Source: Cladopsammia gracilis (lineage: Eukaryota > Cnidaria > Anthozoa > Scleractinia > Dendrophylliidae). Taken from it: DNA of 64,000 nucleotides. The position numbers and the translations under genes are program-made. The first letter of the stretch is position 1. The number at the start of each line of letters is the position of its first letter. Below are positions 1 through 64,000 of the stretch, piece by piece. The notes under the pieces are model-generated. The model was given only the letters and a program-made list of their open reading frames with translations, made no database searches and had not been told where the DNA came from. The DNA lies in assembly GCA_022457155.1 (NCBI GenBank), contig JAJGOT010000450.1, positions 253,501 through 317,500 of the forward strand, given 5' to 3'.

Positions 1-340
1 TATGTTAAGAATATACCCAAGGCTGAGATTTTGTTAAAAACATTCTTTGCATGCTGATGACAAATAAAATACAATAAAATCACATAATATTTTAAATGAA
101 TTTAATTATACCATGTGATTTTAGTAATTTTAGTTTAGCTAGATATATATTTTCTTGAAACAAAAAATGTCATGGAAATGTGAAAATAGAGTATTGTATT
201 GTATTGTATAAAAGTATGATAACAAAACGATGGAAACTAGTACTAGACATATGATCGGCAATTCGGATAAAAGGTACAAAAGATATCCATGACAGTTGGT
301 CGTTTTAATAATATTCTATAGGAAGTTTCTAGACGTCCAT

Positions 341-1469
341 TAGGGACTTTCATACCGGGAAGTCTGGGTACTAGTTTAGCGGCTTGTAGGGACAAAATTT
401 CGCGGGAAAATTCAATAACATGGCGGTCCTTCGGAAGGTGATATAGTTTTACAAACATTTTCATCTGAAATTCAGATGAAAATGTTTGTAACACCATGCC
501 ACCATGTGAACGTTAAGAAAATACACGCTTTCAAGTTCAGGGGGCCGTTTCTCGAAAGACCCGGTAATTATCGGTAATTACCGGTAATTACATTTCATTA
601 GGGACTTTCATACACAACCCATCGCCTTCAAAAGAGGCGGATAAAGATGAGATTTGGTGGAAGTCAATCAAAGAAAAGCTGCCTCCTGATTAAACTGAAT
701 TGTGACAAGATTTGAAAGTAACAAGCTTAAGCCCAGTAACTGTGAAAAAAAAACTTATCTCTTAATTTTAACGGGCTTGGACGTCAATTTAATAATATTT
801 TTTACCTTCTTTTAGCGGGTAAAGTTTTCGATGATCTTCTGCCTCTGTTGTCTTGTAGTCCTGTCACAATTCAAAATATTTTCAAAGGCTTTTCTTTGAT
901 TGACATATATTATGAAATTTGTATGCCAGAAGTGCTGAAAACTGTATTATGTATTTTTAATAGGTCTGAAAATGGATGGGTTGGATATTGAATGTGCGTT
1001 TCAACAACCGGGCCACACATCCCTACTAAAATATTTTAGGAAATTCCCTGGTGTGAAAAGTCCACAACTTCGAAATTGTTTCATTTACCGTGGCTAGAAA
1101 GCAAACGTTATAAAGCCAGTTAGCACAGTTGTTCATCACATTATACCGGCATTAAATTCTGGTGTTTAATACCATAAAATGGCTAGCTCTACAATTGCCT
1201 ATTTCCCTTTAGTTAGGACTAGCAAGTAGCAAAGCGAGTTCTACTGTACAAAGATGTGAAACGAATTAAATATTGTATGGACTCGCTTAAGATTATCTAT
1301 AATACATAGATATCGCCTTCAAAATAACAACGCAAAAAGGACTTGTTGACTTTAAAATTCGCCGATTATTTGGAAAAAACCGGCTAAGCTCGACAAGGCA
1401 GTGTAAGTAGTGGATAAAATATGAGCGGGAGCCGAAGGCGAGTCATTGTAAAGCCCATACAGATCGGAT

Positions 1470-1504
<35 letters not shown>

Positions 1505-2776
1505 GGGCGCTTTCCATTCGGCAGAAATTTCCGGTTCGTGTTTTCGGAATTTTCGGTGGTCGAATGGAACGGACGGAACGGGTTTTATAGAACACTTGGA
1601 AATCGCGTGCTCTATTCCAAGGGCATACCGGGCCGAAGTGACATTAAAATGGCGAACTTTTTAAATGTTTTCGCGGCTTTAGAACAAGATGATTTCGAAC
1701 CATTGCTTGTATAAGCAGGCAATTCTGCTTCTATACTAGTCGTTGCTATAGACAAGTCTGGAGATTGCATGAACTTTTTTTCCTTGCTTGGGTGGCTGCA
1801 GGGAATTTTTTTAAATCCTCTAACCCCCCCCCGCTCAAAAATCAAATGGTTCGCCCCTTATTGTACTGATCCGGGTCTACAACTGGGAGATCCGGCACCA
1901 CTCAACGGTTTGTCGCTGTGGTCTTGCTGATATTTTATTTTTAATAAAGTCGCTAGCTGCCCTCCATTTGGCTGTGGCTGGTGGAATATCCACGGAATCA
2001 AGACTACAAGGAAAAACATAGACTCTTTCTGACTTGCTTTGAGTTTCTGGACTAGTCTTGGATACCTTGATAACCGATTTATCCTGATTGTTAGTTCTTG
2101 TTTTGAACCTGATGTAGAGGCTACGATATCTGTCAGCCATTTTACGCAATCTTCCTTGTTAAATTCTACACCTTTCTCCATATTTCTTGAATTTCTTTCT
2201 CACCAGGGGCCCGTTTCTCGAAACTCCCGGTAACTTTTCGGGCCCGAAGTCAAATATTGAAATCAAATCTAAAGAATAAAAGCGCAGGTCCTAGCGAACA
2301 AACCAGTCCATTTTGTTTTGCTAACTGATAGTTTTATCGTATTATCTGCAAAACTTTAGATGCTAGGCATTTTCTCAAATGTTATTTATATTTAGTTATT
2401 CGTCCTATTGTTTTAGTAATTTTAGTTTAGCTAGATATATATATTCTTGTACGAAAATGTCATGGAAATGTGAAAATAAAGTATTGTATTGTATTGTATT
2501 TGAAACCTCGATCTTCAATGAAAATAAAACAGCTTTCCGGGCCCGGTAATTACCGGGTCTTTCGAGAAACGGCCCCCTGAACTTGAAAGCGTGTATTTTC
2601 TTAACTTTCACATGGTGGCATGGTGTTACAAACATTTTCATCTGAATTTCAGATGAAAATGTTTGTAAAACTATGTCACCTTCCGAAGGACCGCCATGTT
2701 ATTGAATTTTCCCGCGAAATTTTGTCCCTACAAGCCGCTAAACTAGTACCCAGACTTCCCGGTATGAAAGTCCCTA
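341..2776. mobile_element. DNA transposon with ~240-bp terminal inverted repeats
   Basis: The left end, starting TAGGGACTTTCATACCGGGA, is repeated inverted at the right end (about 341-580 against 2537-2776, with few mismatches). The flanking dinucleotide AT occurs at 339-340 and 2777-2778, and the uninterrupted site GTCCATGAATG is present in repeat copy 2 at 11271-11281. This defines the element exactly, with either a 2-bp AT target duplication or no duplication if the ends are read as TTAGGG. Inside the arms is a further short palindrome (CATCTGAAATTCAGATG at about 463-479). The interior holds an ORF with a SAP-like segment and another LINE 3-prime tail near 2405-2500. The AT duplication would fit ISL2EU-type elements, but no transposase is visible, so the superfamily is an inference. 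Confidence 0.85.
1858..2181 (-). pseudogene. Element-internal ORF with SAP-like segment
   Basis: An open frame of 107 codons lies inside the long-TIR element on the minus strand. Residues 13-45 (VKWLTDI, then TSGSKQELTIRINRL) resemble the helix-extended-loop-helix of SAP-like DNA-binding domains, which in cnidarian genomes often precede YqaJ-type nuclease or transposon proteins. The remainder is not recognisable and ends soon after, so this is probably the broken N-terminal end of a transposon-encoded protein. The start ATG at 2181 is in a fair context, but no downstream exon was found. An unrelated chance ORF cannot be excluded. Confidence 0.3.
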
Positions 2777-3569
2777 ATGAATGACAATTATATGCACTAC
2801 TTGGTCACATCCCTTTTATTTAACTGAAATACTATACTCTGCAATCAAAGAATATCATAAAGAATATTAGTCGGCAAAAAATAGAATATCCATCCAGCCT
2901 TGGCATGAAAAATATACATTCTTATAAATAAGAAAGTTAGTCACAGAACATAATCATACAAAAAATAGAAAACAAGACAGAAAACTTGGTGGGTAGCCTG
3001 TGCGGCAGACGCAAGAAAGGGCAGGATGAAGGGTATTCCGGCGCGCGCGAAGCGCGTAAAGAGAGCGCGAAAAAAGTTTCCTTCCGCCTGCTTCCGCCTT
3101 AACCGTGGTCAAACGAGAGAAATTTGCAAAAGTTAAGCAAAGTGCTTAAAAGTTAAGGTTGTCATTTTCACTGTTTAAAGTTATTTAATATATTGCCAAT
3201 ACACTGACAATTTACCAAACGTTTTAAAAGTTTACTTAAAAAAAGTTCTAAGCGTTTAAATACTATGAACTGCAGAATTGTCGGCGCAATTCGCCAACAT
3301 AATTTTGATCAGGGGCAAAGAGTTTTGGTCAGTTTTCAACGGAAAAAAAGCTCATCATTTTGAGAAAAATTAAAAGATAGTAACGTCAACTAACTTTTTT
3401 ATTCATCCTTGACCATATTTCCATTTAATCAGTTAATCGGACGTTTGACCGCGGTGGAGCTTCCATTTCCGCGCTCTCCGAGGCTGTCTACGCGCTTCGC
3501 ACGCGCGTCTGATTTCCCTATTCCTTTCCTCGTTCTTGCACTTGCCACACAGGTTACTTTATGGTTACA

Positions 3570-4476
3570 TAGAGGGGGGCTATGTCGATTTCAGATTTTT
3601 TCCCTTGCAATTTTTGGAAGCCCCCCCCCCCCTATTATTTGGTGTGTTTTTTTTCCTGGCCCTCCTCATTACATATCCCACAACCATGGGCCAAATTCCA
3701 TGCTACCCCCCCCCCCCCCCCCCCCCCCCCACCTCCACCACCACCACCACAAATACCCTGATGACGATAGATAGTGACAGTGTGGGTGTTAATGAGAGTG
3801 ATAGTACTGACACTGAACTTCCATTATCACCAGCTAAAAGAAGGTGTAGTACCAGAAGTGGACGGAGTGCCATAAGTTTTGCATTCCGCTGAGTCTTGTA
3901 CAAGTTGGCACATTTTGAGGCCGTCTAGCTTCACCACCAATTGGAATATAAACTTTAGAACACAGACTCTCTCCTTCGCAGAGGCTCCCACTGGTATCCC
4001 ATTAATAAAATTTTAAATAAAAATTAATAAGTGCACGGGGGACGATGGGAAGAGCGAACAAGGCAGTCTCCATCCTCTCTTTCTCCGTCCAATCATCCCC
4101 TGCGTGCTTCTTTTCCCCTCTCCCCAGCCTCCTAGTGACGTGCAAAGAGACCTCTGTGGAGGAGAGAGGAACACGGAATTAGAAATAAATGTTGTGAGAA
4201 AGCAAGCATTAGTGTGAGTTTATTAATATTCATTGACATGGACTGCTATTTATATGCTCCAGCTATACTAAAATTTCATTTACAGATCCTCCTGCTAAAT
4301 ATGAGTGAACTGATGATGGCAGTTTTTATTGAATCTTTTTTGATGCCCCCCCCCCCCCCTCCCTCTCTATACCTTCTCTCACATTGTGAGAAATTTTCGA
4401 TAGCCCCCCTAAAACCTAACAGGAAAAAATCATGGCCCCCCTAAAAATCGACATAGCCCCCCTTCCCCCCCTCTAC
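3570..4476. mobile_element. Inverted-repeat element with GC-rich ends
   Basis: The left end at 3570 (TAGAGGGGGGCTATGTCGAT) recurs inverted near 4446-4476, where GGGGGGCTAT-type motifs are repeated several times. The element begins where the segmental repeat stops at 3566. It contains long poly-C runs (about 3706-3730 and 4345-4358) and a short open frame ending SGRSAISFAFR at 3889 that may be a captured gene tail. I could not define a target duplication, so the boundaries are approximate. The poly-C runs make the flanking proline-rich frames (PPPPPPP) untrustworthy as proteins. Confidence 0.5.
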
Positions 4477-4479
4477 ATA

Positions 4480-5313
4480 TCTTATTCGTACTAATTTTCG
4501 CGGGCACTTAATTTCGCGAATTTGGAACACGAATATTTCGCAAGCATTAATTTTCGCGATTTTGCAAAAAATGATAAATTTTGGGCATTTAATTTCGCGA
4601 AAATTGACAAAAGACAGACTTAGAAAACCGTGTATTATTGAATGATCACTTAAATGACGATTGATTTGCAATCATGATTTGCAATTTGGTAATATAAATA
4701 GCGTTTATAATCAGACTAATCAAGCAAATACTGCAAATCAATCAAATGCTAATGCAATATTGTACTTAATAAAAGTCAATTGTAAAAATATGATTTTAAA
4801 TACCTATGCATACAGTTCTGTAATGATTATAAATGCTTAACACCCTTGAAACAGAACAAAACTATAGATGAATAATAATGAAATACAATTTAAGTATGTC
4901 TTCCGATACAGCCTTGTGCAATGTCTATATTATTACTGTGGTGCACTGTCTATATCTTTAAATGGGTCCTCAGACGGAGCTAAGAGCTTGTGTTGGCTAA
5001 TTATAAAAAGCCTGACCTAAATGGACATTTTGATGACTGCACGAAAGATGTTTTAAAAGAGCTACATGTACAAGAAGAAGAAATGAGTGATTCGGATGAA
5101 GAAAGTGCTGAAGTAGAAGATAAATAGACTGATAACAATTACCATGTAGCTATAAACGCAGTTAATCATTGATTAAAGCAATTATAGAAGTGTATTAAAT
5201 TTCGCGTGTTTAATTTTCGCGTATCCTAATTTTGGCGAGTCTTTAATTTCGCGATTTTTTCAAATCGCGAAAATCGCGAAATTAAAGCCTCGCGAAAATT
5301 AGTACGGATAAGG
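4480..5313. mobile_element. TA-flanked DNA transposon remnant
   Basis: The ends are near-perfect inverted repeats (TCTTATTCGTACTAATTTTC on the left, the complement of CCTTATCCGTACTAATTTTC on the right), flanked by TA at 4478-4479 and 5314-5315. Subterminal sequence is rich in repeated TTCGCG motifs on both sides. Around 5025-5127 the plus strand reads as the end of a protein, with an acidic tail (EEEMSDSDEESAEVEDK then stop). Such tails occur in pogo/Tigger-like transposases, so this may be an internally deleted autonomous copy; the assignment is an inference. Confidence 0.6.
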
Positions 5314-5848
5314 TAAATTATGAAGCCTCCCAAAGTGAACCCCGGGTACACGTCTTGGGAAGCCTAGCCCGTGAACAGGCCTCCTTGTGGGGGTATGACG
5401 AAAGTAGATAGCGGCGAACTCAAAACCTTCCAAATCGCCAATATTCGCCGTTTTGAGCCACAAGGACGACAAAACACAACAACTGAGGTAAGATTACGCT
5501 TATTCTGAACATATTTATACACATTTTTCCGATATTTTACGATTATGCGAACCTTACCGTATTTTTCCATACAATCTTCACACAGTTTGTGTGGGCTCCC
5601 TGTGCTGTGTACAGCCACCACCAAAACAGCCGAGCATGCGCACCCATTTTGCCGCTGTGTCGCTGCTTGCAGCCTCTTGTTAAAATAAATTTCACAGTCT
5701 TTCGCCTCTCTCCCCAGCCTCCCCTCGTTTTTTCTCTTGTAACGTTTTTTCTTTCGCGCGCCACAAATATCCCCGCCTGGAACACGCTAGGAAACTCATC
5801 GATCTTCCACATTTTCTTGTTTATTAATCAGCATTTATCAATCTGCTC

Positions 5849-7600
5849 ATGGATTCACTTCTTCAACAAGTAACAGGGACCGAAAAGCAACAATTATTTT
5901 GTGTGGAAATTATGAAACGCCTCGATATTCAACGAAGGAGCGAACATTTCTGTGATGTGATTCTAGAAGTTGGCTCCGGTGATGATCAAGCTCGTTTGAA
6001 AGCTCACAGAAACGTGTTATGTGCAGCAAGTCCGTTCTTTGACAACGCTCTTAACAGTGACATGAAAGAAAAGAAAGAAGGAGTGATCCGATTGGAAGAA
6101 ACGAGCAAAGCTGTGATGGAAGAAGTTTTGAAGTATCTGTACACAGGCCATGTTGATATCAATGAACACAATGCATTCGATTTGCTGGAAATGGCAGATT
6201 TTGTTATCGTTCCAAGTCTCAAATTGGCATCAGCTGAATTCATATCGCGAACATTGTCTTCCTCAAACTGTGTTATGGCCTATTATTCTGCCGTGAGGTA
6301 TCAATGCCCTGACTTGCAAAAACAAGTGACGGATTTCATCTTTGCAAACTTTATGAGTGTAACGGAATCGGAAGATTTTCTGAAGTTGAGCGTGGAACAA
6401 GTAGAAGAGTGGATTTCAAGCGATGAAATCAAAGTGAACAGCGAGGAAGAAGTTTTTCGAGTGATTGTGAAGTGGATGGAAGAGAGTGATCATAAAGAAC
6501 ATGAAAGATTTTTCGAATTGTTTCGTCATGTTCGCATTGTTTACATTTCACGCAACTTTGTGTTCAATGTTATTCTGCATCATCCTTTAGTGAAAGACAG
6601 TGAAGCATGTACAGAGTTGGTATTAGATGCAATGAAAGCGGTTTCTGATGGCACAGAAGAGTGCTTTTTCGCCCAGCCACCAAGAGGCTGTCTGAAGAGC
6701 TATGAAGATGCCCTTGTTGTGCGCGGAAAGAATAAAACCTTCTCTTACCTTCCTTCGGAGAACAAGTGGTATAAGATGGCAGACAGGACATCAGAAGAAA
6801 TACATAGATCAAACATGACTGCTTGTCATGGTAAATTGTACCTTCTAAGAACGAATAATACTAATATTTGTACACTGGAGCGTTTCGACCCATTAGGAAA
6901 TACCTGGTCCCCTGTGAGCTCACTCCCTGGGGTGACATGCACTACAAACAGTTTTTTTCCAGCTGTTATCAACTTTCAAGGATGTCTTTATTTTATTGGT
7001 GGAAGAAAGAATGGAGAAAGTGATAGTGTGCATAAGTACAACCCTGATACAAACCTTTGGCAGCAAGTAGCCCCCCTGTGTGTTGCAAGGCATGGTGTAT
7101 GTGCTGTGGCTGGCGGAAACTCTCTCTATGCAATAGGAGGCCAGTCAAACAATGAAGTTCTTGATGTGGTGGAAAGATTTGACCTTGAAAGAAACTTCTG
7201 GAATAGAGTTGCTTCAACTGTTGAGAAAAAAATGTTTTCAAGTGGTGTATTTGTCAAAGGGAAAGTGTTTTTGTTTGGAGGATTTATCAATGTAGCACCT
7301 GTTACACCTTCAAGTCGTGTTGAAATGTATGACCCAGCATCAAATGTGTGGACCAGCATTCAGAGTATTGATGGACCAAAACCAATTTGTGGTGCTGTGA
7401 ATTTTAAAGAAGATGTTTTTGTGACAAGCTTTGGAAAACAAGGTGACACCTTTTGTTTTTCCTTGCAAAGTTATGATATCGATAACAATGAATGGAAACC
7501 TTGTGCAATTATCCGAGGTGATATTGCTCGCGAATTGGCATGGGCATCCTTGGCTTCTCTAAGAATCCCAAAAGACATTTTTAGAACATTGACTGTATAA
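5849..7600 (+). CDS. BTB-BACK-Kelch protein (KLHL family)
   Basis: An uninterrupted 583-codon frame, the usual length for KLHL proteins. Residues 33-135 form a BTB domain (CDVILEVG, then the KAHRNVLCAASPFF motif and YLYTGHVDI). Residues about 140-245 form a BACK domain, with repeated glutamate-rich helices such as VEQVEEWI. From about residue 285 there are six Kelch-like blades, each with an aromatic W near its end (NKWYKM, NTWSPV, NLWQQV, NFWNRV, NVWTSI, NEWKPC) and IGG or FGG turns. KLHL proteins generally dimerise through BTB and act as Cullin-3 substrate adaptors, the Kelch propeller binding the substrate; that role is known for the family and inferred here. The ATG at 5849 is followed by G and begins about 28 residues before the BTB fold, as expected. 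No introns are needed. The specific orthologue is not identifiable. Confidence 0.95.
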   Translation: MDSLLQQVTGTEKQQLFCVEIMKRLDIQRRSEHFCDVILEVGSGDDQARLKAHRNVLCAASPFFDNALNSDMKEKKEGVIRLEETSKAVMEEVLKYLYTGHVDINEHNAFDLLEMADFVIVPSLKLASAEFISRTLSSSNCVMAYYSAVRYQCPDLQKQVTDFIFANFMSVTESEDFLKLSVEQVEEWISSDEIKVNSEEEVFRVIVKWMEESDHKEHERFFELFRHVRIVYISRNFVFNVILHHPLVKDSEACTELVLDAMKAVSDGTEECFFAQPPRGCLKSYEDALVVRGKNKTFSYLPSENKWYKMADRTSEEIHRSNMTACHGKLYLLRTNNTNICTLERFDPLGNTWSPVSSLPGVTCTTNSFFPAVINFQGCLYFIGGRKNGESDSVHKYNPDTNLWQQVAPLCVARHGVCAVAGGNSLYAIGGQSNNEVLDVVERFDLERNFWNRVASTVEKKMFSSGVFVKGKVFLFGGFINVAPVTPSSRVEMYDPASNVWTSIQSIDGPKPICGAVNFKEDVFVTSFGKQGDTFCFSLQSYDIDNNEWKPCAIIRGDIARELAWASLASLRIPKDIFRTLTV

Positions 7601-8559
7601 GCAATCTGGCCTATTATTTTTCAGCACTTTCATTTATAAAACAAGAAATGTTTCAACAGATTCATCTGTCATCAGTTACAGAAAAGCAAAAATAGAGTTC
7701 AGTGGATTGAATTAATAATGTGATGTTGCAGAAAATATGCATTCCTCCCCACCCCCATTGAAGTTTTTTTGGTTTGAACCCCCCTCCCCCCCCCCTGAAA
7801 ATTCCAGTTAACCTTCATTCTGTTCTTTAAAAACATTGGCTTTTGAGACCCCTGACCCACTCTGGATTTTCAATGACTTTCCCTGGGTGGGCACATGGTG
7901 CAGAATGACATTGCTACTTTTTTGGTATTAGGGATAAAATGGATTAGGTTATGATCAATCAGGCCATGAAAAGGGTAGGAACAGGACCTGGTAAAGGAAA
8001 ATCTTATCAACTTCCCTTTAAGGGACACTGCCCTGCAGAAATAGCAAAATTTCGCTTATCTTATTTCCATGTTTCATTGCCAAATGCCACCAAACATACA
8101 ACTGTATTGGATAAAAAGATTCTATAGAGCAAAACAAAAGCAGTACATGTAGTTTGGAGATAAAGTACAGGATTGAAGGGGATTATAGTTCATAACATTT
8201 AATTTATTGACAGGAGGTCAAGAAATCAAACTTTGCCATTCTTGTGAAATCTTAACATTTCTAGCCGTTATTTTGTCTGTTTAGTTCATATTTCTTTGAT
8301 ATTTCTTTGCTTCTATTGCTTTTGGCAATGTTTTTTTTTATTTCAATTTCAAGATAGTAAAGCAAGCTTAAAGCAAGCTCCTGGTCATAATCTTGAAACA
8401 GGATATTTCAATCCGGACAGTGTTCCTTTAATTTCCAATGACCTTCCCTGGCTGGCAGAGGGTGGGGGTATGGATATCTTCTGGCACAGCACAATAGAGC
8501 AAGAATAAAGAAAATGATATGGATTACCAAAACGTAGTGTAAAATGTCTAGAGTACTTG
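7601..8559. other. Downstream flank of the Kelch gene, no gene seen
   Basis: The 3-prime flank is AT-rich with short poly-C runs near 7780. No convincing coding sequence, hairpin or repeat with clear boundaries was found. The region presumably includes the 3-prime UTR of the Kelch gene, whose polyadenylation site I could not fix. Confidence 0.4.
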
Positions 8560-8861
8560 CAGTGGCGGATCCAGGGGGAGGGTCGGGCGGGTCCGGACCC
8601 CCCCCCCCCCCCCATCAGGCCTGTGTCTCCCATGTGGTTTATAAAAATAATAGAATAAAATTGTTTTATACGTAGTTGTTTTACCCTTCACCAAGTGACT
8701 GATTGTCAAGTTTTTGACTTAACAAATGCTTTTCGACTCTCAGGAATGCTGGAAATGGCGTTTTAGAGGGTAAAATCGGAAAGAATTTCCGGGGGGCATG
8801 CACCCAGACCACCCCCCCCCCCCCCCCCCCCCCCTTTCAGAAATTCCTGGATCCGCCCCTG
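8560..8861. mobile_element. MITE with CAGTGGCGGATCCAGG ends
   Basis: The left end CAGTGGCGGATCCAGG is mirrored at the right end as CCTGGATCCGCCCCTG. The direct repeat ACTTG lies immediately outside both ends (8555-8559 and 8862-8866). Two long poly-C tracts occur inside, near 8599-8613 and 8811-8834. The 302-bp unit has no coding capacity. CAG-type ends suggest a hAT-like parent, but a 5-bp rather than 8-bp duplication is visible. Confidence 0.75.
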
Positions 8862-8928
8862 ACTTGTAATTAAGCTCTGGAGTGATAGCTATCAGGTACA
8901 TGTACATATACCATTTAGGGTACCGGTA

Positions 8929-9310
8929 TACACCGAATGCAAATATGGCCGTCCAATAATTTTTTGTTTGGACCAGTTCTCAAGAAAAAAAAACAATTGT
9001 ATAATGATAAAGATCAGGTCAAAATAAGTCATTGTGTGCATTTTCAAGGCCATAGTCTTATTTTAGGAGACGTTTTAGCCAATCAAATGTTGGGAAAAAC
9101 ATGAAAGCGAGGCTAGTGAGGCTAGAATGTTTTTTCTCATACAAATGCTAAAAATTTCAGTGAGCCATAACTTTGCAACTGTTTAACCAAAAACACTCAA
9201 ACTTTGCAAGATGACACATTTAGCCACACTTGTTTCCGTGATATCATTAATTTCGCTGAAAGCTTGGCTAAACAGAAAACTGCCTGACGGCCATATTTGC
9301 ATTCGGTGTA
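8929..9310. mobile_element. TA-flanked MITE, 382 bp
   Basis: The terminal inverted repeat TACACCGAATGCAAATATGG is nearly perfect at both ends for about 25 bp and is flanked by TA at 8927-8928 and 9311-9312. This is typical of Tc1/mariner-derived non-autonomous elements. No protein-coding sequence is evident. Confidence 0.75.
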
Positions 9311-9783
9311 TATTCTTTTACAAATCACGTGTCACTGAGAGAGTAAGAAAAATGGCAAAATCTCCACCCGTTTCCTGTCCCCCACCCCACTCAGGCGAAA
9401 ACATCGATAAATGCATTACTGAAATGCTAGGGTCCCAGTAATTGTTAATACTCCACCTTGTAGTCAAAGCACTCATGACCCCCTCCCCCCACCCCGCCCC
9501 AAGTCTCCTTCACACCGATCCAATATAAACTGATCTGTCTCCAGCTGAACTCTTATTCATTTACTGTTTGATTGATGTACTAATCTATTTATTAGCTATC
9601 TATTTATCCAATGAAAAGTGTTATTTAGTACATTCTTTATATTAAGAACATCCCATTTTGACTTCAGGCTGAGCTGGGACTGAACATTGTTATTTGAGCC
9701 TGGAAACGTTCTTACGTGTACAATGTTCTTAAGGTAGAGTGATTTTACTTTGACCGTGAAACAGTTAGTAGAATAGTACGCAC
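9311..9783. other. Intergenic stretch, nothing recognised
   Basis: This stretch has a C-rich patch near 9480-9500 and otherwise AT-rich DNA. I see no gene or bounded repeat in it. Confidence 0.35.
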
Positions 9784-9785
9784 TA

Positions 9786-10069
9786 GAGCAGTTTTCAATT
9801 GAGTGTTCGAAAGTAATTACACAACTGCTTTGGTTTTGCATTGCTACGCTTTGTGATTGGCTAAAAAATCTCGCGCCACTTTCTCGATCAATCAGAAGTA
9901 AAACCAAAACCAATCGTGACTTGCTCGCATGCGTTTTCCCGCGCTTGGCGCCGCAGACATGTAATTGCTTCGACTTCTGATTGGTTCATCAGATTGTCTG
10001 CGAGTTCTGTGATTGGTCATGTGATTGGTCTTTGGTTTTGGTTTTACGACACTCAATTGAAAACTGCTC
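9786..10069. mobile_element. CCAAT-rich MITE family, copy 1 (284 bp)
   Basis: The ends are GAGCAGTTTTCAATTGAGTG and its complement, flanked by TA. This is the best preserved of five related copies in the window (others at 12913, 17478, 36370 and 45219). The interior carries several CCAAT/ATTGG pentamers in both orientations and a central GGCGCC-containing block. No ORF is present. A Tc1/mariner-type parent is inferred from the TA target. Confidence 0.85.
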
Positions 10070-10313
10070 TATCAGACAATAATTCCATTGTTTTCTTTCG
10101 TTTAATTTGGACTATCACACACTAATTGTTAGATAGTGTTTCACGGGTTGAGTAAAACCACTCTAAATTGTATAGTAATTTAGTAAATCAGTTCTAAATG
10201 AAAAGAAAGAACAATAGACCAAGTTCTACCAATTTTCTAATTGTTATACAAATTTGCTTAATTTTAGAAAGGAAAACGACCCACAATGTTGCAAACTATT
10301 CAGCAACCTCGTT

Positions 10314-10387
10314 CCCAGGGTCTCTCATCTTCCCGCCCTCTGGGGCCCAGGGGAAGATGAAGATGAGAGACCCTGGGAACGAGGTTG
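10314..10387. mobile_element. Miniature hairpin element, 74 bp
   Basis: Nearly the whole unit is an inverted repeat beginning CAACCTCGTTCCCAGGGTCT. The flanks ACTATTCAG and ACAATTCAG are a 9-bp direct repeat with one mismatch. A partial relative of the end occurs near 43783-43800. Confidence 0.65.
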
Positions 10388-10729
10388 ACAATTCAGGCAT
10401 TTTACGATCAGTTGGAGGGTAACCTTTGTCTGACTAACTGTAAAAATAAGGGGGCAAAAAAGAAATTGTTCGTAACAAAATCTCAGCTTGGGTATGTTGC
10501 CCAGGCCGGGGTATGTTGTTAGCACGTTCTTAAAATGCCTCGACGTTCTTATAAAAAAAGGTTCTTTTGCAGGCAACTTTCTTAGCTGCAATCTGGTCAC
10601 CGTAACTTAATTATGAAAAGAACGGAAAGCAAGAACGTGTTGCTAAAAGTCGTGAGTACAGAGCTGCTGTTTAGTCACATACACTCTTCCATAAGACTAT
10701 TGAAGCTGAACTTGGCGAAATCTTAAGAA

Positions 10730-12086
10730 TATGTTAAGAATATACCCAAGGCTGAGATTTTGTTAAAAACATTCTTTGCATGCTGATGACAAATAAAATA
10801 CAGTGAAACCTGTATTAAGCGGACACCCTCGGGACTCACGCTAGTGTCCCCTTAATAGAGGGGTCCGCTGAATACAGGTCCGTTTCACAGCAAATATGGG
10901 AAGAAAATTTAGGGACTCAAGCAGCTGCTGTCCGCTTAATAGATGGTGTCCGCTTAATATGGGGTCCGCTTGATACAGGTTTTACTGTACAATAAAATCA
11001 CATAATATTTTAAATGAATTTAATTATACCATGTGATTTTAGTAATTTTAGTTTAGCTAGATATATATTTTCTTGTAACAAAAAATGTCATGGAAATGTG
11101 AAAATAGAGTATTGTATTGTATTGTATTATTGTATTGTGTTGTATAAAAGTATGATAACAAAACGATGGAAACTAGTACTAGACATATGATCGACAATTC
11201 GGATAAAAGGTACAAAAGATATCCATAACAGTTGGTCGTTTTAATAATATTCTATAGGAAGTTTGTAGACGTCCATGAATGACAATTATATGCACTACTT
11301 GGTCACATCCCTTTTATTTAACTGAAATACTATACTCTGCAATCAAAGAATGTAAAAAGAATATTTTCAGCCTAAAGTCGGCAAAAAATAGAATATCCAT
11401 CCAGCCTGGGCATGAAAAATATACATTCTAATAAATAAGAAAGTTAGTCACAGAACATAATCATACAAAAAATAGAAAACAAGACAGAAAACTTGGTGGG
11501 TGGCCTGTGCGCAGGCGCTAGAAAGGGGAGGGTGAAGGGGATTCCGGCGCGCGCGAAGCGCGTAAAGGGAGCGCGAAGGAAGTTTCCTTCCGCCTTAACC
11601 GCGGTCAAACGAGAGAAATTTGCAAAAGTTAAGCAGAGTATACTTAAAAGTTAAGGTTGTCATTTTCACTGTTTAAAATTTAATATATTGCCAATACACT
11701 GACAATTAACCAAACGTTTTTAAAGTTTACTAAAAAAGTTCTAAGCGTTTAAATACTATGAACTGCAGAATTGGCGCTATTTGCCAACAGGTAATTTTGA
11801 TCAGGCGCAAAGAGTTTTGGTCAGTTTTAAACGGAAAAAAACTCATCATTTTGAGAACAAATTATAAGATATGAAACGTCAACTAATTTTTTTATTCATC
11901 CTTGCCCATATTTCCATTTAATATTAAATATAATCCCACTAAAACGAAAAACGCGTCGGACTTTTGACAGCGGTGGAGCTTGCACTTCCGCGCTCTCCGA
12001 GGCTGTCCACGCGCTTCGCACGCGCGCCTGATTTCCCTATTCCTTTCCTCGTTCTTGCACCTGCCAAGAAGGTTACTTTATGGTTT
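10730..12086. repeat. Segmental repeat, copy 2
   Basis: Colinear with 1-340 plus 2777-3566. It lacks the 2436-bp transposon of copy 1 (empty site at 11275-11276) but contains a 187-bp MITE at 10801-10987 whose empty site is intact in copy 1 at bases 70-71. The repeat ends about 40 bp beyond the stop codon of the minus-strand HyuA-DUF917 gene, so it forms that gene's immediate 3-prime flank. Confidence 0.85.
10801..10987. mobile_element. TA-flanked MITE (CAGTGAAACCTGTATTAAGC ends), 187 bp
   Basis: The ends are CAGTGAAACCTGTATTAAGC and an imperfect complement ending TACAGGTTTTACTG, with TA on both sides. The homologous position in repeat copy 1 reads AAATACAATAAAATC with a single TA, a natural empty site that proves recent insertion. 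Another copy of the same end begins at 63982 and runs off the window. Confidence 0.9.
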
Positions 12087-12128
12087 GTTAAAAGACTTCA
12101 TTACAATAAAGATACAATCCCGTTAAGC

Positions 12129-15100
12129 TTATTTTTCTCCTTGTTTACAATAAAATGTTTTGTCAATTCTTGCTTCAGGGATGGGAGGGTGTTCCTTGTA
12201 CTCGGCGATGGGACTGTACTTAATATCTTTATATCCAAACACTGCTGGTCCGACAGTCGCTAATCCCTGCGGGGTGGCCCACTGTGGATAACAGGGCATG
12301 GCGATGGCAGCCACTCGCAAACCATAACGAACTTCCTCTGTTGTGATTGGCTGACCTGTGTCTTCATCAACCAAAGAGATCAGATCAGGAACTGTGGCTA
12401 CAATTCTGCCTTTGGTTCCGTCAGGTCTGAGGATGAAAGCCACGTAGTTCTCATTCTGGAACTCGATGCCAAGATTTACTCCATTGAATCGCGGCGCCGA
12501 GCCCTCAATTGTTAATGTTCCTCTGTCGAATCCACCTTCAGTTACTCGGCGTGTATCAGCGATCTGAAACAAAAGATATTTCCAGCTCAGCTTGAACATT
12601 CAACTTACTGGTTTGTATACTTCTCTTTACAGCAAGTTACAGTCTTGGACACAACTCGTTGAGTCAGTAGTGTTTCCGCGCGCAAGACAATCGTCAGTCT
12701 AATGTCCTGTCAAAAAACACATTTATCGAAGCCCTCCCCTCCACCTCCGTTCAATGTTGCATAGAGGGGTTGCTCAGAGACCAGGGATGCTTTTTGAGTA
12801 TGTACAACATTGTTTTGTGGGGGGGTAGGGGGAGGTACAGCTGTAGATATGATAATTCCTTTTAAATGCTGAGAAATGCTCAAAATTTGTCTAAGTGTCT
12901 CAAAAAATAATAGAACGGTTTTCAATTGAGTGTCGTAAAACCAAAAGCAAAGTCATCATTCTGGCCAATCACAGCAGACACAGACAATCCAATGAACCAA
13001 TCAGAACTTAAAGTAAATACATGTCGTCGGCGCCAAGCGCGGGAAAATGCGTGCGAATAAATCACGATTGGTTTTGGTTTTACCTGTGATTGGTTGAGAA
13101 AATGTCGCAAGATTTTTGAGCCAATCACAAAGCGTAGCAATGAAAAATGTCACTAAATTACTTTCGACATTCAATTGAAAAGCGCTCTTAAAGTTATTAA
13201 ATTATCTTTAAAAAAAGAAATTGTTTTTCGCTATGTTTGCGTAAGGATAGTGGTAAAAAAATCGGCTAAAACTATGGTCTTTTTTATCTATATGAACTTC
13301 AAAGAAAGTGTGTTAGCAAATAAAAAGATTAGCTTCCTTTGCAGGCAAGTCATTGGGTGTAAGAACGGCTGAGATCTCTCTCTTTCTCTCGATCTCGATC
13401 TCGATGTCGATCTCGATCGAAACACAAACACAAATTTCCGAACCTTTCCAGTTATTAGTAGTCTGCCGTTCTCAAGTTGAAGGATGCTGTCTACGGGAGA
13501 CACCTTGTCGTCTCTTGCATGAAGTACAGAGTTACCGAGACGCCATATGCGACTCAAGGAATACAGGACGCATTTTTCCTTAACATCACTCCAGTCAAGA
13601 ACTGAAGCGAGACCAGATGCGCATCTAAAAAGTGAACATAACAAAGAAAATGCAACCCTTAACCTTTTATGCACCTTTTTTGGCAGAAAAGGTACCTTTT
13701 TCATATACTGTCCATAGAAAATGGTACTCCTTTCATTTACCTACAGAAGAAACACTGCATCTCTTTACTATACGCTTGAAATAAACTTATGGAACGATAT
13801 TCTTCACAGAAAAAAACATCCCAGCAGCCGTTACGTGCCGGTCTGTTTGAAATATTTTGAAAGGCCCTTTTTATATACTTCAACTCGTGAAATCCCTAAA
13901 CTTTTTTGTACCTCCAGCCTCAAAAAAAAAGTTAAAAAAAAATTTTTGTACCTCCAGCCTCGTTTTGGTTTACTTGATATTTTTATGGGTTTGAATCGAA
14001 ACAAAGTCAACTCCAACCACACTTTCACTCAAAGAATAGGGTACCAAGTACACAACTGAAAAATGGTCTGTTGTCATGAGTCCATGGAAAAGTATTTTTC
14101 TTTTCAAAGACGGTAGCAAAATTCTTAGTTCCTCCACAACGACCTTATTTTCTAAAACACACAAGGCTTTGGGGACCATTTTCACACGCGAGTGCTTGAG
14201 CCCGCGTTGTAACCGAATGCCTCTCAGAAAAGCAATAATGCCGTCTCGTCTCGAAGCCTAACGATTATTCATGTGAAAAAGTTTTAATTCATTTGTTCTC
14301 GCTGCGAGTTTTGTCTTACAGCGTGATTGGCTAATACTAAAACGTTCTAGCTCTGAACGCTTGAAAAACGCCCGACTAATTTTATGTGCAAACAAACGCA
14401 AAGCCGATTAATAAATAATTAATTTACTTTTCATATTTTACACACGACATTATACATGCCCCATTTCAATTGTTTTCTCTCTGAAGAAGTCCTCCAAACG
14501 TTTTGGTGATTCAGCAAACGTCACTGCAACAACATTTCCTTTCTCGTCTGCGATCGCCGCAGGGTACGACGGACTACCATAAACATACGGCAAAAACATC
14601 TGCAGCTCAGGGAAGGCTCTCCCCATGCCATCCGCGTCCACTATGGGAAGTCCCAACTCTGCGCCGGCTATCAGAGGTTCAAGACTGTTAACGCCTCCTA
14701 TCTCAGAACAAGCGAGAGCGACAAACTTCTTGTTTGATTGAGAATGCTGTGTAGCAAAATCAAGAGAATGTATTTTAATTTAAAGTGCCCCTGTGATCAA
14801 ATTTTTGATTTTCATTTTTTTACACTTTCGTGTACTATTAGACTTTCTTACGTATCTTGCCAAATTTCAATCCATTACGAACATCAGAAGTCATTTTATT
14901 TTAACATTTATTTCCAAGAATTTACGGCCGCCATTAATCAACCTTGTTCGAAGGCTTGGTTGCGGATGGGAGAAAGTGACGTCAAAGACTCAAACATACC
15001 TCACGGGTTGAAATTATAATAACAATCAGCATAGAAAATTGCACGAAGAACAAGTCCAAAGTTTTTGTTGCTTTTCGCGTGATTTTAAATACTTATTGTT

Positions 15101-18100
15101 ATTATAATTTCAACCCGTGAGGTATGTTTGAGTCTTTGACGTCACTTTCTCCCATTCGCAACCAAGCCTTGGAACAAGATTGATTAATGGCGGCCATAAA
15201 TTTTACAAAATAAATGTTAAAATAAAATGACTTCTGATTTTCGCAATGAATTGAAATTTGGCAAGATGAGTAAGAAAGTCTAATTGTACACTAAAATGTA
15301 AAAAAATGAAAATCAAAAATTTGATCACAGGGGCACTTTAATGAAATAGCAATATCAATTGATAGCGTGATTTAAAATGCTGGATCTTTGTAAGTAGTGT
15401 CCCTTAAAAAACACAGGCATTGAGAAGAATCGTCGCTTAAATTTAAAATAAGTCGATAAGCGAACTTTCTAGATGATTCGCCGAAGATCTGTGTTAAGTT
15501 AATTTGTCTGAATTGAAGTTTTCCAGCTTCTGTCGCTAAAAACTAATTATGGTTGAATTTCTCTTCGAAACGTCATTTCGTATCTTCCTCTTGGTGCTCT
15601 ATAATCATTTCGTGTTTGATATCACGTATAAAAACATACCTCGATAGAATGGTTAACTCTTAACCTTTGTCGTGCAACCTATATAATGATACACTTTATA
15701 ACCAGATTTGGCTTTTTATAAACAAATAGGCTTTATATAAACAACGGTTTGTTTAATCAATGAAATAGATCTAATGTGAACCCACTATCCTTATTGAGGG
15801 ACTCGCAATCAGAACTTTCGAGAAGCATAAGAAGGCACTTCGGCTATCTAGCGTAACCCGAAAAAACCTTACCCTCAAATCTACTCATTTTATAATTCAT
15901 TGGTGTAACGCCACGAGTTATTAGAATAAAGCTTTTTTAGATACAACTGTACTATTTTGCCACTCAAAGTCCATTTTAGTAGTTGTTGTTTAACCCCTCT
16001 TTTCAAAGTCATTTTAATATACTTTATCATGCATGCAAGTCATAAACCCAAGTGCAAATGGTATGCGTTCCCCTGACCACTCTCTGATTGGTTTAACACT
16101 GCTATTTGCATCAAACACAAGCCTGTCTGTATAGGGGACAGGCTCTGTCTCACCCGTTTATGTCAGTAGAAGGGTAGAAAGCACCCGTACCTCGACATTC
16201 AAGGTAAGCAAATCTTGGACTTCTACTACTTTTATCCCCTTTTCGACATCTAATTCCTTTACGTTACCACCATCGAGTACAATGTTAATGGCTTGAACTG
16301 CCTCCAGGGCTGAAGCAGTTTCCCGACTGAACAGTCTCTCGAGATCGATCACAGGCGCACCCATACTATCTGGTATTCCTATTGGACCAGTAAGCTCTGG
16401 AATGGATCCTAATCTGGAAGTCAATCACCATCATAGGTTTTAGAACACAATTTTTTTCAGATACAATGCATCTCTTCAGGACCTCTAGACCTGGGTATCC
16501 CGCAGATGTAATGTTGTTTTTTTTTCTTCTATTGTTTTCTCAGCCAATCATGTAAGGCATTCCGAGACGTATCTGGCGCCTCATGTTTTTTCAAGCTTTT
16601 TATTTCAGTTTCATTTTGGACTTATAACTCTTTGTGGTATACAATTAAAATACTAGACGCCAGACGGTTCATTCTTAGGTCTGTGGAAAAACGATTCTCT
16701 CTTCCCTTATTTTGGATTCGAGCATTACGATCCAAACTTTAGAAACGCTTTCATTTCAAAAACAGACAAAAGAAAAATAGCAGGACCTCCGTTTTCAAAT
16801 CATTGAACTTTCAGCTGTGCTTCAAATCTGGACTCAGAAACCACAGTGTTGCGGCGTTGTTAAATTGATCGTCGCCTTCATCACCGATTTCACTCTCCTT
16901 AGTCATAACTACTTTTATGATTGTTAAAATCATTAGCTCTACTTTTTAAATATTTGTAATCTTCACGCCCCTAATGGAAAGCAACATCTTTGCGATTGCT
17001 GTTGGAGCTAGTATGATTTCAAGTAAAGTTTACATACATTTTACATACAAACATACCTATCGGGGTGAATAACACGGATTTCCTTTCCAGCCTTTATAAG
17101 CTGCAAGGCTCTTAATCTGCCAAGGTAGGGGCTTCCACCACCCCCACATCCTAAAATACCTGCTCCAATGGAGATACATTCGATATCAAATTCGTTCAGG
17201 ATCCAGTCCCCAGTCTTAGGATCTACATACGGATCTCTGAACACAATGGTTTCTTCTTCTCCATCCTTGGCCCATTCTGTCCAGGCAGGGTCTTGCTCAA
17301 CAGACGAAGCAGGCTCATCGGTCGACTCGCTGTCTTTTAATTCCTCAGCTGCATGGAAGTTTAACAAACAAAATTTCATAAACGACACATTTTAACTACA
17401 CAGGAATGATGTAACGTTTGAGGACTGGAGCAAAGGAGACATTCAAAGCCTTCCGAAGGCCTTTTGACTCAATAATAGAGCTAGCGGTTTCCAATTGAAT
17501 GTCGGAAGTATTTTCTCGATTACTTCGGTTTTGCATTGCTACGCTTGTGATTGGCTAAAAAACTCTCGCGCCACTTTATCAGTGGTAAAACCAAAAACAA
17601 TCGTGACTTACTCACAGGGACCTCACACGTATTTTTCCGCGTTTGGCGCCGACGACATGTATTTGCTTCGAATTCTTATTGGATCATTCGATTGTCCGTC
17701 TCTTATTTGATTTACCAAACAACTGCTTTGAGCTGTTTCATACCCATTCAGGATTGCTAACGTCTGTGTAGCAATGTTGCTTCATAGCGTGGTTGTTATT
17801 CAAACCCTAACATGTTTAGACACTTATCAAAAAGCCCAATGTTTAACATTAGGACTCTCTAAACTGACTTTTAACGCTTCTGTTTTAAATGTGCCAAAAC
17901 ATTTTATAAAACAAATAAATAAAATTATTTTCAGTTTCATTTGGGACGGCAAACCCCCAAAAATTAAAAAAAGAACGGTCATCGCAGAAAAAAAAGAAGG
18001 TGGCCTCAAAATGTGCGATTTTGAAATTATGGAAAAAGCTTTGAAAATTGCTTGGATTAGTAGAATTCAAAGTCAATCTTCTGCTTCTTGGAAAATTATT

Positions 18101-21100
18101 CCTAACCAGTGTGTAAATCACCTCGGAAATTTCTCTTTTCTGACAAAATGTAACTACAAAACCGAATTACTTAAGCTAGAGAGCCTCCCTATTTTTTATC
18201 CCATGATTCTCGATTATTGGCGCGACTTCAAAAACTTACCTGATCGTACTACTACCAATATAAAAAATGAAATTATATGGAACAACTGTAATATTTTAAT
18301 TGATAAGAAGCAAGTTTTTTATAGAAAATGGTTTGCAAAAAATGTTATTCATGTGCAAGATTTACTGAATGAACAAGGCAACCTCTGTAGTTTTTTAGAA
18401 TTCAAAACAAAGTTTAATTTAGATGTACCCTTTACGAAGTTTTATGGTCTTATCAACGCCATTCCTCGCGCGTGGAAAAATGCTTTAAAACCGCATGGTC
18501 AAAACAACCTCAACGATACTTCTACCACACCCCTAATCACAAGTTCTATTTATTCTGCAATCTTAAAAAACACTTTCGTACCACCAACCTCTCAAACCAA
18601 AATTTTACGACACGGCTTTTTAGAAAATAATGTTCATAAAGTTTACCAAATGCCTTTCATAGTTACAAAAGAAGTTAAACTCATAATGTTTCAATACAAA
18701 ATTATACACAACATACTCCCTACTCAAACGAGCCTTTTCCGTGACGGTATCTCTGAAAGTGATCTTTGTCCGTTATGTGGGTGGGAGAAGCAAACTTTAA
18801 AACATATGTTAATCCAATGTAGTAAACCACTCTCCTTCTGGAATACGTTTCAAGAGTGGTGGTTTGAAAAAGCAGGTGAAAGACTTTCTTTAAAACACGG
18901 TAGCATATTATACGGCTATTTTGACAATACAAAATACTGGCAGGCATTAAACTACTCAATTCTAATAGCAAAATACTATATATTCTGCACGTCAAACAGG
19001 CGCCAAGGTGAACTATACTTCTGTAACTTCCTGCTGCGAATCCAAGAAAAAATTGAAATAATTAAGGAAACTGAAATTGCAAAGAAATGCTTGCCTGCTT
19101 TTCGCCGAAAGTGGATAGTTCTTCTATAACTAGTTGTTCTTTAATTAATATTGGTAAATTTGTAAATGTAACCCTACGTTTGCGTAGTTCGTGTAGTATC
19201 TTATTGTAATGCAGTAATGTAAAAAATGTAGTATCATATTGTAATGCAGTGATGTAAAAATGTAGTATCATATTGTAATGCAGTGATGTAAAAATGTAGT
19301 ATCATATTGTAATGCAGTGATGTAACAAATGTATTGTTTCAAAATAAAATAAAATTAAAAAAAAAAAAAATCAAAAAGCCCAGGACTTATTTTAGTACTA
19401 TGGTTCTGTTTTACCTGGCTCTGCTACTTCCTCAGAAATATCTTCGTCGGGCTCGGCCAGGTCTCCAACAACTTTCAGATAATAGCGTACCGCATTTCCA
19501 GACAGGTAGGTCAGCGGTACTTCCATTACGTCAACTACTTCCAAAGTTTGCTCATCAGCCCCTGCTTCGACAGCTTTTTCGCGCGCCCCTCTTTCCGCTT
19601 TCTCGAGTTCAATTGCACGTGTAGTGTAATTCACTACACGTGAATTCACTGTAGAAATCACTTGATCAAACGTCCCACTTACTTTGCTTAAGGCAGCACC
19701 AACAGCATTTGCAGCCTACAAGATTGATCAAAACAAAGTTTCTCCCATATTCTAAATTTAAGCTAAAGGATGACTGGTGTGTGTTAACACTGGATGAGTG
19801 AGACCAATTTTGTGTTACACTCACATAGCTTTTTTTGCATTAACATTTATCTACAATGTTTCGCTATTACAGTGCATTTTCATTAGTGCATAATTGCATT
19901 ATAATTATTCCAAAATATCACGTGATGAGCGTGGAATTAAGGGTACCGTGCGGCACGAAATGTTTGCGGGAGTTTAATTTTGTGAATGGGCGATTTTTTT
20001 GTGTTTTGCGGGAACGAATTCGACAGGCTTTTTCTTGCTGAGAATTAATTTTTGTGATTTACAGGAACTCATATTCAATTGGGTTTACAACATTTTCGAT
20101 TTTATTAGAGTACATGCAATCGAAATACAGGTGAAACAACATGCAGATGTGAAACACGTTAGTCAGTGCCACTCTACTACAATACAGTAAAAACCCGCGT
20201 ATAAGAACCTAGAAATTAAGAACCTCCTGGCAGAAATTTGCTACTTTAATACTGGTTTATTTTTTTAAAAACTGGTTTTATTTTTTGAAACTGATTTGTT
20301 CTTGATTATAAGCATTTATTCTATAAAATAACAGTTTATAATGATGAACATACCATATATTATGCTACTTTAATACCCCAAAATATAAGAACCTGCTTTG
20401 CCAAACTCTAAAAAAGTAGGTTCTTATACGCGGGTTTTTACTGTAGCTCTTTTCACGGTTAACTCTGCTCATTTGCATTACAATGAAATCTAGCATGTAT
20501 GTGAGGCAATTTCGGGCTATTTTGTAGTTTTAGCCCGAAATTGCCTCGCATCCACGTTGGATAACATTGTAATGCAAATGAGAAAAATCAACCGTGAAAA
20601 GGGCTATTGCATGTAAACGAAAGAGACGTTTTAAGAAATGTCGATAAATGAGCACCAACACGATTTTACATTAAGTGTAAAAGGTGATATTTGTAGACAA
20701 TTTCACTGAACAGTGGAGTAAACTTTTGCGGGAATATTATTCTTTTTTCGGATCGTGAAAAAAGAAAACGCAAAAATTTAGTGCCACACGGTTTTAAGGA
20801 CGTTCGCGCTAATTGTTTATGCGCATCCTTACTGCGCACGCAATTCATGTTGCAACGCCATGCTACGTCATGCACGAACGCGCGCGCAAGAAAAGAAATC
20901 TATGGCAGCCGTTGCGTTAACTTTGCTTAGATTTAAAGGCCCACTGTCACCCATTCGGCTTTGCGGTCGTTTGCTTTTGTTTTCAAATGACGAGCTCGCT
21001 CGTGATTGGCTCTTTCGGGAATTTTCGACTGCGTTAAATTCGCAATGCAGTTTGGGTGATAGTGGGCCTTTAACTCGCTTGGATGGTCGGTGACCCTCAA

Positions 21101-24100
21101 TTTTTTTTTTGATAGATAATTTTCTTTGCCACTGCTCGACAGATTGTGAAAAAATGAACAAAAAATCAATGTAGGAAGTTTAATTTTTTTTTCCATTTTT
21201 CTACCCGCGCGACATCGAATCCTGCCAATTTGCGGCTGTCAGAATTTGCAAATGCTGTTGTTCGAAGATTAAATTTACTTTTAGAAACGTCACCAGTTGA
21301 ATGAATTTGCCGAACAGACCTACTCACATAAAATTTGGGAAAGAAAGTTGCATTTTGGGGATTTATTTGCAATAGTTTTTAGACTAAAAGACATTGGGGT
21401 CTCATCTCGTAAGGAAGACCAATTTTTCAAAATAAGGGCCGCCCTTCAGCTATCTTGTCTCGGAAACGAAGTCGGTGACCCCCGAAAGAAAGAAAGTTGC
21501 GTTTTAGAGATTTATTTGCAATATTTTTAGACTAACAGACATTAGGGTCTCATCCCGTAAGGAAGATCGATTTTTCAAAATAAGGGACGCCTTTTAGTTT
21601 TCTTATCTCGGAAACCAAGTCTGTGACCCCCTCATTTTTTTTGCATTTCTGACACGAACAACTCATAACCTAGCTGTAGCAAAAGTTTTATAAAAAAAAT
21701 CAATGTTAGAAGATTTTCGCGCGGACGTCGTTAAGGGGAAGTAACGTATTTGAACATAGACCCAAGGTTAATTGTTGGTTCAATACTTAAAGGATATTTT
21801 ATCTTTGAATTCATGAAGAGTTATAGCTTTAGAGTAGTTGGCTTGTAGAAATAATGGCGAGCTTTTGAAGGCGATTTTCAGCGAAGAAATGTTTGGAAAG
21901 CGATGGAATCAGCCATTTAAAATTGTCGGAAGAAGGATCAGGACACGAAGATCCAGCCATTCAAGAGATTTTGTCAAATTTGCTCAAAGAAGGCATATAC
22001 AAAAGTTGTGACGAAGTGGAACTACTCGATCGGAGGAGATGATGAACAAAAATCAGTCTATAAATTGAATTTTCTTCATATGGGAATGAAGACGACCTTG
22101 ATGAAACGAAGGCTTGGAACCCTGTTGTTTTATTTATGAGGAATGTGTGTTTATGAGGAATGTGTGTTTGGCTGAAAATGGCGAGAATGTTGCTAAACAA
22201 ATCATCCCTTCATTCTTGCACTTGATATTCAATGCAGAGTGAGAAAAATCAACGTTTGTGCTGTGTACATGGGGAATTTCGTGGACACTCTCAGACTAAC
22301 ATTGTCTGCCATATTCATTATAACGACCAGAGTGTATGGTTTGTGCTTACTGCTTGTAGCTCTCATAGTTGACCTGGAATTGAGCCTGAGGTGTCAAATG
22401 AAAGCTAAATTAATCTAGTTAATAGATTTAGTTCGTCCTGTAGTCATTCAGTGTCATGTGAATGTTACAGAACATTTCCTTTAAAAAATTGTATTTTTTT
22501 GCAATGAAAATTTGCCTTTATTGCTAATTTGTTTTCCTTTGAAAAATGTTTAGGTCGGTTCCACTCAATGTTTATTACTTTATTTTGAAAGAGGGACTCT
22601 TAAGGTTTCATTTGATGGGTAAATTATGTGGTTGTAACCAATATATAAACACTTTGAGGATCACTATTTGGCATCAACCAAAACCAGACGAGGAAAAATT
22701 AAAGAATGCCAGGATACAAAGAGTTAAGCACGCGCAGATCGACGAATCGTACTGACCAGGCGAAAAATGATATGCCAGGTAAGGATGAGAGGCAAAATTG
22801 GTGGGTTTGGGGTACCAGAGTATAAAATTAAGCAATTAACAAGTAAAATACCTCATAATATCTTGGACGATCGACGTTCGAAGCTCCTTTAAAAGTTTCC
22901 GATCGTTTTGGTTTTGGGTTCGCAAGAATGCTACCTCCTCCAACAAGGATAACTAACTGATCTTCAGCACTGAGCTGTTGAGCGATGGAAGACCCGCATC
23001 AGTTGTAGTTGGACAAGAGACACAAACGGCCCACACAGACAGAGCTCAACCCGGTTTCTGTAGCACAAAGCTCTGCTCAAATTCAAGCAAATTATTTTCG
23101 CTGGGTTTTTAATTAGTTCTCAAGCTAAGTTTCTTCTGGACAGTAAAAACGTTCAAAACTAGGGATTTTTCCTGGGATTATGTTGAAGTTGAATAACTTC
23201 AATTTGTTTTTATTTAAAGGCTTTAATATGAGCAAAAGTAAAATACGCAAACGTATATTTGAAAACTGGTGGGGAGTGGGGGGGGGGGGGGTTTCTGGTA
23301 TTGGCTGTACATGTTTAATAACTTCTCGTTTTATATTAAAAGTGGAATATGCAAATGTAATTTTAAAACTGGGGGATTATCCGGGATTTTGTATATGTTG
23401 AGTAACTTTTCTTTTTATTTAAAGAAAAGTGATCTACATGGTGCGCAATGACCAGTGGAGGAAAGGGAAATAAAACTGAATTATCAATCTTGTTTTTCTT
23501 TAAGCAATCGCGGGTGATCTAGCCATGCAAACATATTTTGGACTGGTGAGGAGTCAAATAGCAAGTAAACATTACAACAGTTGACATGATCTTTTAAAAT
23601 AAGCATTGCTTCAATCAATGAAACTGTATTGCTTTTATAAAGGCATAAAAATACCTTGACGCGATCAACTGCTGATTCAATTTTTCTTTTAATCTCCTTT
23701 AGCGCCCCAATCCTGATGTCTTCTGGGATGTGTTTTACTCTTTGCTTTTCCCCGATGTTGTTGCAGAAACCAGACCCAACAGCAATATCAGTTGATGTCA
23801 TTGTTTTTCCCTTAAACACAAGGGCTTCAGAAGTTAACTTGTAACCAACACTTTCAGGTCCAACTTTTATTCCGTCTTGGTGATCATACATAGAAACAAA
23901 ACGTAAAGAATATCAACAAAAAATAAATGAAATGACCTTCATTTACCCTCGGTAAGGGTGTTTATAGCACAAGTGCTACTGGGGTCCAGCATTTAAATAA
24001 CAGAAACAAATACTTCAAATTGAACATAACATGTTAAAAATTCCAACTGTCCAGGAGGAATACCAGTTTATTGGCTTAATTTTACAAGCGTGACCGAGTA

Positions 24101-27100
24101 GTTGAAAGATTGGGACTACCATGAAACAACTCCAGCTAGTGGCCAGAGTGAAACTTGAACTCGGGACCTCCGGATTTCAGTTCCATCCGGCGCTCTAACC
24201 ACTCAACTACGCTGACTCCTTATAAATACTACTAGTGACTGAATTTTCACTGGTGCTGAATGTCAGGGCATGAGGGCCAAGATAAACGAAGAAACATTTT
24301 CAATTTCACAGAAAAAATACATATTTCAGCGTTTAACCGCCTCTTTTAACTTAACATTTAGTAAGTAGTTTTCCTTGTTTTATTTGGTCCTAGAATTTAT
24401 ACCCAACTAAAAATGTGCCATAGTTGTGCCACTTTTCACAACCAAGTTTGCGGGGAGTCAATCACTAGCTAGAAAGTACATGTACGGTATATTGCGCATT
24501 CAACTGGAATATGATTTTCTGCAAAGTACGTACGAAGCCAAATGTTCGCTCAGTTCAGGTCAGCTGTGTGTTCGGATATTGTTTGCCTGTTTAGCTAAGT
24601 GATGCATGACTGCTTTAACTAAGGCTTCATCAAGATAGAACTAATTAAGTAATCGCGTTTTCTAATTTCGATGATTTTGGTCAATCAGCTGAACTTTAAC
24701 ACCAAAGTTTCTGCGACTTGATAAAAGAACCACATTGTACGATATTGGTTATACATATGATATAAGTTACAATAAAACCTCTTCCAAACTATTAAGGAGG
24801 TAGCGGCTAACTAGCACATTTGATTATTGCCATCTCTTATCAGATGAGCGACCTTGATACCAAATTGTTTTCGATCGTTTTTTACTCAAATTTGTTCGCT
24901 TACTAGAGCTCTTGATTTTAAAGATTTGATTAAGTTACCTACTTTTTCTTGTCGCACTTTTGATCCGCCTCCAAGTCCCACGCTCAGTACATCAGGCATT
25001 CGGAAATTGGTATTCACACCTCCAATCTGTAGATGCATCAAGGAAAGCTTAAACGGTTTTGTTTCAATTTACTCTTGCGGCTGCTACGCAGGGAAATAAT
25101 GATCAATAATGGCAATGGAACTTGTATTTATTACGTCATGTGCCCCCCCCCCAATTTCTTAGTTCTCTACAGTTTCAGTCCCACCCATAACGATTGCAAA
25201 ATTTGCTTGTAATCACAGAAAGCCTTTACTCGCTTACAATTAACAAACATTTATTAATAAAAACTTTATAGTTGTTTTAGTGCAAAAATAAAAAAAATGC
25301 TTGTTCCAAAATGGCAATGTTGTTGCTATCTTGGAACAACAAAGAAAAGCTATTAAAACAAATGATCCATCTATTTGGAAACAATTTCGAATGGTGAGAA
25401 ATCAAGTAAATCGGGAAATTAACAGCGCCAAACAGGCTTACTATAAAAATGCCTTCAGTAATTGCTCGGGAGATCAACGCAAAACATGGAAAACTATTAA
25501 CGAACTGACCTCGCGTAAGTCGAATAAAACCGTTATCAATGAAATGGAATACAATGGGTTAAATTCTAAGGACCAAACAGATGTTGCAGAAATGTTAAAT
25601 TCCTTTTTTACGGAAATTGGGCCAAATCTTAGTAGACATGTATTTGAAGTTGATAAATCCTTCGAAGAATTTATTACTGAAACTGATAAAGAATTCATAT
25701 TTGAAAAAACAACACCAACACACGTTTTTACACTACTATCAAAACTTTGTAAGTCAAAGGCAACTGGATTAGATAATATTTCAGCGAAACTTTTAAGGGA
25801 ATGCCCCGATTTACTAGCAGAACCTCTCTCTCATATATTTAATCAATCCTTAATAACCGGCATCTTCCCTGATGAATGGAAATCTGCTAGAGTCACTCCG
25901 TTGTATAAAAATTCCGGGAAGCGTTCTGATCCGACAAATTACCGACCGATATCAATAATTCCAGTCGTGGCCAAAGTTTTCGAACGGATAATCTACGACC
26001 AATTATATCAGTATCTAACTAGGAATAGCTTTCTTACTGGTTATCAATCTGGTTTTCGTTCCTTGCACTCCACACTTACGGCACTAATTGAAGCTACTGA
26101 TAGTTGGGCCATGAACATTGATCGTGGTTTTGTCAACGCTGTCGTCTTTCTGGACCTCAAAAAGGCCTTTGATACAGTTGATCACGATATTTTGTTAAAG
26201 AAATTGCAATACTATGGGATTCGTCGGTCCAGTTATAAATGGTTTGCTTCTTACTTAGATAATAGAACTCAAATTTGTCACATCAACTCCTGTAAGTCAA
26301 CCCCGAAATTGTTGAGATGCGGTGTTCCTCAAGGAACAATTTTAGGACCTCTTCTGTTTTTGTTATATATTAACGACTTACCAAATTGCCTGATGTATTC
26401 ACAAACCAGGATGTACGCTGATGATACCAGCTTGACGTTTGCTAGTGCAGACGTTAAGCATATAAATGATTGCCTTAATTATGACTTAAGTAATGTATAC
26501 ACATGGTTATCGGCTAACAAGCTTACCCTGAATTTGACAAAAACTGAGTTTATACTTATTGCATCAAGGCAGAAGTTGTCACAATTTTCAGAAAGCCCTT
26601 CTCTTACTATAAATAGTAACGCTGTAGAACAAGTAGCATCAGCTAAATCCCTTGGAGTCTACATCGACCAAACCTTAAACTGGGAATGCCATATTGAAAA
26701 TGTCTGTAAAAAGATTGCTTCCGTCATTGGTGCAATTAAACGGATACGGCATCTTATCCCATTTAACATTTTAATCAAAGTTTATAATAGCCTTGCTCAG
26801 CCTCACTTTGATTATTGCAGTGTGGTGTGGGGAAACTGTAACAAGGGCCTTTCTGAAAAGCTTCAAAGGCTTCAAAATCGCGCAGCCCGCATTTTAATGT
26901 CTGCGAGCTACGATAGTAATTTGGATGATGTGTTCCGGGCATTAGGGTGGCGTAAACTATGTCATCAAAGATTAGAAATGAAATCTATCATGATGTATAA
27001 GACCCTACATGGGATGACACCAGATTATCTACTATCAAGATTTGTTTATCGCGATAACGTGAATGCTTATCGTTTAAGGAATACCGAAAACAAACTAGTT

Positions 27101-29843
27101 CTTCCACAACCTCGCACTGATTATCTGAAAAGAAGTTTTTCATACAGTGGAGCTCAGTTGTGGAACAACTTACCCACAGAATTAAGACTAGCGTCTTCCT
27201 TAAGCGAATTTAAGACAAAACTAAGTCGCCATAGTTTTTAAGTAAAGTTTTAAATAATATTTTTGAACACGGCCTCCATGAAAAGCAGTTTTTATTTTTT
27301 ATATTGTACCTCTTATTTGTAGTTAGGAAGTTAGGTAGTTAGCTGATTATGATAATTTAAGCTGATGGAAATACCGTGTATAAATAAAGTTATCTTATCT
27401 TATCTTATCTAACATTTCATCGAAAAGTCAAGTCAGCTACGCCAACCAAGATCTTTTGAGCTGGGCTGCATATCTGGAACAACGAATCGATGTCATGAAG
27501 AGAAACGGGTAATGACCACAAAGCGCAACTCACTTTAACCCTTGTAGACGCTTGTCTTGGAAATCCTCCCTTGATTACTCCCACATCCGTGGTTGTTCCT
27601 CCGATGTCAATCACTACTGCATCTTGGACTCCAGACAAAAACCCTGCTCCACGCATACTGTTTGTTGGACCTGAAGCAATTGCGTAGACGGGAAGTTGTC
27701 GAATTCTCTCCGCACTGCGAAAAGTAAATACGTTCAACGAGCCGTCAATAGACACAGAAAAAGCATGATAATTTAGATCGGAATGGCAACAACTGATCAG
27801 TCACTTCTCTTATTCCTGTCAGTCACCGACAACAGAATTATTTACTAATGGGAACGACCCCACACTTTGCCAACTGGATATCTCTGGAACCATCTGTATG
27901 GCCGTTGGTACATTATAGGCCGCACTTTGCAGGCCAAGTAGAAGAAAGTGGTTTAAAAGGACCTTTATGAACTCCAGAGGTTAAGTTCAAAACGCTCTGA
28001 TGAGCGAGGTTGGTGAATTAGTTAGAGCTTATTTTGCCGCGGCTCCTACCAATGTGTCCTGGGTCCGAAACTCGGAGTAGAGCACCATATACCAAGTCCC
28101 GAGTCACGTCACAAACACAATGGAATGAAAAAAAAAATAAAGACTTGGTAAAGAACAATAGACTCTTGCCAATAGAACAACACACTAGAACTTGGCATAT
28201 GGGTTGTTCATAAATAGACTAATAGACTTGGCACCACTATAGTACGCTGCATAACGTGTTATATACCGATCAAATCAAACCTCCAACATCACCCAGTGCA
28301 TGCTTTCTGGGCATTCGAAATTTTGAATTTTGGCTTGTTCAAATTCCCTTCTACCAGGCCAAAAATGTTGTTCAATAACCCCGGGAAAGATATTTATCTT
28401 CTACACCCAACATGGAGGTTTTTTACGTCTCTCAGATTTTTCTGGGTAACTCGCGGCGATCACGTCTTTACGTCGTCACGTCTATTGTAGTCTTTTGCTC
28501 TTCAGCCAGTTGGTTTTTTTGATCAGGAAAACCACACAACACAAAACGTAACACTTTCGAGGAGACTTGTTATGTTACACGTTGCAAAAAATGTCTCGGA
28601 AGATCCAGAAAACTGTTGGTGGAAAGATCATTCGCCCACCAAAATGAAATTTCAAACATAATCTATTTTCGTATTCTACCAAACGAGTCACTAGCTAAAA
28701 GAAAATTGTATATACCTTATTATGGTGCCATCATTTTGCGTAAGGTACAAAGGACACTTCAAATCAAGTTTATTCAAAGCCGCACAGAATGCCTTCACTG
28801 TTCGATGACAAAGTGGCTTCAGGCTCTCATTAAGAACAGCAGCATTTTCTCGCTCGAGAAGTCCAATGAGGCCAACTTCGTACGAAAGCGTCACACTAAT
28901 GTCTGGACACTCGGAATTGATGATAGCTGCCACTTGGACTTCTTGTTCTCTATAAGCAGGGGAGAACACTCCAACAATGGCAACATTCTTTATTCCTACG
29001 AATTTTAAGCACATCAGTAAAGGTAACCATATTGTTTAAAAAAACTTGAATAATGGTCGCAGTTGAGACCCTACATTTGTCTGTGCGATTATGAAAAGGC
29101 TGAGCGATTGAGTAACTAGTGATTGTTCACAAAAGTTATCAATGTTTAAGATGGGGATTTTCTTCAGTGCCCTTTGGTAAGCACTTGCTCAGGTATTTTT
29201 GTCTATGCTTATAGTCCAGATTAAACGTTTCCGACAGCAAAAGAGAAACACGAGGTAATTTACAAAAAAATTAGTTTTACCGCAGTGTCCATAATAAGCT
29301 GTCCAGCTAAATACCCCAACATTTATTTAGCTCTTACTGACTTGAGCTCGTGATTAAAATGACTAATATCACACCTGATTTGTACACTTCCTTGATCGTC
29401 CTCTTCACTTCCTCTTCGTCAACATCAGTAATACAAGAGCCATCATACTGGTTTCCTCCATTGAGGAAAAAATGCATTCCACCAATGACATCCTTCAGAT
29501 CAGCAGGAAAATCGCACAAAGGTGGTATTGCTGTTGTAGCTGGTCCACATAGCCTCAATACGGCAACTTTTACTAGGCCCTTTCGCTGGACAATGGCGTT
29601 CAGGAAATGGGTTGTGCCTATGTTGACCCTTGAAACGTATTGAGCAGGATTTGGTTGAAATTCTCCTGGTAGCTGTGTCAGTGCTGCTCTAATAGCTTCA
29701 ATGACACCTGAAGTTATGTCTCCTGTTGTTGGGACTTTTGCTGGGTACGGTAGTACTGCGTTATTTGCTACGATTACAGCGTCAGTATTTGTTCCACCAA
29801 CGTCTACTCCGATACAAACCCACGTCTTTGAGGTTTCTTTCAT
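12129..29843 (-). CDS. HyuA-like hydantoinase/oxoprolinase fused to DUF917, copy A
   Basis: Twelve exons in transcript order: 29375-29843, 28716-28995, 27534-27714, 24939-25026, 23655-23875, 22852-22974, 19415-19715, 17057-17348, 16191-16413, 14460-14746, 13444-13624, 12129-12563. They total 3081 nt, and all intron phases agree, giving 1026 residues. Exons 1-6 are the Hydantoinase_A part: a first ASKHA phosphate loop DVGGTNTDAV near residue 15, a second DIGGTTTDVGVI in exon 3, then GLGGGS, VGPESVGYKL and VGGGSIL. Exons 7-12 are the DUF917 part (GCGGGGSPYLGRL, IGGVNSLEP, GLPIVDADGMGRAFPE). Relatives hydrolyse or open cyclic amides such as hydantoins and 5-oxoproline with ATP; the substrate here is unknown. 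A cytosolic location is likely, since no signal peptide is seen. Eleven introns have GT-AG ends except after exon 10, where the donor is GC. Two LINEs lie antisense in introns. The start ATG is plausible but a 5-prime noncoding exon could exist. Confidence 0.9.
12913..13187. mobile_element. CCAAT-rich MITE family, copy 2
   Basis: Same family as 9786-10069, in the intron between exons 12 and 11 of the minus-strand HyuA-DUF917 gene. The ends read GAACGGTTTTCAATTGAGTG and the complement of GAGCGCTTTTCAATTGAATG. Several CCAAT/ATTGG motifs are conserved. Confidence 0.8.
13374..13420. repeat. Short GATCTC/CTCGAT-type microsatellite
   Basis: Pyrimidine-rich CTCTCT passes into repeated TCGATC hexamers. 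It lies in intron sequence just downstream of exon 11 of the minus-strand gene, about 25 bp from the exon 11 donor. Confidence 0.7.
14784..15337. mobile_element. TTAA-flanked long-hairpin MITE, 554 bp
   Basis: Two arms of roughly 240 bp are near-perfect inverted copies around a loop of about 70 bp (about 15030-15100). The outer ends are AGTGCCCCTGTGATCAAATT and its complement, and TTAA lies on both sides (14780-14783 and 15338-15341). TTAA targeting suggests a piggyBac- or Kolobok-type parent. The element sits in the intron between exons 10 and 9 of copy A, only about 37 bp upstream of exon 10. Short frames inside the arms are mirror images of each other and not genes. Confidence 0.9.
17478..17725. 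mobile_element. CCAAT-rich MITE family, degenerate copy 3
   Basis: The left end (GAGCTAGCGGTTTCCAATTG) and the central GGCGCC block match the family, but the right end is eroded near 17725. It lies in the intron between exons 8 and 7 of copy A, just upstream of the Tx1-like LINE. Confidence 0.65.
17839..19129 (+). pseudogene. C-terminal end of LINE ORF2 (zf-RVT region)
   Basis: The open frame encodes roughly the last 430 residues of an L1/Tx1-type ORF2 protein, without the endonuclease and reverse-transcriptase core. The segment around FIWDGKPPKIKK and the zinc-knuckle-like LCPLCGWEKQTLKHMLIQC (the zf-RVT motif of Tx1/L1 ORF2) identify it. The frame is open upstream to 17774, but that part is host intron sequence before the target duplication, so an apparent start there is spurious. 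It cannot mobilise itself. Confidence 0.85.
19194..19332 (+). repeat. 34-bp tandem repeat in LINE 3-prime UTR
   Basis: About four copies of a unit containing TATTGTAATGCAGTGATGTA lie directly before the A-rich tail of the Tx1-like LINE. Confidence 0.85.
20185..20443. mobile_element. TA-flanked MITE, 259 bp
   Basis: The ends CAGTAAAAACCCGCGTATAA and complement match over about 27 bp and are flanked by TA at 20183-20184 and 20444-20445. Typical Tc1/mariner-type non-autonomous unit. Confidence 0.88.
20446..20604. mobile_element. TA-flanked palindromic MITE, 159 bp
   Basis: The ends are GCTCTTTTCACGGTT and complement, and internal palindromic blocks (CTCATTTGCATTACAATG, AGGCAATTTCGGGCTA) recur inverted. 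TA lies on both sides. The left TA is shared with the preceding element, so one jumped next to the other. Confidence 0.8.
20937..21069. mobile_element. Nested TTAA MITE, 133 bp
   Basis: The ends AGGCCCACTGTCACCCA and complement are flanked by TTAA at 20933-20936 and 21070-21073. It sits inside the 933-bp TTAA element, showing sequential insertion. Confidence 0.78.
21341..21628. repeat. Two tandem copies of a ~145-bp unit
   Basis: The segment beginning GAAAGAAAGTTGC with GGGTCTCATCTCGTAAGGAA occurs twice in direct orientation with moderate divergence, inside the 933-bp TTAA element. Confidence 0.75.
21735..22850. other. Intron stretch, nothing recognised
   Basis: Intron sequence between exons 7 and 6 of copy A beyond the transposon nest. 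Short open frames occur, but none with a recognisable domain. Confidence 0.35.
24070..24219 (-). mobile_element. tRNA-derived SINE-like repeat
   Basis: Read on the minus strand from 24219, the sequence starts like a tRNA: an A-box-like TAGTTGAGTGGTTAGAGCGC and a B-box-like GAGTTCAAGT about 45 nt later. A non-tRNA body follows, ending near an AT-rich tail around 24070. This is the structure of a tRNA-derived SINE. It lies in the copy A intron between exons 5 and 4. The 3-prime boundary is uncertain. Confidence 0.65.
25290..27410 (+). mobile_element. CR1/L2/jockey-like LINE, 5-prime truncated
   Basis: An intact reverse-transcriptase frame is followed by a short 3-prime UTR that ends in (TTATC)n at about 27390-27410, the microsatellite tail style of CR1/L2-group LINEs. 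The 5-prime end near 25290 lacks the endonuclease. It is inserted antisense in the intron between exons 4 and 3 of copy A. No clear target duplication was found. Confidence 0.88.
25301..27241 (+). CDS. LINE reverse transcriptase (ORF2, N-terminally truncated)
   Basis: A 646-codon open frame with the complete reverse-transcriptase core. RPISIIPVVAKVFERII marks the fingers, VVFLDLKKAFDTVDH holds the first catalytic aspartate, CGVPQGTILGPLLFLLYIND follows, and MYADDTSL gives the YADD active site. The C-terminal end contains the HFDYCSVVWG and LQNRAARI motifs common to jockey/CR1-type LINEs. The apurinic endonuclease expected upstream is missing, so the frame is probably not expressed as a functional protein. 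The absence of stops over 1.9 kb implies recent insertion. The first in-frame ATG at 25301 follows a poly-A-like stretch and is not a natural start. Confidence 0.9.
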   Translation: MFQNGNVVAILEQQRKAIKTNDPSIWKQFRMVRNQVNREINSAKQAYYKNAFSNCSGDQRKTWKTINELTSRKSNKTVINEMEYNGLNSKDQTDVAEMLNSFFTEIGPNLSRHVFEVDKSFEEFITETDKEFIFEKTTPTHVFTLLSKLCKSKATGLDNISAKLLRECPDLLAEPLSHIFNQSLITGIFPDEWKSARVTPLYKNSGKRSDPTNYRPISIIPVVAKVFERIIYDQLYQYLTRNSFLTGYQSGFRSLHSTLTALIEATDSWAMNIDRGFVNAVVFLDLKKAFDTVDHDILLKKLQYYGIRRSSYKWFASYLDNRTQICHINSCKSTPKLLRCGVPQGTILGPLLFLLYINDLPNCLMYSQTRMYADDTSLTFASADVKHINDCLNYDLSNVYTWLSANKLTLNLTKTEFILIASRQKLSQFSESPSLTINSNAVEQVASAKSLGVYIDQTLNWECHIENVCKKIASVIGAIKRIRHLIPFNILIKVYNSLAQPHFDYCSVVWGNCNKGLSEKLQRLQNRAARILMSASYDSNLDDVFRALGWRKLCHQRLEMKSIMMYKTLHGMTPDYLLSRFVYRDNVNAYRLRNTENKLVLPQPRTDYLKRSFSYSGAQLWNNLPTELRLASSLSEFKTKLSRHSF

Positions 29844-32457
29844 TGTTGCACCTTTGGAAACGAGAGCACAGAGTACAATTTCAAACTGATCTGTTATAAA
29901 GTCCAACACCTCTTTAAAAGAACAAAAATCTAAACAATAAAAACAACAGTACCACATGGAGGTACTTTTCTTAGCCTTTTATTTTCACTCTCTTGGAGGG
30001 AAATTTTTCATAGACTTAAAATTTAGAATATTTTCCCCTGGTCTTTCCTACTTTGCAGTAAAAAGAACCAGGAGAATATGCGACCTAATGGCATCTCAAA
30101 AGCAAATAAAGGAGATAGAGATAGAATGAGATGGCTGAGGGAAACCGTAAGAAAAAACGCAGGATAAAAACACATAGGGGTCCAGATCAACAAGTGTGTG
30201 ATTCGTTTCGGTGAGACCAGTGAAAATAGCCCTTGAACGGAAGATGTTGAAGCCACACAAATCATTGATGCGTTTACAATGACCACTAGTTCCGTGTTGA
30301 GATGTGCAAGACCGTTCATGAATGTTATTTAAATAGAAGCATGTCATATTAATAACATTTCGCATTAAACCTTGGGCCTGTCATCACTACCTTGAGTTCA
30401 CAAGCTAAAACAACAAAACAGTCGCTTTGAAACATGTTAAAAACTGAAATGTACGTACGACATAAACGTATTCGGCTCAACAGTTTCCATTTGATTGGAT
30501 ACAATGCTTTGCTTTATCTATCGATGAGATCTTAGTTAAAAATGTTTGGAGTGGCAAACAGTCATTGAAATAATGACCAGCCAAACAAGAACATATCAAC
30601 GGTTTCTGTGGATGTAAGGGACAAGGGGGAGACAGTAAGTGCAATTTAAAATATCGGATATTAAAGATTGTTGATTCAAGAAAGACACTTGACAAATGAT
30701 GTGTGGCTCGAATTAGCATGATAAGGAATCCTGAGACGCCAGACATATATGAGATTGGGAAGGAAGCCGAGATGGATGGGTAGAAACCAAACAAGTCAAA
30801 GAAATGAATAAATTTATCCTTCATTTAGTGTTTAAGCTTACCTTTAAATCCGACTGGTAGCTTTTGCAGTTTTCATGGAAAACGGACACGGAACAAAATT
30901 ATTTACCTGGAGGGCATATCAGGTGAACGCTGCGTTCTATTGGACATTTGATGGATAATACACTCTAGTTTTCTGCAACCCATTACTCAAAACACTTGTA
31001 TATGCAAATAAAAAACGAAATTATTAATTGCGTTCTGAACGTTAAAGAAAAACCTGGTACTGAACTGTCAAGAACAACTTCAAACTGAACGGCAATTTTC
31101 TTACATGTTATTCCTCCATTCCATCTGTACTGCTACGTCGAATATGCCAATCCATTTTGTAACATACGATTTGAAAGACGGGTAATCATCGGGAATATTG
31201 GCTGCCTAGCAATACTTAAGAATCAGCGTGATTCGCTCCTTGAGTTTGTATGAATGTAATATTTTATATTGATAGGTCGGAGCTGACTGACGACTGCGTG
31301 AAAGCCTACTCTGAGTGCGACCACGATTAACCACGGCTGCACAAATTGAAATCACAGGTAATCTTCACTAAACTATGAATATTCACTACACAGTTATCCA
31401 CTTGTCAACATTCTATCGATTCTGTCATTACCCCCAGGTTTAAAGATGTAAAATTTGCAAAAGATGCCTGACTTATGGGAAACAGTTAGCGCATTCTTCC
31501 TTTTCGTTCTATTCTCTGTTGTTTAACCGTTCCAATCTTAGGAAATATCAAAACCGATTACTATGTCATATTCAAACAACTATTTACCATTTAAGGGAGA
31601 AAAATCATGGTAGATTGGTTACCCTCGTGGAATTAGTATTTGGGAATTCAAGTTACTGGGAAGGCGATATTGGCTTTAGTGGTGCACCAATAAAGCCAAT
31701 CTGAAGAACGTGCTTCAGATAGACTCCATTTCCGCTGCTCACTCATGTTCGAAAAGCGACTGTTAATGGGTCTACAGTAACATGTTCAAAATAATTTATA
31801 TTATTTTGTGTCTCAGCCTTGTATAGAATAAAACTATACATGTAGGTGGGAGGTAGGTTACAAAATATTTTAATAACTTTAAGTATAACCTTAACATTTG
31901 TAAACAGTACACTTTGCAAATTAAGATAAAGATTTCGACCGTGACATAAAAATGGCGTATTGTTGGCGTTTTCCAAAAGCGAGGCTTGAGGAAAACTGTT
32001 TGCTTCGAGGAATATCTGTGCATATTTATAAAGCTAATGTTATCACGCTCACTGTCGCACGCATTCAGTTTGGGGAACTTACGTAATTGCCCCTTTTCAA
32101 TCTTTCTCTCTTCTGCCAAGTTGACTAACAAAAATGTAAAGTTCGTTACAGCTGCTTGTATACCTTGAGCTATCTTATATCTTTGTTTAAGTTCAAAATA
32201 AATTTAATGATAACAAACGATTATATAATGGTACTCTTTGGCTTTGTGTCTCAGCACACTGAAATCATCGTTTGGGGTGAAATTAATCGTCTTGATTCTC
32301 AGAATACTTCTAAGGTTCGGCTTTATTTCTATAACGCCGAGTTCACCTTTTACGTTTATTACCCAAGAAATTTATTTTTCGAGGATGTTTTCGCAAATCC
32401 TTGATCATATATATAAAAAAATAACCAGATAACCGTGTTTACTGTTGTGATCAAATG
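29844..32457. other. Shared intergenic region between the two HyuA-DUF917 genes, part 1
   Basis: This AT-rich DNA lies upstream of the copy A start. It would hold its promoter and perhaps a noncoding exon. Open frames on both strands are short and unrecognised. I see no bounded repeat. Confidence 0.4.
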
Positions 32458-32590
32458 ATAGGGGTACAGAAAGGGTACAGGAGGGGTACAGGAGGGTACA
32501 GGAAGGGTACAGAAATGGGTACAGAAGTGTATAGGAAGGGTACAGGAGGGATATAGGAAGGGTACAGGAGGGTTACAGGAGGAGTGCATG
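32458..32590. repeat. GGGTACAGGA-type minisatellite
   Basis: About twelve imperfect copies of a 9-11-bp unit around GGGTACAGGA are arranged head to tail. No other copies were noticed in the window. Confidence 0.85.
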
Positions 32591-32973
32591 AGTTTGCACC
32601 ACCACCACTTTGTAAAAATCCGATGAAAGAGACTAAAAAAAAATATTTTTCTTCCTTTCCATCTAAGCTTTAAATAGCCTGTATAATTATGTAATCGTTT
32701 GTTATCAATAAATATATTTTGAACTTAAACAAAGTGTGGGTTTATTGTTTTAGCACGTGCATGTAATTGGCTGTTTTCTTTATTTTTTCCAAGGTGATAA
32801 ACTTTCATGCAAATTTAGTTCAGTGTAAGTTTATTAACGATGCGTAAAAGTTTTAAAGTGGGTAATGGCTGGCAAACTGAAAATCGACAGAGTCTAGCGA
32901 TGTAGCGGTTATAAGAATGTTGCGTTAAATAAGAATAAGAAGCATTTCAAAAATATAGCAAGGAAAATAAACA

Positions 32974-33033
32974 ACGGAGCGACGCGGACTCGAACCGATA
33001 TCTCTCGCTTGCTCTACCAATTGAGCTAAAACC
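32974..33033 (-). other. tRNA-like relic lacking an anticodon arm
   Basis: On the minus strand, TAGCTCAATTGGTAGAGC matches a tRNA A box and D arm, and GGTTCGAGTCC matches a B box. Only about 14 nt separate them, too few for an anticodon arm. It is therefore a tRNA pseudogene or the head of a degraded SINE rather than a working tRNA. Confidence 0.6.
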
Positions 33034-33630
33034 CATTTCGTTAAACCATTCCAAAAAATAGCTTCTTAAAAAATTATCTCTTTTTCCCTCGTTTTCGGTT
33101 CCTTTCATTACTTTCAGTATTAGTATAAAGCAAGCATGTTTAGACCTGTCTTATGGTTTGAAAAGGACTCGGAAATCCACGTTAGTATGCAGGAAGACAC
33201 TTATTAGTATGCAGAATAACACAAAAGGGATAGGTAGGTGACGTCATGGAAAGGGAATCCGTTTATTAATATTAATTATTTATTGAACAGGGAAAGGTAG
33301 GCGGGAAGGCAGGGAATGCAGGGGAATGCATTTGCGGGGCTTAAATCTAATGGCTATCTACTACTGCCACTGCAGGGGTTATCAACTGGGACAGTTTTAC
33401 TGCTTAGGTAAATTGCTTCGTGTGATGCTTTTTGAATCATCATATCCAAGCAAAAATTCCACGAATTATAGGTTATAAGTAACGCGTACTTATTATATCT
33501 TGCAGGGCGGCTATGATCAAACAACTGTACTAGACACACCGCTCTTACAGTTACGATAATTACGTAAAATCGGATCGTGACCATCAAGAAAACAGTGGGT
33601 TTTGAAAAGTCCCAAGTGTCTTCAATTTTA

Positions 33631-34056
33631 ATGGCAGGGGTACCCGAGAGAGACGACGAACAGGCTGGAGCCAGGGATGCATTAAAAGTTAAATTTTCAG
33701 GCAGAACTCCTTTGTTTTCTTTTTCATTCTCTCTTAAAATTTCTAACAAGTGGTTGGCTGCAGGCGCATTAGCTGGCGGTTTGACGTTGGCAGCGTTTCT
33801 TTTAAAACATCCGGAGCTAGTCGGAAGTGCAGTGAGAAGCGCATTGGAAGCACCAGGGCTTCAAGTTGGAAGCATCTCAACTAGTTCGATTCGTGTTGGA
33901 CTGCAATGTGATAGAGTGGAGAGTTTTCTGCTATTTGTAAAGGACTTTGAAAAAGAGAAAATAAAACAAAGACTGGAAAAAGAGTTTCAAGAGGAATTAG
34001 AAGTGACACTCGAAAATTCCAAAGAAGTATACGAAAAAGTTGACCAGATAAGGTAG
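33631..34056 (+). CDS. Small single-membrane-segment protein, function unknown
   Basis: A 141-residue frame from an ATG followed by G at 33631. A polar N-terminal region is followed by one hydrophobic segment (KWLAAGALAGGLTLAAFLL, about residues 46-64), then a glycine- and serine-containing linker, the strand-like SSIRVGLQCDRVESFLLFV, and a charged helix KDFEKEKIKQRLEKEFQEEL. The pattern of a beta strand, CxxVESF and a charged helix recalls the C-terminal domain of cnidarian TRADD-N-associated or NLR-linked membrane proteins, but this is a weak resemblance. The last codons read GAC CAG ATA AG|GTAGTG, which could also be a splice donor, so the ORF may be the first coding exon of a longer gene. 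The open frame extends upstream to 33577 without an ATG. Confidence 0.55.
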   Translation: MAGVPERDDEQAGARDALKVKFSGRTPLFSFSFSLKISNKWLAAGALAGGLTLAAFLLKHPELVGSAVRSALEAPGLQVGSISTSSIRVGLQCDRVESFLLFVKDFEKEKIKQRLEKEFQEELEVTLENSKEVYEKVDQIR

Positions 34057-34692
34057 TGATATTCTATGCCAGTTAAAATAATTGGAACGACTCACTTATA
34101 CTGTAGACGTTTAGTCTCATTTCCTTGTGTTTTATTCCCAATGGTTTTCTGAAAAGCTATAGGGAAAACCGATCAACGCTTGGATTTCAGATAATGTTCA
34201 CATAACACAGCATGCCTGAATGAAGCTTTTTAGGAATGAATATCTTACATATTTAACTCTCGGAATACAAACAAATTTATACTCAACAAAACCCGTGACA
34301 AGAGGGGAGATGGAGTTGTGGGGGTGGTGGTTGTTGTTATTGATAAATTCCTCCGTGCTTTTCTTTGTCATCGTTCCTTTTGATAACTGAATAAAGAACA
34401 TGCATAACCGTCTTCAGTTAACACTCTTAGAAAAATATATCAGGTATTTTACGGCAATTGTTAGCGACCAATGGTTGTCAAACAAAAGGAGCTGTATGGC
34501 ATGTCAGTTAGACTCGGCGCAATCAAATAAAACAAAGTGTTCTACAATTTATGCGATTAGTCTGTCGAAATCTAGATCTACCTGGTATATTCATTATATT
34601 ATCTATGGTTTATGTTTGTATTCAATTAAATGAATAAAACGTATGAAAACGTTAACTAGGATTAGTCTGCATATTCCACTTATTTTTTGTTG

Positions 34693-37600
34693 TTGATCCA
34701 TACCCATAGAAATTGGCTTTGTGTTGGAGTAGACGTTGGTGAAACAAACACTGATGCCGTAATCTTAATAAATAAGGAGTTCATGTGCTGCTCATCTAAA
34801 GTGTTAACAACTGGAGACATTACATCAGGTGTCATTGAAGCTATCAGATCAGTACTGAGGCAGCTTCCAAGAGGATTTCAACCAAATCCTGCTCAATATG
34901 TTTCAAGGGTCAACATTGGCACAACCCATTTCGTGAACGCCATTGTCCAGAGAAAGGGCCTGGTAAAAGTTGCTGTGTTGAGGTTATGTGGACCAGCTAC
35001 AACAGCAATACCACCTTTGTGCGATTTTCCTGCTGATCTGAAGGATGTGATTGGTGAAGTGCATTATTTCCTCAATGGAGGATACCAATATGATGGCTCT
35101 TGTATTACTGATGTTGATGAAGAGGAAGTGAAGAGGACGATCAAGGAAGTGCAGAAAGCAGGTGTAATCAATAAGCCGCATTTTTCTAAGAAAGCTTATC
35201 AAGGAAATGTTAGGAGTGCACTTGTGTTCTTCTAACATCGGTCAAGTAGGCCTATAACGCCTTCTAGCTCATAATTACTATTGTTTTTTTTTATGAAATA
35301 ACGTGATAACCATTTCGACCATTATCGATTCCTTTGCTGCACTGAGTAGTTAGATCATAATAAATTTGATTTTAACTTTTAGTAGTAATATCTTTTCTGC
35401 AGTTAATTATTCTAGTGTTGCATTTTGTTAAGCGCTTTCGAATATTTTATAATAATTTAAGCGCTGTATAAGTTTACATTTTATTATAGTAATAATAAAT
35501 ATTATAACTCAAAAGATGGGTATTTGAACCTAATTTTTTTCTGTGATGCTAAAAATTCCTAGGTATCAAGAATGTTGTCATCGTTGGAGTATTTTCTCCT
35601 GTTTCTGGGAAACAAGAAGACCAAGTGGCAGACATCATCAAATCCGAGTGTCCAGACATTAGTGTGACGCTTTCGCATGAAGTTGGCCTCATTGGACTTC
35701 TCGAACGGGAAAATGCTGCTGTTCTTAATGAGAGCCTGAAGCCACTTTGTTATCGAACAGTGAAGGCATTCTGTGTGGCTTTGAATGAACTTGATTTGAA
35801 GTGTCCTTTGTACCTGACGCAAAATGATGGCACGATAATAAGGTATATAAATGTTATTAGCTAACAATGACAATTTATTTGAATTAGAAATACATCAGGT
35901 TTGGAATTTGCATTTTTGTAGGCGAATGATCTCGATCTGCCGTTTTCTTTAATCTTCCAAGATATGTTTGCGATAAGTAAACTTATGAAGACAATATTTA
36001 TTTCCTCAGTGCTCGCTATTGTTTCTCTTGACGATCTTTATTATAAAACTCTATGTAATGTTTCTTCTTTGTACTGGTATTCCGCAGTGCGGAACGAACA
36101 AGACATCTTCCAGTTTACACGCTTGCATCTGGTCCAACAAACAGCATAAGGGGCGCAGCCTTTCTGTCGGGAGTGCAAGATGCAGTCGTGATTGACATTG
36201 GAGGAACAACCACGGACGTGGGGGTAATCAAGGAAGGATTTCCAAGGCAAGCGTCTACAAGGGTTAAGGTGAGTCGAATTCTTTGGTTTTTATTTAGGGT
36301 CACCAAAAATCACGTGAAGTACACCCATGTGTGATCCTTGATTTCAATATTGATTACAATAACATAGTAGAGCGCTTTTCAGATGAGTGTCGTGAAACCA
36401 AAACCAAAGTAATTACTCTGACCAATCAAAACAGCCGCAGACAACCCACTGAACCAATCAGAACTCGAAGCAAATACAGGTTGCCGGCGCCAAACGCGGG
36501 AAAACACGTAAGAGCAAGTCACGGTTGGTTTTTGGTTTTACTTCTGATTGGTTGAGAAAGTGGCGCAAGATTTTTTGGCCAATCACTGCACAAAGCGTAG
36601 CAATGCAAAACCAAAGCAACTGTGAAATTACTTTCGAAACTCGATTAAAAATCGCTCTATTTCATTATGTTTATATTCCATCCAATTATAAGAAAATATC
36701 TAATTTAATACAAAACCTTTTCGGTTTCTATATTTTCATTTCCCAACTGTGAATATAAATAATATTTGAAAGTAATTTATTTGTCAATAACTGTTTAAAT
36801 AAATAGTGCCTTTGCAAATTCTTGTATCTTGGCGCAGACAATTGTTCTCATTATGGTTGTAGTTTCGTCTTTTCCGTAACTCTCGTCTGATCTGATCTGT
36901 AGTGCGTTCTTGTCTTGTGTTTGTGTCCTAGCAACGGTTTAGGCATCAGAAATCAACATATTCAGATCAAGTATAAACTTCATGCACTCTAACCTGCGAT
37001 AAAACCTGCAAAGCTGCAAAAAATCGCGGAAAACAAAACCTGCAGAAAAAAAAACAGCATATGATATCTATCTTACTGCACCCTGTTGAATATAGATTGG
37101 AGGTGTCAACACCAACTTCCGGATGCCTGATGTACTGAGCGTCAGCCTTGGTGGTGGATCCATAGTGCAAAAAAATGCAAGTATCCCAGAGATGATTTTC
37201 ATATATTTTTCATTACTGGAGCAACTACTTCCCTGAGTAGCATTACGAGAACGAATACTCCCGCTAGCAAAGAAATAGTTTGGTGAAGACATGGGTATGT
37301 TGTGGTGCAATTTTGTCCTTGGTGCAAATATTATTTTCCTTTGTTTTTGCGTATGGAAATGTATGATAATGACTTTTGAACAAGTGAAAATAAAATTTGC
37401 ACTAAGGACAAAATTGCACCACAACAGGTGCATTTCCATGCATATAAAATTTCTTTAAAGGAGCTGTCACCTTTGTCGTACACGAAATGCTTAAAGAACA
37501 CGAAATGCTTAAAGAACACTAACAGGAAGATATCAAGTGAATTTTAGTAGAGAAAATAAACCATAATCAGAGTTTTAGCGAATTTTCTAAGACCCAAGCG

Positions 37601-38177
37601 ATAAACTTGAAAAAATTGGCCCAATTTTTTCAAGATGCAATCCATTTCCATCCTGGCCATCTGCAGCCCAAGTCACTTATTTTTGCTCTTAGAGCACTAG
37701 TAGAATAATTTTAAACAAAACTGAATTCTTATTTTTGGAATTTCACTGAAATAAAGATGTATTTTGGCTTCTTAAAGTAACGCTAAAAATGGTGATATAG
37801 CCCCTTTAATATTTCCCTAAGAAAATAGGAAACAGCATATTAAGCAAATGTTAAAGCCAACGTGTGTTTTATTTCTTTAATTGGTGTGATGAGTAAAATA
37901 ACTTTTGATACGTTATTTTACGTATGACATATCATACATTAGGGAGAAATAAGAGTTGGTCCTAAAAGTGTTGGCTACAAGTTGACTTATGAAGCACTTG
38001 TGTTCGGAGGAGAAAAGTTAACGTCCACTGATATTGCTGTCGCGTCTGGTTTTTGTTACAATATTGGAGACAAGGAAAGAGTGGTAATCCCAGAAGACGT
38101 AAGGGTTGGAGCACTGAATTCTATCAAAAGAAAGATTGAAGCAGCAATAGATCGGGTTAAGGTATTATTACTATTAC

Positions 38178-38223
<46 letters not shown>

Positions 38224-41200
38224 TTTGCTTATTTATTTATTTTTTTTTTTTGGGGGGGGGGGCATGTGGCGCATTGTTCCTCAACTTTGGGTCTTTGGAC
38301 AGTCTTCTATCGGTGTTCGTCTGTAATAATCGGGAAGTCATTGTCCTCTGCAATCAATATACAGAAAATTGGCATTTTTATGGCGATCTCTGATGTCATT
38401 TCATTGTTCCATTTTCTAGTTAGAAATTCTCTAAGTTGTCTAAGACTGCTTTTTTGAGAGAATCCGAAATTGGATTTGTGACATCAGATCATATGGATTC
38501 TTCATGACCAAAAACCGGATAATTTAAATATAACGTAAAACATACCGTACGTATGCAAATTAACCTATTTTGAACTCGCTTGTGTTTTTCTCTCTGCTTT
38601 AACAAATAATTTTCAAAATATATATGTAATAAACTCTTTCCTGAATTGCCCATCATATGAAATCGTGAAAGAAACCGAACCAACTAACGGAACGAGTAAA
38701 GTTGCACGAAAGACCGCTTGTCGAATCCATTCCAAAAAATCGCTTTGATGACGAATCTTAAAATCCAGATTTAGATTTGATTTGAAGAATCTCACCGTAT
38801 GGATTCGACGGATACATGATTCGTTTTTGGATTTTAGTAAAAGAACGTAAAATCCTTTTTTGAATTCAAGAATCCGGATTCTGACTCTCCCAAACAACGC
38901 AGCCTAAGTAAGCAGTGTAATTAAAGGTGAAGAAATTTAATATAGACGTTTCTGGGGATCAATTTACCCAGGGAACCATGATTAAACTAAAACGATCCAT
39001 GAATTTTAAAAACAGTGAAGAAAACTTTATTTTTGACCATCTGTCTTCCCAACAGCTAAACGATGAAGACCAAAAAGTTATTCTTGTTGGAGGAGGTAGT
39101 ATTCTTGTAAACCCAAAAAAGTCACATACCTTAAAAGGAGCTGAACATGTCGTTTGTCCTGACTATTATCAGGTAATTATCTCGAGTATTTTAACTAATT
39201 TATGATAAATTGAAAAGTTTGCAAAATTAAATTTTTACTTGACTTTTAACATTCATCACTCCAATCATGCAAACCGTCCCTGTTATCTTTGTTACTAGAC
39301 ATGTAGCCAAAACCTATTTCTTTGACTTCCGTTGTGGAGCGGGATATGCTATGCATCGACTGATAGGGGATAGAGGAAAAATAATAGCTAATTCAGAGGT
39401 CGCGAGGTCGTGCCTCGATATACATAGTTTTGGCATATTCAAGCCAATTGAATGTGTATCTTTAAGCGTAAGTAATCGTGTTCATTGGCACATCAAGGTT
39501 TTCTATTGACAGTTATCATTATTACTCATGCGCGAAGCGGCATGAGGTAAGGTTTCGGCTCCGTTTTTCTTCTTCTTATTTTTGTGCACTTCCGGTTCAT
39601 AGCTTTGCCACTACACTTCTTGTTTAGTGACTTCCGGCTACTCTCACTTCCGGTAAAAGAGTGTTACTTAAGTGTCACGACAGCGTCTCCTACAACCCTT
39701 CACGTTTGGTATATATATGACTTAGAAGAATCACTGGCTTTGTGGTGCAGCCTTCATTTCTAAAACAATCAATAGTAAACAACGTGATTTGCAGGAACGA
39801 TGACTAAACGAAAGGAGTACTCTTCGCCATGTCGGACATCTTATTATCATGTTTAAAATATATCATAAAACTTTCTTACGCATGCGCATGAGTATAGGCT
39901 GCTTGGAGCTTCTTGTTATTATCGCTGCTTTGCAGTTTATTTAAAGTGCAATGAGAAACATACTACATTCTGAAGGGCTCATTGCTCATTTATACCGTGT
40001 CAATGTGCTAGGTTGCCAATGCTGTTGGTGCTGCTTTAAGTAAAGTCAGTGGAACCTTTGATCAGGTTATTTCCATGGACAACACAACACGTGCAAATGC
40101 CCGTGAGTACGCCGAGAAAGAGGCACGCAAAAATGCTGTCGAGGCCGGTGCTGACGAACAAACCTTGGAAGTGATTGACATGATGGAAGTACCGCTGGCT
40201 TACCTGCCCGGAAATGCTGTGCGCTATTATCTGAAAGTTGTTGGAGACTTGAAAAAGGTCGAGGGGAGTCCAGAGGAATTCTCAGGTAAAAAAGAGACGT
40301 AACGGCTCATTAGTTAATGACTGAGTGCTATACTCGGTCAGTGGGGAAAGAAAAGGATGAAAAACTGATTATGTAAAATAAAATCCGTCTCAAAGTATAT
40401 TGGATTATCTTGCTCGCATTTCTACATGGTTTTCAGTAGCACTAACTTGCTTGGATTTTTTTTAATGAAGTCCATCGAAGGGTTGTCGAACTATGTTACA
40501 GGCAGAATTGTGTCATGCTCTCCCAGCACTTTTTTTGGGGCTCATTAATACACCTCCGTAGGTGAATAGAGACTATTTGGGTAATGCCAGTTCGAAGGAT
40601 TCAATATATGCTTGAGTTGTAAATATATATGGCTCTAACAATCGACCTTCCGATGTCGTGGACAACTGATAGAATGACTCAGGCTCACTCCGCAAGCAAG
40701 GTGTCCATAGAGTAGCTTTGTTCTTTGGTACCGCGTTCATCCACTATTGTAAAATATCACTGATTTCCCGCTTCTAGAATATATCCATTGAATTCTCATA
40801 CTAATCCATTAAATTGTTGTCACCCTTGCAGTGTGAGTTGAAATACAGGTCTGTGATCCAACATGATGCTAAAAAAACACAGCAAACACAACCTTTTTTA
40901 TTGCATTTCAACAATGCTACATACAATAGTATCATAAGGACAATACTACATAAAATTATATAATAATGTTACTTATAATTATACTACTAATATTACTTAT
41001 TACTATTATTACAGTAACTCTGTTAACACATAAATTACTCACAATCATCTACTTATAAAGTACGCCGTTAGTGCTCAGTGTAATTATTCTTTTCTACACT
41101 TCACAGCAGGTCACAAATTAAGCGACAGTGAATCAACAAAGGAGTCTGCTTCTGTCGAGGTGCAGGCTCCTGCCGCGGTAGAGCGGGCCAATGAAGAACA

Positions 41201-44200
41201 AGACGCCATTGAGTTCAGAGATCCTTATTTAGATCCAGCGTCCGGGGACTGGATTTTGAACGAGTTTGATATCGAATGTATCTCCACTGGTGCAGGTATT
41301 TTAGGATGCGGGGGTGGTGGAAGCCACTACCTTGGAAGATTAAGGGCCCTGAAGCTCATCAAGACTGGAAAGGAAATACGTGTTATTCACCCCGAAAGGT
41401 GAGATCTAATGATGATTACAAAGAATTGGCTTTCTCATGTTTGTGTTTGATTCATAACCTCAATTACTACTTTACCTGTGCCAAGTCCCTCCCAAGAATA
41501 AATATAAAGGGTGCAATACACTTTTTTTTTATTTATTTTCAGGTTAGGATCATCTTCAGGACTGACTGGTCCAGTGGGAGTAACAGCTTCGATGGGTGCG
41601 CCCATGATCGATCTAGAGAAATTGTTCAGCGGTCGGGAAACTACATCAGCGCTTGAGGCAGTTCAAGCGATTCTATTAAGCGGTGGTAAAATTAAGGAGA
41701 AATATGTTGCGGATGGAAGAATTAGGGTAGCCGAAGGTGTACAAGACTTATTATATGGGAAAACGGAGGTATTGTTGTCTTCTGTATTTCAGCAAATAGC
41801 GTTGATATTCGAAAGCAAACGTTTTCACGTAAATAAAATATATGAAAATTATAATACCTGTATTCGAATAGTAATATAAACTTTTAAAAACCAAACAAAA
41901 CAAACTTATAAAAAACAATTTGTTTGAGGTATTAAAGATAAAGCAAGACGAAAATATATTAATACGATAATGTTTTCCAGATTCTGCAATAACTTCGACA
42001 ACCCAGTTTTGGATCTTGGGGAGAGAAACCTTTTACTTTTGTTTTATTGTCAGTTAGTTGAGTTAGTTAGTTAGTTAGTTAGTTAGTTATGTATTTATTC
42101 AATTAAATGCCCGGGACGTCTATTACACACTCAGTGTGTTAGAAGATGCGTTATTCGAGATAAGCGTTTAATACTAACAGGACGTTCATTTTTGGCTGTT
42201 TCTGAATAGGTTAAGTGCTGTTACCAAAGGTGCAAATGTGCAAATAAACGCCCTCGCTGTATAAAACGCTTAGGGCGTTTATTTCTCTTAGGAGGCGTTA
42301 ACTGGGGCGTTAATTCCAGAGGGGGCGTCTATATGAGAGTAGGCGTTTAATAAAGTAAATACGGTGATTTGTTGTTTGTTAGATTCACAATCACTTCCTA
42401 TATTCTATTTTACCTTCGAAGTTAGTAATTGTTTTGCGGGGAAAATAAAATAAATAAAAATGCTTTAAATGAATTATGTGTGCCTCTTAAATACAAAATA
42501 CTTTCTTTTACTTTTAATCTCCAGCAGACTCAACCAAACAGAAAATTAGTCGCCATTGTTTGTGCTGATGTTGGAGGAATTAATTCCATGGAACCCTTCA
42601 TGGCCGGCGCAGAACTGGCACTTCCTATCGTGGACGCAGATGGCGCGGGGAGAGCTTTTCCCGGACTGCAGATGTTGTTGCCGTTTGTTAATGGTAGTCC
42701 ACCCTACCCTGCGGCGATCGGAAACGAGAAAGGAAATGTTGTTGCAGTGACGTTTGCGAAGTCGTCTAAAAGCTTGGAGGAATTCTTCAGAGAGAAAACA
42801 ATTGAAATGGGGTACGTATTACTTATCTGTCAAAAGTCCTGTTCTCTTCTTTCATTGGTTGGGAGCACGCAGATAACAGACAAATTCGGCTGACGCATTG
42901 TTGTACCCAATTCAAACCTTCTGGGAATGAGATTCTTTGTTCACAATATTTCCATATAATTTCCATATCAATGCTTCATTGATATGGAAATATGACGAAC
43001 AAAGAGTTCTAATCCCAAAAGGTTTGAATTGGGTACAACAATGCGTTAGCCGAATTTGTCTATCAGTGTGCGCGAACACAGAGGAGGATTAGAGAGAGCG
43101 GTAGTACTGCTTAGGAAAAGAATCAACGACTTGTTTATTATTAGCAGCATTTATCTTTTTAATTTTTTTTTTTCTGTTCTTAGATGTACCTCTGGCTTTG
43201 CTTCAGTTCTTGACTGGAAGGATGTAAAGCAGAAATGTGTCTTGTATTCCTTGAGTCGCACATGGCGTTTGGGTAACTCTGTACTTCGTGCAAGACACAA
43301 TATTCCCGTGAACCGCATTCTTCAACATGAGAATGGACAACTACTCGTCACTGGAAAGGTGAGGAATTCGTTTCTAAGAAAACTGTTTTAAAAGCAGAAA
43401 TTTACAAAACATTACTACCTGATCGATCGATTATATGCCAAGCGTATGCAAAATGTAATTTTAATCCAATAGGAAAATGATAGTGTTAGCAGCTTACAAC
43501 AGTCAAATTGTCTTAACGAATCTATGCGTCTGAGAGTAGGGAATGGTAAACGTGCAGCGTGTGAACATCGAGTTATGGATGCACGCGGGAGGTTGCTAAG
43601 CACGAAAGAAGCATAAGAGTGATTAGCAAACCTCCCAAGTGCATCAATAACTCGATGTACGCACAAATGCGACGTTTACCATTTCTTTTATAACATATCA
43701 CGAAGACAACATTATAAAGTTGCCGGCAAAACAAGCTGCGTGATCGGCATGACGTGAGCATGCTACCCACCGGTAAATGGCAACCTCGTTCCCAGGACCT
43801 TTACCCTGGCTTGGGGGCGGGGCCCGTTGCGGTAAATGGATGGCGCGCACTGTCTCACCAATCTTGTAACAGCTATATGACTTCTATGTTTATATTCCTT
43901 TCTTAGTAGTGTGTTTTCCCTTTTTATTAAAAAAATGTAATTTAGTTATAGGGCTTATAATTAGTTTACCTATATCTTGCCTTTCTCCATTTTTTTTCTT
44001 ATCTTGTTAACTTAAAAAAAAACGTATGTAATAATAAAAAATGGAGTAAATAAATTTAAAAAAAAAATGGATGGCGCGCATCAACCAATCAGGGCGCGCG
44101 CTTTCCTTGAGGTATGTTACAAAGAATTTTCACAAGATTCTTTTTAAGTGCTAGCCATGAAAGATAAACCCTCCAAGGGTCACGACGGACTTAATCTAAA

Positions 44201-44949
44201 ACTACCGATGGACGAAAATGTAGCCTTCAACTGATAAAAGCTACTTTTCGACAAGTGGCAACTTTATTCATTTTAATTTACAAGCTTTTAAATCTCAAGT
44301 GCGGTAGTCAGATCTGTTTTTTTATCATCATAATGTCGGTACAACTAGCTCAGAGAACACACTTTTATAAGGAAATGACCATATTGCTTTAAACGTGAAT
44401 TATTACATAAGCTTCAGTGAAATACAAGGATTTTACCCATTGCATAAAAATCATATTTTTCGAGTTGAACACTCGAACAGACATTTCATATCTGCGAGCA
44501 CCCGTGTCTTTTTTATATTTCATCTTTAACTTTTACATAAATGTTCTTAGATTGCTGATGTAAACCGAGTAACTGAAGGCGGATTCAACAAAGGAAGCTT
44601 GAAAATTGAGGGCTCGGCTCGATTCAATGGAGTAAATCTCGGCATCGAGTTCCAGAATGAGAACTACGTGGCTTTCATCCTCAGACCTGACGGAACCAAA
44701 GGCAAAATTGTAGCCACAGTTCCTGATCTGATCTCTTTGGTTGATGAAGACACAGGTCAGCCAATCACAACAGAGGAAGTTCGTTATGGTTTGCGAGTGG
44801 CTGCCATCGCCATGCCATGCTCTCCACAGTGGGCCACCCCGCAGGGATTAGCGACTGTCGGACCAGCAGTGTTTGGATATCAAGATATTAAGTACAGTCC
44901 CATCGCAGAGTATAAGGAACACCCTCCCATCCCGTTGGCTAGAAATTAA
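34693..44949 (+). CDS. HyuA-like hydantoinase/oxoprolinase fused to DUF917, copy B
   Basis: Exons matching those of copy A: about 34710-35161, 35563-35842, 36088-36268, 37096-37164 (or to 37180), 37943-38161 (or from 37947), 39056-39172, 40012-40285, 41110-41398, 41543-41768, 42525-42811, 43184-43358, 44551-44949. From exon 2 onward the phases stay in frame to the stop. The first exon is doubtful: at the position of the copy A start the codon is TTG, and an acceptor-like TAG ends at 34709, so an unseen upstream exon may supply the start. The first phosphate loop reads DVGETNTDAV, a glycine-to-glutamate change at a family-conserved site, while DIGGTTTDVGVI in exon 3 and the DUF917 motifs GCGGGGSHYLGRL and LPIVDADGAGRAFP are kept. 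Either a diverged enzyme or an early pseudogene. It lies divergently from copy A, about 4.9 kb away. Confidence 0.8.
36370..36657. mobile_element. CCAAT-rich MITE family, copy 4
   Basis: The ends GAGCGCTTTTCAGATGAGTG and the complement of GAGCGATTTTTAATCG are flanked by TA. The interior matches the 284-bp copy over its full length. It lies in the intron between exons 3 and 4 of copy B. Confidence 0.8.
37299..37425. mobile_element. Small hairpin MITE, 127 bp
   Basis: GTTGTGGTGCAATTTTGTCC at the left is mirrored at the right end. The arms extend about 45 bp with mismatches. It lies in the copy B intron between exons 4 and 5. No target duplication was defined. Confidence 0.65.
38162..38232. repeat. 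(ATT)n microsatellite at a splice donor
   Basis: A run of more than 20 TTA/ATT triplets starts directly after the donor of copy B exon 5, followed by poly-T and poly-G. It could interfere with donor recognition. Confidence 0.9.
42054..42088. repeat. (TTAG)n microsatellite
   Basis: About eight tandem GTTA/TTAG tetramers lie in the copy B intron between exons 9 and 10. Confidence 0.85.
42878..43061. mobile_element. Long-arm hairpin MITE, 184 bp
   Basis: The arms of about 75 bp start AGACAAATTCGGCTGACGCA and are nearly perfect complements around a short loop near 42970. It lies in the intron between exons 10 and 11 of copy B. The target duplication is unclear. Confidence 0.8.
43542..43684. mobile_element. 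Hairpin MITE, ~143 bp
   Basis: Two imperfect complementary arms (ATGGTAAACG at the left, CGTTTACCAT at the right, with CATCGAGTTAT inside) surround a loop near 43605. It lies in the copy B intron between exons 11 and 12. Confidence 0.65.
43850..44064 (+). mobile_element. Short retroposed LINE-tail insertion
   Basis: A 215-bp AT-rich segment ending in an A-rich tail is flanked by the direct repeat AAATGGATGGCGCGCA (43834-43849 and about 44065-44080). The long duplication and tail show target-primed insertion of a heavily 5-prime-truncated retroelement in the last intron of copy B. Confidence 0.85.
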
Positions 44950-45218
44950 ACATCTGTTATATTTTAACCCTTGGACGTGCAAGCATTAAGAGTCGGTTAC
45001 TATGGTAACGAGATATTACGTCATAAGTAGCAAGAGGTCAAGCTATTTTTGAATAAAAATCTTTTTTACCTTTTTTGGATAAAAAGCATATAGAATGCTA
45101 AAAAGCAGCAAAATGTTTAACTTCGACATTGTTTCGATAAATTTGAATTTTGACTAAAATCCAAGATGGCGGCCATCTTGACCATCATTTTGTGCCATAA
45201 CACATTATATTTATCTTA

Positions 45219-45387
45219 GAGCAGTTTTCAATTGAGTGTCAAAAGTAATTACACAATTGCTTTGGTTTTGCATTGCTACGCTTTGTGATTGGCTAAAAAA
45301 TCTCGCGCCACTTTCTCGACCAATCAGAAGTGATTGGTCAGAGTAATTACTTTGGTTTTGGTTTTACGACACTCAATTGAGAACTGC
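45219..45387. mobile_element. CCAAT-rich MITE family, copy 5 (internal deletion)
   Basis: The ends GAGCAGTTTTCAATTGAGTG and the complement of GCAGTTCTCAATTGAGTG enclose only about 170 bp. The central block with GGCGCC is missing. It lies about 270 bp beyond the stop of copy B. Confidence 0.8.
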
Positions 45388-45579
45388 AATATGATATGCA
45401 CATCATGCAAGCGGAGTTTGGATATTTCGGTGGGACATCGATGCTGTCAATTTTCTCGATCTCAAATTAAAGAAAGACCTTTGATACAACTGACCATTCC
45501 ATTTTGTTATCCAAACCTGAATAGTTATTATTCAACACATTGATACACTGCCAAAATCTGGTCATGGCGCCTCCATATT

Positions 45580-46310
45580 GATCTTTCTATACGGTGATAC
45601 CTCCGACCGAATTGCATATAGTCCAGCAGATAAAAAGAAAACAGTGATAGTAATTATAACATAAATTATTCGCTGATTCTGTTTGCGTCTTCATGTGTTG
45701 TTGTGGCCATTGCCTTGGGTCACAGGCTTTGTTCTTCTCAAGGTGTTCATGATTCGAGAATGGAAGACCCATGATAACAATGACTGAGAAGTATTAAGGA
45801 AAGAAGCACAACACCCAGTCTCTGGTAGATCGTATTAAGTAATCTACCTGCATCATCAGCACAAAGGAATTTTCCATCAATTTCTTGTGCACTTCTGGAA
45901 AAGTATAGTATGGAATCATGTTTGCCATTGGTGTCATCCAAGATAACCGCTCGAAAACCGTTCGGATCTTCTCTGTTATAATGGTCACCTTCATAGGAAA
46001 CACAGTAGCAATGTATCTGTCTACAGTAATAAGCACAAGACTACAAGTAGTCTTTCGATAGAAACCGAATATGAAACCACTGTAAAGTACATCGCCATTC
46101 CCGAGTTGACACTGAAATGAAGAAACTGAACCTTTGAGGACAAAAAGTCTGCCACTTACATACAGTATCAAATCAGTAGCAGCATAGAGTAGATCGGAGA
46201 AAGCCATGCTTGTGATGTAGTAGTTAGTGCTGGTCCGAAGAATCTGTGTTTTCAGCACGGAAAAATCACAAAGACTTCATGAACTTTGAATAAAGCTGTC
46301 GAGTTGTTCT
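45580..46310 (-). pseudogene. Rhodopsin-type GPCR pseudogene
   Basis: The minus strand still reads as parts of the receptor family seen intact at 62559-63614. Visible parts are TM2 (YYITSMAFSDLLYAATDL), TM3 with LITVDRYIATVFPMK, TM4 (LSWMTPMANMI), extracellular loop 2 in a shifted frame (SAQEIDG then CADDAGRLLNTIY), and degraded TM5-TM6. The N-terminal end near 46300 retains CAACTCGAC, matching the start of the intact gene, but the ATG is lost, TM1 is deleted, and there is at least one frameshift near 45900 and scrambling before TM3. It lies about 370 bp from the foldback element. Confidence 0.85.
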
Positions 46311-46760
46311 CGATAGCAAGCAGGAGTTGTGATCTCTGTATCCTTTTAGAAGTAATTTTGTAAATTAAAGGTCCAGAGAAAGCATCACACATTTATATAA
46401 GGATTCACAGTGAACCAGTTTTAAGAGGTTTTTTAAAAGTCAATAACTCACTTTGAGTTGTTTTCATTGCAACAGTGCTTAATGTAAAAAAAAGCATTGC
46501 CTTCTGAACCATCGCCAATACTGTAAGAAAATAGGACCCCGCCCGTACCCCATAATTTAGTAAACTAGATTAATTCAAATTCTTTACGAGGAATTCTTTT
46601 GAATATTTTCGTGACGCGATCGTCAATAATGGAAAAAGACATCAAATGTCAATGGAACTCTTGTAAAACGTGTTGATGGCTCATTAGGTAATACATTCAT
46701 GACTACCGTCACGAATATAGAACAGTGCTTGTACTACTCTAAACAGTATTTAATGTATTT

Positions 46761-49645
46761 ACTGTAGTTAGCATAGTTACTGTAGTTGGTGTAGTTAGTG
46801 TAGTTACTGTAGTTGTTGTAGTTACTGTAGTTCGTGTAGTTGCTGTAGTTGGTGTAGTTGGTGTAGTTCGTGTAGTTGCTGTAGTTCGTGTAGTTGGTGT
46901 AGTTGCTGTAGTTGGTGTAGCTGCTGTAGTTGGTGTAGTTCGTGTAGTTGCTGTAGTTCGTGTAGTTACTGTAGTTGCTGTAGTTGCTGTAGTTCGTGTA
47001 GTTGCTGTAGTTGGTGTAGTTCGTGTAGTTGCTGTAGTTAGTGTAGTTGCTGTAGTTGCTGTAGTTGGTGTAGCTGCTGTAGTTGGTGTAGTTGGTGTAG
47101 TTGTTGTAGTTCGTGTAGTTACTGTAGTTGGTGTAGTTACTGTAGTTCGTGTAGTTGGTGTAGTTGCTGTAGTTGGTGTAGTTCGTGTAGTTCGTGTAGT
47201 TACCGTAGTTCGTGTAGTTGGTGTAGTTCGTGTAGTTGCTGTAGTTACTGTAGTTAGTGTAGTTCGTGTAGTTACTGTAGTTCGTGTAGTTGGTGTAGTT
47301 ACTGTAGTTGGTGTAGTTGTTGTAGTTACTGTAGTTGGAGTTGTTGCTGTAGTTCGCGTAGTTACTGTAGTTGGTGTAGTTACTGTAGTTCGTGTAGTTG
47401 GTGTAGTTGGTGTAGTTGCTGTAGTTGCTGTAGTTGGTGTAGCTGCTGTAGTCGGTGTAGTTCGTGTAGTTCGTGTAGTTGCTGTAGTTCGTGTAGTTGG
47501 TGTAGTTACTGGAGTTCGTGTAGTTGCTGTAGTTCGTGTAGTTGCTGTAGTTGGTGTAGTTACTGTAGTTGGTGTAGTTACTGTAGTTGGTGTAGTTGTT
47601 GTAGTTACTGTAGTTGCTGTAGTTGCTGTAGTTCGCGTAGTTACTGTAGTTGGTGTAGTTACTGTAGTTCATGTAGTTGCTGTAGTTGCTGTAGTTGGTG
47701 TAGTTGCTGTAGTTGGTGTAGTTCATGTAGTTGCTGTAGTTCGTGTAGTTGCTGTAGTTCGTGTAGTTGCTGTAGTTACTGTAGTTAGTGTACTTGGTGT
47801 AGTTACTGTAGTTGGTGTAGTTACTGTAGTTCGTGTAGTTGGTGTAGTTCGTGTAGTTGGTGTAGTTCGTGTAGTTGCTGTAGTTCGTGTAGTTGCTGTA
47901 GTTACTGTAGTTAGTGTAGTTGCTGTAGTTGGTGTAGTTACTGTAGTTGGTGTAGTTACTGTAGTTGGTGTAGTTGTTGTAGTTACTGTAGTTGCTGTAG
48001 TTGCTGTAGTTCGCGTAGTTACTGTAGTTGGTGTAGTTACTGTAGTTCATGTAGTTGCTGTAGTTGCTGTAGTTGGTGTAGTTGCTGTAGTTGGTGTAGT
48101 TCGTGTAGTTACTGTAGTTGGTGTAGTTACTGTAGTTGCTGTAGTTGCTGTAGTTGGTGTAGTTGCTGTAGTTGGTGTAGTTAGTGTAGTTGGTGTAGTT
48201 CGTGTAGTTGGTATAGTTACTGTACTTGGTGTAGTTGCTGTAGTTCGTGTAGTTGCTGTAGTTACAGTAGTTACTGTAGTTGGTGTAGTTACTGTAGTTG
48301 ATGTAGTTGGTGTAGTTGCTGTAGTTGGTGTAGCTGCTGTAGTTCGTGTAGTTGGTGTAGTACGTGTAGTTGGTGTAGTTCGTGTAGTTGGTGTAGTTCG
48401 TGTAGTTGTTGTAGTTCGTGTAGTTGCTGTAGTTACAGTAGTTACTGTAGTTGGTGTAGTTGGTGTAGTTACTGTAGTTGGTGTAGTTACTGTAGTTGCC
48501 GTAGTTGGTGTAGTTGCTGTAGTTGCTGTAGTTGTTGTAGTTCTTGTAGTTGCTATAGTTACTGTAGTTGGTGTAGTTGTTGTAGTTAATTACTGTAGTT
48601 GGTGTAGTTGCTGTAATTGCTGTAGTTCGTGTAGTTACTGTAGTTGGTGTAGTTACTGTAGTTCGTGTAGTTGGTGTAGTTGCTGTAGTTGGTGTAGTTC
48701 GTGTAGTTGGTGTAGTTGCTGTAGTTCGTGTAGTTCGTGTAGTTGCTGTAGTTCGTGTAGTTACTGTAGTTGGTGTAGCTACTGTAGTTGCTGTAGTTGG
48801 TGTAGTTGCTGTAGTTGGTGTAGTTACTGTAGTTCGTGTAGTTGGTGTAGTTGCTGTAGTTGGTGTAGTTGATGTAGTTCGTGTAGTTGGTGTAGTTCGT
48901 GTAGTTACTGTAGTTGGTGTAGTTGCTGTAGTTGTTGTAGTTCGTGTAGTTACTGTAGTTCATGTAGTTGCTGTAGTTGGTGTAGTTCGTGTAGTTGGTG
49001 TAGTAGCTGTAGTTGGTGTAGTTCGTGTAGTTCGTGTAGTTGCTGTAGTTCATGTAGTTACTGTAGTTGGTGTAGTTACTGTAGTTCGTGTAGTTGGTGT
49101 AGTTGGTGTAGTTGGTGTAGTTACTGTAGTTGCTGTAGTTGGTGTAGTTACTGTAGTTGTTGTAGTTGCTGTAGTTACTGTAGTTGCTGTAGTTGCTGTA
49201 GTTGCTGTGGTTGCTGTAGTTGGTGTAGTTGGTGTAGTTACTGTAGTTGTTGTAGTTACTGTAGTTGCTGTAGTTACTGTAGTTGCTGTAGTTGCTGTAG
49301 TTGCTGTAGTTGGTGTAGTTACTGTAGTTGGTGTAGTTCGTGTAGTTGCAGTATTTACTGTAGTTGCTGTAGTTACTGTAGTTGCTGTAGTTCGTGTAGT
49401 TACTGTAGTTGGTGTAGTTACTGTAGTTCGTGTAGTTGGTGTAGTTGCTGTAGTTGTAGTTGTTGTAGTTCAAGTAGTTGCTGTAATTCGTGTAGTTGCT
49501 GTAGTTCGTGTAGTTGCTGTAGTTCGTGTAGTTGCTGTAGGTCGTGTAGTTGCTGTAGTTGGTGTAGTTGCTGTAGTTGCTTGAGTTCGTGTAGTTGCTG
49601 TAGTTCGTGTAGTTGCTGTAGTTGGTGTAGTTACTGTAGTTGCTG
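46761..49645 (-). repeat. Left 9-bp satellite array (GTAGTTNNT)
   Basis: About 320 tandem monomers of the form GTAGTTNNT. The variable pair is mostly GG, CG, GC or AC, so that the opposite strand reads AACTACACC, AACTACACG, AACTACAGC or AACTACAGT. Long minus-strand frames (48050-46734, 49473-48586) would encode repeats of Asn-Tyr-Ser/Thr, but they exist because the monomer is a multiple of three and lacks stops; other frames are open too. No promoter or start context supports a gene. Confidence 0.95.
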
Positions 49646-50080
49646 TGGGTGTAGACTTGTCACAAGTCCCTTCCAATGTCAAATTTCGCCTAGTTAGGTT
49701 CTTCGTTGGAAGGGACTTGTCGCACTTGCAGCGCGGGAAATATGTACCTTTGGATTTTTCCACCGGTAACGTAAGAAGCATATTGTCAAATGAACAAGCA
49801 ATTCCTGAACTGCGTCATAAGCTCGAGAATATCAGAGTTGGTTACCGCTGTCGCCGTGTACTTGGTTTTTAAAGCCGTAGTTTCGGGTTATCGGAGTAAT
49901 AGCACGCATGTAAAAGATATAAAATAGAAAGAAAAAGTTTCAAGAATACTAAGTTGCCACTATAGTGAACAAAGAGAAACTTCAAGCGATGAAATTCTGT
50001 TTCGAGGAACTTCATATGTTTATATCAATGCAGGGCGATATTTCTCCGCACGTCAGTACCGAAGAAGCGGAGTTTTAAAG
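49646..50080. other. Unique loop of the foldback element
   Basis: The 435-bp spacer holds a 15-bp perfect stem (ACAAGTCCCTTCCAA at 49662-49676 and its complement at 49706-49720, loop 29 nt). A 75-codon frame at 49645-49872 (plus) contains FRLVRFFVGRDLSHL and RGKYVPLDF and is not recognised. The part 49950-50073 resembles 58696-58834 (shared TTTCGAGGAAC and CCGAAGAAGCGGAGTTTTAA), so the loop was probably taken from a dispersed, once-coding repeat. Confidence 0.7.
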
Positions 50081-50081
50081 C

Positions 50082-53000
50082 AACTACACCAACTACACGA
50101 AAACAGTAACTACACCAACTACACGAACTACACCAACTAAACCAAGTACACCAACTACACGAACTACAGCAGCTACACCAACTACAGCGACTACACCAAC
50201 TACAGCAACTACACCAACTACACCAACTACAGCAACTACACGAACTACACGAACTACAGTAACTACACGAACTACACCAACTACAGTAACTACAACAACT
50301 ACAGTAACTACAACTACAGTAACTACACTAACTACACCAAGTACACCAACTACAGCAACTACACGAACTACAGCAACTACACAAACTACAGCAACTACAC
50401 GAACTACAGCAACTACACGAACTACAGCAACTACACCAACTACACCAACTACACCAACTACACCAACTACACCAACTACAGTAACTACACCAACTACAGT
50501 AACTACACGAACTACACCAACTACAGCGACTACACAAACTACAGCAACTACACCAACTACAGCAACTACACCAACTACACGAACTGCAGTAACTACACCA
50601 ACTACAGTAACTACACCAACTACAGCAACTACACCAACTACAACCAACCAACTACAATAACTACAGTAACTACACCAACTACAGCAACTACACCAACTAC
50701 AGTAACTACACCAACTACAGTAACTACACCAACTACAGCAACTACACGACCTACAGCAACTACACGAACCACAGCAACTACACGAACTACAGCAACTACA
50801 CGAATTACAGCAACTAGTTGAACTACACCAACTACAACTACAGCAACTACACCAACAACACCAACTACACCAACTACACGAACTACAGTAACTACACCAA
50901 CTACAGTAACTACACGAACTACAGCAACTACACCAACTACAGTAACTACACCAACTACAGTAACTACAGTAACTACACCAACTACAGTAACTACAGCAAC
51001 TACACTAACTACAGTAACTACAGCAACTACACGAACTACAGCAACTACACGAACTACAGCAACTACACCAACTACACCAACTACAGCAACTACACCAACT
51101 AAACGAACTACACGAACTACACCAACTACAGTAACTACACGAACTACAGGAACTACACGAACTACACGAACCACACCAACTACAGCAGCTACACCAACTA
51201 CACCAACTACAGTAACTACAACAACTACACCAACTACAGTAACTACACCAACTACAGCAACTACACTAACTACAGCAACTACACGAACTACAGCAACTAC
51301 ACGAACTACACCAACTACAGTAACTACACCAACTACAGTAACTACAGCAACTACACTAACTACAGTAACTACAGCAACTACACGAACTACAGCAACTACA
51401 CGAACTACAGCAACTACACGAACTACAGCAACTACACGAACTACACCAACTACACGAACTACAGCAACTACAGGAACTACAGCAACTACAGCAACTACAC
51501 CAACTACAGCAACTACACCAACTACAGTAACTACAACAACTACAGTAACTACACCAACTACAGTAACTACACCAACTACAACAACTACAGCAACTACACC
51601 AACTACAGCAACTACACGACCTACAGCAACTACACGAACTACAGCAACTACACGAACTACAGCAACTACACGAACTACAGCAACTACACGAATTACAGCA
51701 ACTACTTGAACTACAACAACTACAACTACAGCAACTACAGCAACTACACGAACTACAGTAACTACACCAACTACAGTAACTACACGAACTACAGCAACTA
51801 CACCAACTACAGTAACTACACCAACTACAGTAACTACAGTAACTACAGTAACTACAGCAACTACACTAACTACAGTAACTACAGCAACTACACGAACTAC
51901 AGCAACTACACGAACTACAGCAACTACACCAACTACAGCAACTACACCAACTACACGAACTACAGTAACTACACCAACTACAGTAACTACACGAACTACA
52001 GCAACTACACGAACTACACGAACCACACCAACTACAGCAGCTACACCAACTACACCAACTACACCAACTACACCAACTACAGTAACTACAACAACTACAC
52101 CATTGACAGTAACCACGCCAACTACAGTAACTACACCAACTACAGCAACTACACTAACTACAGTAACTACAGCAACTACACGAACTACAGCAACTACACG
52201 AACTACACCAACTACACGAACTACAGCAACTACACGAACTACACCAACTACAGCAACCACACGAACTACAGTAACTACACCAACTACAGTAACTACACCA
52301 ACTACACTAACTACAGCAACTACACGAACTACAGCAACTACACGAACTACAGCAACTACACCAACTACAGCAACTACAGCAACTACATGAACTACAGTAA
52401 CTACACCAACTACAGTAACTACGCTAACTACAGCAACTACACCAACTACAGTAACTACAACAACTACACCAACTACAGTAACTACACCAACTACAGCAAC
52501 TACAGTAACTGCAGCAACTACACGAACTACAGCAACTACACGAACTACAGCAACTACACGAACTCCAGTAACTACACCAACTACACCAACTACACGAACT
52601 ACACCAACTACAGCAGCTACACCAACTACAGCAACTACACCAACTACACGAACTACAGTAACTACACCAACTACAGTAACTACAACAACTACACCAACTA
52701 CACCAACTACAGCAGCTACACCAACTACACGAACTACACGAACTACACCAACTACAGTAACTACAACAACTACACCAACTACAGTAACTACACCAACTAC
52801 ACCAACTACACCAACTACACCAACTACACGAACTACAGTAACTACACGAACTACACTAACTACATTAACTACAGCAACTACACGAACTACACGAACTACA
52901 CCAATTACAGCAGCTACACCAACTATAGCAACTACACCAACTACAGCAACTACACCAACTACACGAACTACACCAACTACAGTAACTACACGAACTATAG

Positions 53001-53947
53001 CAACTACACCAACTACACCAACTACAGCAACTACAGCAACTACATGAACTATAGTAACTAAACCAACTACAGTAACTACGCGATCTACAGCAACTACAGC
53101 AACTACACCAACTACAGTAACTACAACAACTACACCAACTACAGTAACTACAGCAACTACACGAACTACAGCAACTACACGAACTACAGCAACTACACGG
53201 ACTCCAGTAACTACACGAACTACAGCAACTACACGAACTACACCAACTACAGCAGCTACACCAACTACACCAACTACACCAACTACACGAACTACAGTAA
53301 CTACACCAACTACAGTAACTACACGAACTACAGCAACTACAGCAACTACAGCAACTACAGTAACTACAACAACTACACCAACTACAGTAACTACACCAAC
53401 TACAGCAACTACACCAACTACAGTACTACACGAACTACACGAACTACACTAACTACAGTAACTACAGCAACTACACGAACTAACACGAACTACACGAACT
53501 ACACCAATTACAGCAGCTACACCAACTATAGCAACTACACCAACTACAGCAACTACACCAACTACACGAACTATAGTAACTACACCAACTACAGTAACTA
53601 CACGAACTACAGCAACTACACCAACTACACCAACTGCAGCAGCTACACCAACTACAGCAACTACACGAACTACAGCAACTACACGAACTACACGAACTAC
53701 ACCAACTACAGCAACTACACGAACTACAGCAACTACAGTAACTACACGAACTACAGCAACTACAGGAACTACACCAACTACAGCAGCTACACCAACTACA
53801 GCAACTACACCAACTTCACGAACTACAGCAACTACACGAACTACACGAACTACACCAACTACAGCAACTACATGAACTACAGTAACTACAACAACTACAG
53901 TAACTACACTAACTACACCAACTACAGTAACTATGCTAACTACAGTA
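50082..53947 (+). repeat. Right 9-bp satellite array (AACTACANN)
   Basis: About 430 tandem monomers AACTACANN in the orientation opposite to the left array. The third codon is nearly always ACC, ACG, AGC or AGT, with rarer AAC, ACT and AGG. A landmark block with a shortened monomer (AACTACAACTACAGC preceded by TTGAACTAC) occurs at about 50818 and again at about 51706, and once, inverted, in the left array near 49450. Plus-strand frames of up to 451 codons of Asn-Tyr-Ser/Thr arise from the repeat and are not supported as genes. Confidence 0.95.
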
Positions 53948-54028
53948 AATACATTAAATACCGTTTAGAGTAGTACATGCACTGTTCTATATTCGTGACG
54001 GTAGTCATGAATGTATTACCGCTCATTA

Positions 54029-54639
54029 TAGCGATATTCACATGGTCACTTGGAATGTCCAGGGAAAAAAATTATCGTAACGGTGGTTTAGAAACTCGGT
54101 CTAGCATGGATTTTGGCCATTCTATTGCTTAAATTTCTTTTTTATTTTAAAATAATGGGAAAATGAATTTAAGATGAAATGGGAATTAAATGCAATTAGA
54201 ACATCTGTTAAAACGAAGAAGAAAGTTGTTTTAATTTATTTCTATATGTTTTTACTGTTTTTGTAAGTAACTTTCTTTGGTCAAACAGGACCATTTTACT
54301 TTCTTTTTCACATGCGAAATTACCACCGCGATGGTCGCCATTTTTTTAATTTGCTGACTCCGCCTGGCTTTTCGCGCTGATTCATGAAAGCGAGTCTTCC
54401 GGAAGTCAACCAGCTCACCGGAAAATGTTTCCGCATTGGTCCGCATTGTTACTAAAAATAACTTTTTTGCAATTAAGATATCCCAGCCAAGGCCCCTAGA
54501 TTCCCTCTCTGTCCAATTATAATCTCTTGGGTGTGGTTATTGTTTAGTGTGAAAAAAAAAACTACCGTTTAATTTGTTTTTAATCCTTTCAGTGTCAGAG
54601 ACAAACCTTGATTCGTATGATGAACTACATTCTGTTAAA
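54029..54639. other. Flank of the foldback element, nothing recognised
   Basis: AT-rich sequence outside the 8-bp duplication. Short frames only. Confidence 0.35.
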
Positions 54640-55050
54640 TCTGTGGATAAAATCCTACAATGTGACCGTTAAAATGGAAGCTATTGAGCAGTACTTTCCT
54701 GTGGTACTGTTTATTATGCTGTACAAGGCGTTTCTTACTTTTGAGTCTGGGATGAAATCCGAAAGTGTGACCCTTCAAATGAAAGCTATTGAGCAGTACT
54801 TTCCTGCGGTACTGTTTATTATGCTGTACAAGGTGGTTCTAACTTTTGAGTCTGTGGATTAAATCCTAAAGTGTGACCATTCAAATGAATGCTATTGAGC
54901 AGTATACGTTCCTGTGGTACTGTTTATCATGCTGTACAAGGTGGTTCTAACTTTTGAGTATGTAGATGAAGTGCTTCAGTGTGACCATTCAAATGAAAGC
55001 TGCTGAAGTGAACTCTTTTATAGTGCTGTTTGTTTTTCAGTATATTTTAC
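54640..55050. repeat. ~106-bp tandem repeat, four copies
   Basis: Four direct copies of a unit starting near CTGTGGATRAAATCC and including GAGCAGTACTTTCCTGTGGT, with increasing divergence toward the last. A two-copy open frame (54608-54862) is a by-product. The unit looks like a dispersed cnidarian repeat, from general recollection only. Confidence 0.8.
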
Positions 55051-55342
55051 AAAATATAATTTGTTATTTTTCATGAATTTTAATTTTGGCTGCCCGTGTG
55101 TTTCTTCATTAGTTTTGCATAAAAGAAAAACTAAATATGAGCGGTTAAACGCTGGGTTTATACAGCAAGCTTCTTTGTTCATCTTAATAAGCTAAGTCTA
55201 ATATACATTTCTTTATGTTAACTTCGTTATTAATTAAACCTGGCTATATTTTTGTTGTAACATGAAATTTTTAACCCGCCCGGAAAGAAAATTGAGCCTG
55301 AACGCAAGTAATGCAATTAATCCCCGCTATAGACCTTACTGT

Positions 55343-55392
55343 CCGGCCTCAAGAGTCCTCGTGGGCCCGAAGAGGATAAGTAAGTAAGTAAG
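55343..55392 (+). mobile_element. 50-bp LINE-tail insertion
   Basis: A short segment ending in (TAAG)n is flanked by the perfect 15-bp direct repeat TATAGACCTTACTGT (55328-55342 and 55393-55407). It is a retroelement copy truncated to its last 50 bp. The right duplication lies three bases beyond the stop codon of the GPCR gene at 55411. Confidence 0.85.
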
Positions 55393-55410
55393 TATAGACC
55401 TTACTGTAAG

Positions 55411-56451
55411 TTACTGTAGTTCTGGTAGTACAATGATTTCTACACCTGTCTCTTCTTGACGCACAAAACATGAACCACACTTCACAACAGCCAGTTGAAA
55501 ACAATTCTTCAGCGCTTGTCGGTAGTTTGTGCCCGTTGTAAAAAGAATTACAGGATTAACAGCAGTACTAACTAATGAAGGAAAGTAAAGACATACAATA
55601 ACAAGCATTTCCTGTGAATCCCTTTTTAAAACATTTTCGAAAAACACGAGAAAAATTATCGAGAAGTAGTACAGAGTCCAGCAGGTGAAAAACGTAACGT
55701 TGATCGTAATTAAAACTTTCATTATTCGTTTATTCTGTTGATGTCTTCTTGAATTTCTGCGACTGTTTTCCTGAATAACAGGACTTGTTCTTATCAAGGA
55801 TGTCATGATCCGACTGTTGAGGGTGATGATGATAGCGAGTGGTATAACATAAAGCAGAACGAAACCCATTATCGTGTAAAGGATATTTAGCATCTTATTC
55901 CCCATTGTGCAAATGAATGGACCATCCGTATCTTGTGCTTTGTTGGTGAAGTGCAAAAACGGTGCCAGGATCCCCATTGGTATAATCCAAGATAGCAAGA
56001 TGACAATCGTTCGAATCTTCTTTGTTATCATGCTCGCCTTCATAGGAAACACAATGGCAATAAATCTATCCACAGTAATCAGAACAAGGCTTTCGATAGA
56101 AACTGAATAAGAGACATTCCCCATGTACCTCCCAAATTTACACTGAAATGAAGAAAGTGAGCCTCCGAGAACATATAGTCTGCTGCTTGCGTACAGAGTT
56201 AAATCAGTGACAACGAAAAGAAGATCGGATAGCGCCATGCTAGTGATGTAGTTGTTAGTGCTGGTCCGGAGGTTCTGTGTTTTTACAAAAGTCATAATCA
56301 CAAGAATGTTTCCCATTACAGATGCCAACATTACGATGGAAGATGCTACAGAAAACACTACTTTAAAAGGATATGGAACCAGCAAGTTCTGTTCTTTATG
56401 ATCGAATGAAGCATTCGAGGTGTTCATTTTGACGGTCTTTTGAAATGACAA
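55411..56451 (-). CDS. Rhodopsin-type (class A) GPCR
   Basis: Intronless frame of 346 residues, normal class A length. Hallmarks seen: N48 in TM1 (MGNILVIM), D76 in TM2 (LSDLLF), C104 and C181 as the likely disulphide pair, D128-R129-F as the DRY variant, W155 in TM4, C257-W258 in TM6 (CWTL, without the usual proline) and N299-P300 in TM7 (NPVILF instead of NPxxY). The N-terminus has NTS and NAS glycosylation sequons. The third loop is basic (RRNSRRHQQNKR). It belongs to the same local family as the receptor at 62559 and the two pseudogenes, all on the minus strand. The ligand is unknown; peptide- or amine-type is possible. ATG 56451 is the first of two close in-frame ATGs (the second is residue 9), and either could be used. 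Confidence 0.93.
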   Translation of the reverse strand: MSFQKTVKMNTSNASFDHKEQNLLVPYPFKVVFSVASSIVMLASVMGNILVIMTFVKTQNLRTSTNNYITSMALSDLLFVVTDLTLYASSRLYVLGGSLSSFQCKFGRYMGNVSYSVSIESLVLITVDRFIAIVFPMKASMITKKIRTIVILLSWIIPMGILAPFLHFTNKAQDTDGPFICTMGNKMLNILYTIMGFVLLYVIPLAIIITLNSRIMTSLIRTSPVIQENSRRNSRRHQQNKRIMKVLITINVTFFTCWTLYYFSIIFLVFFENVLKRDSQEMLVIVCLYFPSLVSTAVNPVILFTTGTNYRQALKNCFQLAVVKCGSCFVRQEETGVEIIVLPELQ

Positions 56452-57478
56452 GAAGCAGCTGAAGTGACGAGTTTTGTGTTTTCGTTTGTACTCTTCCCGC
56501 GCGAGTTAAATTTGGAACTGAAACTCAAGAGAATTCAAAGTAAGTCAGGTGTTAAACACACCTAAGATTTGAACAGCAATTAAAAGCACACAGTCAGTTA
56601 TCATCTGATGCCTTTTCTTGTCTTTTTTCTCAGTAAACAAGCGATTGATGGTTATCTTTAGATATTAAATTGAAAAACAAAATTATGTGTTCGTAGGATG
56701 TTTTGAAAAGGTAATCAATTTATGTTCTAAATTTTATGTTCGGCATTGTTCTAAAAATCAAACTATTTTTGCAAGTTAAAAAAATAGACCACAGATAACC
56801 TGAATTTTAGTAACAAGGGAATAGATCTGATGTTTGAATTTTGTTCAAACAAGCGAGAAATGTATTTTCAGTTCTATATTTGTTTTTTTTTTTTATTTAT
56901 GACAATCATGAATTTTATCAATGCAAATAGCGCTTTTGCCGAAACACGTAATGGTGATGTTACCCGCTAACTCATATCTTGTCACTTGAAATTATGAAAT
57001 GTATTCACATATTCACTTGCTGCTGAAATAAGTCATAATAAAATACCGCACACAGAGCACCACTCCGATTTTCGTTTAGTTTTTAGATGTAGGATACCTG
57101 TCCACCTTTTTTAAATATTAATCCTATTTAGTCAATAGGGGGAATATTATTTACAGAGAAAGACAAACAATCTATATTTGAAAAAGCACCCACACGAACG
57201 TCGGAGTTTACAAATTGTTGGTGCCGTCTTGTTATTTTCAACCAACGAATGTGTTTTAATATTGTTAAACATTTCTTGAAAAACAAAAAGAGTAAGACAC
57301 GCGAGGTTTTGTTAATGGTTAGTAAATCTTGAATGACGATCACATGACGATTATAATTGTTTAAACAATGTCAACAGAGATGGCGCACAGTCCGATAGAA
57401 AATGCCACATTACGGCTGTTTCATAAGCTAAAAAAAAGTTCAAACTCTTCTTGAAAGCTAGCGTTTAGCTTGTCCATT
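56452..57478. other. Intergenic stretch, nothing recognised
   Basis: AT-rich DNA upstream of the GPCR at 55411. It presumably includes its promoter. No bounded repeat or gene was seen. Confidence 0.35.
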
Positions 57479-57555
57479 TTTTCATTCATTCATTCATTCA
57501 TTCATTCATTCATTCATCCATTCTTTCTTGCTTTCTTTCTTTCTTCTTTCTCTCG
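57479..57555. repeat. (ATTC)n and (TTTC)n microsatellite
   Basis: About nine ATTC tetramers followed by imperfect CTTT tetramers. Confidence 0.85.
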
Positions 57556-58369
57556 TTTTTCTTTCGTTTTTTCTGACTGTCTTTCTTAAAATAAAGTAAA
57601 CTGAACATGGGCTTTTTGAAGTGTAAGAAATTGGGCATTTTTTACTGTCGGTTTAAAAACAATATCTCCATCTACATTAAATGGAACATACATGTAGAAA
57701 GCTCATGCAATTTTAATCATCGCTGTGGTTCTAATAGCTCATTAAATCATAAAAAAACAGACAACAAAAAGAAAGAGTGAAAAAGCTTTTAACCTGTCAA
57801 ACAAGACGCGACATAAAAAATTAGCAAGTTATATGTGAAATAGTGGTTGTGTATATTAATAATAGGCATTCAAGAGCGGTTTGTGTTTTAAGTGAAATAG
57901 AACTAAAGATCGAATAACGTAACACGTAACTGGAACCACTTTACTTCTTGTAGTTCTGCGTGTTTCCTTCACCAACCGCTTGAAGGACCTTGACAAAGGC
58001 AAGATGAAGACAATACGTCAGCGCTTAAAGAAAGTTTGTGCTGAATTTAAAAAGAATTAATGCGATTGACAGCAGTGCTGACCAACGTAAATGCATGTTA
58101 TAACAAGCAGTTCATGTGTATTCCTTTTCAAAACTTTCGAAAAACACAAGAAAAATTATCTAGAGGTAGTTGAGAGTCCAGCAGGCGAAAAAGGGTAAAA
58201 ATGATTGCAATTTAAACTCTCATTATTCGTTTATTGGGTTGATTTTGTCTTTTATTGCCATGACTATTTTCTTGGATTACAAGACTTGTTCTTCTCAAGG
58301 ATTTTATGATTCGAGTAGTGAGAATGACGGATATAAAAAATCCAGTATATAAGTAGAATTGAGTGGGAG

Positions 58370-59555
58370 AGCGGAAAAGCGGCTGGTAATAGCGGAGCAC
58401 TCGCCGGGCCGAAGGCCCGGCTGCGCAGCCCCACACTCATAGAACCTATGCCCGTCATTTTTCATGGTCATGGCTAGCGGAATGTTTTGCGGGCGCGTCG
58501 TGTGCCCGCCGGGCGTCCGTCGCGACGGACTTGCTCGCGGGCGCGTATGACGTCGCAAAACATGAGCGTATGACCCCACACGCGCGGCTACACAGCCGTC
58601 AGCTCGGTAAACACTTTGTAAAGTTTTAAAAAAGTTGGATCTTTCGCAGTGTTAGGAGGAGCAGTAAAGTCGTTATTTCCCTGCATTTTTTCGCGGTTTG
58701 CTACTCAAGACAGGAATACTAATTAAGGGATACTCAGTAGCCGCTTTAGTGGAGAAAGAAGAGCTTTCGGAGATAAAATCTTCTTTCGAGGAACGGTTTT
58801 CAGAACCGAAGAAGCGGAGTTTTAACGAATTTCCAAGCAGTCCAGGATTTAAGGTAAAATAAATCACATTTTTCGGTGGGAATTTATGTTGATATCAATT
58901 TTTGATTGACTTTTCCTTTGTGTTCTCTTAAGTTTTGGAGACATGTTTATGAAACGCGCTTAATTAAGTCGTGTTGTTATCTTGAATTTCATCGAGGACA
59001 GCTCTGCCTTGATGCGCTGTAAATGGTACGTGTTTTGCTTTTAAACATAAAGCAATGGAGATTTGAATAAAATTTTTCGAAAGAAGATTGTGTTGTCTAT
59101 TTTTATGTGTTTGTTCATTCATTACATAGATTGAAAAGCGATTTATGTAAACAAAACGAGACTTAGATTTTCTGTCTTCACTCGCGTCGCCTTATTATGC
59201 AAATATGTTTGTGTATTTTTGCAATTTGGATTTCCAAATCAGTTTCTCGGGCAATTTTTGACAAACAAAAACTGTATTTTATTCGGAATGTAGTCGTACA
59301 AGTTATTCTAGACAGAGAAAAGTTGTTTTTGTGAACTTTTGTACGGTCTAAATGTACTGTGCAGACGGTCGGGTAATACTGTTTTTTGAGAATTACTAAA
59401 ATTGATAAATAGCCCGGTCGTCAATCTTAATTCTTGTGCTTCCGACCTTTCACCTTAGTTAAGTTTCACCTTAGTTTATAAGCTTGTTCAAAGTGCGACG
59501 CTGTTAGGCTCTGCCTATCTATATGTATTAGAGCCTATACAAAGTCGCTCGTGTC
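58370..59555. mobile_element. ~1.2-kb insertion of unknown type inside GPCR pseudogene
   Basis: Comparison with the intact receptor shows the receptor sequence stopping near 58370 and resuming near 59555. The insert begins GC-rich (GGGCCGAAGGCCCGGC palindrome near 58410-58425 and CGTCCGTCGCGACGGAC near 58504-58520). It has a frame near 58660-58855 that includes VEKEELSEIKSSFEERF and resembles part of the foldback loop, then becomes AT-rich. I found neither terminal repeats nor a target duplication. Confidence 0.55.
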
Positions 59556-59905
59556 AGTAGAAGAAACGTGTAGTACATAGTGCATCCGTTTTTTCTGCAC
59601 TTCTGAAAAAATGCAAATACGGAACCAAGATCCCCATCGGTGTAATCCAAGTTAGCAAGATAAGAACTTCTTTAATTGTTCCTGTTAATATGGTCACCTT
59701 TATAGGAAACACGATAGCAATAAATCTGTCCACAGTAATCAGCACAAGGCTTTTAATAGAAATCAATAGAAAATGATTTTCTCTTGATAGAAACTGAATA
59801 CGAAAGGGTCGTTAAATACATCGTGAGTTTACACTGACATAAGGAAACCGATTCTCCGAGAACTAAGCTAGTCTGCTACCCAGTGTGTACCGCAGTGCTA
59901 AACCA

Positions 59906-60323
59906 TATTCAATTGCAATATGGAATATTCATAGAATATGAATTCCATATTCAATTAGAATATGGAATACTCTGGCTGATGAACTTAATTTGAACATGGA
60001 CAGCTTTACCGCTTTTAAATCTGCTATGCTCCAATACTATTGTAAATCTGTTGAAACCTTTGACTGCGATAACCCTCACACTTTTAAGACAGTGTGTTTG
60101 AAATGCAATAGTAGCTAATAGTTCCCGTAGCCTCGTACGTCTTGTGTCATGTTGTAATTAGTTTTTGTCTGTTCGTTTATAGTAGTCAGAATTGTATTGT
60201 ATTGTTTTTAATGTAATGGGCCCACGCTGTTGCGGTCACCCGCCAATTTATCTACTGATGTTATTTTTTTGTGTTATGCTTATTTGTTCCTCGGCGAAGC
60301 TAATAAATTAAAATAAATTAAAT
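59906..60323 (+). mobile_element. LINE 3-prime end in GPCR pseudogene
   Basis: The direct repeat TAAACCA (59899-59905 and 60324-60330) bounds a segment whose plus strand encodes the end of a CR1-like reverse transcriptase (GIRMEYSG-like region replaced by YGILWLMNLI in other frames; the productive frame reads WNTLADELNLNMDSFTAFK to a stop near 60115). A 3-prime UTR and an AATTAAA-rich tail follow. The first 60 bp are palindromic, possibly from a rearranged 5-prime end. Confidence 0.75.
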
Positions 60324-60559
60324 TAAACCAGAAGCCACAGAAAGAAGATCTGAGATTGTCCTGCTATGCATGATGTAGTAGTTAGTGCTGGTCCGGAGGT
60401 TCTGTTGTTGTTGTTGTTGTTTAGGAAAAGTTATTATCACAAGCTAAGAATTGCCGAATACAAATGATATTACGAATTCATTAATAATAAAATAACTATT
60501 TTCATATTATTACATACAAATTATTTACTTACAATGTTGTGTTACGCTTGATACGGCTA

Positions 60560-60701
60560 TTTCAATTAACGTTGTCGGATGAAAGCTCAAAGCCAAGACC
60601 GCAAGTTAGTATGGGTAGTTGTAAACAGCCATTGCATAAAAATCCCATACTACCTTGCGGTCGTGGCTTTTCGCTTTTTCATCCGACAACGTTAATTGAA
60701 A
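60560..60701. mobile_element. TA-flanked hairpin MITE, 142 bp
   Basis: The ends TTTCAATTAACGTTGTCGGA and complement, flanked by TA, continue as long imperfect arms (about 60 bp) with a short loop near 60630. Confidence 0.8.
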
Positions 60702-61146
60702 TAACTGTATATAAAGGCGCCTATGTTTAATTTACTTTATTACGACTTACTTTATTTGAATGTTTTGTCTTGTTTTAAGTTTTGTTAGCAAATGTCACTG
60801 TTTAGACATCGGTTCGTTTGACTAAGATCATTTTGTAACATATAATACGAAACTTTACCTCGAAAACAAACCCTCATTTGAATCAGTCCTCCTGCATTTA
60901 TCTTCGTATAATAGAGCGAAAGCTTTCGGTTTTTTACTATGTTTCTAGCTGCACTAGCCGTTTTGTACTTTATGAATATAATTTAATAATTTCGTTTTAT
61001 GACGTGTTACATAATGGAACATTAGTTTTACGAATTTTGTAAATGTATTGACTAGCTGCTTTACTTTCTGATGAATCAGGAATAGAATAAGATTTCTCCT
61101 AGTTTAATTAGCTTTTATGACAACATAAATTTTGGCTGTACATGTA

Positions 61147-61330
61147 GTAGGTAGGTAGGTAAACTTTATTTAGACACGGTATCAATTCATACTACATGCT
61201 CTTCCATCGAGCCGTGTTTTTAACAACAATAGATTAAGTACTTAACTAATTTAAATTATCTAACTAAATTAATTTTCTATATAAAGTTGTATTAATTTAC
61301 ATTATAATTATCTTTGTTGTAAAGTGTTTT
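61147..61330 (-). mobile_element. LINE 3-prime tail, minus orientation
   Basis: The (TAGG)n run at about 61147-61161 followed by TAAACTTTATTTAGACACGG is, on the minus strand, a polyadenylation-like TAAATAAAG motif and a (CCTA)n tail typical of CR1/L2-type LINEs. The upstream limit is uncertain. Confidence 0.55.
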
Positions 61331-62386
61331 GACTCATATACTGCTCTCACTACTGACTACAAATAGACCTTGCTTGTAATCGTTACTTTGATTTTTCTCG
61401 GAGCTCACCGTGATCACAGTACGTCTACGACTTTTAGTTTGAGTTGAGATTAAACTGTGTGGATCTAGTTTATGTTTGATTCATTGCTGTCCGTTAAAAA
61501 TCTAGTTGGAGTTGATCTTGGTACCGAGGAAACTTGACGAGTTCCTTTTTCCGCGTAAGAAGCGACTCACTCAGAGCTTTCCACAGATTTGGTCAGTGCA
61601 TTTTCCCGCCAAATTTCCCGTCGTGGACGCCAAAAGCTGAGGCAAAACTCATTGTCACACTCGAGAAAATCTCACGTCACAGTTGTATCTAGTAAATAGG
61701 ACTAATTATCAAGGTAGACCTTTTATGCTTAGTATGCTTAGTATGCTTTAATGCTTAGTACCTTTTATGCTTTTATACCTAGTATATGGCCTAACTTTCC
61801 ACGAGTCCGGTCGGATGCTCTAACCACTGATCGGAGTTGTGTGTGCGGAAGGCCATAAGTTCATATCCTTTGTCGCACTCTCGTGACACCATGGACATGA
61901 CATCTTTCTCCTCGGAAATGTCTGTTTTGAGAAGACTAGGGATAAACAATTGGGCGACGGAACAACAGCTTTCATTTTGTGGTGATGAAACACTTACTGG
62001 ACCTCGCTGAAGTAGTTTCACTTTATAGCTGTTGTTCGCATTTGTAGGAAAACATACATAGATAGTACATATAGCCGAACGAAGATCCGTTTACTTTTCA
62101 AACAAAAGGTTGGCAGCGGCCAGATATAAAGTAATCTTAGAAACCATATTTCCGCTAAACTATTTAAAATAAGAGAAAAACATTTACAGTTTTAGGGTTT
62201 TGTGGACGTGCAATTAAAATTTACTCATGGGTCACTTTATTGTTCACCATCAATCTAGCCACCTGCATTTTTAAGCGCCATGACAATCAGCATGATTGAA
62301 TAGCAAAAGCAACTATGATAAGTTATAGTGGTTTTATAATATATTTAAGAGTTTAGTGTATGTTTTAACTGAAACTACATTAAAGA
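61331..62386. other. Intergenic stretch, nothing firm
   Basis: A 76-codon minus frame at 61791-62021 overlaps a repeat-like block (GTGGTTAGAGCATCCGACCG on the minus strand) with a partial tRNA A-box resemblance but no B box. Direct ATGCTTAGT repeats occur near 61727-61765. No gene is supported. Confidence 0.35.
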
Positions 62387-62522
62387 TCATCCTCCGGCTA
62401 AGACCCAGGTGCAGTTAGAGTTAAAAACCCGACAAAAATCGGCGGATTGGGCGGATTTCTGTCGGGTTTTTACCTCGTTTCGCCCCGACCAACTACCCCT
62501 GTACCTTCCGCGAGGATGACCG
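62387..62522. repeat. Small inverted repeat with AAAAACCCGACA hairpin
   Basis: AAAAACCCGACA at about 62425 is mirrored as TGTCGGGTTTTT at about 62462, and outer ATCATCCTC/GAGGATGAC motifs bracket it. It may be a small MITE 3-prime of the GPCR gene. The boundaries are weak. Confidence 0.5.
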
Positions 62523-62558
62523 TAAAAGATCTGTTAATATAAAAAGTAATCTGCAAAC

Positions 62559-63614
62559 TTATGAAAATCTCTGTATATTATAAGCTGTTAGTTCAATATT
62601 TCCTTCACGTGGTAATTGCTCATGACTCTCAGGCAAAGTAAAACGGCTAAAACATGAACGACACTTGACAACAGCCAGACGAAGACAATTATTCAGCGAT
62701 TGTCGGTAGTTTGTGCTGAATGTAAAGAGAATTACAGGATTGGCAGCAGTGCTGACTATTGGGAGAAAATAAAGGCATATAATAACAAGTATTTCTTGTT
62801 TATCCCTTTTTAAAACTTTGAAAAACCCGAGAAGAATAATCCAGAGATAGTATGGAGTCCAGCATGCGAAAAAGATAACATTGATCGTAATTAAAGCCTC
62901 CATTATTCGTTGATTCTGTTTACGTCTTCTTATACCACTGAAACCATTTCCTGCGATAGCAGGATTTGTTCTTCTCAAGGATTTCATGATCCGAGTATTA
63001 AGTATGATGATGACAATGAGAGGGATGAAGTAAAGAAACACAACACCCAGTATCGGGTAGATGGTATTAAGTAACCTGCCTGGCGCGTCATCAGCGCAAA
63101 TGAACGGTCCATCAATTTCTTGTGAACTTCTGGAAAAGTACAAATATGGAGACAAGATCACCATTGGTATAACCCAACTTAGCAAGATAAGGGCTTCTCT
63201 TATCCTTCCTGTCATCATGGTCATCTTCATAGGAAACACAGTAGCAATGAATCTGTCCACAGTAATTAGCACAAGGTTTACAATAGAAACAGAATATGAA
63301 AGGTTCGTTAAGTACATCCCAAGTTTACACTGGAATGGAGACGCAAAACCGCCGAAAACAGACAGTCTGCTGCTTGCGAACAGTGCCGAATCGGTACCAA
63401 CATAAAGAAGATCGGAGACTGCCATGCTTGTGATGTAGTAGTTAGCGGCGCTCCGAAGGTTGTTTGTTTGTAGAAAAGAGACGATTACAAGAATATTGCC
63501 GATTGCGGATAGCAGCGCAACAAAACCGATGGCTACAGAAAGAGTGGCTTTAAATGGATAAGAAACGTGTGTTATTTCGTCGAGATGGCTGAAGAAAAAA
63601 GTCGAGTTGTTCAT
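62559..63614 (-). CDS. Rhodopsin-type (class A) GPCR
   Basis: Intronless frame of 351 residues. TM1 has N40 (IGNILVIV), TM2 D68 (VSDLLY), C96 and C173 pair the extracellular side, TM3 ends D120-R121-F, TM4 W147, TM6 C251-W252-T-P254 (full CWxP), TM7 N292-P293 (NPVILF instead of NPxxY). The N-terminus is short with an NNST sequon; loop 3 is basic (GIRRRKQNQR). It is similar throughout to the receptor at 55411 and to both pseudogenes, so the cluster arose by tandem duplication. The receptor signals through G proteins at the cell surface by family knowledge; ligand unknown. The ATG at 63614 is the only in-frame start that gives a normal N-terminus. Confidence 0.94.
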   Translation of the reverse strand: MNNSTFFFSHLDEITHVSYPFKATLSVAIGFVALLSAIGNILVIVSFLQTNNLRSAANYYITSMAVSDLLYVGTDSALFASSRLSVFGGFASPFQCKLGMYLTNLSYSVSIVNLVLITVDRFIATVFPMKMTMMTGRIREALILLSWVIPMVILSPYLYFSRSSQEIDGPFICADDAPGRLLNTIYPILGVVFLYFIPLIVIIILNTRIMKSLRRTNPAIAGNGFSGIRRRKQNQRIMEALITINVIFFACWTPYYLWIILLGFFKVLKRDKQEILVIICLYFLPIVSTAANPVILFTFSTNYRQSLNNCLRLAVVKCRSCFSRFTLPESHEQLPREGNIELTAYNIQRFS

Positions 63615-63981
63615 GGTGATATAACCGTCTGTACAAATTAAGCGATCGGGAGGTGTGGTTTTCCCTGTATCCCTCCGTAACTTCGAAAAATTGAATTTCT
63701 GTCAAGAAGAAGCGCAGTTGTACATTATAAATGATTCAAAAGTGAACTAGGTGTTAAATAATGTATATATCAGAGTTTAGAATGTCAATAACCCATTAAA
63801 AACGGAATTTCCACTGTTAATGTTTAACAATAGAAAAGGTTTTGTAACGATTTTTACTAGATATTTTTCTATACATTGACAACGGTGCTAATGTCAAAAT
63901 TCATCGTTGCCAATGGCTCTTTTGCATAATGTATTTTTTAGGGCCGCATAAGAGGAGCGACATGCTCAACGATTATGATTA

Positions 63982-64000
63982 CAGTCGAACCTGTATTAAG
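63982..64000. mobile_element. Start of a TA-flanked MITE cut by the window end
   Basis: CAGTCGAACCTGTATTAAG after a TA matches the end of the 187-bp element at 10801 with one or two differences. Only 19 bp are inside the window. Confidence 0.6.

Follow-up and report, generated by a model that had tools for sequence, protein, structure and literature searches.

Do the two opposed arrays of a 9-bp satellite at this locus belong to a mobile element, or are they a local expansion of genomic DNA? Our analysis of the window (the whole stretch of 64,000 nucleotides) and of further copies in the genome indicates that they very probably form a DNA transposon of the cut-and-paste type, non-autonomous and built as a foldback. 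The interval given in the earlier note, 46679..54028, takes in both target-site duplications, and the element proper lies between them:

46,687-54,020: whole element, 7,334 bp, between the two copies of GCTCATTA
46679..46686, plus strand: left target-site duplication, GCTCATTA, directly abutting the element end
46687..46728, plus strand: left terminal inverted repeat, GGTAATACATTCATGACTACCGTCACGAATATAGAACAGTGC, 42 bp, perfect
46687..49659, plus strand: left arm, 2,973 bp, with a unique outer domain and then the GTAGTTNNT array
49660..50080, no strand assigned: loop, 421 bp by our own boundaries
50081..54020, minus strand: right arm, 3,940 bp, with the AACTACANN array at 50,081-53,961 and then the outer domain
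53979..54020, minus strand: right terminal inverted repeat, 42 bp
54021..54028, plus strand: right target-site duplication, GCTCATTA, directly abutting the element end

The terminal sequence, GGTAATACATTCATGACTACCG..., is the same at both ends over 42 bp, and GCTCATTA stands at 46,679-46,686 and at 54,021-54,028, in agreement with the perfect inverted repeats of about 42 bp and the 8-bp direct duplication described earlier. Allowing up to 3 mismatches, the window contains the 22-bp terminus twice, where 0.00 occurrences are expected. The arms had been described as about 2.9 and 3.9 kb of monomers only; the lengths stand, but each arm begins with a unique outer domain of about 70-90 bp. The left array starts at about 46,755 and holds 320 monomers in our own parse (46,754-49,646 by TRF), with a spacing of exactly 9 in 314/319 cases; the right array holds 429, spaced by exactly 9 in 419/428. 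Open frames of up to 936 codons traverse these arrays, as would be expected of a gene for a Thr-rich repeat protein. Such a gene is scarcely credible here, given that the arrays run in opposite orientation around the loop, that spacings of 8, 10, 13, 14 and 17 break the frame, and that variation at the NN positions of the monomer changes residues in the TTX frame.

The outer parts of the two arms are clearly homologous to each other: the ungapped arm-versus-arm match is 49/50 in all of the five outermost 50-bp bins, and with array bases in register it reaches 184/188, compared with at most 173/188 at 3,159 placements further in. Inward of the outer 600 bp, the arm alignment scores 1,812, against a mean of 1,768 (sd 16, maximum 1,797) in 20 simulations under monomer-order models of the right array, and its identity is 91.0% where the simulated mean is 90.0%. 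An intra-strand hairpin of nearly 3 kb, as had been suggested, is possible; the case for it is weaker than was implied because the inner alignment barely exceeds these models, and the inner pairing is mostly what any two such arrays would give. Long inverted arrays are also prone to assembly error, and one arm could in principle be a reverse-complement duplicate of the other. This artefact is highly unlikely, since the arms are unequal in length (2,973 vs 3,940 bp) and 90.7% identical over 2,934 aligned columns, and since 10 further pairs on other contigs have arm lengths of their own, 8/10 of them with their own duplications.

These further copies carry the main argument. A genome search with the 96-nt end, in which 40/62 first-look candidates were scored, gave 42 matches. 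With up to 3 mismatches allowed, the 21-nt end occurs at 96 + 75 = 171 places and the reversed pattern at 9 + 18 = 27; exact 21-nt ends number at least 39 among the places listed. The family end type, which we write as GGTAATAC..., starts with GG in 21/22 ends and with CG in one. Perfect and mutually different 8-bp duplications flank 9/11 inverted end pairs, the two others being C604 and C47. This count leaves aside the C1 pair (ends 535 bp apart, duplication 7/8), the single-ended or rearranged copies C632, C694, C992, C980, C298, C267 and C760, the second C47 end and the C1160/C803 remnants; the ends at C241, C304 and C1030 and at other 21-nt places lie outside the examined set. The same-genome search proposed in the earlier note thus yielded the multiple copies with different duplications that mobility predicts.

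Relatives of two target sites were found unfilled. When the flanks of the C116 copy are joined with one CAAGAGAA, 238 bases match 238 at C1277 with 98% identity, and the entire query is matched at C1279 with 96% identity (234 bases for 240). Similarly, the C1160/C803 exon has an unfilled paralogue with a single AGAACTTT, whereas the filled copies hold AGAACTTT on either side of the insert. The unfilled sites may be paralogous, and not allelic, to the filled ones. A local, non-mobile expansion of the satellite accompanied by an inversion would agree with the tandem body and the unequal arms of the window element, but it is contradicted by the same ends at many loci, the distinct duplications at 9/11 pairs and the unfilled relatives of two targets, and we consider it extremely improbable. 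The earlier statement that membership of the satellite in a mobile element was proven needs rewording: a single duplicated copy is no proof by itself, and it is the copies, their duplications and the unfilled relatives of two targets that support mobility.

The locus and its relatives have what distinguishes Foldback-type elements: long terminal inverted repeats composed mostly of short tandem repeats, dispersed copies with target-site duplications, and a repeat number and loop that vary among copies and ends. In the 10 copies measured, arms span 821-3,940 bp and loops 0-2,201 bp, and arm length differs from copy to copy as well as from one end of a copy to the other. Mean arm identity is 0.980 within an element and 0.920 between elements, and 10/22 arms have their best match in an arm other than their partner. 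C350 and C273, which lie at two sites with different duplications, have left-specific and right-specific variants in common and resemble each other in the centre, as if the element had been copied as a unit.

A sister family has 31/34 of its first bases in common with the family end, together with a GTAGTT core; its outer domain differs and its array spacing is a mixture of 8 and 9 bp. Duplications were found at 3/6 of its pairs, those at C271, C194 and C350 lacking a perfect 8-bp duplication. In all, 13 perfect duplications were found; with the element ends placed as here, each is of 8 bp.

The loop, earlier given as 435 bp, does lie between the opposed arrays and measures 421 bp with redrawn boundaries. 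With its edges, it matches the beginning of the C116 copy's 2.2-kb loop at 97.9% identity over 435 bp, and a stretch of the C1237 copy, inverted relative to the window element, at 98.2% identity over 439 bp. Three features concern the loop and its relatives in the window:

49662..49676, plus strand: left half of a 15-bp inverted repeat in the loop, partner at 49,706-49,720, read from the sequence
49926..50078, plus strand: loop segment homologous to window 58,708-58,825 (score 77; 200 base shuffles reached at most 39)
58708..59531, plus strand: sequence outside the element, a diverged relative of the internal region (loop) of the family

The predicted fold of 49,640-50,090 contains the 15-bp inverted repeat (z -2.2 for the whole 451 nt, equalled by 1/100 shuffles). 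In the diverged relative, 58,800-59,425 and 59,531-59,204 (minus strand) match parts of the C116 loop, with identities of 75% and 90%, respectively. Peptides from the loop and the 58.7-kb region had no Pfam match, nor did two of them tried against the PDB find one there; the six frames of 57,600-62,580 likewise had no Pfam match, and Rfam and tRNA scans of the window returned nothing. Animal gene types are present in the window.

Which transposase might move the family? The search for a transposase gene with the same termini, also proposed earlier, found none in the stretches read, and frames of at least 140 residues at 11 loci with rearranged or single-ended copies were, by eye, of Polinton type or unrecognised. 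Duplications of 8 bp are a property of the hAT and P superfamilies. Membership of the Merlin superfamily, with mobilisation by a Merlin transposase, is conceivable and on balance unlikely. PMC8101967 describes Merlin elements with 5'-GG ends and duplications of 8 or 9 bp, and reports that several of the families contain internal tandem repeats and that 10 cnidarian species gave hits; the GG termini, 8-bp duplications and tandem repeats of our family agree with this account, and the Merlin DDE domain (DDE_Tnp_IS1595) has 53 matches in the genome. However, GG ends and 8-bp duplications in common are weak evidence, and no Merlin gene was linked to the family ends listed: 3 contigs with Merlin-domain matches also have an end at up to 2 mismatches (the threshold of this linkage test), the nearest about 125 kb away, and the one intact-frame Merlin copy that we read, in a 2.2-kb stretch, is without such ends. 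Somewhat less likely still is a Mutator-type foldback. Most foldbacks seem to be Mutator elements and Tetris, with duplications of 8-10 bp, has been suggested to be one (PMC4079207), but all 13 perfect duplications here are of 8 bp, where 9 bp is usual for Tm1.

Polintons have 5'-AG ends and 6-bp duplications as hallmarks. The C1237 copy carries genes for a Pox_A32-type ATPase, an integrase core and a phospholipase A2-like protein between family ends, which raised a Polinton/Maverick as autonomous partner, with our family as its non-autonomous derivative. We dropped this reading, which we rate as having next to no chance, because the virus-type genes, in a 28.5-kb interval between foldback ends, are bounded by separate inverted ends of their own (406 bp, 99.5% identity, starting with AG) and a 6-bp duplication, GGTGTA, inside the left array. 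This duplication consists of array monomer, as expected of a nested insertion, and across the genome the integrase gave 125 or more scored matches. We identified no capsid protein in the C1237 interval. A frame of 1,251 residues, first taken for a DNA polymerase on the strength of motifs, had no more than weak matches, to endonuclease VII and Rho_N models; it found nothing in NCBIfam and only unrelated PDB chains (E 0.21 or worse). Viral contigs held no relatives of the ATPase or the long frame, and no family end sequence. The monomer pattern does occur in 46 stretches of viral contigs and 33 of prokaryote genomes; the 15 longest of these runs, with 7 to 18 units, hardly vary at the NN positions, unlike the family arrays, and we judge them unrelated.

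As a non-autonomous foldback transposon, the element would depend on another element for a transposase acting in trans, which would recognise the conserved terminal 34 bp or so and cut with an 8-bp stagger. The GTAGTT hexamer recurs many times per end and may offer a series of subterminal binding sites. Through unequal exchange and repair, the arrays would lengthen and shorten and the two arms of a copy would be equalised, and loops may be lost through internal deletions within the arrays. We propose tentatively, as an idea with a fair way to go before it is probable, that the satellite is owed to transposition: selection for transposase capture at the putative GTAGTT site would have expanded it into arrays of kilobase length, with a spacing of 9 bp in our family and of mixed 8/9 bp in the sister family, while the rest of the end diverged, and these binding platforms could later turn into free satellite DNA.

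Closely similar architectures are known. Foldback (FB) of D. melanogaster and the sea urchin TU elements, earlier named as nearest, have long inverted repeats of short tandem repeats, TU elements make 8-bp duplications and Galileo a 7-bp one; the likeness to FB and TU is one of described architecture. To these, Tetris, Galileo and Tm1 can be added. Tetris, a non-autonomous foldback of Drosophila virilis with 8-10 bp duplications, resembles our family in its long inverted repeats, with a flanking domain followed by tandem repeats, and in its variable middle, and its repeats feed satellite growth (PMC4079207); its repeats are of about 220 bp in inverted repeats of up to 1,735 bp, whereas ours are of 9 bp, in hundreds of copies, in arms of up to 3.9 kb. 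Galileo, of the P superfamily, has foldback-like inverted repeats with tandem repeats whose number is unequal between the two ends of a copy, as here (PMC3688188, PMC3573991); by description, it differs in its shorter inverted repeats (0.5-1.2 kb) and in its known transposase sequence. Its transposase site has been footprinted, and this led to the identification of further sites within the tandem repeats (PMC3688188). Tm1, a Mutator/Foldback element of root-knot nematodes (PMC3169594), likewise has composite inverted repeats with short tandem motifs, mostly of 14 bp, in numbers unequal between ends, but with 1-9 copies per end and 9-bp duplications in place of hundreds of monomers and 8 bp.

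Foldback elements have been proposed as a source of satellite DNA (PMC4079207). Here, two families in one genome share a hexamer that recurs many times per end, whereas sequence elsewhere in the ends has diverged, and the question of why foldback arms grow therefore becomes a direct binding test. Finally, two insertions lie in apparent coding exons, one kinase-like (by eye) and one in a small tandem gene family; the family has therefore touched genes.

Our analysis showed that the terminus of the foldback element in the window recurs many times in the Cladopsammia gracilis genome, and that nine of the 11 inverted pairs of ends examined are flanked by perfect, flush 8-bp duplications of their own, in keeping with the mobility that the earlier note had claimed. 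The perfect terminal inverted repeat of about 42 bp and the 8-bp duplication GCTCATTA that it described were both found in the sequence, the two ends of the window copy being identical over 42 bp.

46,687-54,020: foldback element, 7,334 bp, flanked on both sides by GCTCATTA
46,679-46,686 and 54,021-54,028: target-site duplication GCTCATTA, abutting the element ends

Divided into 50-bp bins, the arms match without gaps at 49 of 50 positions in every one of the outermost five. Monomers, 9-bp units with a GTAGTT core and variable bases, number 320 in the left arm (2,973 bp), where 314 of 319 spacings are exactly 9 bp, and 429 in the right arm (3,940 bp), where this holds for 419 of 428. Their variable dinucleotide is mostly GG, GC, AC or CG, and each arm matches itself best at 18 bp. 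With up to 3 mismatches, the terminus was not found in the window outside these two ends. A 105-bp unit repeated 3.4 times lies immediately to the right of the element (54,640-55,001).

The assembly searched (G000) comprises 1,469 contigs and 877.8 Mb. With a 96-nt end, at least 42 matches came up (40 scored out of 62 candidates), and with a 21-nt end at up to 3 mismatches there were 171, compared to 27 for a backward control pattern; 39 exact 21-nt ends were among the matches listed. The pairs on contigs C604 and C47 lack a perfect 8-bp duplication; the other copies, named after their contigs, are given below.

Perfect, flush 8-bp duplications of the foldback family
Window copy: GCTCATTA
C901: AAGGGTAT
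C350: CCAATCAG
C273: GACTATGG
C116: CAAGAGAA
C1335: CCTTCAGT
C1215: TCTAAAAT
C802: CAGCAATT, one end starting with C instead of G
C1237: GGAAGTTT

A short copy of 535 bp (stretch L129, G000:C1:3974370-3974904) has a brief left array, other sequence inside and a duplication matching at 7 of 8 positions. Two family ends are joined back to back in L103 (G000:C760:43966-44006; 1-base overlap) and at G000:C304:409614-409653 (2-base overlap), with a third end about 2.3 kb off at both; the two places may be the same locus in two haplotypes or in two copies, or the arrangement may be an end-to-end junction. In L099 (G000:C632:98261-100900), the outer domain minus its first 12 bp recurs inside the array in direct orientation, 1,605 bp apart, which looks like a tandem duplication of an end plus array.

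When the C116 flanks were joined around a single CAAGAGAA, this query matched C1277 over 238 against 238 bases (98%) and C1279 over its full length (96%, 234 bases for 240), and it matched the filled site in two pieces; the rest of its 13 genome matches are more diverged. The C1277 and C1279 sites may be paralogues or another haplotype. The joined flanks form one open frame, judged by eye to be protein kinase-like. A foldback remnant of about 130 bp also lies within an exon in a family of genes duplicated in tandem, which has a small cysteine-rich domain (by eye).

L104, L105, L109, L110 (G000:C1160, about 929-945 kb; C803, about 2,252-2,272 kb): foldback remnants in exons

The remnant comprises a left end and a handful of monomers, to which eight of 12 copies add TTACC, like the right end. 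The four stretches read contain 12 filled exon copies; some of these may represent one gene in two haplotypes, and one copy has a single-base change in the right-hand AGAACTTT. One paralogue (L104:4,570-4,757) lacks the insert and has a single AGAACTTT; another unfilled one has diverged further. The identical exon position of the remnant in the 12 copies suggests that the insertion spread through gene duplication.

The outer 282 bp of the window copy's arms align without gaps at 97.9%, and their arrays agree in register at 184 of 188 bases, compared to 173 for the best of 3,159 placements further inside. Beyond 600 bp, the alignment score of the arrays is 1,812, compared to a mean of 1,768 (sd 16, maximum 1,797) for 20 arrays simulated from the statistics of monomer order in the right array; at 108 bp, the longest stretch that the arms share exactly exceeds the 99-bp maximum of 100 first-order simulations and falls below the 116-bp maximum of 100 second-order ones. 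By the in-register agreement and the simulations, the outer arms form a genuine inverted duplication, and inner pairing is mostly due to both arms being the same satellite.

Over the outer 96 columns, mean arm agreement is 0.980 within an element, compared to 0.920 (sd 0.035) between elements. C116 and C1215 have private variants, each present in both of their own arms, and one rearranged stretch is common to all four arms of C802 and C1237. C350 and C273, at two sites with different duplications, have similar centres, identical left ends over these columns and right ends agreeing at 0.989, more closely than left and right do inside one or the other element (0.968 and 0.979). Judging from sequence comparison, the two arms of a copy change in concert and each copy is moved as a whole; of the 22 arms, 12 have the opposite arm as their best match, alone or tied, and 10 do not.

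Structure was compared in 10 copies, C1237 being excluded for its nested insertion. Arms range from 821 to 3,940 bp and loops are 0-5 bp in seven copies, the longer ones being those of the window copy (421 bp), C1215 (1,033 bp) and C116 (2,201 bp). The C116 loop is, over its initial 435 bp, 97.9% identical to the window loop, which makes the window copy resemble a form shortened by internal deletion. Further C116 loop sequence has 75% identity to window 58,800-59,425, and window 58,708-58,825 aligns with the loop segment 49,926-50,078 (score 77, against a maximum of 39 in 200 shuffles). Peptides of the loop and window 58.7-kb stretches had no match in Pfam, nor had the two tried in the PDB.

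A sister family has ends reading GGTAATACGTTCATGATAACC; 31 of their initial 34 bases agree with those of the family, and the ends diverge beyond. Among the matches listed are six inverted pairs, three of which (C271, C194, C350) lack a perfect 8-bp duplication.

Perfect 8-bp duplications of the sister family
C365: TAATTTTG
C525: CTTTGCAG
C289: GAAATAAG

In the three sister arrays read whole (C365, C525 and C271), GTAGTT is followed mostly by CTT, CTG or CGG, with 8- and 9-bp spacing mixed. GTAGTT is proposed as a transposase binding site repeated through the arrays, mainly because the hexamer was kept despite changes in its spacing and in the bases next to it; concerted evolution of an ancestral array common to both families could also have kept it. 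Galileo is a precedent for transposase sites inside foldback tandem repeats: one site was footprinted and further tandem-repeat sites were identified from it (PMC3688188).

As to the autonomous partner that would supply the transposase, Merlin is a candidate superfamily: its elements are described as having 5'-GG termini and 8-bp duplications (PMC8101967), and the terminal 5'-GG and 8-bp duplications of the foldback family fit this description. The Merlin domain is matched 53 times in the genome, in five cases with the 301-residue frame intact; among the ends listed, three contigs have both a Merlin match and an end (up to 2 mismatches), separated by about 125 kb in the closest case. The 2.2-kb stretch surrounding one intact Merlin copy revealed neither a family end nor inverted ends with an 8- or 9-bp duplication.

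The C1237 foldback ends lie 28.5 kb apart and enclose virus-type genes.

L097, L108, L098 (G000:C1237:286239-315316): Polinton-type element in the foldback left array, duplication GGTGTA
Integrase core: E 3.9e-11
Phospholipase A2-like domain: E 8.6e-10
Pox_A32-type ATPase: E 1.2e-14
Adenovirus-type protease, weak match: E 0.008

These genes are flanked by separate inverted ends (406 bp, 99.5%, starting AGTAGT), and the 6-bp duplication GGTGTA of this inner element is located within the left array. By its genes and ends, we take it to be a nested Polinton, and its own inverted ends and duplication inside the array rule it out as the foldback partner. No capsid protein was identified in it, and a long frame considered as a polymerase was rejected, profile and structure-database comparison giving no polymerase match. 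At least 125 genome matches to its integrase were scored (6,814 first-look candidates).

A literature search on foldback elements in corals and other Cnidaria, covering few subscription papers, showed no cnidarian foldback family, which is weak evidence of absence. The window codes for rhodopsin-type receptors, a BTB-Kelch protein and a reverse transcriptase, from which we take it to be animal DNA. An apparent short MITE-like hairpin repeat was seen by eye at 60,546-60,712. Two similar exons lie on opposite strands.

12,129-12,599, minus strand: exon matching S-Me-THD_C
44,551-44,949, plus strand: similar exon

They are possibly an inverted gene duplication, and more frames similar to them are located in between.
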